From the NCBI GenBank assembly GCA_020881915.1, contig JAJFPB010000002.1:310001-374000 (forward strand): 64,000 nucleotides of DNA, in the 5' to 3' direction. Positions 1 through 64,000 of the stretch are shown piece after piece; within the stretch, counting starts at the first letter, position 1; every line of letters begins with the position of its first letter. This DNA is from Paramyrothecium sp. XJ0827 (lineage: Eukaryota; Ascomycota; Sordariomycetes; Hypocreales; Stachybotryaceae). The notes beneath the pieces were generated by a model. That model searched no databases. It saw only the letters and a list, made by a program, of their open reading frames with translations, and was not told where the DNA came from. A program made the position numbers and the translations under genes.

Positions 1-494
1 GGCTATCTCGTAGTGAACTCACTGATTGCAACAGCTTGACCGGCACCAACAAGGATGCGCCCAAACATGAACACCCCGATCGAATGTCTGGGAGTAAAAG
101 TCTGAACAAAGGTTCCCACAATCGTGATAATGCAGCCGATGGCCATGCCCCAGCGCCGGCCCAGAAAATCGGCCTTCCAGTGTCAGAATTCGCCAGATCA
201 AGCCGAGGAAGGAATGCACCACTTACAATAGGACCAGAGGCGAACCATCCCGTGACGATGCCACCGACTGTGTACGTTGTGTTGAGGAGACCAATCATGT
301 GACTGTTTGGCTTATTGAAGTGGTCTACCCAGTTGGGAGACACTTGGACCGAGTTGAAGACTGAAGCATCGTATCCCATAAGGATCATGCATCCAGCAGC
401 CACGAGGGCCACATACCTATCAACGTTCAGTGCCAGAGTTCAGCTGGGGTTCCCGCAAGGCTTACCAATTATAGACCTTCTCCCTGCTGGGCAT
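1..494 (-). CDS. MFS sugar transporter, N-terminal part (runs off window)
   Basis: Proton-coupled sugar uptake carrier of the plasma membrane, major facilitator sugar-porter family. Three exons can be assembled on the minus strand: 494-466, 416-227 and 173-23, with introns 417-465 and 174-226; a third donor (GTGAGT) starts at 22 and leads out of the window. The start ATG at 494 gives MPSREKVYNWYVALVAAG, the usual opening of fungal hexose/quinate-type carriers, followed by the first membrane helix with GYDASVFNS. The exon 2/3 junction yields the conserved loop motif DFLGRRWG, then a helix ending GRILVGAGQ. All junction phases agree. Substrate cannot be told from this part, and about three quarters of the protein is missing. 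Confidence 0.85.
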
Positions 495-2187
495 TGCGGC
501 GACTGCACTTAAGCTTTCTTAGGATGACTGAACCTGACTTCTTTGGAACCAGTCGAATATGGGCAAAGAACATTTCTCATCAAATATAAGAAGCTGAGTA
601 GTTGGTTATCCTTGTTGCACCTTCCGTCGCTTTACGTTGTGATTGGCGGTATTAGCATGATCGGTCTCGTGTCTTTCCCGGTCCAATGATCACTGCCTTG
701 GTATGCCAAGGCTAGGTCTTCGATGAATCAGAAGCCTCAGGTTAAATGCGATGATCCAATTTGGGAACAATTCACACCTCACATGGGCCGACGGCTAATT
801 TGATGCATGGCACATCGTAGCCTCGGGTTATTTCCCATGCGGGGTTCTCACGGATTGTCCCGAGCTTGTTGGGCCCCTCGTCAGAAACAAGCCAGAGTAT
901 CCCGGCCACCTGCTTCAGAGGCCTGGATCAGCCTCTGCTGCAGGGATGGTTGGAGTCGATAGGTTCCCCTCATTGACAATCACCGTCGGTGAGGGGTACG
1001 CTTTGGGGGGTCGAATATCCCGGCCTCTCTAATCTTGCTGATGACAAGGGCTCACAGTATTGATATGCAACCCAGCCAAGAGAATGTCACGCGAAGGAGA
1101 CGCATCCCAGCATATGATGATGCAAATTTTCAGTATCCGTAAGAGGCAGGGATGAACTGGCAGCTCATGGACGTGATAAGGCCAAGTCGCAGCTCGCCAT
1201 AAGTGGCGTATACTTGAGCTTTCCAATGATGAAGTCTGCGCTGTATTGTTTCGAACATAAAATTTATGCGGTGGTCGACGTTGTCTTTTTCACCCAGGTC
1301 CACATCACTGAGCCCAACGTCCAGTCGGCTTTTGTCTCCCTTTGCAAACGCCGATTCCTTGCCTGGTTGGGCACTTGGCCGGACCCCTGCTCAAGCCCGT
1401 AGATTAGAAAGGAGTGTATCGTGGAGAATGAACTACAGGATATGAGAAATTCTTGCAATCTGTTCCCCCCAATACTTCTCGGTCATTGATTTTGCACCGT
1501 CAGTGAGAGCTCTCAGCAGACGAACCGCAAGCTACGCTGCAGTGGATAAGTCATCTTAGGCATTCGTTCTTGTGCAGACTTGAGGACGCGATTCATTCGA
1601 AGCCGTGCGCAGGTGTACAAGACTCCCGCCACAGCTCGTTCACACCTCACATAAACATTGCATATTACAAGAGGGAGTGGACGAGTGTATAGTTTTGTGT
1701 GTTTGAGACAATAGCGCAACTTATAGTCTGGTCAAAAGTACGCCTAAAGGATCTCGTCGAGGCAAGGCCTCAACAATTCATGGTCCCATATGCCATTTGC
1801 TTAAGGTACAGATCAATGCTGAAGAGCTTCTGTAGGCTCATATGGGTATGGCAAGGACCGTTATGAAATCCAAGTGTTGCCTGAGTTCCAGTAATGATAA
1901 AATATAAGATGTGCAAGCAGATAAGCACATTTGCTCCTCCCATTAGCAAGGTGAATAGGGTGGTATATTGGACATCGTGCGTGGCATTTGGTCTTTGTAT
2001 GATCGGTTCGCCATTACTGGCAGTGTCTGCACACGTCTCTCATGACGGTATGTAGTATAGAATGATATGACAATATATATTCAGGAAACAGCCCTGTATT
2101 GGTAAGCGGCGAGACATGCAATCTCTTGGAAACAATTGGCATACCTATTGACATGTCAAAAGACTTGGCCTCATATCACTTGACTTC
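495..2187. other. Intergenic region, no gene seen
   Basis: Roughly 1.7 kb between the start of the sugar transporter and the stop of the CCCH protein gene. Reading frames here are short (under 70 codons), overlap on both strands and show no family resemblance or signal peptide. The part next to 494 must contain the transporter promoter, but no TATA or operator could be assigned with confidence. Confidence 0.5.
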
Positions 2188-3753
2188 TTAATAAAGGTCA
2201 TCTTCATAACGAAGTCTTCCAAATTCTGACTTCACCACCCGATTAGGCGGAGGATGCTGGTGTTGCTGCGGGGATCTGGGGTTTGAATCACCAGAAATAA
2301 TGCTGGCGGGTTCATAGTCTGTTGTAATTCCAAGAGGAAAACGGCATGGGCCGTCTCCTCCCTGGTGCTTACAGTCGGGTTTTTGACATATATGCCCAAA
2401 AGTGCAATCGGCTTGCCTACAGCCGCCATTTTTCCTACATGGCACAGCGCGCGACAGCCACATCAAGACCGGCTTGAGGTCCTCAGGCATAGGATAGTGG
2501 TCGTATGAGCAAGATGTATTGGGACAGGAGCCAATGAGCTGCTTTGGGTTGCAAAATCGCCTCTGGATCTGAAGCTTACTGAGTCGCGACATTGATTCTG
2601 GGTCTGGTGGAGACATGCGGGAGTCGAGGCGATGGTCGGATTTATTCATGATAATGCACCCGGCCGCAGATCTGGCGTTGTCTGGCAACAGATAAATCGC
2701 ATATGGCCTGTCACGGCGTTGATCAGCCGCACGATTTCGGCTCAACCTTCTCTCTTCATTTCCCGAGTTAAGCCCCCGGGTAAGCGAGAATAGATCCTCT
2801 TGGTGCTCGACCTCTCTCGGGGTTACATTGCCGTTGCCATTGCCTCTGCCGAATGGGGCCTTGGCTGGAGGGAAGAACGAAGAGGCCTCACCACTGTCCG
2901 GCTGTAGAGGGTCATATGATGGTTGGAGAGGGCTGCCAGGTCTTTTAGAGCCAATTCTGCTGGGTCCCAGGACGCCATTCGTCCACGCCTGGCTGGGCGT
3001 TGCCGTGGCGTTCGTAAGACTATGTGCGAGGAACACCCCGGGAAGCTCTTCATTTCCAAGACCAAGCTTTGTAAATTCATCATGGAAGCGAACGCACGGC
3101 GCTGAGACGAGGGTGAACTTCTCCCTGTGACCCCGGTAGGGTGTCAAGTCTGCTATATATCCCACGTCATGGCAGGCAGCAAAATATATGTGTTTGCACT
3201 GAGAATTATCAGCATATAGCCTCAACATAGCCCTCAACTTGAAATCAGCATTCTCCTTGAGCTCTCCAGCATCGACAAAGTCTGTTAGCCCATAAGACCT
3301 GTTGAAGCCTGAAGTAAAATTGGCCAGGGAGCGCTTCTCGTTTCCGCATAATTTATTTCGGGCGAGGTGCTTGGACAAGCCCACGAGATTTGCGTAGACG
3401 CGTATCACCACCTCACAGTTCTCTAAGCCTTTTTTACCAAGGCTCGTCTTGACGGCATCATTGAGCTTTTTCGCGGCTATGCTGCCCCCTTCCTCTTTGT
3501 CTTCCAGAAAATTGCTATCGAAGATATAGCCGTCGCCGTCTACAAGAACAAGGGCAAACGGATTGCGCTCCTGCGCTCGAGCTAGTTGTTTATATCGCTC
3601 TCTACCCTCGCGTTCTTCTTCATAATCGCTCTTGAGCCGTTTATAGTCCTCGATCAACAAGGAATACTGATCAAGTATGGTAGACAGCTCATTATTCTTT
3701 CGATATCGCTCGAGTTTCTCGGCCGCCTCGTCGATCGTTTCGTTGGGCAACAT
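2188..3753 (-). CDS. CCCH zinc-finger protein with NYN-like domain
   Basis: Uninterrupted 521-codon frame. The N-terminus (about 1-65) is a charged, coiled-coil-like segment. Residues ~65-250 begin FALVLVDGDGYIF and look like the NYN-like domain (DUF7923 type) found in fungal tandem-CCCH proteins; the early Asp residues are typical of PIN/NYN nuclease folds. The middle is low-complexity. The C-terminal part (~400-480) carries two CCCH fingers, C-x8-C-x4-C-x3-H and C-x5-C-x4-C-x3-H, then a cysteine cluster (CQKPDCKH). Known members are annotated as nucleic-acid-binding proteins; RNA binding or cleavage is inferred, not shown. It converges on nothing nearby and its neighbours give no functional clue. 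Confidence 0.85.
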   Translation of the reverse strand: MLPNETIDEAAEKLERYRKNNELSTILDQYSLLIEDYKRLKSDYEEEREGRERYKQLARAQERNPFALVLVDGDGYIFDSNFLEDKEEGGSIAAKKLNDAVKTSLGKKGLENCEVVIRVYANLVGLSKHLARNKLCGNEKRSLANFTSGFNRSYGLTDFVDAGELKENADFKLRAMLRLYADNSQCKHIYFAACHDVGYIADLTPYRGHREKFTLVSAPCVRFHDEFTKLGLGNEELPGVFLAHSLTNATATPSQAWTNGVLGPSRIGSKRPGSPLQPSYDPLQPDSGEASSFFPPAKAPFGRGNGNGNVTPREVEHQEDLFSLTRGLNSGNEERRLSRNRAADQRRDRPYAIYLLPDNARSAAGCIIMNKSDHRLDSRMSPPDPESMSRLSKLQIQRRFCNPKQLIGSCPNTSCSYDHYPMPEDLKPVLMWLSRAVPCRKNGGCRQADCTFGHICQKPDCKHQGGDGPCRFPLGITTDYEPASIISGDSNPRSPQQHQHPPPNRVVKSEFGRLRYEDDLY

Positions 3754-4935
3754 TATCGGCTGTCTATTGGCGGCTCATACGTCCCTTGAAGAGATTCCTA
3801 GATGCGGATCAGTCCACCAGGACAACGCCAGGTCCTAGCGTTCAGATTAAGTTGAGTAATTATGTCTCGAAGAGAAGGGCGGTGGGAACGAAGCACTAAT
3901 TCCATTTGGCCCGATGTGCTTAGCTTGTTGCATCACGTGCCCCAAAACGTGGGCAGCTACTGAGATGAGCTTATCTCGGTGGACCACAATTCCTCGCTTG
4001 TTTCGTAGCCCAACTCCAAGCTCCAGGAAGTTCTTTTTCTTCGGAAACGAAGACGGTTTGCTGGCAGGTACGACTTACAATGTGCAGAAATGGGCGTGAT
4101 TGAGGTGACAGGCGTGATGCACGGCGGAAAGGTGCATCGAATCACAGAATCCAGAGTAGGAAATCCGAATGTGGGGCAACGTGGGGTCCGTGGCGTGTAC
4201 AGAGTAGCAAGTGCACCAGTAATTGCCCAGCGTACAATGTCGTTGGCAGGTCCTTCGCAAGCAGAGCAACGGCGGGATACTATAATCATAAATTGTCTAC
4301 AACTCGTTGCAAACATGTTCCTTTATCCTTCACCAGAAATATAACCAAATAACGCATTAGAAATCGGATTATCTGGCACTTCCATAGGCACAGCTTTCAG
4401 GCAGCTCCACGATACCCCTTGGACCGGGTTTGATGCAGATTCTCTTTCTTGTCTTCTTTCCTCAAGGGATATGCGAGTGAAAGGGGAGTGCATGAGAATT
4501 CCTTGGAAGCTCAACCGCAGAGAGGGTATACGGGACAGCCGACAAACAACTCGAGTTCGTGAGAGTTTAGTGACAACACTAGAGAACAAATATATCGAGC
4601 AAGGCAAGCTTCCGTGGGTGTTTTGGCTCTGGGACCCATTCTGGATTTGCTGGTAAGTAATTTAATTGAGCATCAGCACGAACTGACTGACCCATGGTCA
4701 GCCATTCTGTACCTACAAAAGGGCTATCCGAAGTCTAGTGGCATTAACATGTTTGGGATCTGACGCAAAGTGAACAGACGCTTCCTTTCGTTGTAAAAAC
4801 AACACGCCAGTACTCATGCCCATGGACATCCATCCTGCTGCTTTCATCGCTCTCCGATACATCTTCAGTTACCCACATGAGGAATAAATAATTCGAGTCA
4901 CAGGCGATGCCCAGCCACCTCGCATCCTGCAATCT
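3754..4935. other. Intergenic region, no gene seen
   Basis: About 1.2 kb between the CCCH gene start and the HET gene stop. Several frames of 60-119 codons exist on both strands, but they overlap one another, lack recognisable motifs and show no consistent splice pattern. It must include the CCCH gene promoter and the HET gene 3' region. Confidence 0.45.
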
Positions 4936-6783
4936 TCAGCATAAGTAAACTTTTCGCACTTCGTTCAGCCCATCGGTCAGAAGCTCGCCATCCATGATAC
5001 CGTGAACAAACGCATCGCCAACCAAGGAAAATAGCATATGTTCGTCCGCATCGACCGTAAACGCCTGCGTCGGTCGTAGAACAAACGGCACTCTGCCACC
5101 CATCAGCACCCAGATAGCGTCGCCTATCTTGATGTCAGGAGGCCCGATACCCAGGTATCCCTTCTGCGTGACAAAAAATGACTGGTTCAACACCATAGAC
5201 CTCAACGAATCCACGATGCTGTTCCATTTGCCATCGTCGAGGAACTTCAAGAATTCTTGTTCATCCTCCGCAGTGACCCTTCGCTTGACACGCTCTCGCT
5301 CGGTAAGCACGCCGCCTAGCATAGTGCTCCAAAAGGCAGTTGACGAGGGCTGATTAGAAGCAGGATCGCCAGACACGCCTTTGAGAGCTTCCTGAAGCAT
5401 GGCCTGGCGTCGCTTTATTATTCGCACAAAATCCTCATTAGGTACCAGGATTTTCTCGTCAGCAGCTATGCCCTCATCCACTAGGCAAATAGTGTCTAAA
5501 AAAACTCCCTTCAGTGATAGTATGGAGTTGTCGTTTAATGTATCGAATTCAAGGTTTGACTGGTTGTCTGCGTGGAAATGGGTGTAACGATCGCTGTGTT
5601 CCCAGAATACGCAACCCTCGTTGACCAAGACTTTCGGGCGAACCATATCCAGAGCCCACGTCGGCAAGCCCGGCGTTACGTGTGGCTCGCCTCTCAGTCC
5701 TATCAAAGGCGACAAGGTGCCTTCTGAAAGCAAAAGGTCCAGGGTGAAGCGCGTGAAAACCGAAGCTGGAGAGAGAGAATAGTCGCAATTGATGTTGGGC
5801 AATTGCGTAGCATTAAACAAACCCATTAGCCCATATACCTTGTCTCTCGGATCCGTTGCTCCTCGATAGCGCCATCGATGTGCTGTCAGTAACGGCCGTG
5901 ATGATGCCTCTTCTTTGGTGAGCTCCAGACTCAGAAATGGTGTAATGAATTCATTGATACTGAACGAATACAGCTCCGGAGAGAGAAGCACGATGGTTCT
6001 GCGTTGATGGGCTGACGGATACATCAGCCCCCACGCAGCTTGAACACACGTATCCCAGGGGATTGTGAGGGTCCTCCAGACAATCGTTTTCTGTTTGGGC
6101 AGAACGGCCTCTTGCACTGTCCATATTCTCTGCCACCACTTATTGCCGAATAGCATCATGCCTCGGATTGCCCTAACAGCACTCTTGCGAGTGTCTCTGG
6201 TGCTCAGGCATGTAGGAAGACTCTGCTCTGAGTCGGCAGCGGCGAGAAGCCTGATCATATCGAGCGCGGCTCCTGCATCTTGGAGGGTATATGATGGAAT
6301 GTCATCATCTGCATCGGGAACTGAGCCAATCCATACAAGACACTGTAGACTTTCTTCATAGATCCTCCCCATCATCCTCACCTGCTGTGACTTCTCCTCC
6401 GGATCACTCTGATTGATGCACAGCGCATCGACCCAGAGAATCCTTTCTCGATCAGGATATCGTAGATGAGTCAAAGCGGAATAAAGGTTATCATTCACTG
6501 CTATGGGCAGGCCTCCAAGCATCACGGTCAAATTACGTGTTGCTCTGCCCCATAGATACGACAATACCTCGTAAGGTGGAGCATCGCCCACATCGACTAC
6601 CCGAAGCTCGCATTTGACGACGTTGTGGTGCTGACCGGGATGGAGGACTAAAACGCGAAAAGAGGCCTGCGAGTGGTCTAGGGGACTGTATGGAGAAGCT
6701 GTAGAGAATTGAGCATGGAGCAGTGGATCAATGTAAGTTCCGTATCCCGTACCTTCAATCACAGCGTTGCGGGTATTTGCCAT
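4936..6783 (-). CDS. Heterokaryon-incompatibility (HET) domain protein
   Basis: Uninterrupted frame of 615 residues, a usual length for HET-6-type proteins. The HET domain spans about residues 65-230: YEVLSYLWG near 71-79 matches the conserved Y-x-A/V-L-S-Y-x-W-G box, followed by LWVDALCINQSD and VRMMGRIYEESLQCLVWIG. The C-terminus FVLRPTQAF...LVGDAFVHGIMDGE is the conserved end block of this family. HET domains are TIR-like cell-death modules that act when genetically different hyphae fuse. The single exon and clean start (MANTRNAVIE) argue for an intact gene. The partner locus cannot be inferred. It lies ~45 kb from the STAND gene cluster in the same window. Confidence 0.92.
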   Translation of the reverse strand: MANTRNAVIEGTGYGTYIDPLLHAQFSTASPYSPLDHSQASFRVLVLHPGQHHNVVKCELRVVDVGDAPPYEVLSYLWGRATRNLTVMLGGLPIAVNDNLYSALTHLRYPDRERILWVDALCINQSDPEEKSQQVRMMGRIYEESLQCLVWIGSVPDADDDIPSYTLQDAGAALDMIRLLAAADSEQSLPTCLSTRDTRKSAVRAIRGMMLFGNKWWQRIWTVQEAVLPKQKTIVWRTLTIPWDTCVQAAWGLMYPSAHQRRTIVLLSPELYSFSINEFITPFLSLELTKEEASSRPLLTAHRWRYRGATDPRDKVYGLMGLFNATQLPNINCDYSLSPASVFTRFTLDLLLSEGTLSPLIGLRGEPHVTPGLPTWALDMVRPKVLVNEGCVFWEHSDRYTHFHADNQSNLEFDTLNDNSILSLKGVFLDTICLVDEGIAADEKILVPNEDFVRIIKRRQAMLQEALKGVSGDPASNQPSSTAFWSTMLGGVLTERERVKRRVTAEDEQEFLKFLDDGKWNSIVDSLRSMVLNQSFFVTQKGYLGIGPPDIKIGDAIWVLMGGRVPFVLRPTQAFTVDADEHMLFSLVGDAFVHGIMDGELLTDGLNEVRKVYLC

Positions 6784-7406
6784 TGTTGTGTGTCAAATTT
6801 TCCGGGAAAAAAGAGCCAACTTGTGAGGCTGACTGGGCGAAGTTGACTGCTTCTATCAGGGGTTGGTGTTAAATGCCTCGCTGCACGTGTCGGAGACTTA
6901 TTTTCATGCGGCTCAAATTTTGTTGACGTGCCCGAATGGCCGTGAGAACTTATTGCGGTCATCTACCCATCGCTCCATACCATTCGTCATTTTGTGTTCA
7001 CAGTGGCTAGGGTGGCGTCTCTTGAGCCCAACATGACCTACAGACCAGGGTTATCATGTCGCCCTGATATGGTGTTTGTCATGGCTCGCGTCGAAAAACA
7101 TCTTGCTTAGCTGTACTATAGGACGCACTCTTGCACTGCTTGATCCATGATCCTCATTAAGTCTTGTTTGTTTTATTGCTTCATCGGTAAAGGTGCATTT
7201 TAAATCGCACCCCTCATTTAGGACATTAAAATAATGCTTAAATGCTTCAGGCATCAGCAAAGAATGGCTTGACGCATTTTAAGGCCAGCAAGACTTAGAT
7301 ACACCCTGTGGTTGAGTATGGAGAGCGTTCTTATATTACTTGGTTTATGAGTGCATTGACGCCGGGGATGTTTTAATATGGCTAGGATGGCATGTAACTA
7401 CTATGT
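6784..7406. other. Intergenic region (HET promoter side)
   Basis: About 620 bases between the HET gene start and the stop of the hydrolase gene. Only short frames without motifs. It must contain the HET gene promoter; no distinct element could be assigned. Confidence 0.45.
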
Positions 7407-8267
7407 CTAATGCTTGCTCACAAAGTCAATCACAAGAGTAGCTATTTGCTGCGGCTGGTCTTCTGGTGAAAAATGGCCACAATCATTGAGGATATGTAAC
7501 TCAGACCCAGGGATTGCCTTGTGTAGCTTGTGCGCCCAATCGACTACCTGCCATTCATCGCCACTGCCCCAAATAATCTTGACTGGTAACTGCTCAAGCT
7601 CATGCAACCTGTCTGCTATTTCCATGGTGTGTATGGGATCGTAATGACGGATTTGATGGCTGAAAAGACTGCCTTGACCGATAGGACCTGAAATATACTC
7701 AATAAATGTGTCTAGTGATGAGTTCCGGAAGTTATCCTTGTCGTGGACAGCACTAAGCAGCCATTCCCTGAAATGTGATCTGTGCACAGCATCTTCGGTT
7801 TTGATAAGCTTCTCTAAGCCTTGTTCCATTTGCTGACGAGTTCGGGAGGAGGGATAGCTGTCAAAAGAGACGACATCTATCAAGGTGAGAGAGCGTAATC
7901 TGTTCGGAGATTGAATCGCAAATCGCTGACCAATTCCTCCGCCAATGTCGTGTGTCACTAGGTGGAACTTGATGTCGCCGAGATCCCAGTGCTCGAGAAG
8001 GCCTTCAAGTATTGGCACTTGACCTGAAATTGAAGTATCGATCGATGAATTCCAAGGTCTTTCTGAGAGACCGTAGCCAAGGAGGTCGTAAATGTGGACT
8101 TTGCAGCCGGACTTGAGGAGATGCGGGAGGACATTGCGCCATATCAAGGACGATGAAGGCGTGCCGTGCACAAGTACAACAGGTTGTCCGTCACCGTAGA
8201 TGCCATACGCAACTCGATTGTTCTTGATTAGAACATGTTCTGTTGCGAGAGGCGCAATCTTATTCAT
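7407..8267 (-). CDS. Alpha/beta hydrolase, haloalkane dehalogenase/epoxide hydrolase-like
   Basis: The frame is open from 8360, but the ATG at 8267 (MNKIAPLATEHVLIKNNRVA) is preferred because relatives begin at this point and the upstream 31 residues look unrelated; this gives 286 residues. Visible landmarks, numbered from that start, are the oxyanion motif HGTP (~34-37), the nucleophile elbow THDIGG with Asp107, a WGSGDEW acid region (~240) and the catalytic-His motif CGHFSPED near 264. Asp rather than Ser at the elbow places it with haloalkane or fluoroacetate dehalogenases and epoxide hydrolases, which form an Asp-ester intermediate. It probably acts in the cytosol, since no signal peptide is seen. 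Substrate is unknown. Confidence 0.85.
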   Translation of the reverse strand: MNKIAPLATEHVLIKNNRVAYGIYGDGQPVVLVHGTPSSSLIWRNVLPHLLKSGCKVHIYDLLGYGLSERPWNSSIDTSISGQVPILEGLLEHWDLGDIKFHLVTHDIGGGIGQRFAIQSPNRLRSLTLIDVVSFDSYPSSRTRQQMEQGLEKLIKTEDAVHRSHFREWLLSAVHDKDNFRNSSLDTFIEYISGPIGQGSLFSHQIRHYDPIHTMEIADRLHELEQLPVKIIWGSGDEWQVVDWAHKLHKAIPGSELHILNDCGHFSPEDQPQQIATLVIDFVSKH

Positions 8268-8668
8268 CGTACCGATTGAAGCTGGATTTAAGCCGAGCAA
8301 GAAGATACTCAGGTTGTCCAAGTCCAGTGCAATAAGTAAACACCGATTGGCAAGTGGCAATAAAATTTATACTGGGATACGAGTGAGATTCAAAAGACTA
8401 TTGACGTCATGAGCTTGTCAACAGCATGGAAACAGGGGATTAATAATACGGCATCTTCTCAATTCCCTTGTTTGACAGAACACAGACTCTTGAAGGACGA
8501 CTCGGTGACGCAACAAGCTTACAAATTACAGAAGCTGTGCGCTCTCCCCGCAAATACCTTGCAATCGCCAGATCTCGAGATGACCACGCCCTAATGATGA
8601 CAACAGCCTCTACCCACGCTCGGCAAAGTCAGGGAGCGAATAGGAGCTACTGATCTCCCTTACATCAT
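8268..8668. other. Intergenic region
   Basis: About 400 bases between the hydrolase start and the stop of the Dal5-type carrier gene. No coding signal beyond shadow frames. It would hold the hydrolase promoter and the carrier 3' end. Confidence 0.4.
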
Positions 8669-10421
8669 CTAATAGGCATAGTATAAGGTTGTCTCACTCT
8701 CGTCCGACCGTCGAATCTTTCGATTCTCGGCCTTCAACCAAATTCGCATTGCCCAGGTCCCAATCACAGTCGCAACACTGAGCGCCGCGCTCGAGGACAT
8801 GGCCATGACGTAACGGGGCTCATCAGACTTTGGCCACATGTATGGTGTCCAGATGAAGGAAGCCACTGCGAGGCAGTTCACAATCGCCAAGGAACACGCC
8901 TTTTTCTCCTTTGTTTGCGAACAGGTGTTGGACACCCAGCCGAGGATAATGCTGTTCACCGCATACGTGCCAATGGAAAACACACACATTGCAACTTACC
9001 GGAGGTTAGCTAGCAAGCGACTAGACGGAATGGCTCCACGTACAGTATCGGGCGCCTGTGTTAAGAGTGGCGCAACCTAGAACAAATCCAAAGACTGCAA
9101 CCGCCTTGGCAGATGTAATGTGCCTGCCAAGATTAGTTACTAGGTATTGTCTCAGCTTGCCATATGGACCCACCAAGTTCGTTCGTTGAAGTGTCCTGAA
9201 GACCACGACCATGCAATGGAGATGAAGCCGGCAATCAGATAGGGCGGACATGTCAGGACCAGTGTAATTGTAGGACTAAAGCCGAGAGTTTCCACAGCGG
9301 TAGGGAAGAAGTTCTTGAAGCCATTCGCACCGAGATGGCAGTGCTGCATTACTGTGAAGAGCCAGACTTTGGGATCCTTGGCTGCCTCGAAAATACCTTT
9401 CCAGCTAGTCGTCTCGCCCTCGTTCCCTACCGTATCTCGCTGTGTACGTTCGTGGGCAAGCACTCTTTCTTCCGGGCTCAGCCATTTCGTTGTCAATGGC
9501 TCATCGGGCAGAATGAAGAAAGCGACAATGGCTATGACCAGAGTGACAGCACCCTGGATGATGAAGAGCCAGCGCCAACCCGCGATGCCACGCTGCGATG
9601 TGAGATTAGTCTACTGGAAATCGGCGTAAAGGAGACCCAAGGGACCAGAAGAAATGCTTTACGCACCATTCCATCCATCTGAAAAATTCCAAGTGCGATT
9701 AAACCCGCAAATGCGGTAGCAAGGATATTGCCGGTGTAGAGGATTGAGATCCGGGTAGCCAACTCCTTGCGAGTGTAGAATGTGGCTAGTACGTAAAGCG
9801 CGCCAGGGTAGTAGGGCGCCTCTGTGACCCCCAGGAAGAATCTCGTCAGGAGAAGACCGGTGTAATTAGTAGAAAGTGCTGTCAGCGCGCTGATGATCGC
9901 CCATACAGCCATGCACGACGCCATCCAAACACTCGGGCGGACCCTCGTAACAACCATGTTCGCCGGAATGCCGACTATTATATAGCCCGCGAAAAGGATC
10001 GAGACGCATGTCTGGTACTCAGAACCCTTGAGGTTGAGATCGCTCTCAAGTGAATTGAGCCGTGCAAGAGCTATGGCGTTACGGTCCTATGGGTGGCGTA
10101 GTCAGTAAGAAATCACAGTATCGTGGTGATGGTAGTTTTTCTGACCAGGTAGTTCAGCCAGTACATGAGCCAAAGAATGGGCATGATGTACCAATCCAGT
10201 TTTCGCACAAGCGCAATTTCGCGGGGGTCGATTTTCGCATGGGCTCCCGAATAATCGACTCTAGCTTGCGGGGCCTTAAGAATATCTTCGACATCGAATA
10301 CTGCAGCTACTGGCTTGGACTCGCCAGTAGCTGGTTTCTCGGCGGCAGCGTCGTGGCCTGCCATGCTTTCAACTTTCTGACGTGGGGGACGAATCGAGAA
10401 GCAGGGAAGTTTAAATTGCAC
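8669..10421 (-). CDS. MFS transporter, Dal5/allantoate-nicotinate permease family (five exons)
   Basis: Anion:cation symporter-type carrier of the plasma membrane. Exons (minus strand): 10421-10146, 10086-9667, 9592-9174, 9123-9044 and 8994-8669, with introns of 59, 74, 50 and 49 bp; every junction keeps phase and gives 506 residues. Family marks are KLDWYIMPILWLMYWLNYLDRNAIALA across junction 1, RFFLGVTEAPYYPG, GWRWLF at the third exon start, and TGKSeq-like C-terminal helices VNSIILGWVSNTC and FIWTPYMWP. The N-terminus could instead begin at the internal ATG at 10364 (MAGHDAAAEK). Dal5 relatives import carboxylates, vitamins or ureides; the substrate here is open. Confidence 0.85.
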
Positions 10422-12005
10422 GGGCTGGGATGATGACGGGAGGGTGGATTGAACAAGGCTTTATACTCTTCTGTCCTCTTCGCGCGTCACAAGGTAGATC
10501 TGCATTGCTGAAGTTTCCCCGCTCGATCCTACCCAATGCCAGGCCAAAGCCAGTCGGCAATGTCCACGATGGTTGGCTAGTTTGAGTTACATCATGCGGG
10601 AAACTGGGCTACCGTTGAATTTCACCGAACCCCACAGGTCTTGGCATAGTTGCCCAAAAGATGCGTGATCTGTGAAGCTTATTAACATGCTTATCACGAA
10701 GATCTATGCCAAATTAGTAGCTTCAGGGCTCGCTTATTCGTATGGCCACACCACCTCAATATTTGAGCTCACATGGCCCATTTATTCTGGTGCTTAGAAC
10801 CTCAAAAATAGCAACCGTTGATAAATTCATAACAGTCTCTTCCCAGAACTATTTACCATTCAGTATAGTATTTATATTGGCCTTTATCTCTACTGGTTCC
10901 AAAATTTATATACTTTCATAACACTAAATCTCAAGATCTAGGGTCCCTCAGTGTAATGGAATACTTCTTCTACTCCAAAGAAAATTGCCTCATACTTAAA
11001 ATAATAAGCACAAGTCCTAAATTGAGAGAGGCTCTTATTGTATAGGTATTTATTCAGTGTTCTCTTTAAGGAAAAAATTAGCTTATAGCCTGTCAGCTGT
11101 AGCAGATGATCCAGTATATTTGATCCAGTGTTTTGGGGCCAATTGGGTACTTATTTTAGCATAGGTATTTACAGAAATACTTCCCAAGGGCAATGTATTA
11201 TTTTTCAAACGCCATACTATTGCAAGGCTTGCGTCGTTAGGGTCTGGAAGGCAACATGCCTCTTGATTTGATGTCAGAAACCGGGTTGCTAAATCAGAAT
11301 GAAAAGCGCTATGGATGCAGTAGTTGTAAATTAATTTCTGAAGAGCCCTAGCTCCGAGGGAGCAGGATCTCCTTATATAGTTATCTGCGCCTCTGAGGGC
11401 TGGGACAGTCGCCGTTTCATGTGTCCTGACATTTGTAAGCCCATTGCAAGGGCGAGCCTTACTGTGATGGTCTGCCCAAGGTAATACGAATGGTAGACTC
11501 CAGGTTTGCAGCTCGTCCACGAACTTGAATTGCATTGCCTCATGCAAGAGACTCTAGCGTGAAGCAACTAGTAATCATTTCTCGTGTCAATATGCGCTCT
11601 CTACTTTGAGCTTCGCTCAAACATTCACTGAATATTCAGACTCTGAGCCAATGGACGAAGCAGTCTTTCGGCTCAACGTTACTTAAAATGTGGGCCTGCA
11701 AATTGTGGAAAAGAAATATGGTAATGACTGCGATCCATTTTCAAGAACATACAGACCCGATATCTGTATATATTTTATCTTCCAAGTAAGTTTGTGCCTA
11801 GTGTGTGTGCCTAGAGAAGCTCCCAATTCGCGAATTCGACGTTAACAAGCTCCCATGCATTTCATAAAGTTGCCAGGACATTAACAAGACAACATTTGGT
11901 TAAAAACACATCGTGTATTTGAGCAGCTGGGGGAAAATAGATGGCGATCACAAGGTACGCTATCTGTGTAAAACCTCCATCACCAATAAGTCGTACAGTT
12001 CGAGC
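10422..12005. other. AT-rich intergenic region with one degenerate relic
   Basis: About 1.6 kb. The stretch 10780-11080 is AT-rich and low in coding content. On the minus strand a 154-codon frame (11547-11083) has no recognisable domain. The segment around 11210-11245 resembles one around 20862-20900 (about 40 bases, with differences mostly of the transition type), so both may be fragments of the same decayed repeat. Confidence 0.35.
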
Positions 12006-12551
12006 TTAACAACCGCATCCGCAAGCCTTGCAATCACCTTTTGCGCACTTTGCGTTCTTGTTATTGTAAGACCATTCGCAATCCTTCCAGCCACCGCAGG
12101 GCGTCCATCCTCCATTTCCTCCGTCGTATGCCAACCAACACCACGGCTTGTTGTAGGTGAGTCCGAATGGTCCACCGCAGTTTCTCCAACACCAGCCTTT
12201 GTCACACCCGTAGTCATAGTCGTGTCCCTTACCACGACCCCCCTCCTCACAGGAGGGTGTTTGGCGACGGAAGAGCCTGATATCCGATCTGACCGATATG
12301 CTCTCAAGGTTCTTTTCCTCAACAGCGGGATTGTACTTCGGGCTAGTGATTCCGAGTTCGCTAGGATGCTTCTTGCACTTGCGAAGTGTGCTGACATCTG
12401 TATCTGCTGGAAGTTCATCAAGGTTCCATTCCATAACACCAAGCTCGCCACACTCTGCCTCAACCGCGGCAAGTTCGGCTTTGAGAGCTACTGTAGGGCT
12501 GCAAAGTGCTGGAGCGGCGATGAGGCCAAGGAGGGCAATTGAAAACTTCAT
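12006..12551 (-). CDS. Secreted cysteine-rich prepro-protein (181 residues)
   Basis: Single exon. Residues 1-18 (MKFSIALLGLIAAPALCS) are a clear secretion signal. A pro-region follows, ending in the dibasic Kex2 site RR at 95-96, and then a compact C-terminal domain with 12 cysteines (101, 116, 121, 125, 138, 152, 158, 169, 174, 177, 179, 181), many Gly/Trp/Asn residues and a CxCGCGC end. This is the build of fungal small secreted proteins, including antifungal-like and effector-like ones; the pattern also recalls IDI-2-type proteins, but that is from memory and unsure. It probably acts outside the cell or in the wall. A TATA box lies ~100 bases upstream, suggesting tightly switched transcription. 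Confidence 0.8.
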   Translation of the reverse strand: MKFSIALLGLIAAPALCSPTVALKAELAAVEAECGELGVMEWNLDELPADTDVSTLRKCKKHPSELGITSPKYNPAVEEKNLESISVRSDIRLFRRQTPSCEEGGRGKGHDYDYGCDKGWCWRNCGGPFGLTYNKPWCWLAYDGGNGGWTPCGGWKDCEWSYNNKNAKCAKGDCKACGCGC

Positions 12552-12648
12552 TTTGTAGGTCTTGATAGGTGATAGAGGTAATAGATTGATGTCAGTAAAT
12601 GCAAAGATGAAAGCCTGAGATGATGAAGTGTTAGTCGGAGTGATGGGT

Positions 12649-12657
12649 CTTTATATA
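12649..12657 (-). promoter_or_regulatory. TATA box of the 181-residue secreted protein gene
   Basis: On the minus strand TATATAAAG stands about 100 bases before the ATG at 12551. It is the clearest core-promoter element next to any gene in this half of the window. Confidence 0.6.
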
Positions 12658-15600
12658 CTCCTCTTGGACCACCTTTACAAGCTGTTTTCTGAAAAGAGGC
12701 GGTGAGGAGGCGATATCATAGCTTGATGATGCCCCTTACCCCGAAGGAACTCGTATGATACTTGGATTAGGCATTGGCATGATCCTGGAGCTTGGTTATG
12801 ATATGCACACACCATGGAAGCTAGCATCCTCCTCGCTTCGATTTTATGACTCAAGCTACATCAAACTACATCTACCCTTGTAGTCGACCACTTCCGCTTC
12901 TAGTCCATGCAAAGGGAACATATCAGCTTAACTTCTGAACCTGTTGCGCCTTTGTGCCCACCACTATAACCTAAGTTCGGACAACAGCTAAAGCCACTTG
13001 TCTCTCCACCATCTGCCGGTCTACCAAATCTAGGTTGGGGAGCGCTACATGAACACACATTTCAAGCAATCGCCACATTTCCGAAGCGACTCACGGTTAA
13101 GGTTGGATTCCGCAGCCACAGGTTGCCATCAGTGATGGCTCCACCTCTCACGTTCGTAGGGCTAGCGGCCCGTCAAATGCAGGTCACAATAAGCACAGTG
13201 GTGGGTCATGTAAATCAATGCCAAACTGCAAGCATCACAAGACCTACTTTCTGTATCTCCCGATGGACCAATGCATCCACAGGGGCGCGTGCAGGGGGGG
13301 GATGCTCCCTTTCCTTTCCAATGCCTGCACGAGCTAACTTGATCTCTGACAGAAGGAGAAGGAGCAGATGAAGTGCTATTTAGCCTGCCAATGGAAGGTG
13401 GCAGAGTGTCTGAACAAGTTCCTGCAGGATTGACTCTGCATCATGGGATGAAGAATAGCGCTTTGCCACCTCAGCATCTACTGCAGTAGAGTCTACTCTG
13501 TATAGACAGCCGGGAGAAAATACACGCTAGAGGAAGTAAAATTCTGGTTCATTACCCTAAAGTTTCGAGTGAGATATGCTAGCGAGTTGAGAACAGAAGG
13601 ACAAAATAAAGCTTACGAGTCGATTCAAACATTTGGTAGAAAGTTCAACTTGTTGTCTTCATGAGAGTCAGCCTTGAGCAATTCCAAACTCTTCAGGTGC
13701 ATTGTGGAAAGCTAAGAAGATCCAAGCCAGGTGGAGCCGCAGGAGAGATAGGCTATCTGACTAGCCAGCATGCTAGCGAAAGCGGCGACAAGTGTCGGCG
13801 GAGTCGGTCGGACGATTCCTGGTCATGCCTTAAGGAGGAATCCCCTTTTTGAGGGAAGAGGCCGCCTCGACCCTTGCCACGTTTATGTAGGGTTTGCGTC
13901 CTGGCTGAGGTCTCCACAGGCCAACTTTAAGGCTGACCAGGGCCGACAATGTGTGCGTTGATCCTTACAGGGCTGGATTCGGCCTCGAAATCCGATTCGA
14001 AAGTCATAAATGCATGGGGTCTAGTGCATAACGGAGTAAGGCCAACCTGATTCGAGGCAATGGTCATGCAGTACGGCCCTGCGTACATTAGTCTGATTTC
14101 GGAGTAAGCAATAGCTTCCGTCGAGCTGGCATTATAACCGCAGACTCAGTCCAGACCACCACTACTGCCTCGCCAAGGTATAAGATCAATCTCCAGTCGT
14201 GATGGCGGAAGAGAGCCTCGTATATTCTGATTCCTGGAAGGCTAAGTTGAATTCATCAAAATACTAAAGAAAAGAAAAAAAAAAAAAAAAAAAAAAGGGG
14301 GATGGGGAAATATTAATAAACCTCACAGAAAGGTGCGAAGTCGAAGCTTAAGCCATGGTTTGGGATGGAAGGTGTATCAGAAGAAAAGCCCTGCGCAGAT
14401 AATCCTCACACCAGTAATGATGCATGCACGAGGAGAGTCTTTGCAGAACATCGTAATGAGTTACGCCATATTAATATTGGACAGTCTACAAATAGGGATG
14501 ATCTGAGCGCCTTTCCAGAGGTCAGTAGCTGTGAACTGGGCCGACTTCTGATACCTCCAAAACAAACGGCTGTCGGATTTCAGGTCCGGTTATTTCTCCT
14601 GATTCATCTGAAGTATGTACCTTCGAGTGTGAACATCAGGTCATCATTTGAGTCTCGCTACCAGTTGGAACTCGGCCCTCGCTAAGCCACCCCAACCGCG
14701 TTGTCTTTTCAATAATGGGTCACTATACTGTACACACGACGCCGGTCGCCAAGAGAGCTCGCCTCGAGTCTCAGCGTATCCATTTTTGTCAGTTCCTACC
14801 TATTTATGGAAGAAATGTTACCATTGGCGGCAATATGTGGTAAAATTAATCCGAAGCGTTGGGGCCGAGTAAGCGATGTTTCGGAACCAGGATTTAAAGT
14901 GGTCCCTCGTATCTGCATGATTATCTCGGCCTTGTCAACATATCCATTTTTAAGTAAAAATTCGTCCATAACTGGGAGAAACTATTATAAAATTGCTTGT
15001 CTGAAATACCACATGCAGGTGAATTCAATTTCACAACTCTACTTTTAAAGGGAAAGACACGAATGCCACAATTAATGCGCCCCCAATGCCCTGAACATCA
15101 CACCACGCAATTTGCATGCTCTTCTCAGTTTTGACAGCCCAATGCCCACGTGATGTTCTTAACAGTAATACAACGTCAACAATAAAGGTCAAAAATGTTG
15201 TGCACGCATAGTTGCCGCTATCTTCAAAAGTAGCTCTTCGATGGGACACGAGAGATGTCATTGAATGCTTTTGAAACCACAGTTGATTCTTCAAAGGGTC
15301 TAGGGTAGACTGTCTTGGGTTGCAGCAGTAGATGCTTCTTATATCCCTGACCAAGCGAGTTACGCGACACGACAGCTTGGACGAGACGTGGTGAACGATT
15401 ATGGTACAAGCCAGTCATTGGATGATGTTCAACAGCAAAGGGCGATAGAAACTTGGGGGCTGCTGCAATACTGCTACCCTCAATCTCGAAATAATAAACA
15501 CTCATTATTACTATCATGCATGGCCGATTACATTCGCTCATCTTGACGAAAATAATGAGAGAATTTCCACTCGAAACGGTGTCCAATTGCATTTCATCAA

Positions 15601-16631
15601 CGCCGTTGATCATGAAATACGAGTATGTTACCATTCGTGACCCGGAGAGGTGGTTTGTTAAAGAGCAGAGATTCGTCTTGACGAAGGTGTAGGATTCCTT
15701 CTAGACCATTGCTTCGCAGTGATAAATTCATATCGTCGTATCGGCTAGCTACCCCCACAGGGTATGGTAGGAATGGCTCAAATTCTTGCGGCCCAAGGTC
15801 TAGCACGAGTTGGCTTCAAGTATCTATACCAGGTTACAGTTTCTGGCTGAACGCGGCTATCGTGCTCCTGCAAGAACTGCTTGGAGTGCTAATATATTTT
15901 GGTCGTATAATTCCCAGGCAAATTGGACAGGTCCATCTCGCATTTAGATTTGGTTGTAACAGTCAGTTTCAGAGGTTCCCAAGTTATCATGGAGCCGTGT
16001 CATCGAATATCTCAGTACAAAAGCACATCGGCTAGCAAAATACTGAGCACAAAGCCGAGGAGGTTGTGGATAGGGTTGAGCAGCTCCAACACGAGATCAG
16101 AAGCTTCAATTTCAACGTTTAGAGCCTACTGTCTTATCCACACATACAGGAGCGCTTTCGGGACAACAACAAGTTGTAAGCATACCTTGAACCGTCCACT
16201 CAGTGACATCTATTAATATGGACCTTCATCTGGCTCGTGCTCGTAGAATGCTTTTACTAACAGTATTGATGGGACAAAAGGCAGACGCCAAGAGCGATTC
16301 AGACTCCTAAGAACACGCTATGTGAGTTGACAAGAAGATACTGTCCCCTACGCATAGTGATTGACATGCTTGACATCATATATCCCCATGGCGATGAAGT
16401 CCCAATGGCCAAGAGATCGACGAGCTCTCCCCGGCGCTGTAGACAAGCATCTTTGAAACCTTTTGAGAACCAAAGTTTCCAGAGCTGGCGAGGGGAACAG
16501 TCATTTCCAACTACTGGTACGATGCGAATCATCAATGGCAAAGCAGCTAGAATTCCTCAAAGAGCACCTAAATTCAACAGCGAGAGTTGCCTTTTGCTTA
16601 GAGTCGGAGTTTGTTTCTTGCTAGTCACCAC
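12658..16631. other. Gene-poor region with decayed coding traces
   Basis: About 4 kb without a convincing gene. 14266-14299 is a homopurine tract (A runs then G run). Between about 15,030 and 16,600 both strands carry short protein-like stretches broken by stops; for example, plus-strand 16040-16190 reads like helical, charged protein but has an in-frame TAG. They could not be joined into a gene by introns. This looks like the relic of one or more decayed genes or repeats, but no family was recognised. Confidence 0.35.
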
Positions 16632-17514
16632 CTAACAAATCTCGCTTTTGACAATCGTGTTCCAACGAGGGGAAAAGTCACGGAAAACTTGACCCTTAAG
16701 AGCGCGTCCCCAATTTGTGTCTTGTCCACATCTACTATTGACATCTTGAGCATCGCCTGCCAGATTGCCGCACCAAACTGCAATCCCAAAAGAGTTCTAA
16801 TAAGCCTTTGGTTAATCATCTCACAATCCACCATCATAGTGTTTGGGTGCCGGATCGATACTTACATCATTACAGAGCCATATTCCACAATTTTTGGAGC
16901 AGGCGACCCGAGAACAGCCACCATGACCAGGATGAGCACCACAATACCCGTTTAAGGCGAAGAGATAGTTCACGCCATCAATGCATTGGCCCCAGTAATC
17001 CCTGACAGGGTCACCAGCTGGGTGACATGTGAACTGTGATCACTTAGCTTATCGGTTATACAACATACGAGAATCTCTTACAAAATCTCGCTTAGCCAGG
17101 GATTGACTATTGTCCGAAGTCGTGGAATATTTAGCGATAGCTTGCTCATACATTTCTCGACTGGGAAAGCCAAGCACAGACATTCTGTCGCGGTACTCTC
17201 CGAAATCCCAAGCGTCGTATAAGGGGTTCAGCTCGAGCAGCTGATTGTATACCTGCTCAGCCGTGCCTTTGAGGGTTACATTGGGTCCATCAACTAAAGC
17301 TGGGCCAGTGAAGACCATGAGACCATCCTGTCCTTTCTCGCTTTGAAAATCTATGGTCTTGGACACTTCAAACGCATGGACGGGAATGTTGCCAAGAGCC
17401 TGATAGTACGATTAGTGTATGTAATCCGCAAGATCCTTCACAAGTTATATTTTGAAGGGGTGTACTGACCCAGCTTGCCAGACAAGATAGCAGGACACAC
17501 TTAGGAGTCTTCAT
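16632..17514 (-). CDS. Secreted cysteine-rich prepro-protein (231 residues, four exons)
   Basis: Assembled exons on the minus strand: 17514-17470, 17399-17082, 17033-16866 and 16796-16632; introns are 70, 48 and 69 bp and all junctions are phase 0. Exon 1 encodes a short hydrophobic signal (MKTPKCVLLSCLASW). Exon 2 encodes a Cys-free pro-region with LNPLYDAWDFGEYRDRM and the Kex2 site AKR at its end. Exons 3-4 encode a domain with ten cysteines, including GGCSRVACSKNCGIWLCND joined to NSFG. The CSRVxCS...IWLCNDN signature recurs in many uncharacterised ascomycete secreted proteins (family knowledge from memory). Extracellular role inferred; no enzyme motif is visible. Only exon 2 is obvious as an open frame, so the gene is easily missed. 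Confidence 0.82.
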
Positions 17515-19559
17515 AATGAGGTCAAATTAACAAAGATGGGGGGAGGGGGGGTTTCCAGTTGACAGGGAAGCTAAGGAAGAAGCTGATGAGAAAGTTTAAG
17601 ACTGGGAAGAAAGGATGAGCCAACAGTTCAAGTACTTATCTATCTCAAACGCCCTCCTTCTTCCTAACCACGGACAGTTCCTTACAAATACTGTTAATTT
17701 CTTGCCACCAGAGATGCAACCCTACCTTCATCATCCTCTGCTGCGGCCAGTAATTATGTATCGTGACGAAGAAGTGAGGCTGCTTATCGAAAATTGCGAT
17801 GCAGTAACTCATCTGCGGCCAATAGCATGGCGTAGGTTCTTCAAAAAGCGAGGGATTACAAGATGACGGGCGTGCCCAGGATTTTTTGCAGCACTGACAT
17901 ACTTCTATTGGTCTATGGCAAGAATCTCCAAGACGGCTTGATATTATTGTAACACTGCAGCTGTGAGTCGAAGGCACATGCTTGTAGACAATTCTAGGCC
18001 TGCAAGTCGAGAGGATATAGCATGTGAAAAGACAAGACGAAGTGCAAGGTGTTATACATAACAACGGTGAAGGTTTATTTGCACCTTGAGACTGTGTCAA
18101 ACGGAAGCGGGGTGAACTTGTAATAATTGGCTAGGATAAAGGACGACTAGGATTGATACTGGTGGAAATTTATAGGTTCATGAATAATGCCAGTGGCTGC
18201 AAAACAGCTACATGCAGCAGAGCCTGTGATGACTCTCAGTCCCACATGACCCTATAAGTTATGTAGCTAGACCCGCACTAGTTGGAAGGCAAAGCTTGTA
18301 CTGTATATTAGGTGAATGCTTTCATTCTACGCACCGTCGGCTTTCCAGGTAGAATGAAGTCATAGATCTCTCAATGGTTATCACTCAATGACAAGAGCCA
18401 TTCAATCTCAGTAGCTTTGTTTATACGAGGATGTATGTATCCCAATCCCCCCCCTGCTTTGCGACGTAGCACTATCTTGGCTCTCTTCATAGCCTCGATT
18501 TACTGTGCCACACACCCACATCAAGACAGTCGTAGTTGCTACCCACACTGGGCGTAGCTGTTGCATGTCAATCATACGAAGAGCAAAGATAGGTTCTCAA
18601 AGCTTCTTGGCACTCTTCCGGTCTGTTAGAGACTGCTTCGCTCCATAGATCAGCCTATTCTGGCTTACATTTAACAGAGGCTCGAATCCGAACTATTGGA
18701 GGATCTCAAATTCTGATAAGTAGGGCGATGTACAGGGGGTAGGGCAATTGTAAATCTGTGAACGTTATTGGCAATCAAACATGTCCAAAGCGCCTTTGTC
18801 AGCCCCCACCGTCCTTGAGATTGTGGTTATTTACGGCGACTCTAATATGTAGAGCCAATGTGAAACTACCAGGGCGAGCTAGAAATCTCCTAGAACCATG
18901 ATGTACCATGATATCACTAGCTTTGTCTGGCGCTGTTTGAACGGGATGCTTGTACGCTGCCTCCCTTGTGGCTAACAATATTCAAGGAGATATATATCAC
19001 CCTCTGATACTATTCTCGAAGTGACTCAGTCAGAAACTCAAAGAGCATCCGCCCACCATCGTATACTATGTTATAGGCTAGTAAGGCTGTTTGGGATTAG
19101 ATCGCTAAATAAGACTTGCACTTCAGCACTTCAAACACTAGGAATCGGTTTCCAGAGGTATCTATGAATTTAGACGAAGGAGGACGCTCGGGAGATAGCA
19201 CGAAGCGGGCCAGTCTAGTCCTGTCTCCGTAACTTTATAAGATACGGAGAGGCGCCATGGGACGACTATGACCAGTCGACGTGGGTGTGGAAAAGAAAGG
19301 ATCGTGCAGGCTTGGACGGTGCCTGCATTACAAGGACCCTACACGAGGAGCACATTATCTAAGAAATTTGTGGACATTTTCTCGTAATTTTGTTTATTTC
19401 TGGTTTTTATAAGGCTCTGGGTATGTCACCTCCATCTAGATCATTTCAAGACATGTACAACTTTATTCAAAACTCTCAAGGTGGATAAATTTGGTCAATG
19501 TCTTAGTTGAGTATACATAAGCAGTCGGCTGTATTTTGAACCGTAAAGAAGCCTCCTCA
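17515..19559. other. Intergenic region, no gene seen
   Basis: About 2 kb between the secreted-protein start and the SDR stop. Frames are short and unrelated to known families. G-rich (17536-17552) and C-rich (18441-18453) runs are present. The end near 17515 must hold the promoter of the secreted protein gene. Confidence 0.45.
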
Positions 19560-20357
19560 TTAAGAAGAATTGACGTAGTTCTTCTCAAAAACTTCATAAA
19601 GCTCGCCATAGGCGCTCCACCATTTCTCAGCATGTCGTGCGGCTGTTCCGGCAGCAATAATCTCATCACCACGCTCCAGCTTCTCAGTGACCTCCGACAT
19701 GAACTCTTCAAGCGACAGACTGATTGGGTTCTTGCTCTTCTTGTTGTTCTCTGGATCTTCGTGGTGACGATGCAGGTTTGTCTCGACCATGGGCGGCGCG
19801 ATCTCGACGACACGGACGTTGGTGTTTCGAAGCTGACTCCTGAGGTTGAGCGACCAAAATCGCAGCCAGGCCTTGCTGGCATTATATCCAGGACATTCAA
19901 CAACCACTGGGACAAAGCCCAGTCCACTGGTAATGTTGACGATCAAAGCGCTCGGCTTTGACTTCAGGTGCGAGAGCAAGTGCAGCGTGAGATGCATGGG
20001 GCCGCGAATATTGATGTCAATCTCTTGATCGGCCTTCTTGAGGAATTCAGCCGCATCGTCCTGAACCTTCAAAGGTTCTTGAATCGCGGCATTGTTGATC
20101 AAGCCGTCCAGGTCCGGGTGGTCGGAAGTAATTCGACTGACAAATTCTGGAATTGAGGAGATCACGGCCTGGTCGAAGACGTAGTAAGCGGCCGCTCCGA
20201 TCTCTTTGGCAGTCTTCGCCAAGTTGGACTCGGTACGTCCAGCTATGATGACTTTCTTTCCTTTGGAGATGAAGTACGTTGCCAAAGCCTTGCCGATCCC
20301 CCCTCCTCCTCCTGTCACCAAAACAGTACTGAAGTTGAGATTGTTTGATGCCATCAC
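19560..20357 (-). CDS. Short-chain dehydrogenase/reductase (SDR, classical)
   Basis: Single-exon enzyme of 265 residues, the normal size for a classical SDR. It has the Rossmann glycine motif TGGGGGIG (15-22), NNA (88-90), the catalytic Ser144 (NITSG) and the YNASK motif with Tyr158 and Lys162. AGRTES after beta-2 suggests NADP(H), because an Arg follows the second strand. The predicted reaction is reversible oxidation of an alcohol or reduction of a carbonyl; substrate unknown. No signal peptide, so probably cytosolic. Two consecutive Met codons (MMASNN) leave the start ambiguous by one residue. Neighbours are not obviously in the same pathway. Confidence 0.92.
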   Translation of the reverse strand: MMASNNLNFSTVLVTGGGGGIGKALATYFISKGKKVIIAGRTESNLAKTAKEIGAAAYYVFDQAVISSIPEFVSRITSDHPDLDGLINNAAIQEPLKVQDDAAEFLKKADQEIDINIRGPMHLTLHLLSHLKSKPSALIVNITSGLGFVPVVVECPGYNASKAWLRFWSLNLRSQLRNTNVRVVEIAPPMVETNLHRHHEDPENNKKSKNPISLSLEEFMSEVTEKLERGDEIIAAGTAARHAEKWWSAYGELYEVFEKNYVNSS

Positions 20358-21814
20358 GCGTGTAGAATCTGATAATGTGAACTGGAATAAGTATTTAGGA
20401 GGTGAGAAGTGTTTTGTCTCTGCTGATCAAGAAAGAAGCAAATCCGCGAGATTGTTTTGGAATGTCAGGAGTTCGGCAGCATCTTATACTTGGAAGTGGC
20501 GGCGAAGATTGGATCCAATCCACCCCGCTCGCCGGATGTATGATGGCCTCTTATCGGAACCAGTCATCGTTGAGCACGGCATATCCGCTAACTCCCGCCT
20601 CCACTCTTGTCGCCTAGTCTACCATAGTGCCATCACGCTAATTCTACCCTTTCAGGATTCTTAGGCATAACGTGATACAATTTCCATCTTTCGGAGATCA
20701 AGACTTCGGACATCAATATTTCCGAGGTCAATATTCCCGAGACCGCTGCCTCACACTCCTGATGGGTTCAAACGGGTTAAGTTCTTAATCGATAGCGGCC
20801 CTCGTTATCTAGGTACTTCCGCAAAGTCTACAATAATGATCATATTCTCTAGAGGTCGCACTGTTGTAAGGTTTGCATCGTCAAGGTCTGGAATGTGGTG
20901 TGGAGTGTGGAGTATCAACCCCACCGCAAGAGGGCGGCTTGATGGTCTAACCCAATGACATGTAAAAGGCAGACTCTAGGGTACTGAAATCTAATGGCTT
21001 CGCAAAAGTTCGAGGCGGCTTGGCTTGGGCTATTCGACTTGATACATCGAGCATTATGGAAGACTGGTCTTGTGCTAATGAAACCTAGGGTGAGAGAAAT
21101 ATCAAGCTTAAAAAGCGACCCAAGCCCGAAATACTCCAGGCTTACTGCGAGGTTGTTTGTGCCTGCCAAGCCTCATCCCAGCACATCTCCCGGATATTAT
21201 GGACTTGTCGCCTGTTCAAGTCTTTCGATCCGAGCCTTGCGGTTGTCGACGTGATCAAAGCCTCGGAAGATGAGTATACTCACCTTGTAGAGGCAGGAGC
21301 TCTGTGCTTGTGCGTGTTGCTGCCCTGTACTCCGATTATATTAACCAAGGATCGGTCGAGCGATGGTGAGCCCGATGAAAAGCAGATAAAGCCGACGCTG
21401 AGGAGCGCACAATGGGGAGGAGGAGTGCTTGGACATCCGCGTATCCTGGAAGCATGGAACAGTAGAGAAGGTCTAGGAGGGTTCTCAATCGAGGGCTAGG
21501 TGTACAGCACAGCGCTTTCATCGGCCCAAGAGACCCGAGCAAGGTAACATCAAAGTTAGCCCTTCTCCAGGCGAGATCAAGCAAACACTTCATCAATTGC
21601 ACCCAAACCGGTGCTGAATAGTAGGAGAATATCGCTTGAAGATATGTAATACTGGGATCAATTATTCATTACCCGATCGAACTTGATGAAACACAAGTTG
21701 TACGTTGACCATTCCCATAACGCCTTGCCGTGCCCACCACTCTATGTTCCACTATGTAACAGCATGGAATTACCGCAATATCAAACCATATCTCTCTTAC
21801 CGACGGATACAATA
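20358..21814. other. Intergenic region with a degenerate repeat fragment
   Basis: About 1.45 kb. The segment around 20862-20900 resembles 11210-11245 elsewhere in the window. Frames on both strands near 21250-21600 contain hydrophobic stretches but no continuous product, so they may be remnants. The start side at 20358 carries the SDR promoter. Confidence 0.35.
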
Positions 21815-24800
21815 TCAGCCCGATCCCGCGCACCCACCAAAGTTAGGCGCTCCAGCCGCCCTGAGAGCATTTCCAACACACGACTTCTGGAAAACACCGG
21901 TGCGGAACCACAGGCTCCACTCCCGGCCATCATCGCCAAGTCCGTAATTGAAGTCCCAAGTGTCAGGGAATAAGGCGCATCCCTTGACCTCCCTTTTGAT
22001 GGCCTCTCCCCAATCCGACTCGGCCCAGCCGCTACCCCAGATGTTGTACTGGTTGAACAGAGCTTTGTAGCCCGAATGGCAGTGGGATTTCTCCGAGTCA
22101 TGGGCTGGCTGACGCATCGCCCGCGGAAAGACGTTGTAGGTCACCGCAATGTCGCTCATGCTGATGCGTCCGCCGGCTTTGGCGTCGTTGCTGTGTGTGT
22201 CGCAGCCATTTGTGATGCGATCGTACATCATGTACACGCAGGTGTTGTAGTCGGGTGTGAAGCCTAGTGAGGGTTCGTAGTCCATGGATAAAGTCACCTC
22301 ATCTAGCGTCCCTTCGTTGTATGTCCGCACGATAGAGGCTGAGTTTTGATCAAGACCCGAAGCCACGGCGTCTGGGCAGAATTCATCGCGAATCAGCCAT
22401 TCAAGTGTGCCTAAACTTGCGTACTGTCTAGTGTCCAGACCAAAACACTCAAGATTCTCAGTGGGCTCGGGCGGCGGAGGTGGTGGCTCGCTAGTTGAAG
22501 TGGGGAGCTCCGAGGTTGTTGGAATATCTGAAGATGTAGGAGCTTCCGTAGTGGTCGGCTCAGGCGTTGCGGTGGGCGTAGAAACAGACGACGGTGGCCG
22601 CGTAACCGTAGAGAAGGTATTAGGCTCAGACGAGAGTGTTGGAATCGAGGCAGAGATGCTGCTTGGCTCTGCCGACGAGGTAGTCTCTTCAGGAGGAGGC
22701 AACTGGCACGACCCGCCATCTTGACGTCTCGTGAGTCCTCTGGGGCACGCCCACTTAAGGTCTAAGTGCGGGTCCCAAGCATCATCATCAATCGCACTGT
22801 AGAACTTCTCTTTGCTTTGCAGCTGCCGGAACTCTTCGTGATCCTCGTCGCTAAACTCTTCTTTGCGACCTTCAAGCTCCTTCATGCTCGACTTCATGTT
22901 GTCCCGTAGTTCAATCGCCATCTCTCTGACCACTTTTCGATCAGCCCCGTCGACACGGCTGTCGATAAAGCTGCGAAACTTGGGGGCAAAGTACCCGCCC
23001 TTGACTTGGAACATCTCGACATCGCTGTACATAGACTTGAGCTTGGCATCCAGGGCCAATATCTCACCGTACAGACGATTGTTCGTCCTCCCAGCGATCT
23101 CCCGGTTCTCCTCAAGATTGATCATGTAGACTCCAAGTCGAGTCCTCTCAAGCCAGTGAAACTTCCTTTCCATATTTTTAAAGGCAACTTTCATCGTCTT
23201 GGCTTTCTTTTTGGACACTTGGAGACCTGTCGCTCGGCCGAGATCCATCTTAACCTTCTTCTGACCCTGGCTGATAAACCCCTTGGAAGGCCCATTTAGC
23301 CACTGGTCCATTGCGATAAAGTCTAAGAATTCATTTGACGGCAAACTCCTGTACACATCCCAGATCAAGTTGACCTGCTTATTTGGGAAGATGTATTTGT
23401 TGAAGTCGTCGCATGATATCGCATTCTCATCCGACGCCGCAATAGTGTGTTCGAAAAACTCTGTCAGCCAGCCCTTCTCCCAAGAGTGATCCATAGTAGG
23501 GATTTTCTTAGCCTTGTCATCATCGCCCTCGTTTTTCGTCTCCTCATTGGTTCCCTCCTCCTTCTCCTCCTCTTCCTTATCGTAGTCATCTGCTTCCACG
23601 CGAATGACTGCTGGTGTGCAGTCTGGCGCTTCGCCGGCAGTGGTAGAGATGTACCACCTAGGCACGGCTGAACTCTTCTCGGCATCGCCGTTGGGGAAGC
23701 CCAACTTATCTTCTTTGAGGAAGTTTCCACCACCAGGATATAGGGGAATTCCAACAGGACTGGCTTCCGGCGTCATTGTCAGAGCGCAGCCTCCAAATTT
23801 ATGTATCGTCTTGGCGAATTGAGAATCTTTAGCTCGCCCAAATAGTTCTGGGCCTTGAGTGATGGTGGGCGTGGACGGAATGAATTTCTCGCGGGGTCTG
23901 CTCTCCTCGAAGGAATCTTTCCAGTCCCAATTGGGGCAAGACCTGCCACATGAACTGGCTTCTCCCGAAGCCGTGGCGCTGCAAGAAGGTGTCGTGGTAG
24001 TAGTCTCAGTGGTTCCGGTCACGCTGCAACCAGTAACTGTCTGGGAGCACACGGTCGTGTAGCAGGTGATTGAGGGTGTACCAGAAATAGCTGTGGGGCT
24101 ACAACTAACTTGACAGTTGGTTGCTGTTTGGGTTGACGTGCACTCGCTGATGGATGAGGTTGAGGATTCATTGTCATCGCCATCATCATTATCGTCGTTA
24201 TCGTCGTCTTGCTTCTTTTCGACCTTCGGCCCTGGACATTGGCCAGTGCTCATTCCAAGTACTTGAATACAAGGGAGGGTGAAAGGCGGGATCGGGAGGG
24301 CTGAAAAGGTGTACAAAATGCCTGTAACTGGAGGTAAACCCCATAGTAGGATCCCGCTATGGTCATCGTCTCCGCATTCATCGCATCCAACCAGGACTGG
24401 CACCACAGTTTCGGAGCCTTCGTCGTCGGTCGTCGTGGTCCAAGTGTTAGTGGTCCAGTCAGAATTGACTATGGTTTCCGGAGTGACCGGTGCGTTGGTG
24501 ATTGTCAGCAAGGCAGGTTGCGTAGAGGAGTGGCTGCTAGTGGTCCCCGGGTCGCTAGAACCTGCATTGGATTTGCTAGTGGTTTCGAAAGTTCGGGAAG
24601 GAGCGGAAGAGATAGATTCAACAGAGGAAGATGTGTCTGGAACTGGACTCGAGGTAAGAGAATGCGAAGCGTCAGAGCTGGAAGGGGTTGAATGAGAGGT
24701 AACTAGGAAGGAAGAATCCGAGTTAATCAAAGGCGATGTGGTGGCCAGGTGCTCTTTATTCGAAGTTGTAGAACCAGGTGTGGATGGAACTGCGCCAATA

Positions 24801-25084
24801 GACGAGGTGTTTTGCGCAGGTGAGGATGTTGGTGTAAGGGATAGGCTTGGAGTTGAGGATGAAGAGCTTAAGAGAGGAGTGGAAGCAGTCGAGTTGATCG
24901 CGAGAGACGTGGATATCAAAGCCGTTGTGAATGAGCTTGATGACTGACTGACTGAGGTCGAATTGATCCATCTAAATGAGCTAGTTGGGGTGATTTCTGT
25001 ATCTTTAATGACCGGGCCTAGGAACAATCCCCCCGTTTCGCCAGTCAAGGCCAATAGAGAGGCCACGAAGCTGACTGGCTTCAT
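21815..25084 (-). CDS. Large secreted Ser/Thr-rich modular protein (1089 residues)
   Basis: Uninterrupted frame. An N-terminal signal peptide (about 1-19) is followed by a mucin-like Ser/Thr/Pro region (~40-200), a short module around VGCDECG and LLWGLPP, and a threonine-rich cysteine region (~300-375: SECTSTQTATNCQVSCSP and similar). A charged central part (~500-780) has an acidic run (Glu-rich near 505-525) and coiled-coil-like helices, then a Kex2-like RR site and a second Ser/Thr/Pro linker with polyproline. The C-terminal ~220-residue cysteine domain (from ECFGLDTRQY) resembles the tail of some fungal class V chitinases and similar secreted proteins. No GH18 catalytic motif was seen. A heavily O-glycosylated wall or extracellular role is inferred. 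Confidence 0.8.
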   Translation of the reverse strand: MKPVSFVASLLALTGETGGLFLGPVIKDTEITPTSSFRWINSTSVSQSSSSFTTALISTSLAINSTASTPLLSSSSSTPSLSLTPTSSPAQNTSSIGAVPSTPGSTTSNKEHLATTSPLINSDSSFLVTSHSTPSSSDASHSLTSSPVPDTSSSVESISSAPSRTFETTSKSNAGSSDPGTTSSHSSTQPALLTITNAPVTPETIVNSDWTTNTWTTTTDDEGSETVVPVLVGCDECGDDDHSGILLWGLPPVTGILYTFSALPIPPFTLPCIQVLGMSTGQCPGPKVEKKQDDDNDDNDDGDDNESSTSSISECTSTQTATNCQVSCSPTAISGTPSITCYTTVCSQTVTGCSVTGTTETTTTTPSCSATASGEASSCGRSCPNWDWKDSFEESRPREKFIPSTPTITQGPELFGRAKDSQFAKTIHKFGGCALTMTPEASPVGIPLYPGGGNFLKEDKLGFPNGDAEKSSAVPRWYISTTAGEAPDCTPAVIRVEADDYDKEEEEKEEGTNEETKNEGDDDKAKKIPTMDHSWEKGWLTEFFEHTIAASDENAISCDDFNKYIFPNKQVNLIWDVYRSLPSNEFLDFIAMDQWLNGPSKGFISQGQKKVKMDLGRATGLQVSKKKAKTMKVAFKNMERKFHWLERTRLGVYMINLEENREIAGRTNNRLYGEILALDAKLKSMYSDVEMFQVKGGYFAPKFRSFIDSRVDGADRKVVREMAIELRDNMKSSMKELEGRKEEFSDEDHEEFRQLQSKEKFYSAIDDDAWDPHLDLKWACPRGLTRRQDGGSCQLPPPEETTSSAEPSSISASIPTLSSEPNTFSTVTRPPSSVSTPTATPEPTTTEAPTSSDIPTTSELPTSTSEPPPPPPEPTENLECFGLDTRQYASLGTLEWLIRDEFCPDAVASGLDQNSASIVRTYNEGTLDEVTLSMDYEPSLGFTPDYNTCVYMMYDRITNGCDTHSNDAKAGGRISMSDIAVTYNVFPRAMRQPAHDSEKSHCHSGYKALFNQYNIWGSGWAESDWGEAIKREVKGCALFPDTWDFNYGLGDDGREWSLWFRTGVFQKSCVGNALRAAGAPNFGGCAGSG

Positions 25085-26595
25085 AGTAAGACCGTGAAAC
25101 GAAAAGAAGGATTAGACTGGGAAAGAAAGACTGAGACAGAAACGACTGATAATTAGTTTGGTATCATTAGAAACGAGTGTGGGGTTGTTTGACAAGAGAA
25201 TGACTGAGAAGGATCTTGGAAGCATCTGGGAATGAAGGATTGCGATTCAGTGGATTCTTGTAGCCGCCGTCTTCAGTAGCTCTCGTGTTACATTCGGATA
25301 TGTGCTCATGTTTTCCGCACATGCCTTACAAAGCCGCATGTCTGATAAAACTCGCATCTTCTGTTTTTGGTTCTGGAAGCTTACGACTAGGCTTGTTCCG
25401 TACAGTTCACGCACATGTGCAATTTGATGTCGTGTTGGGGCCCCAGATAAGGCTGAGGTAGACCAGGGACTGGCATGGTACTTGAAACAGCTAATACATT
25501 GTTTTGAGGAAGGGCTTATTAACCAGGCCTGCCGTCTGCAGCTTGGCAAGGCGATCCCGGAACACACCGGTGCATTTGTTAAGGTCCATGCTCTGGGGTG
25601 CAAAGGTTCAGACTGAGCTGTGCAGCATGCGCCAAGCGATCGAGATGAGATTCGCTTCCACAGATTTTCCAAGTACTCTAATTATAGCAGTAAGGCACGC
25701 CTGCTCGTGCTGCTCGGGCTGCTCGGCCATTCAGACTAAGATCTTCCTCAACCCTAATCTGAGCGGAAGTTATCTTTAATACGGGGTAAAGAATCTACTG
25801 CAGCTTCCCGACAATATTGGGGAATTCCGGGGCTTTGCACCCCAACCGAACCCCTCGTTGACATGGTCAAGGTGCCATAGCTTTTTTTGCTCTTAATTGA
25901 CACGGAATCTTTGCACGTCGAGTCGAATAAGTGGCCACCCAGGGTCATGATCAGCAAGGCCTCGCACATTCTGATTGTATGTAAATTGTGGTGAGATTGA
26001 TTTAGTCGAGGACAACCAATAAAGCCAGGCCCATAAAGCCAGGCCCATAAAGCCCCCCTTTCCTTGCTCATTTGCCATGCTCCGAGAGTCCCAAAATTAG
26101 AAAGCCCTGGCCAGTGAAACGGGCTGTACGGCGTGGCCCCCAACTGAGGGTCTCCAGCTGTTGTGGAGCTGGCGGGAGCACCAAGTTAATGAGCAGAGGA
26201 AAAGTGATGCGCCTCGGTTTGGTGCCTTATAGAAAATGAAAACAGGAATGCTAGTGGTGCCAAAGCCCGAGTGTCAACTGAACTTATTCTACGTACCGTC
26301 AACGAAGCTGGGCCAGTGTGGAGGTGTGAGGGTGCTGCGGGCTGGCGCAAGTGTTAGTGTTGGTTGCGCTTGTTTTGAGCGCTGGGTCTTCGCCTTCGGC
26401 CTTGATGCGCTGACTGTCCAGCGATGCACCGCCCCTGTCCGTGCATCGCTTCAGCCGATGCGTTTGTTTTGGTGCATACAGCACATGAAATAACCAACCT
26501 CTGCCTAGTGTCATCTGCTGCACCAGCAAGCACATCTCTGCAATTCCATCCCAAATCTCGTCCTTGGCATCGTCCGTGACACAGCAACGTTTGTT
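25085..26595. other. Intergenic region with doubtful small frames
   Basis: About 1.5 kb. The minus strand from about 25719 to 25247 contains protein-like pieces in two frames (one starts MAEQPEQHEQACLTAIIR at about 25719, another runs to 25247), which might be exons of a small gene, but no satisfying splice model was found. Near 26015-26055 a ~15-base unit (AAAGCCAGGCCCATA) is repeated just over twice. The promoter of the next gene lies before 26596. Confidence 0.35.
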
Positions 26596-28193
26596 ATGGC
26601 TGTATCGGACCTTGAATATCGCTGCCCCGTCTGCGGCCTCCCCTGCCGATCCTGCGACCTGCAGTTTTACGAGCCTTCGACGGACCCGACGCTCGACAGG
26701 CAGCTGCATAACGCATCCCAGTGGCTTGACGATCTGCGTTTACTCCGCGACCAGGATGATGAAGTCGGCCGGCGGATTAAAGCCTTTGCTCATTACGCTA
26801 GCCTCGAGTACGGGTTGTTCGACCACATCGATCGTGATGATGATGAGTATGACGACATTGAGCTCCCTCCGTCTTTGGGTCGCGAAATAGAGGCTTTCCC
26901 GGCCGAGCATGTCGCCGCCGACGATTTCATACTCTACTCTCCGGGTGGAAGCCGACACCGCGTCGACGTCAATATGTTCGGCCCGGAGACGTTTGATGGA
27001 CGCACCTACTTGCCCGTGCATACGTCTTGTCTCGAGCTAGCCGAGAGAGCGATGAAGTCTTCGCCTGCCATGTATATCAAAGACCTTCGAGGGTTCTTCT
27101 TGGCGCTCCGTTGGAGACATGGTGTTTGGCGAGAGCCAAAACTTGGCCAGTATTTCCAACCTACTTATACGTTATACCTCAAAGATTGGTATCTGGATCA
27201 TCTCATCGGCGGCCAAAACTACGTTCCTAACGATGAAGAACTCCTCCAACGATGGCCCGGTCCATCTGGGAACGGTCAATTCAACGTGCTACATGTGGGT
27301 TCCATGTGATTTTCTTCAAGTTTCTTCTCCCCCTCGTCTACGTAAATCGCATGAGCTGACTCGTAATCTGACTCTAGGCTTGTGTTCATACCCCACTGGA
27401 AATACCCGATCTGACAGAAACTCTCCTTTCAAACTTGGAAGAATGCCCTCGCGATTCTGACCTCTCGGCGCAGAACACTTTCTTGAGACAAGGAATTGCG
27501 GCTCTACCAGCAGAGATCATTGACCAGATTGTGGCCTACGTTCGTCCTTTTCGGAACTTGAACCCTTCGTTAGGAAAGACGCTACCACAATACATTTGGC
27601 AGGAAGAACTCATGCGTGGAGCGGATGGCTTGCTCCCCTGGCTGTGGGACATTGACGAGTCCAAGGTCGAAGAGAAATCCAAATCTCCCTGCCCTAGTGG
27701 AGAGAGGTTTGAATGGAACTGGGAGCTCCTGGTCCGACAGCTATCGCTTGGCGTCTCTCTCGATCCGTCGACAAAGGAAGGGCCATCATGGATGTCTACG
27801 GCCTACCAAACTGACCTCCGAGCTTTTCCACCTGGGTTGTACAACCGAAGACGTATTTGGCAGCTGCTCGAGGAGATGTTTGTAGGGGACTCTATCCCAT
27901 TGGTACCTTGGGATAGTACCCTAAGCTACCGATGGGAGAACACAAGGGAAAAGGTCATTCCGTTGTACTGGACCAAATCCGGCAAGCTTCGCAAAGAGCC
28001 CATCTGGCTTCCTTCCATTGCCCACTGCGGAGCTTTCATTCGAAAACCGGGAGGCCAGGTTGCTATGCGAACTAGCCATAAGGTAATTCAGTACTGGCAA
28101 AAACCTGCCCCAGGCCAAAAGCTGGAAGATCTCGAGTCGGCTCCAGTCGAAGAAATCTACAAGCGATTGCGTAAGCTAGGATATCCGGTGTAA
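26596..28193 (+). CDS. F-box-like hypothetical protein with N-terminal Cys motif (two exons)
   Basis: Exon 1 is 26596-27294, the intron 27295-27377 (83 bp, GTGGGT donor, CTAG acceptor), exon 2 27378-28193; phase 0, 504 residues. The N-terminus has CPVCGLPCRSC, a possible zinc-binding knuckle. In exon 2, IAALPAEIIDQIVAYVRPF has the spacing of an F-box (Leu-Pro-x-Glu-Ile-x-x-x-Ile), in mid-protein as in many fungal F-box-like proteins. The rest has Trp-rich segments with no named domain. If the F-box is real, the protein would bind Skp1 and present substrates to an SCF ubiquitin ligase; this is inference. No transmembrane or secretion signal seen. Confidence 0.75.
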
Positions 28194-29542
28194 AAATGAG
28201 AGGTTATCCTTTTGGAGGCGCAGATTTTTGCGTCAAAAGGTCCAGAAGCATAGGAGGTTGGCCAGGTGCTCAAAGTCAATCTCGCCTGTGTCAAGAAGAA
28301 CTTCCACAAGCACAAGACAGTTTGTTCTTTACAGAGGGTAGTGGTTATCCAGTCGCGCTCTTTGAACAAATGCGTCCCGCCACGTGGATTTAAAGATTGT
28401 ATAAACCCTATATCAGACTGAGGACTTCCCAAATAGATACGCTGCAAGACTGAGAACTTGGGCGACACACTAAGCCTTGGGAGAAACATATTTTTGATAT
28501 CCAAGTGATCGTCAGAGTAGCTGCTATTAGACATGTGGACTTCGTGGTGTTTCTCTCATGAAAACTTGGACCAACAATTTCCCAGTGGTTTGAAATCTGT
28601 GTTTTGAGCTATTTCATAAGCCAAAACCGTACAGCTATATTCGGTACACCGGTAATGGAATCATATTCTAGATGAATGTTCGAAACACTTGGAAACCCGC
28701 CGTTTTTAAGCGTCAGTTGCCGGAGCTCGACCGTCAAGGAAAGGAACTGGTCATCCCAAACCCATCACCAGAAAAGTGAGTTATAAGTAGCGATTCGATT
28801 TTATCAATCTAGACCAGCCAAAAATGGGGAAAGAAATTGCGTCGTCAATCCATAGTATGCTTGCCTTGAAAGTTTCCTTCCTACTTCGAGGCTGGCGGCT
28901 GCTCACAGTTCCCGAGACATCATGATACCACAGACTTTCTCGTCACATGGACAGCGAATGGGACAATATTGCGCAAGCCGAGTAAGGGGCCCATGATTGA
29001 CTAGTTTGACGAGGGAAGTTCGGCAGACTGTTATTAAATAATAAAAGAACTGACGCATTACTGTATGAAGAAGGTATGGCACAGGCAACGTCCCGGGTAG
29101 GTAGAAATGATCGGTGCAGTCGGCAACAACCCTGTCCACCCACGACCTCGGGTGTGGTGGGCAACATACCTGCCACGCAAATACTGACCTTGACCCCAGC
29201 ATGCCTAGCTACTTCATCAATCTCATGGCTTGAAATCGACTTCGTTGAATCTATTTGCCAAGGCATAAAGAATACATAGTAAATTAAAGTCAAGGGAAGT
29301 GAGATTGACGTCAAGATGCACAAGAGAGCGGCATGAATACTTTAGCTACATAGCTTGGATTTAGAAGCGCCATCTAAATCAACTTTTACAACGAATTTGA
29401 GTCCATGTCTCTACCTGTCAATCTTTCAAAAACGGAGAATTGGACTTCGTGTGCCTTTAATCTATGATGTATCTTGTAGTAAGGGTGCACGTACACAACG
29501 ATTAGCTCATATTGCCCAAACCGTGTGTTTGTCTTCCGTGTT
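28194..29542. other. Intergenic region between convergent genes
   Basis: About 1.35 kb between the stops of the F-box-like gene and of the first GH3 gene. A minus-strand frame 28534-28157 (MSNSSYSDDHLDIKN...) overlaps the end of the preceding gene and matches nothing recognised. Otherwise nothing seen. Confidence 0.4.
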
Positions 29543-32388
29543 TTAAACACCTGACCACAAGAAAGTCTTCGGAAGCTCGAAAACAGTCCTAAAAACCTCA
29601 TCCTGAGGGTTAGAGCTGGTCGCGAGAATAATGTGGAAGTCTCCGGCCTCCGCTTTCCATTGTCCATATTCCTCAGACCAGAAAGACAGTGCATATTTGT
29701 CGAGTCGCAGCGCGACTTTCTTAGTTTCGCCGACGGCTAGTTCTACCTTTGCAAAAGCCTTGAGTTCCCTGGATGGCCGGAGAACGGAGCTTTCAGGATC
29801 ACTGATGTAAAGCTGAACTACCTCGGCACCATCACATGGTCCGATGTTCTGCACCTCCACGTGAACTAGCATCTCGTGATCAGGAGTCGGCTCGAAAAGA
29901 CATGGAGCCTGTAGATTGGCGTATTTGAAGTCGGTGTAAGAAAGCCCATAACCAAAGTAGAATAAAGGATCCCGGTCTACCATTTCGTAGAAACGGTGAC
30001 CTATGAAAACTCCTTCCCCATACATGATGGATTGGTCCGACTTGCCAAAGGACAAGTAGGCAGGGGTGTGCTTGATGGATTTAGGGAAGGTCACAGACAA
30101 CCTTCCGCCTGGATTTGTTTTGCCAAGCAGCACATCAACGATGCCGTGACCCGTTTCCTGCCCACCGTACCAAACGTGAACCAGTGTGCTAGCTTTGTTC
30201 TCCCAAGGGAGCTCAATTGGACACCCTGCTTGAGTCACAACGATCTAGATCCACGTCAGGAAAGTCCAGCAGATGTGTGTGTTATAACGAGGATGATTGC
30301 GGATATTCTCTTACAGCATTACTGTTGGCTTCAAGAACAGCCTGAACGAGTTCATCGGCTCCCGGTGGCAGTCGCAGATGCTTGCGATCACTGTTTTCGC
30401 TTTCATAATCCGCAGAGAGCCCTACCATGACGATAGGCACATCTGCCGTGCGAGCCAAGGCCACTGCATCTATGATGCGATGTTCTTCATCCAGAACCTC
30501 ATAGCCTCCGAGACGGCCACAGAGAGTAAAAGCCGTTCCCACACCGCCGGATAGATCTTCATTCACCATCAGGACGTCTAGATCCACGGGGTGGTCTTTT
30601 TCTACCTCCATGTCAAAAAACCGCTCCATAGAAAGCCTATTGAAACACGGAGTGTCGGTTGTTTTCGGTGGTTGACCTGTCCATAGGTCAATAGCTGTTT
30701 TGCCATTCACCAGAACCTTGCCCTTTCCAGCAACGCTGAATCCAAAACGAAAGCGCGTGCAGGCTTCCGGTGTGAAGACACCCCTTGCCCTGACAAAGTA
30801 CTTCTTTGGAAGACTGCTATGCAGACTCTCCGGCACATCAATCAGGTCCTTGTCCGAGGCTATGGAGTAGACCGGCTCAGCCCCAGGATTTGTCTCCGGA
30901 TTCACGCCAAAGATGTCGACTAGCCAACCGCGATTGTTCGTTCCAGGTTGATCGAGCTTTTTCAAGAATGGGACAAACTTGAAAGCTGATTGAAGCGATG
31001 TCTTATTAGCTCAACTGACCCTCACCATCCTCTTCGACAACGAGCCGGGAAAAGAACAATATTCATGGACTTACTATACAACCCGGCACTGTACGTGACA
31101 TTCTCCTCGCCAACAGCCTCAATCATAGCTTCGTATGGAGTCACGGAGTAGTAAGGGTCACCTTCTGCACTACCACCTCCAGATAGTGCAGGATATTTGA
31201 AATGGTCTCCAATAAGCCCATAGGTCTTATTTGTGGCATCTTTGATAGGGAGTATGTTTTGCTTATTCTTCAAGAGGACGATGCTGTCCGCACAAAGTTT
31301 CCGAAGCAGCGCACGATTCTCAGGCGTGTTCGGAGCTGATGGATCACCCGGCCAGGGGCGGCTTGTAAGTGTGACCTTTTGAACGAAATTCAAGACGTTC
31401 AGGACAGCTTCGTCGAGATTACCGTGCGACACCTTTCGCGAGTTGACGGCTATTGCGAGGAGAGGACCTCTAAACTGAGTTGGGCCTGGCATCTCAAGGT
31501 CCATTCCAGCATTGATGGACTCTGACGTGCTGTACGTACCCCACCAATCGCTCATGACCAGACCATCGAATCCCCATTCCTGGCGCAAGATTTGCTTCAG
31601 GAGTAGGGGATCCTCACTTGAATGGACGCCATTGATTTTGTTGTAAGATGTCATGATAGACCAGGGCTTCGACCAGCGTTGCGCCAACTGGAAAGGCAGG
31701 AGATGCAGTTCACGGAGTGAACGAGTGGTCATGCAAACATTGTCCTCAATCGAGGTCCAAGATTGGTCGTGAGCGGCATAGTGCTTTATGCATGCCGCGA
31801 TACCTTGCTCCTGAATACCATTGATGTAGGCTGACGCTACCAAGCCGCTCAGCACCGGATCCTCTGCAAAAGCCTCGAAGCCGCGGCCCATGAGAGGCGA
31901 GCGCTGAAGGCAAACGGTTGGGGCTAAGAGGACGTGTACGTTCTTACACCGTGCTTCCTCTCCAAGGAGCTGGCCAACTCGGTATGTGAGATCCACATCA
32001 AACGTGGCACCCATTGCTGTTGCAGACGGTAGCAATACACTAGGCACCTGTGAGAGATGTCAGAGCTTCGTGCATAAATCTTATCTTCAATCAAAAACAG
32101 ATCTTTGTTGGGAAGGACGAGTTTAAGCACATACTCGAGTGAATTTTCGGGCACCACGAAGGCCGTGGGGTCCATCTGACATCTGCATTCGTAAGCATCT
32201 GTTTAATGAGGGCGAGATGACCTTGATTCTCAATTCATACTTACAGTTATGCTTGGGATGCCATGATCTTGCAAGCCTGTTGTTTTAAAGGAACCCTGTC
32301 CAGACAAGAGAGATATTTTCTCTTCCAAGGTCAACTTCTCGAGAAGCACCTTCATGTCCCCGCGTATGTTCTCGACTTTTGTAATCAT
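29543..32388 (-). CDS. GH3 beta-glucosidase with PA14 insertion (first copy, five exons)
   Basis: Retaining glycosidase that releases terminal beta-glucose from glycosides. Exons on the minus strand: 32388-32245, 32182-32135, 32047-31075, 30985-30315 and 30244-29543; introns 62, 87, 89 and 70 bp; 845 residues. Marks include LTLEEKISLLSG, MSDGPHGLRG across the first junction, GRGFEAFAEDP, KHYAAHDQ, and the nucleophile motif GLVMSDWWG with Asp231. A PA14-type module (~400-545) is inserted in the second domain, then VWYGGQETGHGI, FGYGLSYT and a fibronectin-III-like C-terminus. No signal peptide, so it is likely intracellular and acts on imported glycosides. It is transcribed away from a sugar permease with a shared 840-bp promoter, in a cluster with another GH3 and a GH78. 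Confidence 0.92.
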
Positions 32389-33229
32389 TGTTTTAAGTGA
32401 GTTTTTGTCGTCAAAACAATGTTTGACAGACAGTCACAAATGTTGCTCAAGTACTCAATAGAACCAAGAATATGCCGGTGAGTCAAGAGCGAATGAGAAG
32501 ATGGAAGGCAGCTGGGAAGTTGAAAAGAGGATGAAGCCTAGACTACGCCTATGGAGTTGTTATCCCCTCCAACTTTGCACGCTTTTGTGACTGATCTACT
32601 TAGGAGAACGATACGTTGCTCCCCAATGACGCGTGGTGTGGATCACATTCCAAAGTTTCTCGTGGACCGTCAGTTTAGAATATATCCAACACTACACTCG
32701 GCACATGCTAACCCGCATTGCCAGCGAGTCATTAGTCTAGAAGATTTGATGAAACGAGAATTGTGGGACGGGAACGGCTCCGGCACCCGAAAAAGCACCA
32801 AAACGAATTGTGGGGCGGGAGCGGCTCCGGCATCCGAGTCAAACAACGGGCTTTGACATGAACCACCCCTGTTCGGTGGCATGACACTTCCCCGCACACT
32901 CGCTGCAGCCTTCCCCAGCCAAGCCTGTACTCCAGTCAAACCACCCCAGATTCGAACTTGGGCATGGGGAACTCTAGCTTGCTAGTTTAGCTTAAGTTAA
33001 AGGGCAATGGGAATTAGAAACCGCTCTTGGCATTCGAGGCACGTTAGCGTTGCATCGGAGTTGATGAGAACCTTCTGTGCTTGCAAATGCTACAGCAAGA
33101 AATTCCTTTAAGAATGTGTCCTGTCGCAGTCTTGTTCACCTCTCTTGTCTCTACCAGGAGCTCACTTGCCATCTGACAGATCAAACTTGACTCCTTTCTT
33201 CAGTCTTGAAAACTTTCACCTGGGATATC
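32389..33229. promoter_or_regulatory. Divergent promoter region, GH3 gene / sugar permease
   Basis: 840 bases shared by two divergently transcribed genes of the sugar-release block. It contains a pair of 33-bp direct repeats (32758-32837) rich in CGG/CCG triplets, the building blocks of Zn2Cys6 regulator sites. No TATA box was assigned. Confidence 0.5.
32758..32837 (+). repeat. Pair of 33-bp direct repeats with CGG/CCG triplets
   Basis: Copies at 32758-32790 and 32805-32837 match at 30 of 33 positions and are separated by 14 bases. Each contains ACGGCTCCGGCA or GCGGCTCCGGCA, giving CGG-N2-CCG followed by CGG-N3-CCG. Position in a divergent promoter of two co-functional genes suggests an operator for a binuclear zinc-cluster protein; this is inference. 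Confidence 0.6.
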
Positions 33230-35170
33230 ATGGCTGCCATTCTCAACTCCGTCCGTCAACGTCTACCAGCGCCGAGGCAAGATCAGGAAGCCCGGCGCAG
33301 TCGCAAAGAGCGTGATCAGTCTTCCCCCGAAACTGCCACATACGAGCCGGAAGGTATTAACCGCCTCGCCAAGGAGGCGCCGGCTTGGTACCACTCCGCC
33401 GCTCGGCGACGCCTTTACGGCCTTCTGTTTCCCGGTGCGATCTGTGCCTATGCAACCAGTGGCTACGATGGCTCCATGTTGAATGCGCTGCAGACAGTAT
33501 CTCAGTTCGATGAGTACTTCGACTCCCCCCGCGGCGCCCAGCTGGGCCTCATCAGCGCTATCATGGCCCTTGGCAGTATCTGTTCAACCCCTATTGCTCC
33601 CTGGGTTGCTGACCGCTGGGGCCGTCGCTGGGGCATTACAGTCGGCAGCATTATCATGATTGCTGCTGCGATTGTCCAATGCGAAAGTATTAATGTTCAG
33701 ATGTTCACTGCTAGTAGATTTTTCCTTGGCTTTGGCTTGTCATTTGCCACTACCGCGGCACCCAGCCTTGTTACCGAGCTTTCACATCCGAAAGACCGTG
33801 TGACCATCACGGCCATTTGCAATACTTGGTAAGACTTTCCGCGTCATTAGCTTTCCATCTAGTAAAACTCGCTAACCAGAAGAATGTTTCTCAGCTGGTC
33901 TATCGGAAGTATTGCCGCAGCTTGGATAACCTTCGGCACGCGCGAGATGAACAGCGATTGGGCATGGCGCCTTCCATCCCTCCTCCAGATGATACCTAGC
34001 GTTGTGCAGCTCGGGGCTATCTGGTTTCTCCCTGAGTCCCCCAGATGGTTGATCTCGAAAGATCGTGGTACCGAAGCCCTCGCTACGTTAGTACAGTACC
34101 ACGGTGAAGGTGTTGAAACTGAGCTGGTCAAGTTGGAGTACGAGGAGATTTGCGCGGCAATTCAGTTGGAACAAAGTAGGTTCTCCATCCCTTGGCGTCA
34201 CTCTCGTTTTTCTCGGCTCCGAACCATTTATGTCCCACATGACGGAATGTTTGTTGTACTAACACTGTATCTTTAAAAGCTTCCGGGCGAACAAGCTGGG
34301 CTTCCATGTATAGCACTTCTGGAAACAGATATAGAATGTTCCTTGTCCTCTGCATGGGCTTCATGAGCCAGTGGTCTGGCAATGGCCTCATTTCCTACTG
34401 TAGGTTCACAAGCTCTTCTGGTCTTCTACCAGTCCTATTCGAAGACTGCGTGCTCGTGCAATATCTAATTCGGACTGAAACAGACCTCGCTCGAATTATG
34501 GACTCGGTCGGCATCACCAACAAAGATACCCAGGCGTTAGTTAATGGCATCTTGAACGTATACAACTTCTTCCTCGGCTTCACCACAGCCTTCTTTGTTG
34601 AAAGGATTGGCAGACGACCGCTGTTTAGGACATCGACTCTGGGAATGCTCGCCGTCTTCATTGGATGGTCGGCTACATCGGCAATATTCCAAGAGAATGG
34701 AACCAAGTCAGCAGGAGTCGCTGTAATGGCTCTCATATTCATCTACGGCTTCTTTTACAACATTGCCCTTTCACCATTAGCGGTAGCGTACTCGGTTGAG
34801 GTATTGCCCTATTCCATTCGTGCAAAGGGAATGGCGACCTACGTCTTCTCTACAAAGGCGGCTGTGTTCGTCAATCAATACGGTATGTTCCCCAACAAAT
34901 TGATGATGTTTTTGCAAAGGCTGCTTTCCAATCTAATGCAATCACTTCCTTGCAGTGAACCCTATTGGCCTGGAGGACATTGGCTGGAAATATTATCTGG
35001 TCTATGTTGCTATCCTTGCTGTAGAGAGCTTCATTGCCTACGGCTGGTTCATCGAGACGAAAGGCAAGGCACTTGAGGAGATTGCTGTTTTGTTCGATGG
35101 CGACGAAAGTCTCGTCATCAAGGACAAGTCTAAGAATGATGCCACTGTTGTTCATGCTGATGAAGTATAA
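33230..35170 (+). CDS. MFS sugar permease, lactose-permease-like (five exons)
   Basis: Exons 33230-33828, 33895-34175, 34280-34399, 34484-34882 and 34956-35170; introns 66, 104, 84 and 73 bp; 537 residues with consistent phases. Start chosen at the ATG of MAAILNSVRQ. Sugar-porter motifs are GYDGSMLNALQ (first helix), DRWGRRWG loop, WFLPESPRWLISKDR after helix 6, ERIGRRPLF and the C-terminal PETKG-like ETKGKALEEIAVLFDG. Fungal relatives include lactose/cellobiose and glycoside permeases. Placement between GH3 and regulator genes suggests it imports the glycoside, or the sugars freed from it, at the plasma membrane. It is divergent from the first GH3 gene, so the two are probably co-regulated. 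Confidence 0.9.
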
Positions 35171-35555
35171 TCCAGGAGCTTGGGATGGGACTAGGAGAGT
35201 CGCGAACTTGTACAGATTCTATACTCAATCTTTCATCTTTATAAGCCAAGCCAACCAGTTTTTAAAATGAGTGATTGTATTAATACTGTTCTCTTCCCTC
35301 CCGACAACAAGTAGCTAGACTTGATAAAAGTCTTGTATCTAGAGCATTTCGTATACTTTGAGCACTTTGAATCAGCGTCTTTCTTGTTTGTCCTTTCCTA
35401 ATAAAACATCGACCAAGCCAAGTGCACGCATTGGGATCGTTCTGAAACGTTGCTGGACAGGGAAGACTCTCGATAGACAACGCATCGGGGAGGGCACAAA
35501 TAAGCTTCTTTGTGAGGAATTCAATCGAGTTTGTCGAGCACGCTGTATCCTCAAC
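35171..35555. other. Short intergenic region between convergent genes
   Basis: About 385 bases between the permease stop and the regulator stop; it holds both 3' regions. No coding evidence beyond shadow frames. Confidence 0.4.
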
Positions 35556-37561
35556 TCAAGGCCGGGCATTCATCAACACCTCCATTATTTGGAGCTTATC
35601 CGCGGCATCCTTGGCCTCCCCCTGCCAATACCGTAAAAGTCCTAGAACCTTGAAAACACATGTCTCCCAGTCTTGCGGGAGCATTGAAGATAAGCCAACA
35701 TGAGCCGCAGCAACAAGAACAAGAGCGCTTCTTGTACACGATCTTAACATCAACCAGGTACCGTGATGCCTATGTTGAAATCCGGGCTCGTTCTCCTTGA
35801 TCCGCCGTGCGCATAATGCCAAGCCTTTGCAAGCAAAGTCTTTGGCTTTGGGGGTATATTCTTTACCAGAGTGTTCACGAAAGAACTCAACCATGAATGG
35901 CCAGTAGACCATTTCGTAGCAGTCTAGAAGATGACCGTTGAGAATGAATCGCAAGGCCCCATGAGGTCTCTCATTCCTAGAATCTTCTTCGGGGTGTTCG
36001 TTATCGAGTTTTAATGCTTCAGGGAGCGATCTTAACCTAGAATAACTCAAATTAGGCTACCTGAAATTGGAAGGCATTGAATATCTGGGTCTGCTTACCA
36101 ACTATCTGCCTGTTCCTCAAACTCAACTGCTGTGTTGACTTGGTCATCGAGACCAATCACTGAGGTGCTCATTCGGATATTGTGCATCAGAATACGATTT
36201 TCAAGCCTTCGCAGTGCAATTTCTGCGAGATAGTAATACCAAGCTGGTTCGTTGCGGGACTGTAGGCTTTGCGGTGGCTCCGGAAAGAAGGGAGGGTAAC
36301 GAAGGTTCCAGGCGCTTGTCTCGATGACATCCAATTCGAGGCGAAGCTCACTGGTCAAGAGTATTAGACTTAGCGTAAGCATGGATAGTTGATGAAAATC
36401 TTACAGTTCTGACTTGAAACAAGTCCAAAGGATACTCTTGTGTAGCTGTGATTCTTCCTCCCTAGCATCTTCCACCGTCGGGCTAAAAGCTTGACAGCAT
36501 GCCAAAGCTTGGAGAAACATTTTCCAGCCCTCAACCGGCCGTATCGTTGTCATGAGATACACGCCAGCTAGGAAGAAGACTTGCGCCTCGAGGATACCGA
36601 TGTTGCACAGCAGTGCACCCATCCGCTTCTGTGCCGCCAGGAAAAAAGCGTCGGCTCGCTGGAATTGTGGTGTTCGTCGAAATGCGGACGAATCACTCAG
36701 AGGAGACGATGATTCGGGTCGGCTGGCGATGGTTCCTAGAGCGTAAATCAAGAGCTTCAACCGTCAGTGTCTACCAGAGGGCAGTGCTTCTTCTTCGTCG
36801 AGATTGACGTACCAGCAAACACGACTTGGCATCCCAGCCTAACCCATTGAGAAGGGTGTGTTGCACATATTCCTCGACATCTGCAACCTTCAACACGGGA
36901 TTATAAATATGAAAGTTGTCGAGGAATAGTTGGACGAGGGATTTGGCACTACGGGCATCAAGGTCTGACGAGAACAGCGGTCGCAACTCTGCATCAGAAG
37001 AACGGGGTCGCAGAAGGGTCTTCAAGTTCGGTCTTGACGACGTGTTGGAGAGTCGGAGAGCAGGCCACTCTAAAATTGTCTCGATATTTAGAGAGTATAG
37101 TTTGGAAGGGCTTGGCTCATCCTGTGTCAGCGTGTATATATCCGGAGCGTGCGCTGAAGATGCCGCGATGTCTGAGTTTGCTTGATCTAACAGCGTGATC
37201 TCGGGATGGGCGGCATTGAAGAGGCTTTCTAGGTGATCGAGTCTTTGCAGAATGGCCAAACTGGCAGCGTCGAACCTATCGTGCTCAAGGTCGTCAATGA
37301 AAGATACAGGAAGGGCTAGATGGAGACGCGGCGAGAAGGCATGACACACCTCGATTTGTCGCTTTCCTGATAGACGCACTCGATTGACAAGTTTGAGCAA
37401 GATGTGCAAGATGGGCGCTCATTATCACACTTGGTGCGTCTGCGGCGACAAGCGAGACAGGCTTGCGCGGCTCGTTTGCGAGGATAGGTAGCTCTTCCAT
37501 CAACCTCGTTTCGCGCGCGTTTTCGAGTAGACTCATCATCAGCTAAAGTTACAAACGACAT
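35556..37561 (-). CDS. Zn2Cys6 transcription factor (cluster regulator 1, five exons)
   Basis: Exons on the minus strand: 37561-37350, 37275-36813, 36754-36405, 36350-36099 and 36036-35556; introns 74, 58, 54 and 62 bp; 585 residues. The N-terminal binuclear zinc cluster reads CLACRRRRTKCDNERPSC-TSC-x6-C, i.e. C-x2-C-x6-C-x6-C-x2-C-x6-C, preceded by a basic patch. A dimerisation-type segment follows (LAILQRLDHLESLF). The middle (LLIYALGTIAS...AQKRMGALL, WTCFKSELELRLELD) is the fungal-specific regulatory domain. It is nuclear and binds paired CGG triplets. Head-to-head with the second GH3 gene over 520 bp, it is the natural candidate regulator of the glycosidase block. Confidence 0.9.
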
Positions 37562-37616
37562 GGTTTACTGCTGATGATTGGCATCTTGCGTTCGCGTAAT
37601 TGCATGCAAGCCTACC

Positions 37617-37626
37617 CGGTTATCCG
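37617..37626. promoter_or_regulatory. CGG-N4-CCG palindrome, possible zinc-cluster site
   Basis: CGGTTATCCG on the plus strand. The extended form CCGGTTATCCGCG closely matches CCGGCTTTCCGCG at 44371 in the second permease promoter. Zn2Cys6 dimers bind such inverted CGG halves with fixed spacing; the protein that binds is not known. Confidence 0.4.
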
Positions 37627-37722
37627 CGAACGCACCCATGTAGTAGGAAGAAACGGCGGTGGAACCAGCGTCCGCGGAGAGCAGGAAAGGACCCGAGAAT
37701 AATTTTTATGTTCAGGCCAATG

Positions 37723-37758
37723 TCCCCACCCACTAATTTCGGCTCTTGGAAGTGGGGA
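37723..37758. promoter_or_regulatory. Inverted pair of CreA-type sites
   Basis: TCCCCAC at 37723-37729 and its reverse complement GTGGGGA at 37752-37758. Both contain the SYGGRG consensus (GTGGGG) of the carbon catabolite repressor CreA/CRE1, for which paired sites are commonly the functional form. Repression of the flanking genes by glucose is inferred. Confidence 0.4.
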
Positions 37759-38081
37759 TGGCTGTGTGGCTTGGCATACTTTGTTAGCTCATGTGGGACA
37801 TTCTGAGGGAGAAAGAGTTGGTGGAGGTACTACGCATCATGACCCGTTGAATACCATTCCTGACCTACCTTAGATGCAGTGGACCCTTTATGTACGTACC
37901 AAAGCGTACGTTTCAACGCCGAGGACAGGAAGCGAGGCACGATCCGGGAAATTGGCGGCTTGTCCTCACTGGTGCGAATACATTCATACGGGTCGATTTT
38001 CCGATATAAGAGCCGTCTTCCTAGAGATTCACCGTGCCTCTACAAGAACACGCAACTACAGTTGAGGAAGACTTTGTCAAG

Positions 38082-40825
38082 ATGGGTCAAATTCCTAGGG
38101 ATGAGATTTTATCCCAAAACATGAAAGAGCCGGTCTTTGATGTCGACGATGTGCTGAAGAAGCTTGATATCAAAGAAAAGATTGATCTTCTTGCTGGTAA
38201 GCATACCCTCGCATTAAACAGTCAATAGAGGGTGCACCTCCAAGCTCGTCGGCTGACAGAACCATGTCCCAGGCATCGACTTTTGGCATACCAAGGCCGT
38301 ACCACGCCTCAAAGTACCTTCCATCCGCTTTTCAGACGGCCCAAACGGGGTTCGCGGAACTCGCTTTTTCAATGGAGTTCCAGCTGCCTGCTTTCCCTGT
38401 GGCACTGGGCTTGCAGCAACTTGGGACACAAATCTCTTGCGCAAGGCGGGCACGGTGATGGGGCATGAAGCCCGTGCTAAAGGTGCTCATGTCTTGCTCG
38501 GCCCAACGGTCAACATGCAGCGTAGCCCTCTGGGTGGGCGAGGATTCGAATCCTTCTCCGAGGATCCAGTTCTGGCAGGGAACGCTGCTGTTTCCATTGT
38601 CAAAGGTATCCAGGACACGGGCGTTCAAGCTTCAATCAAGCACTTTGTCGCAAATGATCAGGAGCACGAGAGAATGGCTGTCGACTCTCTTGTCACTCAG
38701 AGAGCCCTTCGCGAAATTTATCTCCTACCTTTTCAGCTTGCAGTTCGCGATGCAAAACCCATGTCTTTTATGACATCGTATAACAAGGTAAATGGAACAC
38801 ACGTGAGTGAGGATCCCAAGATTATACGGAAGATTCTCCGTGAGGAGTGGGGCTGGGAGGGTTTGATCATGAGTGATTGGTATGTAGCCTTCTTGCGCTC
38901 AGAATTTGTCATCTTATGGTTTCAGCATCTTAATCTCTTGCAGGTATGGAACCTATTCTACTGTCGAATCGATCAATGCTGGCTTAGACTTGGAAATGCC
39001 TGGTCCGACTCGCTGGCGTGGCCAACTGCTCAACCACGCCATCATGGCAAAAAAAGTTACTCAGGAGACAGTAGACGAGCGAGTTGGGCAAGTCCTGAAC
39101 ATGGTCCACAGAGCGGTTCAAAGTGGTATTCCTGAAGGTGCTCCGGAAAACCCCAGAGACACACCAGAAACAGCGGCACTTTTGAGAGAGATCGCTGCGC
39201 AGGCCATTGTGCTCCTGAAGAACGACAACAACGTTCTTCCATTTACCAAGGACAAAACAGTAAGGATTCTTAAACTCGTCCTTCTTTGCCCCCTGACACT
39301 AATTACAAGCTCTTAGGTCGCTGTCATTGGACCCAATGCAAAGACCTCTGTTTATTGTGGTGGAGGTTCTGCCACCTTGCGCCCATATTATGCCGTAACA
39401 CCATTCGAGGGCATTAAGGCGAAAGCAATGAATGTGGAGTACCTGGTTGGTTGTCATGCCCATAAAATGCTTCCAGTTCTGGGCTCGTTCTTGAAGACTC
39501 CGGAAGGCAAGACCGGTGTCATCTTCAAAGCCTTTACAGCCCCAGACTCTGTTAGGGGTCGTCAACCAGTGGACAGCATTCATCTTATCGATACGAACAT
39601 GTACTTTGCCGACTACTATCATCCGGAAATCACCGAAGACCTTTGGTGGGGCGAGATCGATGCCGTCTTTGAAGCCGAGGAGACATGTGATTTCGAGTTT
39701 GGTCTGTGTGTTTTCGGTACCGCTAGACTCTATATTGATGACGAGCTGTTGATCGATAACGAAACTGAGCAACGCAGCGGCGGCAGTTTCTTCAACGTCG
39801 GTACCGTAGAGGAGACTGGGGTCAAGAGCGTGGTCGCCGGTCAGAGATACAGACTCAAAGTTGTATTCGCCAGTGGCGCTGCTTCCAAGATCAAGGATGC
39901 AGATGGAGTCGTGTCTTTTGGCGGAGGTGGTGTTCGCATTGGTGGCGCCAGGGTCATTGACGCTGAAGAGGAGATTGCAAAGGCCGTGGAACTGGCAAGC
40001 AAAGTGGACCAAGTAGTTGTATGCGCGGGACTCAACTCTGACTTCGAGCAAGAGGGACACGACCGCCCTCACATGGACCTTCCCGGGTACACTGACCGCT
40101 TGATTGCCGCAGTTGCTGCAGCAAACCCACGGACAGTAGTTGTCGTTCAATCAGGCACACCGGTCACTATGCCATGGGCGGGGGCCGTTTCTGGCGTCTT
40201 CCAAGCCTGGTACGGTGGTAACGAAACAGGCAACTCAATCGCCGATGTCCTATTCGGAGACGTTAACCCATCGGGGAAGCTACCATTATCGTTTCCACTG
40301 CGAATAGAAGACAACCCGGCATACCTCAACTATCGCTCAGAACGAGGACGCACCTTGTACGGCGAAGATATCTATGTTGGTTATCGATTTTACGAGGCCA
40401 CAAACAAACCGGTCTTGTGGCCTTTTGGCTGGGGCCTTTCATATACGAATTTCGCCTTCAGCGGCCTCACTGTGGCCGTTTCGAGGAGTAACACTGTGGT
40501 TGACGTTGAAGTTCACATAGAAAACAAGGGCGATCGTTTTGGATCCGAGGTTGTTCAGGTGTACGTGTCGCAGCGATCGCCATCGATCAACCGGCCGCCG
40601 AAGGAGTTGAAAGGATTCGCCAAGGTGTCCCTGGACCCAGGGCAGTCCACGATCGCCAATGTCCAAATTGAGACAAAATACGCCACTAGTTTTTGGGATG
40701 AGACACAGGGCAAATGGGCTCAAGAGGCTGGCATCTACGACGTCTTCGTTGGCAACAGCAGTGTTTCTATTCTTCTGAAGGGGAGTTTTGAAGTTCAAAA
40801 ATCTGGACTATGGCTTGGCCTTTAG
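38082..40825 (+). CDS. GH3 beta-glucosidase with PA14 insertion (second copy, four exons)
   Basis: Exons 38082-38196, 38273-38879, 38944-39259 and 39317-40825; introns 76, 64 and 57 bp; 848 residues from the ATG of [10 protein letters not shown] (an internal ATG at 38121 would give 835). Motifs: [12 protein letters not shown] joined to [55 protein letters not shown], nucleophile IMSDW with Asp240, a PA14 module (~430-560), [26 protein letters not shown] and a fibronectin-III-like end. It hydrolyses terminal beta-glucosides. It lacks a signal peptide, so intracellular. It is closer to mainstream fungal beta-glucosidase sequence than the copy at 29.5 kb, so the two may prefer different aglycones or linkages. 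Confidence 0.93.
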
Positions 40826-41443
40826 TTAGGTTGCAGAAAATTCTGGCGAAAATGAACGGATGATGGAAAAGGTGCCATAGTAATAGACGTGATTCGTCTT
40901 GGATGCACGAAAGAGGCCGAAAAATGCCTTCTGTACACAACAGAGTAGCAGATGAGTGCAAAGATCTCTCTTTATTCTATGATATTCCGGAGTCAGTGCG
41001 GAGGATGGCTTGGCTCGCCAGACCCCCTTTCCCGATTCGATGCCAAGTTCATTCCGGTATGCGCCAATTCTGCTACGAATATGTTCAATTGCAATAAACA
41101 ACGTCTTTCCAGTAAAATTGATCTTTGCCTTACTGCGTTTACCAGGGTACGAAGTCCGCCGCAGTACGCTAACAAAGTGATTCAATGCGGACAAAGATGC
41201 GCCGAGCACCGAGTATGATCAATTAGTGGCCACGCCAGCGCTGTCGGCGCCACCCCATTGCCTTGCGACATGGGCTTAGTTAGTGCATAATATAAGGTAA
41301 GGGGCTTGGTATGCTGGTGACCGACCTTAGAAAACGAAAGTAATTCACAAATTGTGTGCCAGGCGGCAGACATCACCATCCGCCCAGCGTTCGGAACTAG
41401 CTTTCTTCTGTTGTCTCATCTCTTTTCACATACCTTCCCTACA
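40826..41443. other. Intergenic region (GH78 promoter)
   Basis: About 620 bases between GH3 stop and GH78 start, genes in tandem. Nothing coding is seen; it holds the GH3 3' end and the GH78 promoter. A CGG and a CCG triplet occur just before the start (around 41365-41382) but with wide spacing. Confidence 0.4.
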
Positions 41444-43969
41444 ATGGATTCCAAACTACTCGATACGGAATGGATTTGGCATCCACATTGGGTAGACCAT
41501 GGATATGATACTGCTGGTCGCATCGCCCATTTCCGCAAGTTCCTGACCCTTCGCAGCGTTCCGGCGGACCCCGTCATGATCCAGATTACGGCCGACACCA
41601 AGTATCAGCTCTATATCAACGGCAATCTCGTGTCTACCGGTCCTGTCAAGGGAGACGAACACTTATGGTTCTATGATGAGATCGACATCCAGCCATTTTT
41701 AAGGGCAAAGACGAATCACATTGCTGTGCGCGTCCTCCGCTTCTTTCACGCCACCAAGTACGCGACCAGCTTCCCACGCCTTTCGATTCCGGGCCTCTTC
41801 ATTCGCACTCCAGATCATCAGTCCGAGTCTGATGGGCATAATGGATTACACGGCCTGCAAAGTGACGACACATGGGAAGTAGCCCTGGATTCGGCGACGA
41901 AGTTCCGGATCGACCAAGCGGAGGACGATTTCTTGCACACGTACGAAGACGTAGATGCGTCGCGGGACGCCTACCTAGAGTGGGTTTCGGCACAACCTCT
42001 TCGACTCCCTCGATCCCACGGCCTCGCTCCTCCATGGGTGCTCTCTCCACGACTTATACCCCCACCGAAAGAGACTCCAGTCTTTCTCAAGGCCATCCAC
42101 AATGTGCAGAGCGACATACCACATCAAGCTTGGGTGGATTTACTTCTCGGACCTGACCCAGAGAAGTCGCCCATAACACTTTCTGCGGGCACCTCCCACC
42201 ACGTGGAGCTCGAAGCTCATTACCATTTGACGGCCAGGATTCGAGTCATGTTTCAGAGAGCAAGGTCTGCGGGTAGCATCTTGCGTATCAAGTACTCTGA
42301 AAGCTATGAAGATGTTCCCACGCAGATTCCATATCTCCGCCGCAAGAACGATAGGACGGATATCACAAAAAAGCTCTACGGCCCCGAAGACAGATTTGTA
42401 ATGTCGGGACAATCGGGGGCAAACTCGACTACGAGATTTGCATACTCCACACAAGGAGAGGACACAGAAATCTTTGCGCCATTTCATTTCCGAACGTTTC
42501 GTTACCTGACGGTCGAAATCGATGTTGCAGAAAGCAGCGATCTGGTAATGCGTGGACTGGAGATGCATATGACACACTATCCATTACCTACTATAGGAGA
42601 AGCTTTTATGCCGGGACATCAAGAGGAGAAAACGTATCAAACCATGTGGGAGAATAGCATCAGAACCTTGACAAACTGCATGCACGACTGCTACGAGGAC
42701 TGTCCCTTCTACGAACAGCTCCAGTATGCCATGGATGCGAGGAGCTCGTGCCTTTTCACGTATGCCGTGTCAGGCGATGACAGGATGGCTCGGCAGTCGA
42801 TCATACAGCTGCATAATGGCTACCGCTCGGGCATTGGGTTGCTTGCAAGCCGTGGTCCCGCTCATCAGGTTCAGATCATTCCCCATTTCTCACTTTTCTG
42901 GATTTGCACGGTCGCAGATCACTTCGACCAGGCGGGCGACACACTTTTCACAAGGCGTTTTCTTTCGACATGTGATGCTATTCTCGAGACTTTTGCTCGT
43001 AGGATTGACACGGACTTGGGCTTGATCAAATCCGACGAAGGAGCGCTTTCAACTTTCTGGGATTTTGTCGACTGGACCGATGAATGGCGGCCCTTGGGAA
43101 TTCCTCAAGCTATTAAGCGAGCCGGGTATCTAAGCTACACAAGCTTTCTCTACTCTTACACGCTGCAAGCGGCGGCACGTCTGATGTCTCATCTCGGGCG
43201 CCCTTCTCTGGGACAAGAGTACCTCGAGAGGGCTCAGAATGTCAATGAGGCCTTGCGGCAACATTGTCGAGTTGGAGACACATTCACTGATGGCCTGGCC
43301 TCGGTTTGCGACCAGACACAAGACTTCAGCCAGCACAGCCAAGTATGGGCTGTTCTCTGTGGCGCCGTTTCCAACGTCGAGGCGAGGGGGCTGCTATCAA
43401 AAACACTGCCGTTCCTGAAAGCCAAGCAGCTTAGTGAGCCTGGGGAAAAGAGCACAGACGCCCAGTCCAAGGAGTATACAAAGCCCTCCATGGCCATGTC
43501 ATTCTACACTTTACGAGCGCTCTCCAAGGCCGGGGGCAGTCTCTACGAAGACGCCTTCCACACGTTCTGGCAGCCGTGGCGGGTCCAAATCGCCCAGAAT
43601 CTCACGACATGGTGCGAGGATGACGTTGCCCAGAGGTCAGACTGCCACGCATGGAGCTGCGCCCCATTATATGAGTTCATGGCCGAGGTGGCGGGAATCA
43701 CCCCCGGAGAGCCTGGATGGACGAGAATTGCATGTAAACCACGTGTCAATCTATTCCGACAATTCAACGGCAGGGTTCCACTGGGGGGCAATCTGGCGCC
43801 TGGATTTGTAGAAGTTTCCTGGAGTCGGGAGAGCGAGCCCCAAGGCTTGTGTTCCTTGTCCCTCACTCTCAAAGATGTTCCAGGCAGCGGGAGGGTGCCC
43901 GTACGCGTGACAAGACCTGACGGTCAGGTCGAGGAACACCAGGGTCCCGCCATATCATTACGAATGTAG
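41444..43969 (+). CDS. GH78 alpha-L-rhamnosidase
   Basis: Single exon, 841 residues from the ATG of MDSKLLDTEWIW; the open frame extends further upstream but has no ATG there. It cleaves terminal alpha-L-rhamnose, typically from rutinosides, neohesperidosides or saponins. The N-terminal beta-sandwich part (about 1-380) has FRKFLTLRSVPADPVMIQITADTKYQLYING. The (alpha/alpha)6 barrel begins near 390, with DCYEDCPFYEQLQYAMDAR at about 415-433, the counterpart of the GH78 acidic signature, and acids Asp419 and Glu424 as candidates. GLIKSDEGALSTFWDFVDWTDEW and WSCAPLYEFM follow, then a C-terminal beta-domain. No signal peptide, thus intracellular. Together with two GH3 enzymes it could strip rhamnosyl-glucose chains from plant glycosides. 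Confidence 0.9.
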   Translation: MDSKLLDTEWIWHPHWVDHGYDTAGRIAHFRKFLTLRSVPADPVMIQITADTKYQLYINGNLVSTGPVKGDEHLWFYDEIDIQPFLRAKTNHIAVRVLRFFHATKYATSFPRLSIPGLFIRTPDHQSESDGHNGLHGLQSDDTWEVALDSATKFRIDQAEDDFLHTYEDVDASRDAYLEWVSAQPLRLPRSHGLAPPWVLSPRLIPPPKETPVFLKAIHNVQSDIPHQAWVDLLLGPDPEKSPITLSAGTSHHVELEAHYHLTARIRVMFQRARSAGSILRIKYSESYEDVPTQIPYLRRKNDRTDITKKLYGPEDRFVMSGQSGANSTTRFAYSTQGEDTEIFAPFHFRTFRYLTVEIDVAESSDLVMRGLEMHMTHYPLPTIGEAFMPGHQEEKTYQTMWENSIRTLTNCMHDCYEDCPFYEQLQYAMDARSSCLFTYAVSGDDRMARQSIIQLHNGYRSGIGLLASRGPAHQVQIIPHFSLFWICTVADHFDQAGDTLFTRRFLSTCDAILETFARRIDTDLGLIKSDEGALSTFWDFVDWTDEWRPLGIPQAIKRAGYLSYTSFLYSYTLQAAARLMSHLGRPSLGQEYLERAQNVNEALRQHCRVGDTFTDGLASVCDQTQDFSQHSQVWAVLCGAVSNVEARGLLSKTLPFLKAKQLSEPGEKSTDAQSKEYTKPSMAMSFYTLRALSKAGGSLYEDAFHTFWQPWRVQIAQNLTTWCEDDVAQRSDCHAWSCAPLYEFMAEVAGITPGEPGWTRIACKPRVNLFRQFNGRVPLGGNLAPGFVEVSWSRESEPQGLCSLSLTLKDVPGSGRVPVRVTRPDGQVEEHQGPAISLRM

Positions 43970-44888
43970 CGCTGGATAGTGTCATAAATTTACCAGGCTT
44001 CTTCCTTAACCCGAACTGTATGCCACCGGGAGCTCACTTCTATTAGACCTAGCTACTCACGTTCGCGGTGATCAAGCCAGTTTACGCGTTTGACGTACTT
44101 GACTCGTTTAATTTTATATGCTGAACCCCAGGTGATCAATCTTGGTGGCCCACCTAGACAAAATCGTCGCCCACTCCGGCCCTTGGATCTGTTAGCCCAG
44201 CCCTGAGAAGCACTTAACACGCTGGTCTCCAGAAGTCTAGGTCCTGATTGTAGCCCATGCGCAGCGCCAACAAGGCAAATCTCAGCCAAGGCGGGTCACG
44301 CCGCTGTGCCACTCTTCCTTTGCCTTTCCCCATTAGGCAACGCCAGCGCCAAGATATTGTCTCTTCGCTTCCGGCTTTCCGCGTATCCAGGCAATGCCGT
44401 CTGTACTGAGCTTCCGGCTTTCCGCTGACCTCAAGGCGGACCAGCCTTCGGCGCGATTGACACTAGTGGATGGGCTCCGCGTGCCTCTGGTCACTCTCGC
44501 CCGTGCTAGCAGGACTCGTGCATCAGCATGTTCTATCAAAATTTTGCCCATGCTCTCCCCAGACTTGTTTCTGGCATGCAAACTCGTGACAACCACGCAA
44601 AGGCTGGCTTCCCCACGACAACGACCCCCGCTACCCCAGACTGGGGCATGTCGTCTGGAAATCTCTAAGGGCCTGCTGGTTCGGGTGTTGCAAGAGCCAA
44701 GCCGAACACGGCTACCCCTTCAGCTCCAGAAACCGAAGAATTATAAGAACATCGCGTCTCCCATCGATCTACAAGACTTTTCTCACCATCAGACCTGAGA
44801 ACCTCATCTGTTCGTTTCCGTTCTGTTCCAATCATCGTCCTACACTACCAGAGTCCTCAAGGCCCGAACACGGTCTGTCGTCGCCAAG
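43970..44888. promoter_or_regulatory. Promoter region of second sugar permease
   Basis: About 920 bases. It contains two copies of a 15-bp direct repeat with CGG-N4-CCG cores (44368-44425). A 134-codon plus-strand frame here (44394-44798) has no domain and is taken as chance. Confidence 0.45.
44368..44425 (+). repeat. Two 15-bp direct repeats with CGG-N4-CCG core
   Basis: CTTCCGGCTTTCCGC occurs perfectly at 44368-44382 and 44411-44425, 43 bases apart start to start. Each core is CGGCTTTCCG, the same CGG-N4-CCG architecture as at 37617 in the regulator/GH3 promoter. A zinc-cluster operator is inferred. Confidence 0.55.
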
Positions 44889-46528
44889 ATGCAAAAACCA
44901 ACGGACCGAATCGTCTCGACTATGCCTGATAGCAGCGTCGATACGCAGAAGTGGTGGACGTCCCGGAATCTGCGGACGCTCAACCTACTGTTGATCATCC
45001 CCATGCTGTCCATCTTCACCCAAGGGTATGTCGCTTCCGGTTACCACCAGACATAATGCCGCTGGAAACCACGAGTCGTGCTGACTTATTTTGCGCTGCC
45101 TCGCTTAGGTTCGACGGCTCTATGATGAACGGTTTGCAAGCGGTCAAGCCCTGGCGCGACTATTTCGGCGAACCGAAAGGTGCCACCCTCGGTCTCTTCA
45201 ACGCTGCCTATCCCATCGGTGGTCTCTGTGCGATTCCGTTCATTTCGTTCATCAGTGACACGTTCGGTCGAAGGAAGGGTCTCGCTACCGGTGCTGCTAT
45301 CTGCATCGTCGGGGCAACTCTGCAATCCGCGGCACAAAACCTGCCCATGTTTGTCGTTGCCCGTGGCATTCTTGGTGCCGGCACCGTCTTTCTCGGCTCC
45401 TCGGGAGCGCCCTTGATTACGGAAATCGCCCATCCGGCGCACAGAGCAACTGCGACTGCGCTCTTCAACACCTCTTATGCTTTGGGATCGATCGTTGCTG
45501 CTTGGGCGACCTTTGGCACGTTTAGAATTGCGTCAAGCGCGGCATGGAGGATTCCTTCAGGCTTGCAGGGCCTTCCATCCATCATCCAACTGCTCGGTCT
45601 TTATTTCGTCCCTGAGAGTCCTCGTTGGCTGGTATCAAAGGACCGAAACGAGGAGGCGCTGGCTATTTTGGCCAAGTACCACGCGGAGGGGAACGACCAG
45701 GACCCGTTGGTCCAGTTTGAGTACAACGAAATTCGAGATGCCTTGGCCTACGAGAAGAGCGTTGATCGTGGCAGTCTGATCCAGAACTACCTCGAGTTTG
45801 TCCGCACCCCTGGCAACAGAAAGCGCCTCTTCATTCTTCTGTGGAGCTCTTGCATTGCCCAGATGTCTGGCAACGCTTTTATTTCCTACTACTTGTCGCC
45901 CGTCTTGACCTCCGTTGGTCTTACCTCGAGCTTGGAGCAGACTCTGATAAACGCTACTCAGCAGATGCTCTCTTGGTTTTCTGCACTTTATTTCGCCACC
46001 CTGCCCGAGAAACTTGGTCGTCGCACCCTCTTCATCGGATCTCTGTGCGCAATTTTTGTTTGCCTAGTCAGCATCACCGCCGGCAGTGCTGTTTTTGCCA
46101 ACAACCCAACAAATAAGGCTGCGGGTGGAGCGGTTGTGGCATTCCTCTACTTGTTCTCTCCCTCTTACAACTTTGGTCTGAACGGAAACCTGGGTCTCTA
46201 TATCGTGGAAATTCTTCCTTTCAACCTTCGCATGCGAGGTCAGGCCTGCTTCCAGTTCTTCTCAACTTGCTTCACCTTGTTGTCTACATATGCTGTACCC
46301 GTGGGCCTCGAGAAGATGGCTTGGAAGTTCTACTGCATTTTTGTGCCTTGGGTGATTGTGGAACTAGTCATCCTTTGGTTCGTCTATCCCGAGACCAAAG
46401 GTCCTTCGCTCGAGGAGATCGCCTTTTTGTTCGATGGCACCAATGCTCACATGTCTATGCCTGAGAAGGAGGAGCTTGATGTGGAGCGTGCGGAGATTGA
46501 GCGCGCTGAGATTCAAAGGAAGGAATGA
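44889..46528 (+). CDS. MFS sugar permease (second copy, two exons)
   Basis: Exon 1 44889-45025, intron 45026-45108 (83 bp, GTATGT donor), exon 2 45109-46528; 518 residues. The first exon is in a different frame from the long open frame, which falsely extends through the intron; splicing restores the first helix LLLIIPMLSIFTQG-FDGSMMNGLQAV. Other motifs are DTFGRRKG, YFVPESPRWLVSKDR, EKLGRRTLF and the family end PETKGPSLEEIAFLFDG. It probably takes up sugars or a glycoside through the plasma membrane. It follows GH78 on the same strand and its promoter carries CGG-N4-CCG repeats, so it most likely belongs to the same regulon. Confidence 0.9.
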
Positions 46529-47824
46529 TGAGCTTGTGTATCGTCTGAAATGTATTGTCGCGTTGTTGGCCCTTTTTTTGAGTGCCTCTTTAGTTATTCA
46601 CATTGGAAGGGTTGTCACTGCGGTGACTTCTAATCAGCCAATCTAAGCATTTGCTCTATCAAAGAAAAAGCAATTATACAATAAGATTACAATTCGATTT
46701 CATGCAAGACAACTACTGAAACCGAGCCCGTGGACCGATGCCCTTTAATCATCATCATAGCCGCGACAGGGCCCAATAAAATTCCGTTTCCACATCTCCG
46801 AGGCCCTCAACGGAAGTTGGCCCATGCTACCGTCGATGGTGACGTAACACCTTCCCATGCCCTCCATTTTCTTGAGTGTAGTTTTAGTAGTTCAAGAGAG
46901 ATGCAAATCTCTTGGTAGCCTTTTCTGACTACTTGAACTTCTGTCCATGGTGAGGTTCTTGTTCATAGAAAAATGGAAGCAGACCTCTATTACGGAAATC
47001 AAGCGTGAAATTCCATTTTGCTTTAGGATAATGGATTTAACTAGGAGCTCTGGCCGAGAATGAACCCTTGCCTTATCAAGATACACTTGCCTCCACTCTA
47101 CCATCGCAGTGCATGGGAGGGCACCTGCGAACAGTTTGCAAGATACCGCATCAAATCGCTAGATGCAAGCCTTCATATACGCAGGTTGTTTGTATCGCAG
47201 AACAATAATAATAGTGCTCGCTACCCCTGGTGGACAAAGTCGGCGTGGCCCATAAGGCAACCCAGAACTCAGAAATCAAGAGGAAACCTTACAGAAATTC
47301 AGTCCCGAGACCATGAGAAAACAAGTGTGGTACACTAATTATCTCTGATCAGGGGCATTGAAACATTTCTCTATGGCATTGACTCTATTATGTCGGTTCT
47401 GAGCTTAATCATGTGCCATTTTGCTTTACTGTTGTGCAACTGCCCTCGGTCATTCACAGCACCGCGTATAGTGGGAAAGCAAACGCATTTATTGAAGTTT
47501 TCGCGTGCCTGAAACGTGACTTCCTGAGCGCAGTCAGGGGCAGCACATCAGTTGCGCGGAAAGCCGGGAAGAAAATGGTCAGGTCGACGCTAACATTCTG
47601 ATCCACTTTCATTCTGGGCTGAAGGTGGCGAGTGGTGGCCACCCAAACTCCCGCCACAGCCTACCATTAGGGAGGGAGGGCTAGTCGGCATCACGTTCGC
47701 TTCCTCCGGATCTCCTCATGCAGTCTGGGCTTTCGCTGTTCAATACTCCGAATGCCAGCGAGCTTGATTACAAGGCTCGAACATTGGTCTGCCTGGCGGC
47801 TATGTGCTCGAGAATCGAGCTCGC
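46529..47824. other. Intergenic region between convergent genes
   Basis: About 1.3 kb between the permease stop and the second regulator stop. Only short frames on either strand; nothing recognised. Confidence 0.45.
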
Positions 47825-50128
47825 TTAGACATTTAACTCTGTACCCTCAGACAAAATCTGGCTTCTGACAGCATCGAGGGCGTCCAAAGCCTGAAGATGC
47901 CAACTAAACTCATTGACGCTGACACGGAATCTCTCCATATTTCTTTTCCCAGTGGCAATAATATCTTCCACGTTGTAGGGCAAAATATCCTTGAAAATTA
48001 GAAACATCGTGGCCACTTGCAGGATGACAATATAGGTGAATGTTCTGTGGTTACAAAATCGTTAGTCTCGTTGTTTCCACTGCCTACAGAAAATTTGGTT
48101 CACAAAAACTCACGCCATCCCCGTTGCAAAGAGACAGGTAATGCTGTCTACAATTTCGATGTCGAAGATTGATATGAAGTTCTTGCAGGCTTCCAACGAT
48201 AATTTGCACTTCTCCAGGATAATAGCCTTGCGCGGGTGTTCCATGATATGTTCGTGGTTCAGAAGTACGTAGTCGATGAACGGTCTATAGATGATATGTT
48301 GGGTGGCGTAATAACGGCCTCGAAGCCGAACGACATTCCATGGCTCATTGTGCAATTCGCCAGATTCTAGAGGTCTAGAAGGATGCAACTCTGGAGTTCC
48401 CGGAGACTCGACGTAGCTATCGCCTGCTGAGCGGCTGCTGAAGAGGAAGTTTGGAACATTGCGGTAAATATCGGCGTGGTAAGACCAGAGATCATCTGAG
48501 ACGCGCAACAACCAGTCGACGTATTCGATACGTGTCATGCGGAAGTGATCCTTGCTGTCGTATATCATGCCGTGTACTCGATTGAGTAACCGACGGATTG
48601 CAGCATTGGTGCTGATCTGAAACGAGCGAAGAGCCACATCAGAGTCATCCTGGCTCAGCAGATGATGGACATCATTTCCGCTATGATTCAAGGATTTGGA
48701 TTGCGATGGGTACGGTATTTCGTCCTCGAAGCGAGCGATACCCGAAGGCATTGCTATTGGAAACTCCGAGGCGAAGTCGCCTTCGCAGATAAAAGAAATC
48801 CAGTACACTCGGCGAAAAGCGTCCGTCGTGGACTCTGGAAGCCGCGACCCAACCAAGGCTCTAACAACGGGGTCACCAGGATAAAATCTTCACGTCAAAC
48901 AGGTAAGAAACAGCTCGTCTACTCACCTCTGAGCCAGTTCCGCACATTTGACAGAAGTAGCATGGGACCAGTGGAAAGACTCGCACACGCGTCCACGTGC
49001 ACCGCAGTATATACTAGAATATTGCATCCAATGTTGTCAATTTCGTACAGCTTCCGAAGAGCATCAACAAGAACGGAGGGATGACAGTTACCTGGCTAAC
49101 ATGGTGCACTGGGCAGCCTCAACTGTAGGTGCCGTGGCGACGAAACCAAGCAGTGACTGTGCTTTGTGCCACATCTGTCTCTCAAGAATGGCCAAGTTCG
49201 GTCCGTTCGCATACGACATTTGATTATCCCCTTCATCAGGCTTGAGACGGATGTCCGAACGACCTTGTCGCACAAAGGCACCAATACAAAGAACCATAGA
49301 CAGAACACAGGATTCGGACGGGTTGACATTAGCGGATACTGAGGCAGTCCCAAACTCATCAATGGAAAATGCGCGTTCAAGGATCACGATTACCTCTCGA
49401 AACGATAGCAACGGGTAGAAGGCATTCACCCGCTGGAAGTAGGTTCGAACCAACGATTTCGACTCGGTGATTGCATCGAAACCGTGCCACAACATATCGT
49501 CTCCCAGGGTCGTCCATTTAGTACCGAGTAGTTCATCTAGACCTGTGCCTAACTCATCATCGTGGGGCGTTGAACCAAAAAACACGTCGGTTGCGCCTTT
49601 GAGTTGCCCATCGTGCCGTAGAAGCTCCGCTGGTATGGAGTAGCCGAGTCTCATGCTCATGGTTGATGTCAATAGCTCCTGTACTATGGGCCATTTGAAG
49701 ACATGATTTGCGTTAGCAGTGTGGGAGGTTGGGATTGGGATTTCCTGAGCCGAGGTCTCGAGCTGCACAGCATCTCTCCAGAGGCCAGGAGTAGTATCCC
49801 GTACATGTGATCTCGCTCTGGAGTGCAACAAAGCTGGAGAGGCCGGGTCAATATCGTGACGATTGGCGGTGGTCTGCTGCGCGACCACTGACAACAGAAG
49901 GCGATCTTCGAGAAGCTGCATCCGATCGAGCAAGAGCTTCGTATTGTGCTCTACCCGCGGTTCGGAGGAGTCTGAGTAGACGCAGTCCACCTTTTGTGCG
50001 AAGCAGAGGCCACATTTTGGTTTTCCGCCATCGCATTTCGTCTTCCGTGAGCGACAATTTGTGCACGCATGCCATACGCGTCGGCGCGATTGAGGAACAT
50101 CTTTCATAGCTGACGATGATGGATCCAT
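47825..50128 (-). CDS. Zn2Cys6 transcription factor (cluster regulator 2, four exons)
   Basis: Exons on the minus strand: 50128-49092, 49013-48927, 48860-48114 and 48044-47825; introns 78, 66 and 69 bp; 696 residues. The zinc cluster ACTNCRSRKTKCDGGKPKC-GLC-x6-C begins near residue 21 and is followed by a leucine-containing segment (LLLDRMQLLEDRLLLSV) likely to dimerise. The fungal-specific middle homology region spans ~215-480 (FYPLLSFREV, LARS across junction 1, RRVYWISFICEGDF, SEFPIAMPSGI). A nuclear DNA-binding regulator is predicted. It forms the right border of the glycosidase block and could control it or the adjacent genes; its target cannot be told from sequence. Confidence 0.88.
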
Positions 50129-51014
50129 GGCTCTTTATGGTGTAGTCACAGAGACTGTCCTCGTCGCAAGACCTTAGAGCGTAGTCAACGGCATGGGATG
50201 TTTTAGTAGGGAAGATCGTCTGCTTTGTTTTTGGTGCTTTGCATGAAACCTAAGACGAGCAAGGGAAACGAAACGCCATACAACCATGGCGGGGGAGACT
50301 AACTTAAAATCGAAAAGCCCCCAAAGAGCCATACGCCGGCGGGTGTGGTGGAGCTCGTGCTGGAATTGAAGTTGGGGGTTCATCGACTAGTGTGTCCTCT
50401 CCCGTCTATCAAACTGATTGTCGTGGCCGTCCAGTTCTTGGCCCCCATATCAAAGGAGTATTTCCCTTCATCGATCTGTATTGAGAGCCGAAAAATCTCT
50501 ACAGGCATGTTTTCGGATGAAATCCATTGCCAAGGCGAGGCAATGGTAGTAGGTTGTGTGGGGAATGTGATATGAGAAGGGGAACACCAGGAAGATGACA
50601 AGAGGCTCCCATCTTTGAAGCAGGCACAGTTCACGATTTCATAGCATCTGTATTGAGACCATGTCCGTTTTCTAGACGTACTAAAATTGCGAGCAGAACA
50701 CCAATACATAAAAATCCTACGGATGCCGGATATGGCTTGAACAGCTATAGGGTAGCTCAAGCAAGATGATTTTCCTGTCCTCCATCAAAATGTTACCGTC
50801 CATGTGGCTTAGACACGAAATCAAGTCTCAGGAAACTATTTTGCCATGAATCGAGTTATCGATTTTATTCCCAAATTTATCTCTAGGTGTGTTCACCGTA
50901 GAATAGTACATGGTCTTCAATCTGTAGACTAAATAAGTTCGCCTTCTACATCGCATGAGTTCATGAGAATTGTTCTAGCAGCCTTTCCGTGACACAAAAC
51001 ATTTACCATCTACA
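50129..51014. other. Intergenic region with one doubtful 109-codon frame
   Basis: About 890 bases. On the minus strand 50709-50380 is an open frame (MYWCSARNFSTSRKR...) whose second half, with SSWCSPSHITFP and IFRLSIQIDEGKYSFDMG, reads like real protein sequence, yet no family, partner exon or signal was recognised. It could be a relic or an exon of an unresolved gene. Confidence 0.35.
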
Positions 51015-54000
51015 TCAGTTTCTTCCAAAAGCGTGTTGCATGTACCCTTTGGCACTAACTGCCGTCCTGTAGAGCACCATTGTTAAGACACTGCTATGGG
51101 CCATGTGCATCCACCATCGGGAGAACTTGAGAATGGCGGTTGCTCTAGGCATAGCGACGGCATCATAAGCCGCGACAGCGCGATCCAGCGAATTCTCCAT
51201 GCAAAGATGTTGTGCTAGGTCTGCGCCCTCGATCATGGCTAGACTCGCCCCATAACCCGCGAAAGGTGCCACTGCGTGATCACTATCGCCAATGTAAACG
51301 ACAGATCCGCTCTGCTTCCTCTGTCGCGAGGGAGTTCTGTCCCTTATAAAATGGGAAAACTCCGTATCGGGCTTGGTCAGCTCAATGATGCTCTTGAGTG
51401 GCTCTTCATACATATGCCAAAGCTTCTCTTTTTCCCGCCGGGCTAGGTCAGACTCGGACTCGTCAGTTCCATCCAATGGCTCATCAGTGTTGCGGCTGGT
51501 TATCATCCATGCCACATGGGTATCGTTGACAGGAGAGAAAAAACAACAGACGCCCGGGCTGAAGAGCTGTAAGCCCCATTTATCGGAGATAGGCTGCGGC
51601 ACTCCTTGTGCAAACCTAGCAGTTCCGCCCAGTTGAAAGAGCCCTGTTGATTGCAGGGTATCCTGTGGTCGAAGACTCGCTCTGATCTGACTGGAGGTTC
51701 CATCTGCCGCGATCAAAAGGTCGCATACCACGTTAATGTCCATATTGTTGCCTATGAGTGTGACCTCAATCCGTCCATCGTGTAGTTTTTGGGCGTGAGT
51801 ACAGTTCACGCCCCATCGAATTTCGTCCGTTTTCTTGACTGCGTCAATCAACGCTGTGCGGAGTTTGCCTCGGGTGATGCGGCCTTTTGCCTTGGGAAAG
51901 TTTGCTGGCGGCGCAAAACGACTACTCGTTAACTCAACCCATTTGGTGTTCCAAATCTTGAAGCATTCGTCTCTTCCGATCTCAACACTATCGAGGAGGC
52001 CCACAGACTCAAGCGCGGTCAGAGCGTTCATACCATCATAGCCATACAATGGGACAGGATAGTCTTGATTGCGGTGTGTATGATCGTCGAGATTGCGGTC
52101 ATATATGCTGATCCGCAGCGGCCTGCGATCCGGAGTCCATCGCTTTCTGAGCGCAGCCACAAACGAGAGGCCAGCCAAGCCTGCCCCTACAACCACAATA
52201 CTCTTTCCCTCTAGCCAATGTGTCGGCACTGGCACGTTCAAGATAGTATTGGCTTGTAGCTCACTGAACACGTTCTTGATAACACTGGCCGCAGTACGGG
52301 TCCCTGTCGGGAGTATGGTGGTCAAGGGGTCCGCGCCCCGTCTGATGAGCAGTTCTATAGCTGAGAATATTATCTCATCGGCTGCGAGTCTAGGGTTGTT
52401 GCTTATTATCGTGATAAAATCTCTCCATAGTGTCGAGTTCCCCATCCAACGGTTAGGATCCGCGTTATTGTCGAGGAGGAATCCCAACGCATCCAAGTGG
52501 ATGGTTAAATGGTGAACTTCTCTTGCCTCTACCGCGTTCAAGCCCTGGATGTCCAAAGCATAGTACAGAGGAGCGATGTCACCAGGAAGAATTGGCGCCC
52601 TCAGCTCTTCTGGGCGTTTGCTTCGTAGAAAGCTATGCACGTTAGACCGACAAGCCAGCCCTAGCAGAGCATTGCCATGCCAATCCCCTTCGTACAGAGA
52701 ATACAAGTTCGAATGCGCTTTTTCGGCATATTGAAGCATATCAACCAGTAAATCTTTGTTAGCCATGTTCTTCTCCGCTTCTTGGGCGAAAACGAAGAGG
52801 TTTTTGCAAAGGTTTCTCAACTCCTCGGGCTTCTGTGACGATGGAGCACGCAGAATTGCCCCCAGCGTTGTGGCACAGGGCACGAGCCATCCTTTTTCGT
52901 TGAAGCCCTCAAATCGGTATTTTTCTATCATCTTAGTGACGTGAGGCGTGTCAAAAAGAAAATCTCTGACGGTTCTGTGAAGGTAGTCTACTTTGTAGGC
53001 AAAGTACGGATGGGTATTGGGCTCATCAAAGTCGATTTCCAGAAGGCCTTTACATCTCTCATCGAGACTTTTCTGCATGGAACGCCGCCTGTGGTCAAAC
53101 TCGTCTTGGAAGATGGGCTGCATATGCATCCTCCTGTAGTCTGTTAAGTGTGCTTCTGATGTAATGTCGTCCAGTAGCGAATACACCGTCAACAGTTGAG
53201 CCTCCTGAACAGAGGTTGCGATCCAGAACATCCGAGCGGTCCACGGGAGATGTCTCTCGTCGATGGAATCAAGCATATGCTGGAAAAAGTGAGTGAGATC
53301 CCGAGGAAAGCTTTCTACTCGGGCTTTCAGGCTTGGTGGTTTTTCCCCATTGATGAACCCTTTGCCTAGGCTGCGGACAACGAGAATCACCCAAAGAAAC
53401 ACACCTTTAGCGCGTTCAACTACTTCGTTTGCGACTTCAGAATATGGCTCGAAATTTTTGATGTCCATCATCTTTCTGAACTTTTCAAATTCGGCCTTGA
53501 CATAGTTTGATATATCACCTCTCGTCAAATCCTCTAGTTTGAGCTGCGAGTCGAGGTTCTTCCCAAATGTCTGGAGAAACATGGTCCAAGGTCGGCTGGA
53601 AACGCAAATCTTGATATTCTTGGAAGTGCATAGGGTCTGCAACGTAAGAATAAGCTCGACCTGGTTCTCGCCACTCTCTTCAGTTTCTTCAAGCTCATCT
53701 AGCCCATCAATGAAGAAGCAGAATTTGGCGGCAACTTGACCGTTACCACCGTGGAGAATAGACCGGACCGCAGTATCCAGAGTCTTTCGAGGCCACCGGG
53801 TTTCTTCTGGCCCATCGTTTTGGGGCAGGCCACCAATGGCATCTGATACGTGTCGTGTTAGGTCCGGCGAAGCCCGTAGTATTTCATAAAGAAGAGTACG
53901 CAACAGGCCGACTACGGACTTTTGCAACTTGTTCCCGGCGTTCCAGAAGAAGTATTTAGCAACAACGAGTTTTTCGCCGCCCGCCCATTTGTGGAGTAAG

Positions 54001-55333
54001 ACCATTGTTCGTGGTTCTTCGTAGATAAACTTCATCAAAGTCGATTTTCCTGACCCAGCTTTTCCTTGTACCAGGAATGTTCCAGCTCCTTTGCTGAGCC
54101 AACTGGCGAACTGGGTCTGGTTGGCTGATTGAGCAGGAGTCTTGTTTCTGAATATCCAGGCCAAGGTCGACATATGAGCCTCCTCAATCCCGCGATGTCT
54201 TGCTTCGATCTTGCTGAAATGAAGGCTCTCTAAAAATGACAGATTAAATTTCATGATACATACTTTTTGTTCCAGGCGCTCCAGCATCAACAAAAATTCC
54301 TGTGATTCTTCTCGGGAAAGTCCAAAATTGATAGGGATGGCGTCGAGCTTCTCCAGCACTCTTCCAAGCACTCTCTGCATGCTTGATGATATCCTGGATG
54401 CTGCATTGGTTACTTTGTCGAGTTTAACTTCCATTGCCTTGGTGTGCTCCCAAAGTTTGCCATGGTCAGCCATATTGTACCGTTTTGCGGTGTCCTCTAG
54501 TCTGTCGATGGCACCAGATTGAGACAATATGTGATTTCTAATGCAGTTAGTGGGTGAGCAAATTTCCTTCTTGATTAGCTGTGAGTGTAGTTCAAATTGG
54601 ACAAATTAACTTATGAACATTGCGTCTCCAAGATTGGAGAACCTCCCCTCAGACATGACCGACTCCAGTATGTAGCGAAGAAGAGTCAATTAGAGAAATG
54701 ATAGACTTACTGGAGACTATCTACAACTCTGCGAGAAACTCGAAATTGAACCGTAGCAAGCTTTTCGACGTTTTCTTTTAGTCGATCTCGCCCCCACACA
54801 TTAATTAAAGCGACGATGAGGCTGTCCCATCGAAGCACAATAGGTTCCCAATGAATCGATTCCTTCACATTGGAGACAGTCTCTTCGCGAAGGCTTTGCA
54901 TCTGATGAAGACTCCCCTGTTCAATCTCAGCCAGGATCTCTTCCAAGGCGACCAGCAGCTGTGCAGCGATGTTTCTGCAATCAATCACCGGATCCCAGAG
55001 ATCTTGGAGACCCAAGAATTGGCTGTTGGTTTCTGCGTCGTCCAGTGTCCGGTCCAGCATTTCTATGGTACTAATGATTCCATCCAATGTCGCATTTCCC
55101 TTTGTCACGTAAGAAGCAGACGCCAGGATCCGATCCTTGCTGGTCCAAAGTGACCAGATTGACTCAACAAATTGTCCGATGATGCTTGATATTTCCAAAG
55201 CACCATGACAGACTTTGAAGGAGTCATGATTTCGAGGTTGACCATGAGGAAAGAAATTGTAGATGTTGTTGCCTTGGTGTAAAGTTCCTTGTTTGTTGAT
55301 TGTGTGGGAATAGACATTCCCTGTTGGCCTCAT
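51015..55333 (-). CDS. STAND receptor: HRAM-like motif + NACHT + FAD monooxygenase fusion
   Basis: Predicted NOD-like receptor of 1381 residues. Exons on the minus strand: 55333-54711 and 54537-51015, with one intron (54538-54710, GTAAGT donor, CTAAC branch, TTAG acceptor). The ATG at 55333 starts MRPTGNVYS and puts TLHQGNNIYNF at residues 17-27, a motif like the HET-s-related amyloid motif at the N-terminus of NWD2-type receptors. A helical fungal STAND N-domain follows (~40-205). The NACHT NTPase has Walker A GKAGSGKST (366-374) and Walker B FFIDGLDELEE (482-492). Ankyrin-like pieces LLDNNADPN and LLIRRGADP come before a complete flavin monooxygenase (~985-1381): VVVGAGLAGL, IAADGTSSQIR and YIGDSDHAVAPFAGYGASLAMIEGADLA. 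No ATG lies near the FAD domain, so a true fusion is favoured. Confidence 0.85.
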
Positions 55334-55896
55334 CGCTTCTGCCGTGGACGTCACCTTCTGGCAACGAAGACAAGCCTGTAGAGTTCTCTCAAACCCCCTG
55401 CTCCCCAAAAAGTCCCTTAGTATCAAGTTCTGTATGAATTAAATCGATGTGGCTTCACTGTGGTAAACGGACTAGATGTTGAACTTGACATACAGATGGC
55501 TGAGTAACCAGAACTGCGCACCAGCCCCTTATTATATGTCGATGCACCACGTATTAGAAGGACCTGGTCATAATGGCGCCTGGTAGCTCCGCCACCCTGG
55601 AGGGCTTATTGGGAATTTCTCAGCCTCAGCTGACCAGGCTCTCTTCAACAGCCTCAGCAGCGCCTTGGACACAACCTCCTGTACAGCACGAGTTCCAGAA
55701 CCGAGGATCCAGGGGTTATTGCCGCAAAGCAAAACACAGCATTTCTCCCTCCCGATTGGCTTCGCAATCGCGACCAAGAGGCTCTATGGACTTTCCCCCA
55801 CGGCATTCTAGGCAGCTGTTTCGCACTAATCTCGACCTTGAGTATGACAGAGAATGCGTTGGGCTGTGATATGCGACTTGGAGAAGGATGGCACGC
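55334..55896. other. Region between divergent STAND gene and HeLo-like pseudogene
   Basis: About 560 bases. The STAND coding frame stays open from 55429 to 55333 after a possible acceptor, so an extra 5' exon cannot be excluded. On the plus strand about 55596-55820 there is a ~75-codon protein-like stretch (QALFNSLSSALDTTS and RLYGLSPTAF) ending in TAG, with no start, probably a decayed gene fragment. Confidence 0.4.
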
Positions 55897-56752
55897 ATGG
55901 CGGCGGCCACCATGCAATACTTTGAATACTTTCAGCTTGGACGGAATTTCGGGAAAGATTTTGGAAAATGCCAGCCTCGTTTGGGCTGACTCAAGCTGCA
56001 TCTCACCAGACTAGGCATTGTTCTTGGGATGCTTCCAAATCCTCAGACGAGGCATTTACGTGAATTCTCAGTTAGCTCAGAGGATGCCACTCAAGCAGAA
56101 CGGCTTGTCGGATCGGTTCTCTGAAATTTGGCTGAGATTGAGCAAAAGTCGAAAAATACGCTGGCGCGAAGCAGTCGGCCACGACTGGTGACGTTCTCGA
56201 GGTTTACGATATCACTCAGCTGGAGCAACGTCAAAAACATCGCTGCAGAAGACGAGCGAAATCGTTGCCAGATGGCTGAAACAGACATCGTGGACGAAAA
56301 AGACAAAGTGGGCATTGTACGAGAAACGTCACTTCGATTCTTTCTTGGCCGATGTCCCGGAGATACTGGGCATGCTAGAACCGCTGTTCCTCAGTGTTTT
56401 ATGAGCTCGAAGATCACTGCGTGCCCATGAGTTCTAAGAATTGCAAGAAGACCTGAGAAAGATTCCTCCGCTACAACTACTATATGATGCAAGCGTGGAG
56501 AACAAAGACACCCTCCTTACTCAAGCCCTTCAAGATGAGATTGTTGCCAATGGGAGCGGGCACCGATCTGAAAGAACAGAGATTGATGAGGATTCAACGA
56601 TTCAACAGGGGAACTTCATAGCACTGGGGTTTCATGACCAGGCACCATTTGGCAGAAGCAGTCACAGTTACGGTACCACTATCATTAAAGGCCAGTCGAA
56701 ACTAAGTCAAGATGATACGTATGGCTATCATACCACTAATGGGGGGTTTTAG
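55897..56752 (+). pseudogene. HET-S/HeLo-domain-like gene with C-terminal HRAM pair, inactivated
   Basis: The plus strand encodes recognisable HET-S-type blocks. The early HeLo block (QYFEYFQLGRNFGKDF, from 55915) is followed by the late HeLo block (KKTKWALYEKRHFDSFLADV, about 56294-56353) and a C-terminal open frame (56438-56752). That end contains STIQQGNF and, 33 residues later, a second motif before a GF terminus, the layout of the HET-s prion-forming domain. It is broken by TGA at 55987, TGA at 56122, at least one frame change between 56125 and 56252, TGA at 56402 and TAA at 56435; the extreme N-terminus of HeLo is missing. In working relatives the HeLo domain is a membrane-disrupting cell-death effector triggered by amyloid templating from a neighbouring STAND receptor. 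Here it is almost certainly non-functional. Confidence 0.8.
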
Positions 56753-57171
56753 CTTCATATACTTTGCAAGGAATATCTTGCTATCTGATGGCAGAGAGCA
56801 GGCTAAGCTGAGTTATTGTTGAAGCCAAGGTTTTCCAAGACTTTCATACATCGTTGCAGCTCGATCAAGTGTGGGCTTTTGTAGCATGACGCTTAAGTGT
56901 ATGCCGGTTAAGCCTTTAAAGCCTGAAACAATCACAATCTGCGCACCCACTTGGGAGAAGGTATGATTAAAACTTGGAGGTCATAAATTCACATAATCAT
57001 GTTTCTAGAAGAAGCTAAGAACACGAATAACAATAGAATTGTTGTATAGAAACACGACAATAAACAGTCAACGGAAACGATCAGACACATAAGAACATAT
57101 CAATCGATGGAAAGACAATACAAAGGAACTGCGTCTGGGACCACCAACTAAGGCTGCATGGCAGACCATGT
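56753..57171. other. Intergenic region
   Basis: About 420 bases between the pseudogene end and the stop of the ubiquitin-like gene, convergent orientation. Nothing coding seen. Confidence 0.45.
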
Positions 57172-58072
57172 TCACTTGTAAATATTGCCCTGATGCAGAC
57201 TTCCACCCTCGCAAGTAGTTTCCCCATACTGATGATTGCCTCCGCCTACAGGAGCCGGTCTCTGGAAGCTTGAGTAAATGTCGTTTCCCTGCCGGTGGGT
57301 CGTGTCATAGGTTATGGTATGGATATACCTATTCCCAATATGCGTTGGTCCTTCCGTGCCGGGTCTATGATTGCTCTGGTAATCCTCGCCCTGGTGACCA
57401 TCGTGCTGTGGACCTCTCAATCCGTCAACAGCTTGCTGTTCGAGGCGAACGGGTGGACCGTCGTGAAATTGATCTCTCTGCTCATCGTGGCCCGGAGAGA
57501 CAGTAGCACGATAATGATCTCCCTAGTGGAGAGCACCACGTGTGCTCTCGGTAGTCTCAAAAGTATGTTGTCCCATGCCTCGGGGGCCTTGGCCACGAAA
57601 TCCTGTATTTTGGTCACCCTGATGAATGTCCGTGCCGTGGGTAATGGTTTTCAAGAATCTGTGCCCTGGGGTTCTTTCAGGGACGGCGCCTTGGCTAATC
57701 AAAGCCTTGTCCTTCAGGATCAGAGTACTATTACCCTCCAGCACAGAACCGAGAAGCTTTTGATTGTCATTGAATTGCTTTAGGTTAGAGCGTGGCAGAA
57801 CCAGGCATTGGCGTTGCACAGGAATGCCAGTTTTCTCTTCAATCTTCTCTTTCAAGATCGCGACAGTTGAAATAGAGTCGAGAAATAGAGGTTCGAGCGA
57901 GCCTTGGTCTGCCATTTTACGTCAGTATCAAACGTTTCTGTTGAAGATAAGCGCAATGCAGTAAGATCGACGAACCTGTCTTCACACGAACAGTAATGCG
58001 AGTGATAGTAGCCGTCTCGCTACCTCTTGGGGCACCCTGGGCGCCTAATGTCCCACTGAGTGTTTCTGACAT
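57172..58072 (-). CDS. Ubiquitin-like domain protein with about three HRAM-like motif pairs (one in-frame TAG)
   Basis: Exon 1 is 58072-57976, intron 57909-57975 (GTTCGT donor, GGCAG acceptor), exon 2 57908-57172. The join gives TRITVRVKT-DQGSLEPLFLD, a ubiquitin-like fold (~24-101) with the usual order: STVAILKEKIEEKTGIP helix, QRQCLVLPRS, LILKDK. After it come Gly/Gln/His-rich repeats: IHQGDQ, LH-stop-GDHY, DGHQGEDY, THIGNRY, THRQGND and SLHQGNIYK, forming about three motif pairs with 32-33-residue spacing in the clearest two. A TAG at 57525-57523 falls exactly where the other repeats have Gln, so the product is either 160 residues or, if read through, 277. The stop may be a point inactivation. 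It neighbours the STAND and HeLo-like genes and shares their motif, suggesting an amyloid-signalling partner. Confidence 0.72.
57523..57525 (-). other. In-frame TAG inside the repeat region
   Basis: The only stop between 57908 and the terminal stop at 57172. In the aligned repeats the position is Gln (HQG), and CAG to TAG is the kind of change caused by repeat-induced point mutation or simple deamination. No intron of acceptable length removes it. Confidence 0.7.
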
Positions 58073-58266
58073 GATCAATTATACTTTGGTTGAAGGCGGC
58101 CGTTGATGCCAAGGAGTTTCATGCAAAGACAATATGAGCCCTTTCGTCTCATGGCGGGGTTTCGTCCAGGCAACAGCTAGCCATAGCAGGCTTTGCAATT
58201 TGCATTTCTTCCACTGAGAAGCCTCACAGCTGAACATATGCAATTACTAAGCAGCAGGATAAACAG

Positions 58267-58489
58267 GGGGCCCCATAGGGACACGCCTAGGCGCCTCTCC
58301 ACTTCTGCACGCGTAGGCGTGCGGATTATGTCAGCCCCCAATTTGGCACAACTCCACAACTGCATTTCGAGTTTGAGGCTGGCGGGTTTCAGAATCCCGA
58401 GATTCAGAACTGCAATGAATTCCTAATTATCAAGCTGAATACAATTCCTGCTGCTCTTTTCCATCATTCTCAGCCGCCTCCCAGATGTC
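58267..58489 (+). repeat. Left terminal inverted repeat (223 bp)
   Basis: Matches the reverse complement of 62343-62566 with only a few differences, for example one CG/TG change in the ACGCGTAGGCGTGCGG region and a one-base length difference in a T run. Such identity points to a recent insertion. Confidence 0.9.
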
Positions 58490-58574
58490 GCGCATGCCTC
58501 TTCTGCTAGAAAATGGATTACTTTCCATCTCTGCCGCTACCTGAGCCTCCACCCGATCATCTTCTGCATACTTG

Positions 58575-58715
58575 GGCATTGTAGAGTAGGGGAGCTCTAC
58601 CCACTTCTCTACCCTACCCAGGTAGAGGAGTGGTCTCCTCTACCCTACCCAGGTAGAATGGGTAGAGTAGTGGGTAGAGTAGTGGGTAGAGTAGTGGGTA
58701 GATTGGTGGATAGAC
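58575..58715. repeat. Minisatellite / hairpin region of GGGTAGAGTAGT units
   Basis: A 12-base unit GGGTAGAGTAGT is repeated about four times from 58660, preceded by the inverse form (CTCTACC, CTACCC) at 58590-58635, so the region can fold on itself. It lies just beyond the hAT coding end and may be its subterminal repeat array. Confidence 0.7.
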
Positions 58716-58781
58716 TATAAGGTAGGTAGGGAAGGCAGATGCTGTATATATGCTCAATTCTCCGTAATAAGCCACCTTGTA

Positions 58782-60350
58782 TTATACATCCCAACCCTCT
58801 TCATCGAAATCAATATTCATTTCATCATCCATCTCCACAGCCTCTACCATCATCGCTAGCTGCTCCTCCGAAGAGATGAGCTTCCTCGCGAACCAGTTGC
58901 CCATGCACTCTAACCTCTGGAGGTTCTCTGGCGATAACCTAAGCCTGTCCCAGCTCTGCGTACGGCGTGCGCCCGAGAATTGTTGTTCTGGTTCAGCGGA
59001 GGAGGGTGCGATTGAGAGAATATTGATGGCCATACGGTGGAGACGAGGATAGCGCCGGCGCTGCTCTGGAACTAACCACCACTGAAGAGGAGTTATCTTT
59101 AGAGCATCAAGATCGATAGTTTTATCTTCAATAAACGCCGTAAACGTATCTTCATCCTCTTGCGAAGTAGATTGAACTCTTAGACGACGTTTCAGCCGGT
59201 CTAATTCATTCTCTATCCTCTTCTTCGAGGATGGATGAGACGTATCGATATCAGCAGCAGCAGCAGGGAGTGATTCATGAGGGAGATGCGCGTATTGCTT
59301 CTGCCAGATCGAATAAGCAGCATCAATAGTCTTCTGATGCCACTCTTCAGGCCAGTTCTGAAGAAGATAATGCTTCCGCTTCGAGGGATCGAGAAGCATC
59401 GCGGCGGCGTATACTGGCGTTGACTCAACGAGGGCGTAGTATTTATCAAGGATAAACCAGCCCATCTCAATAGAATGAACCATGCGGAGGTCCTTCTCTG
59501 GGCCTGATTTACCGGTATATAGCACCTATAAAACATCAGCTTTAAGCATTGTCTTGATGAAATAGGATAAACCTTCTGATCCTCAAAGAAGGTGAGGATA
59601 GCATCCATCAGTGTAAGGCTCTGGGATAATGAAGCCTCACTGCCTTCAACCCATAGCGTACCACTAGCAAATACAGAGAGAAACCTCTCCGTACGCTTAA
59701 GTGTATCCCACTCAACACCATTGAGTCGAAAGTTATCGCATTCAAGGTGTTTATCAATGAAGTCCTTAATCTCTCGCTCCTTGCGTGTCGTACGCTTGAT
59801 GAGATGATAGCATGAGGACCATCGAGTGTCGTTATCAATCCCTAATGTAATGCCGACAGCCTCTATCCATCGGTCATGATGGATAGAGCTGTTTCGAAGC
59901 CATACAGCTAGGGTATGAAGCTTCTGGAGCGCAGTAGTAGCACCCCAGCCTTCGAAACCTTTATGCTTCGCTTTAACTTTACCCCCTCTTCTCTGGGCTT
60001 GTTCATGAGCTCTTATTGAGGCCGGATTATCCTCAACGACCGGTACATCAAGGTAGGCCGAGAATAGCTTGTAAGGGTCGGTGTCTTCCGTCTCTTCAAT
60101 AGCCGCCAGAGCAGCTTTGAGTGCTTCTTTTGAGGTGGCAAGGAGAAAGGCTTGAAGGGCAAGGTTAAGAATATGATCAAGGCAGCGGATGCGGTGCGTA
60201 ACTGGATCATAATCAATCTGTTCGATATAAGTAAATACTCATGTAAAAGCTAGTGTATACAAACCCCAAATGCAAGTTTTAGAGACCGGGAGAGCCCTAT
60301 GAGTAGAGTATCATTTGAAGTGGCGTTATCTCCAGTGTGATAGCCGAGTT
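58782..60350 (-). pseudogene. hAT-family transposase, 5'-truncated
   Basis: Reading on the minus strand from about 60350: GYHTGDNATSND, then THRIRCLDHILNLALQAFLL (after an intron near 60220), GFEGWGATTALQKLHTL, DNDTRWSSCYHLIKR, and after another small intron near 59530 the block MLLDPSKRKHY and the C-terminal dimerisation domain LQWWLVPEQRRRYPRLHRMA with SIAPSSAEPEQQFSGARR. The order and motifs are those of fungal hAT transposases. The N-terminal BED-type zinc finger and the first part of the catalytic core are missing where copia sequence begins, so the protein cannot be functional. Confidence 0.85.
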
Positions 60351-61617
60351 TCGTTGTTACCCCGAAGGATTTAAGGGTGGGGATGATAATCTTCGTCAAA
60401 GACAAAACCTACATTGCCGTTTACGTGGACGACTTGCTCATCGCAGGCCCATCAAAGGGGACATCGAAATGATTAAACAAAGCCTCAACAAGCGGTTCAG
60501 CATGACAGACCTTGGGCCCTGCCATGTCTACCTAGGCATGTCTATTACTCGAAACCGCAGACAGCGGATACTGAGCCTGTCGCAAGAGGGGTACATTGAG
60601 AAAGTCCTGGAGGAATTCGGACTACGGGACTCCAAACCGACTGCGACCCCAGTGGCAACAGCGAAGCTAGAACCCGCGCTTGACGATGACGAAACCAACA
60701 CGGATCGCAAGCACTGGTACGCCAAAGCAATCGGGTGTCTGATGTACGCAATGCTGGGCACCAGACCAGACATTGCATTCGGCGTCTCGCTCTGCAGCCG
60801 TTATCTCGCTAAACCTACTAAGACTCACGAAGCCGCGGTGAAACGCATCATGAGGTACCTACGAGGAACCTGCGATTTCAAGCTCAAGTTCCAAGGAGAC
60901 CTTCGCCCATTGACGGGATATACGGACTCTGACTGGGCCGGAGACACCGAGACTCGACGGTCCACTGCCGGGTATATCTTCAATATCGGCAGCGGTGCAA
61001 TCAGCTGGGCTGCAAAGCGGCAGCAGTCGGTGGCCCTGTCTACTTGCGAGGCCGAATACATGGGGCAGACTCAGGCAACTAAGGAGGCCATTTGGCTGCG
61101 GACCTTACTACAAGAACTCTTGAGAGGCGTAGATGCCACAAACCAATTAGCTGCTACAATCATCTACGGCGATAATCAGGGTGCCATAGCGATGGCTAAG
61201 AACCCCAGTACCACTCCCGTACGAAGCACATTGCAATTCAAGAGCATTTTGTGCGAGAAAAGACGGCCAGCGGAGAGGTTGAGATGAAATATATCCCGAC
61301 CGACAAACAAGTGGCTGATGGACTCACAAAAGCACTCCCCAAGGATCGTTTTCAGGTGTTCCGGAAGGCCCTGGGAGTTGTCGGACCGGATGAGTAAAGC
61401 TATTCGGGCCAGAAAGAGGATCCACGCTACGAGGCTTTGCGGTTTCTGAAACACATTCAACACGTGTTACCCTGAGCCACTGCGCGAGGATCCAGTGGGA
61501 GTCTACTACCCCGATTACCATGTACAATGGCAGCTCGTCCAACTCACCTCAACAACCGCTAGAAGGTCAGTAAGTGACCCGGCCGCACTGGTTGCAATTC
61601 CCGACCAGACCAAGAAG

Positions 61618-62040
61618 ATCTGGCAAAAGACGAACTCGAAGGCTCGGGGCTGTGTCAGCGGACCAAAGCCGGGAAGGAAAGCTGCATGGGTTGCAAGTCC
61701 TGGACCAGGCCATGGAACCTTGGTACTGCGAGCAGCCGCAGTTATTGCCAACGAGCACCAGGGGCCCCAGGCTGCTAACACGGCCTGGCGCGCTACTAAT
61801 ACGGCGTAATGGATCTGGCAAAAGATGACTCGAAGGCTTCGGGGCTGTACAAGTGGACCGAAGCCGGGAAGGCCGCTGCCTGGGTTGCAATTCCGGACCA
61901 GACCATGGACCTTGGTACTGCTAACAGCCGCAGTGATCGCCAACGGGCACCAAGGACAGATGCTGCTAACACGGCGCAATGGATCTGGCAAAAGATGAGC
62001 TTCCGGCTTTGGGTGCGGTACTCAGTGGACTGAAGCCGTG
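61618..62040 (+). repeat. Imperfect tandem repeat, ~170-190-bp unit, about 2.3 copies
   Basis: Units start with GGATCTGGCAAAAGA-type sequence at 61618, 61809 and 61980, and share the following GGACCAAAGCCGGGAAGG, TTGGTACTGC and GCTGCTAACACGG segments. They lie between the copia coding end and its LTR, in the untranslated 3' part of the retrotransposon. Confidence 0.7.
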
Positions 62041-62231
62041 AAGAGTAGATACCGAGGCGGGCTGCAGTGGGAGCCTTGTCCTATCCAAGACAATATTCCC
62101 CACGAGCCCGGGACGGCATCGATATTTCCAGTAACACTCTTTCCTCTTTTCACCCACGAAGGTGTTTTAAGGTTTTAATGAGGTTGCTGAGAACTGGTAG
62201 ACTGAGTACCACCGCCTTGCTCGAGTGGGAG

Positions 62232-62342
62232 TGTTGGAGGTCACGTGTGTGGACGATCAAGTCTGTGGCAAACTGTATATAAGCGGTGACTCTTCCACCT
62301 CTCATTGTGTAATAAGTAACCTGCAATCTTTCCATTTCAACA
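62232..62342 (+). repeat. Copia-type 3' LTR (about 111 bp)
   Basis: Begins TGTTGG and ends CAACA, the inverted ends typical of copia LTRs, is preceded by the purine tract GAGTGGGAG (primer site for plus-strand synthesis) and contains TATATAAG. It abuts the inner end of the right terminal inverted repeat. No 5' LTR partner exists in the window. Confidence 0.65.
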
Positions 62343-62566
62343 GACATCTGGGAGGCGGCTGAGAATGATGGAAAAGAGCAGCAGGAATTGTATTCAGCTT
62401 GATAATTAGGAATTCATTGCAGTTCTGAATCTCGGGATTCTGAAACCCGCCAGCCTCAAAACTCGAAATGCAGTTGTGGAGTTGTGCCAAATTGGGGGCT
62501 GACATAATCCGCACGCCTACACGTGCAGAAGTGGAGAGGCGCCTAGGCGTGTCCCTATGGGGCCCC
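62343..62566 (-). repeat. Right terminal inverted repeat (224 bp)
   Basis: Inverted counterpart of 58267-58489, ending CTATGGGGCCCC directly before the second GATAAACAG. Confidence 0.9.
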
Positions 62567-62575
62567 GATAAACAG

Positions 62576-63216
62576 TCTGACTAAATTAATTTGCGATGCT
62601 TATCGACTCTATAGGATCTCCGGGTCCCTTTTGCATAAGTTCATCTTACGATCGGTGCCGACAAAACCGAATGTAGTGCTAGTACCCGGGCTAAGGTATC
62701 TGCAGTGATGACTTTATGGTGAGTGTTTGATACGGTCAGATCAAGATGAATCATGTATGTAGTCACACATAGGTCCTTCTATAAATGTAGTCATGTCCTC
62801 ATACAATTCTTCTCTCATTCTCTCATTATGAGAACCACATCTGAATTCTCGTTGGATAAATGTTACACTCCCATCTCGCGCTTCTCCACCAACCTTTGTT
62901 GTCAGTTCTGGGTAATCGCGAGCCATTACACACAAACAGTTCAAGCAATCCGGCAGTACAAACCATGACGCTGGTTTGTTTGTTTTTTATCATGTATTAA
63001 TCAATTCTTCAATAGCGGGTAGACCAATGGTTAAAATGCCCGCCGAATGCTTCTAGGACGAAAGCATTGAAGAAGCCGCTCTAGCATCATTATGCACTAC
63101 TAAACATGATCCTAGCAGAAGAGATACGTCTTTCTTGTAGCCATGATCAATATCATAATAGCCACGTTGCTGACCATGCTTTGGTGAAGAGCTCCGTACC
63201 ACTGTCTGCTAACCAT
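62576..63216. other. Intergenic region
   Basis: About 640 bases between the transposon and the stop of the last transporter. No coding signal. A short imperfect direct repeat (ATGTAGTCA-type) occurs around 62755-62795. Confidence 0.45.
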
Positions 63217-64000
63217 TCACTGAACATGCTCTTTCTCCTCAGACTTTGGAATGCGAACCATGGTAGCTGTGATGAGAGCTCCACACAAAGCTGATCCGAG
63301 ACCGAACCACCAAATAGCTCGCAATCCGTTTAAACCAATCTCACCCGATGGCAATTCGTCCACCTTGATGCCAATTGAGTCGGACACTGATGTCATGATG
63401 GCCGTAGTCAAGTTCTGTACTGTCACCAATAGACTGCCTGCAGAACCTTGGTATGATCTCGGGACACTGGATGTGATGAAGATGGCAGCAGCAGCGAAAC
63501 TGAGATCAGGGCCAAAGGTGGCAAGAGCAACGCCAGGCATGGAGAGTGCCCAATAGGATGTGCTGGGCTTCTGGGGTAGGAAGAGCACGGGACCTAAGGC
63601 AAAACAAATCATGCTGGCGGTCAGGATCCAGTGTCCTGGAAACTTGTGAAGCGTCTTCGAAACGATCCAAGCTGCCAATACGCCAACAATGCCATTCGGA
63701 AGGATATATAGGGCGGTCGTCATTGGTGAAGCATTCTGGTATCGCTGCCAGAACTGGATAGCGTAGAATTGCCAGGCACCACCTGCCTCGCGTCAGCACA
63801 TTTGTGGTTTCAAGCACTATGAGAGAAGCTTACAGTAGCCACCAAATCCAAGAAAGTAAGCGATGAGCAAAGGGCCGAAACCAGGCGTTCTCCACAGGCC
63901 ATTGGGGATAAGAGGGCGAGCAGTGTTCCGCTCGACAAAATAGAACGCAACAAACATTAAGAAGCCGACAATGATTAAAGAATATGTATAGGGATTCCAG
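63217..64000 (-). CDS. MFS transporter, DHA14/drug-efflux-like, C-terminal part (runs off window)
   Basis: Two exons are visible on the minus strand: 64000-63834 (continuing beyond the window) and 63782-63217; the 51-bp intron 63783-63833 has a GTAAGC donor and GGCAG acceptor, and the join gives LGFGGYC-GAWQFYAIQFWQ. Membrane helices follow: LYILPNGIVGVLAAWIVSK, ILTASMICFALGPVLFL, YWALSMPGVALATFGPDLSFAAAAIFITSSV with the conserved QGSAGSLLVTVQNL loop, then a final helix WWFGLGSALCGALI and a charged tail. This is the 14-helix drug:proton antiporter type. Substrate unknown; N-terminal half missing. Confidence 0.82.

What the first reader, a model, noticed from the sequence alone, without database searches (positions are those of the whole stretch)
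51015..58072. Three neighbouring genes share a QGN amyloid-like motif: receptor, HeLo-like effector and ubiquitin-like protein
Seen: the STAND protein has TLHQGNNIYNF at its N-terminus, the HET-S-like pseudogene has STIQQGNF in its C-terminus, and the ubiquitin-like protein ends in SLHQGNIYK with several further copies. Known: in Podospora the nwd2 STAND receptor and het-S effector are adjacent and signal by HRAM amyloid templating between such motifs. Inference: this is a related locus expanded by a third, ubiquitin-like partner carrying several motif pairs, which could scaffold, buffer or report the amyloid signal.
Basis: partly seen in the sequence, partly recalled or inferred. Interest (0 to 1): 0.92.

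Follow-up and report, generated by a model that had tools for sequence, protein, structure and literature searches.

The report
Amyloid-motif receptor cluster with ubiquitin-like protein
Three neighbouring genes in a Fusarium-like fungus share a short amyloid-type signalling motif, as in a known fungal cell-death circuit, but here the death gene is broken and the motif is repeated in an unexpected ubiquitin-like protein, itself interrupted by a stop.

Summary
Observation confirmed, with corrections. Three adjacent genes in a 51.8 Mb fungal assembly: an intact 1381-aa NLR receptor, a HeLo (HET-S-type) pseudogene and a ubiquitin-like (UBL) gene. The shared motif has glutamine before the invariant HRAM glycine, as published for HRAM4. 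Intact HeLo homologues from metagenomes carry two copies 34 residues apart; the UBL tail carries two such pairs (spacing 32 and 33), the receptor one N-terminal copy. NLR-UBL and UBL-window HeLo similarities each beat all 5000 shuffles; direct NLR-HeLo similarity does not stand alone. Genome-wide, the few other matches scored lie in this locus.

Caveats: the Pfam HET-s prion profile does not hit here (it hits a canonical pair on contig C7); the HeLo gene has four in-frame stops and a frame change; the UBL frame has a TAG inside motif copy b; whether the triad exists elsewhere could not be tested. The receptor also ends in a FAD-monooxygenase-type domain, shared with three Fusarium proteins.

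Best reading: a partly decayed HRAM amyloid-signalling cluster whose novelty is a ubiquitin-like motif client. New variant of a known kind.

The parts
51015..55333 (-). NLR/STAND receptor gene, 1381 aa: exon 1 55333-54711, intron 54710-54538, exon 2 54537-51015
   Evidence: splice model (GTAAGT donor, CACTAAC branch, TAG acceptor); domains; homologues P0001, P0003, P0004
55250..55321 (-). NLR N-terminal motif copy (r0): GNVYSHTINKQGTLHQGNNIYNFF
53592..54122 (-). NACHT-type NTPase (PF24883 NPHP3_N E=2.5e-22; PF05729 NACHT E=1.1e-6), Walker A GKAGSGKST
   Evidence: coordinates by arithmetic from its residue range
51123..52193 (-). C-terminal FAD-dependent monooxygenase-type domain (PF01494 E=1.7e-9, preceded by a Rossmann-type GAGLAGLS stretch)
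   Evidence: same fusion in P0001, P0003, P0004; coordinates by arithmetic
55912..56752 (+). HeLo (HET-S-type) pseudogene: pieces 55912-56154 and 56246-56725 in different frames, two in-frame stops in each, N-terminal 24 residues of the homologue not recognised
   Evidence: PF14479 E=2.4e-6 and 2.3e-4; tblastn with P0121, 62% and 59% identity
56567..56632 (+). HeLo motif copy r1 (SERTEIDEDSTIQQGNFIALGF)
56663..56725 (+). HeLo motif copy r2 (HSYGTTIIKGQSKLSQDDTYG), lacks the motif's invariant Gly
57172..58072 (-). UBL gene: exon 1 58072-57976, intron 57975-57909, exon 2 from 57908; 160 codons, then a TAG at 57525-57523, then 116 further open codons to 57175
57718..57997 (-). Ubiquitin-like domain (PF00240 E=1.1e-7), split by the intron, no C-terminal diglycine
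   Evidence: coordinates by arithmetic
57598..57663 (-). UBL motif copy a
57511..57570 (-). UBL motif copy b, contains the TAG stop (57523-57525)
57265..57336 (-). UBL motif copy c (GNRYIHTITYDTTHRQGNDIYSSF), closest to the NLR copy
57175..57240 (-). UBL motif copy d, at the very C-terminus of the frame

Best explanation
This is a HET-s-related amyloid-signalling cluster (HRAM type, glutamine at position 18) with three motif-bearing proteins. Shown by sequence: an intact NLR with one N-terminal motif, a degenerate HeLo executioner with a C-terminal pair, and a ubiquitin-like protein with two C-terminal pairs, broken by a stop in the second copy. Inferred mechanism: when its ligand makes the NLR oligomerise, its N-terminal motifs stack into a beta-solenoid amyloid nucleus that templates the motif pairs of its clients. 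The HeLo protein was the membrane-permeabilising client, as in NWD2/HET-S, and has been lost in this genome. The UBL protein was (or, with copy a alone, may still be) a second client, so that templating would string ubiquitin-like domains along the amyloid as a recruitment or clearance platform, or compete with HeLo for the seed. The tight NLR-UBL motif match fits the UBL protein having been the receptor's closer partner.
For: Motif sharing. Intact HeLo homologues P0121/P0122 have two repeats that align gap-free from the H to the D of HxYxxT...QGD, Gly-to-Gly distance 34, loop of about 13 aa (published range 6-18 in 154 of 155 sequences, PMC4518210), opposite charges at position 11 in P0121 (D and K, by eye). 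UBL pairs repeat this geometry: copies a-b 96 nt = 32 aa apart, c-d 99 nt = 33 aa. The NLR copy has no D or E, in line with the lower charge reported for r0 motifs (PMC4518210), and lies at residues 5-28. Gene order: NLR and HeLo head to head, UBL next. The Fusarium albosuccineum homologue P0001 has GNTHVGDSYTHH at the corresponding place. A canonical HET-s-type NLR/HeLo pair on C7 shows that the genome has this kind of system. Triads of NLR plus two motif-sharing proteins are published for the sigma and PP motifs (PMC3321046, PMC5485727, passages).
Against: No amyloid was measured. PF11558 does not hit. NLR against HeLo is not significant pairwise. A profile of intact HeLo copies alone gives UBL copy d just 4.9 bits, below two chance pieces (5.6 and 5.3) and a reversed piece (5.3), and misses the NLR. 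With the NLR profile a reversed piece reached 11.8 bits, above the second UBL copy (8.4) though below the first (19.6). The UBL gene has a premature stop and the HeLo gene is dead, so the circuit may not work. The part of the UBL tail before the stop matches the NLR only weakly (102 of 5000 shuffles as high). The reading as HRAM4 rests on the Q18 rule in the text of PMC4518210, not on a comparison with HRAM4 sequences. No second UBL-HRAM protein was found. A loose [QVIL]G[ND] scan of the first 120 residues hit 13 of 122 fetched proteins; by eye only P0001 looks like an NLR r0.
Confidence: 0.55

Rival explanations
1. Relic: the whole signalling cluster is decaying. HeLo died first, the UBL gene has now acquired a stop, and the intact NLR remains through its other (FAD, ankyrin-like) functions or has simply not yet decayed.
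For: Four in-frame stops plus a frame change in HeLo; TAG in the UBL frame with no plausible intron removing it; transposon fragments next to the locus.
Against: NLR open over 1381 codons with motifs kept; the UBL frame has only one lesion and 116 open codons after it (about 0.4% expected at random, simple arithmetic with 3 stops in 64 codons); the Thr, Gln and Gly of the motif are kept in copies c and d.
Confidence: 0.3
2. The UBL protein is a dominant regulator (decoy or sponge) rather than an output: its several motif pairs soak up the amyloid seed and protect the cell from HeLo; once HeLo is lost, selection on it relaxes.
For: Two motif pairs on a protein without a known killing domain; loss of HeLo and a stop in the UBL gene in the same genome.
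Against: No direct evidence either way; it requires that HeLo was driven by this pathway, and the direct NLR-HeLo motif similarity is not significant.
Confidence: 0.1
3. The QGN resemblance is compositional coincidence between G/H/Q/N-rich tails, and the UBL protein is unrelated.
For: Direct NLR-HeLo similarity is within the shuffles; a reversed-sequence control reached 11.8 bits with the NLR profile; the HeLo-only profile does not single out the UBL or NLR.
Against: Composition-preserving shuffles never reached the NLR-UBL or UBL-window HeLo scores (0 of 5000 each), 2 of 5000 for UBL-P0121; pair spacing conserved; the few genome-wide hits scored all lie in this locus.
Confidence: 0.05

Closest known systems
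NWD2/HET-S of Podospora anserina and HRAM NLR/HeLo pairs (PMC4518210 parts 1-3 read; PMC4344463 search listing only)
   Same: NLR with one N-terminal motif beside a HeLo gene with a C-terminal motif pair; position-19 glycine, loop length and charge pattern fit
   Different: motif has Q18 rather than a hydrophobic residue; HeLo gene is a pseudogene; third motif-bearing UBL gene; receptor ends in a FAD monooxygenase-type domain, NWD2 in WD repeats
HRAM4 subfamily (PMC4518210; Pestalotiopsis fici named as example in a legend of PMC5485727)
   Same: Q at position 18 is the published HRAM4 signature
HET-eN/SESA/SESB (sigma) and PP triads (PMC3321046, PMC5485727, passages)
   Same: three genes, one NLR and two proteins sharing its motif
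   Different: motif family differs (HRAM rather than sigma or PP); second client is ubiquitin-like rather than a lipase/esterase
Ubiquitin-clan (Crinkler) domains at fungal NLR N-termini (PMC9815663 section 10)
   Same: a ubiquitin-clan domain in the fungal NLR setting
   Different: there it is part of the NLR; here it is a separate protein with amyloid-type motifs and matches PF00240

Membership tests
HRAM amyloid signalling motif | two imperfect repeats at the C-terminus of a HeLo-type protein, loop 6-18 aa | tested here: met
   P0121/P0122: repeats with G259 and G293, loop about 13 aa; also in the window pseudogene
HRAM amyloid signalling motif | invariant Gly at position 19 | tested here: met
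   present in NLR r0, UBL a-d, window HeLo r1, P0121/P0122 r1 and r2; not in the window pseudogene r2
HRAM amyloid signalling motif | hydrophobic residues at 5, 8, 10, 16, 18 | tested here: inconclusive
   5 is Y/F in all copies but window HeLo r1, 10 is V/I in the HeLo copies, but 8 is T, 16 varies (L, I, A, H) and 18 is Q; Q18 is reported for HRAM4
HRAM amyloid signalling motif | preference for K or R at position 15 | tested here: not met
   K15 only in the second HeLo repeats; F in P0121/P0122 r1; the NLR and UBL copies have a gap there; a stated preference, not an invariant feature
HRAM amyloid signalling motif | match to Pfam HET-s prion domain PF11558 | tested here: not met
   no hit in the window at E<=10; only 38 of 155 such proteins match it, so it is not a necessary feature
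HRAM amyloid signalling motif | single copy at the N-terminus of an adjacent NLR | tested here: met
   copy at residues 5-28 of the NLR, gene head to head with HeLo; NLR-UBL similarity significant, NLR-HeLo not
HRAM amyloid signalling motif | beta-solenoid amyloid that propagates as a prion | not testable with these tools
   AlphaFold2 models had mean pLDDT 41.6 and 36.6 and were not used
HeLo domain (PF14479) | profile score over the curated cut-off | tested here: met
   32.1 and 25.8 bits, cut-off 23.2; homologues 119.9 and 109 bits
HeLo domain (PF14479) | intact reading frame with the N-terminal helix | tested here: not met
   four in-frame stops, a frame change and no recognisable N-terminal 24 residues
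Ubiquitin-like family (PF00240) | profile score over the curated cut-off | tested here: met
   32.0 bits, cut-off 25.4; exon 2 part alone 26.5 bits
Conjugatable ubiquitin-like modifiers | C-terminal diglycine after the domain | tested here: not met
   domain ends STLILKDKALISQG
Fungal NLR (STAND, NACHT) | NACHT NTPase with intact Walker A | tested here: met
   PF24883 and PF05729, GKAGSGKST

The most novel reading that the evidence does not exclude
The ubiquitin-like protein is a genuine amyloid-templated client of the receptor that took over as its main partner as the pore-forming HeLo protein decayed, wiring an NLR amyloid signal to ubiquitin-type machinery instead of membrane lysis; the stop is a strain-level polymorphism or a recent lesion.
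Probability: 0.25. Interest if true: 0.82.

Novelty: new variant of a known kind. Interest (0 to 1): 0.6.

Why it matters
The passages read here name pore-forming (HeLo kind), lipase/esterase (sesB), NAD and nucleoside-phosphorylase effectors for fungal amyloid signalling. A ubiquitin-like protein with two HRAM-type pairs would add a non-lytic branch and suggests how amyloid signals might be cleared, scaffolded or rerouted. Loss of the killer while receptor and motif remain would be a natural snapshot of partner turnover. The receptor with a monooxygenase-type C-terminus is a second unusual architecture, shared with Fusarium decemcellulare and F. albosuccineum proteins.

Tried and rejected
Pfam HET-s prion profile: no hit in the window. 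Solved structures by sequence: neither HET-s nor HELLF was listed at E<=10 for UBL tail, HeLo tail or NLR N-terminus (best unrelated hits E=0.2 and 0.78, none for the NLR). HeLo-only motif profile against the window: recovers HeLo, UBL copy d only at chance level (4.9 bits), NLR not at all. UBL protein against 5.8 billion proteins: 463 candidates, none at E<=1. UBL in viral contigs: none. One 18-base spelling of QGNIYN in the own genome: no exact match. Intron explanation of the UBL stop: within 200 nt of it 26 GT-AG combinations keep the frame, none with a CTRAY branch site or a GTRAGT-type donor. The fragment after the stop has no Met, so it is not a separate ATG gene (by eye). FAD family in the own genome: 18 of 132 candidates scored at E<=1e-5, not informative on NLR fusions. 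Structure models of the UBL exon 2 frame and of P0121 were poor and no fold search was made. Paper searches that held ubiquitin or ubiquitin-like beside HRAM, HeLo, amyloid or NLR terms; only (exact phrase with ubiquitin) found no paper at all. In main texts searched for 'ubiquitin': PMC9815663 has 2 places (the Crinkler section), PMC12258605 one (a reference title), and PMC12261475, PMC12881547, PMC5485727, PMC7889193, PMC7885112 and PMC3321046 none. PMC4518210 was read in parts 1-3 of 5. No supplement was readable.
Full report
WHAT IS THERE. The window is positions 310001-374000 of contig C8 in a 51.8 Mb, 15-contig assembly; that it is a Fusarium-like fungus is inferred from the best NLR relatives. 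Between a Zn(2)Cys(6) regulator frame (49088-50134) and transposon fragments (hAT dimerisation domain 58782-59525, RVT_2 60319-61287) lie three genes. (1) A STAND/NLR receptor on the minus strand. An intron with a GTAAGT donor, CACTAAC branch point and TAG acceptor joins exon 1 (55333-54711) to exon 2 (54537-51015) into 1381 codons. Pfam finds NPHP3_N (2.5e-22), NACHT (1.1e-6), DUF7791 (1.7e-13) and FAD_binding_3 (1.7e-9). Its first exon has no other match in the genome at E<=1 (1 candidate scored). (2) A HeLo pseudogene on the plus strand: PF14479 at 2.4e-6 and 2.3e-4 in two frames, four in-frame stops, and no recognisable N-terminal 24 residues by comparison with an intact homologue. (3) A ubiquitin-like gene on the minus strand (exons 58072-57976 and from 57908), ubiquitin family 1.1e-7, with a TAG after 160 codons and 116 further open codons.

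THE MOTIF. The shared element can be written [HN]x[YF]xxT-x(7,8)-[HRKQ]QG[ND]. This pattern, made after seeing the copies and allowing a stop at one place, finds in the six frames of the window only the NLR copy and the four UBL copies, one of which contains the stop, and nothing in 200 shuffles. It misses both window HeLo copies. Less biased tests follow. A profile of UBL copies a, c and d scores the NLR N-terminus at 23.1 bits (domain E 7.8e-6 in 2545 window ORF pieces); the next non-self piece has 9.3, the HeLo tail 8.2 (below that chance piece), and the best reversed piece 6.9. The NLR copy alone scores UBL copy c at 19.6 and d at 8.4 bits, the next piece 5.8, but one reversed piece reached 11.8. 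UBL plus intact HeLo copies score the NLR at 17.8 (next 6.8, best reversed 6.2); NLR plus intact HeLo copies score the UBL only at 8.8 and 7.6 (next piece 4.9, best reversed 4.6). A profile of intact HeLo copies alone finds the window HeLo (33.9 and 20.6 bits) but gives the UBL 4.9, below two chance pieces, and does not find the NLR. With composition-preserving shuffles, the NLR-UBL, UBL-window HeLo and UBL ab-cd scores were reached by 0 of 5000 each, UBL-P0121 by 2 of 5000, the part of the UBL tail before the stop by 102 of 5000 against the NLR and 9 of 5000 against P0121, NLR-window HeLo by 366 of 5000 and NLR-P0121 by 1474 of 5000. So the UBL tail is the bridge: similar to both, while NLR and HeLo are not demonstrably similar to each other. 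Genome-wide, NLR residues 1-37 find only UBL copy c besides themselves (E=0.18); UBL pair cd finds only UBL pair ab, aligned through the TAG (E=0.006), and the HeLo tail (E=0.0075); the whole 116-aa tail after the stop finds the HeLo tail (E=0.05) and the upstream pair (E=0.28). The tool scored 2, 3 and 3 candidates, so more distant copies may have been passed over.

IS IT HRAM? The strongest evidence comes from two intact HeLo proteins of 302 aa, P0121 and P0122, 59 and 55% identical to the searched part of the pseudogene and clear HeLo proteins. Their tails hold two repeats, aligned without gap from H3 to D20, with Y/F5, T8, V/I10, Q18, G19 and a loop of about 13 residues. PMC4518210 (parts 1-3 of 5 read) defines HRAMs by a conserved G19, hydrophobic residues in general at 5, 8, 10, 16 and 18, loops of 6-18 residues and charge complementarity between repeats, and states that HRAM4 has Q at 18. 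The D/K pair at position 11 of P0121 fits; the reported preference for K or R at 15 is met only in the second HeLo repeats. The spacing of the two glycines is 34 in HeLo, 32 (96 nt) in UBL pair ab and 33 (99 nt) in pair cd. The Pfam HET-s prion profile does not hit the window, while it does hit a canonical NLR/HeLo pair on C7 (E=1.2e-17 for HeLo, 1.83 for the NLR). The same paper says that 38 of 155 double-repeat proteins match that profile.

THE UBIQUITIN-LIKE PROTEIN. Its N-terminal domain aligns with the ubiquitin encoded on C13 of the same genome over 68 columns; there is no diglycine, and the places of ubiquitin's L8 and I44 read D and V, that of V70, one residue past the alignment, K (the role of that patch is recalled knowledge). 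It is thus more likely a binding domain than a modifier. The tail carries two motif pairs. Because the stop lies in copy b, the predicted product in this assembly keeps the UBL domain and copy a. No branch-site-bearing intron removes the stop. The search of 5.8 billion proteins gave no relative at E<=1.

THE RECEPTOR. Of the 120 listed of 715 NLR relatives, three carry the FAD domain, all from Fusarium albosuccineum or F. decemcellulare, 32-34% identical over 70-97% of the query. P0001 has GNTHVGDSYTHH just before the homologous helical region, an r0-like element with V in place of Q; P0003 and P0004 have, by eye, degraded versions. A loose scan for [QVIL]G[ND] in the first 120 residues hit 13 of the 122 proteins fetched; by eye only the P0001 one resembles r0, and some of the others, such as P0002, may lack their N-terminus. 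This suggests, but does not prove, that the motif is old in this receptor and has changed class. [quoted passage not shown] the only match to 'FAD' in its main text seems to be an author's name. Its supplementary table was not read.

HOW IT WOULD WORK. Shown: anatomy, motif sharing, lesions. From knowledge of the family: ligand-driven NLR activation converts its N-terminal motifs to a beta-solenoid that templates the client (PMC4344463, abstract start in the listing; PMC4518210). Inferred: the UBL protein is a second client; templating gathers UBL domains. The close NLR-UBL match, against none demonstrable between NLR and HeLo, agrees with the concerted evolution of motifs in working partners that PMC4518210 reports, and so with the UBL protein having been the closer partner. 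Against this stands the stop codon. Relic status is the main rival (0.3).

NOVELTY. An NLR with two motif-sharing proteins is published for the sigma and PP motifs (PMC3321046, PMC5485727, passages). A ubiquitin-clan domain is published at fungal NLR N-termini (PMC9815663 section 10). In the papers and searches named in Tried and rejected I did not see a ubiquitin-like protein with HRAM motifs. The literature held is open-access only.

Noticed in passing
51123-52193: The NLR ends in a FAD-dependent monooxygenase-type domain; the fusion is shared by P0001, P0003 and P0004 (Fusarium albosuccineum, F. decemcellulare). Possible integrated decoy or enzymatic output.
   Followed up: partly
L001 (contig C7:1803243-1806818): A canonical het-S/NLR pair in the same genome: open 356-codon HeLo frame with PF11558 tail (E=1.2e-17) and a divergent NLR with VQVGNTYIYND near its N-terminus.
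   Followed up: partly
P0004 (1902 aa, Fusarium decemcellulare; not in the window): This NLR-FAD homologue has a long N-terminal extension with a stretch TNMGDSFAQN before the NLR part, perhaps a fused effector or a gene-prediction fusion; Pfam named no extra domain there.
   Followed up: partly
58782-61287: Transposon fragments beside the cluster: hAT dimerisation domain (minus strand) and RVT_2 reverse transcriptase (plus strand).
   Followed up: partly
58590-58720: Short tandem repeats of GGGTAGAGTAGT type near the hAT fragment, seen by eye.
   Followed up: no
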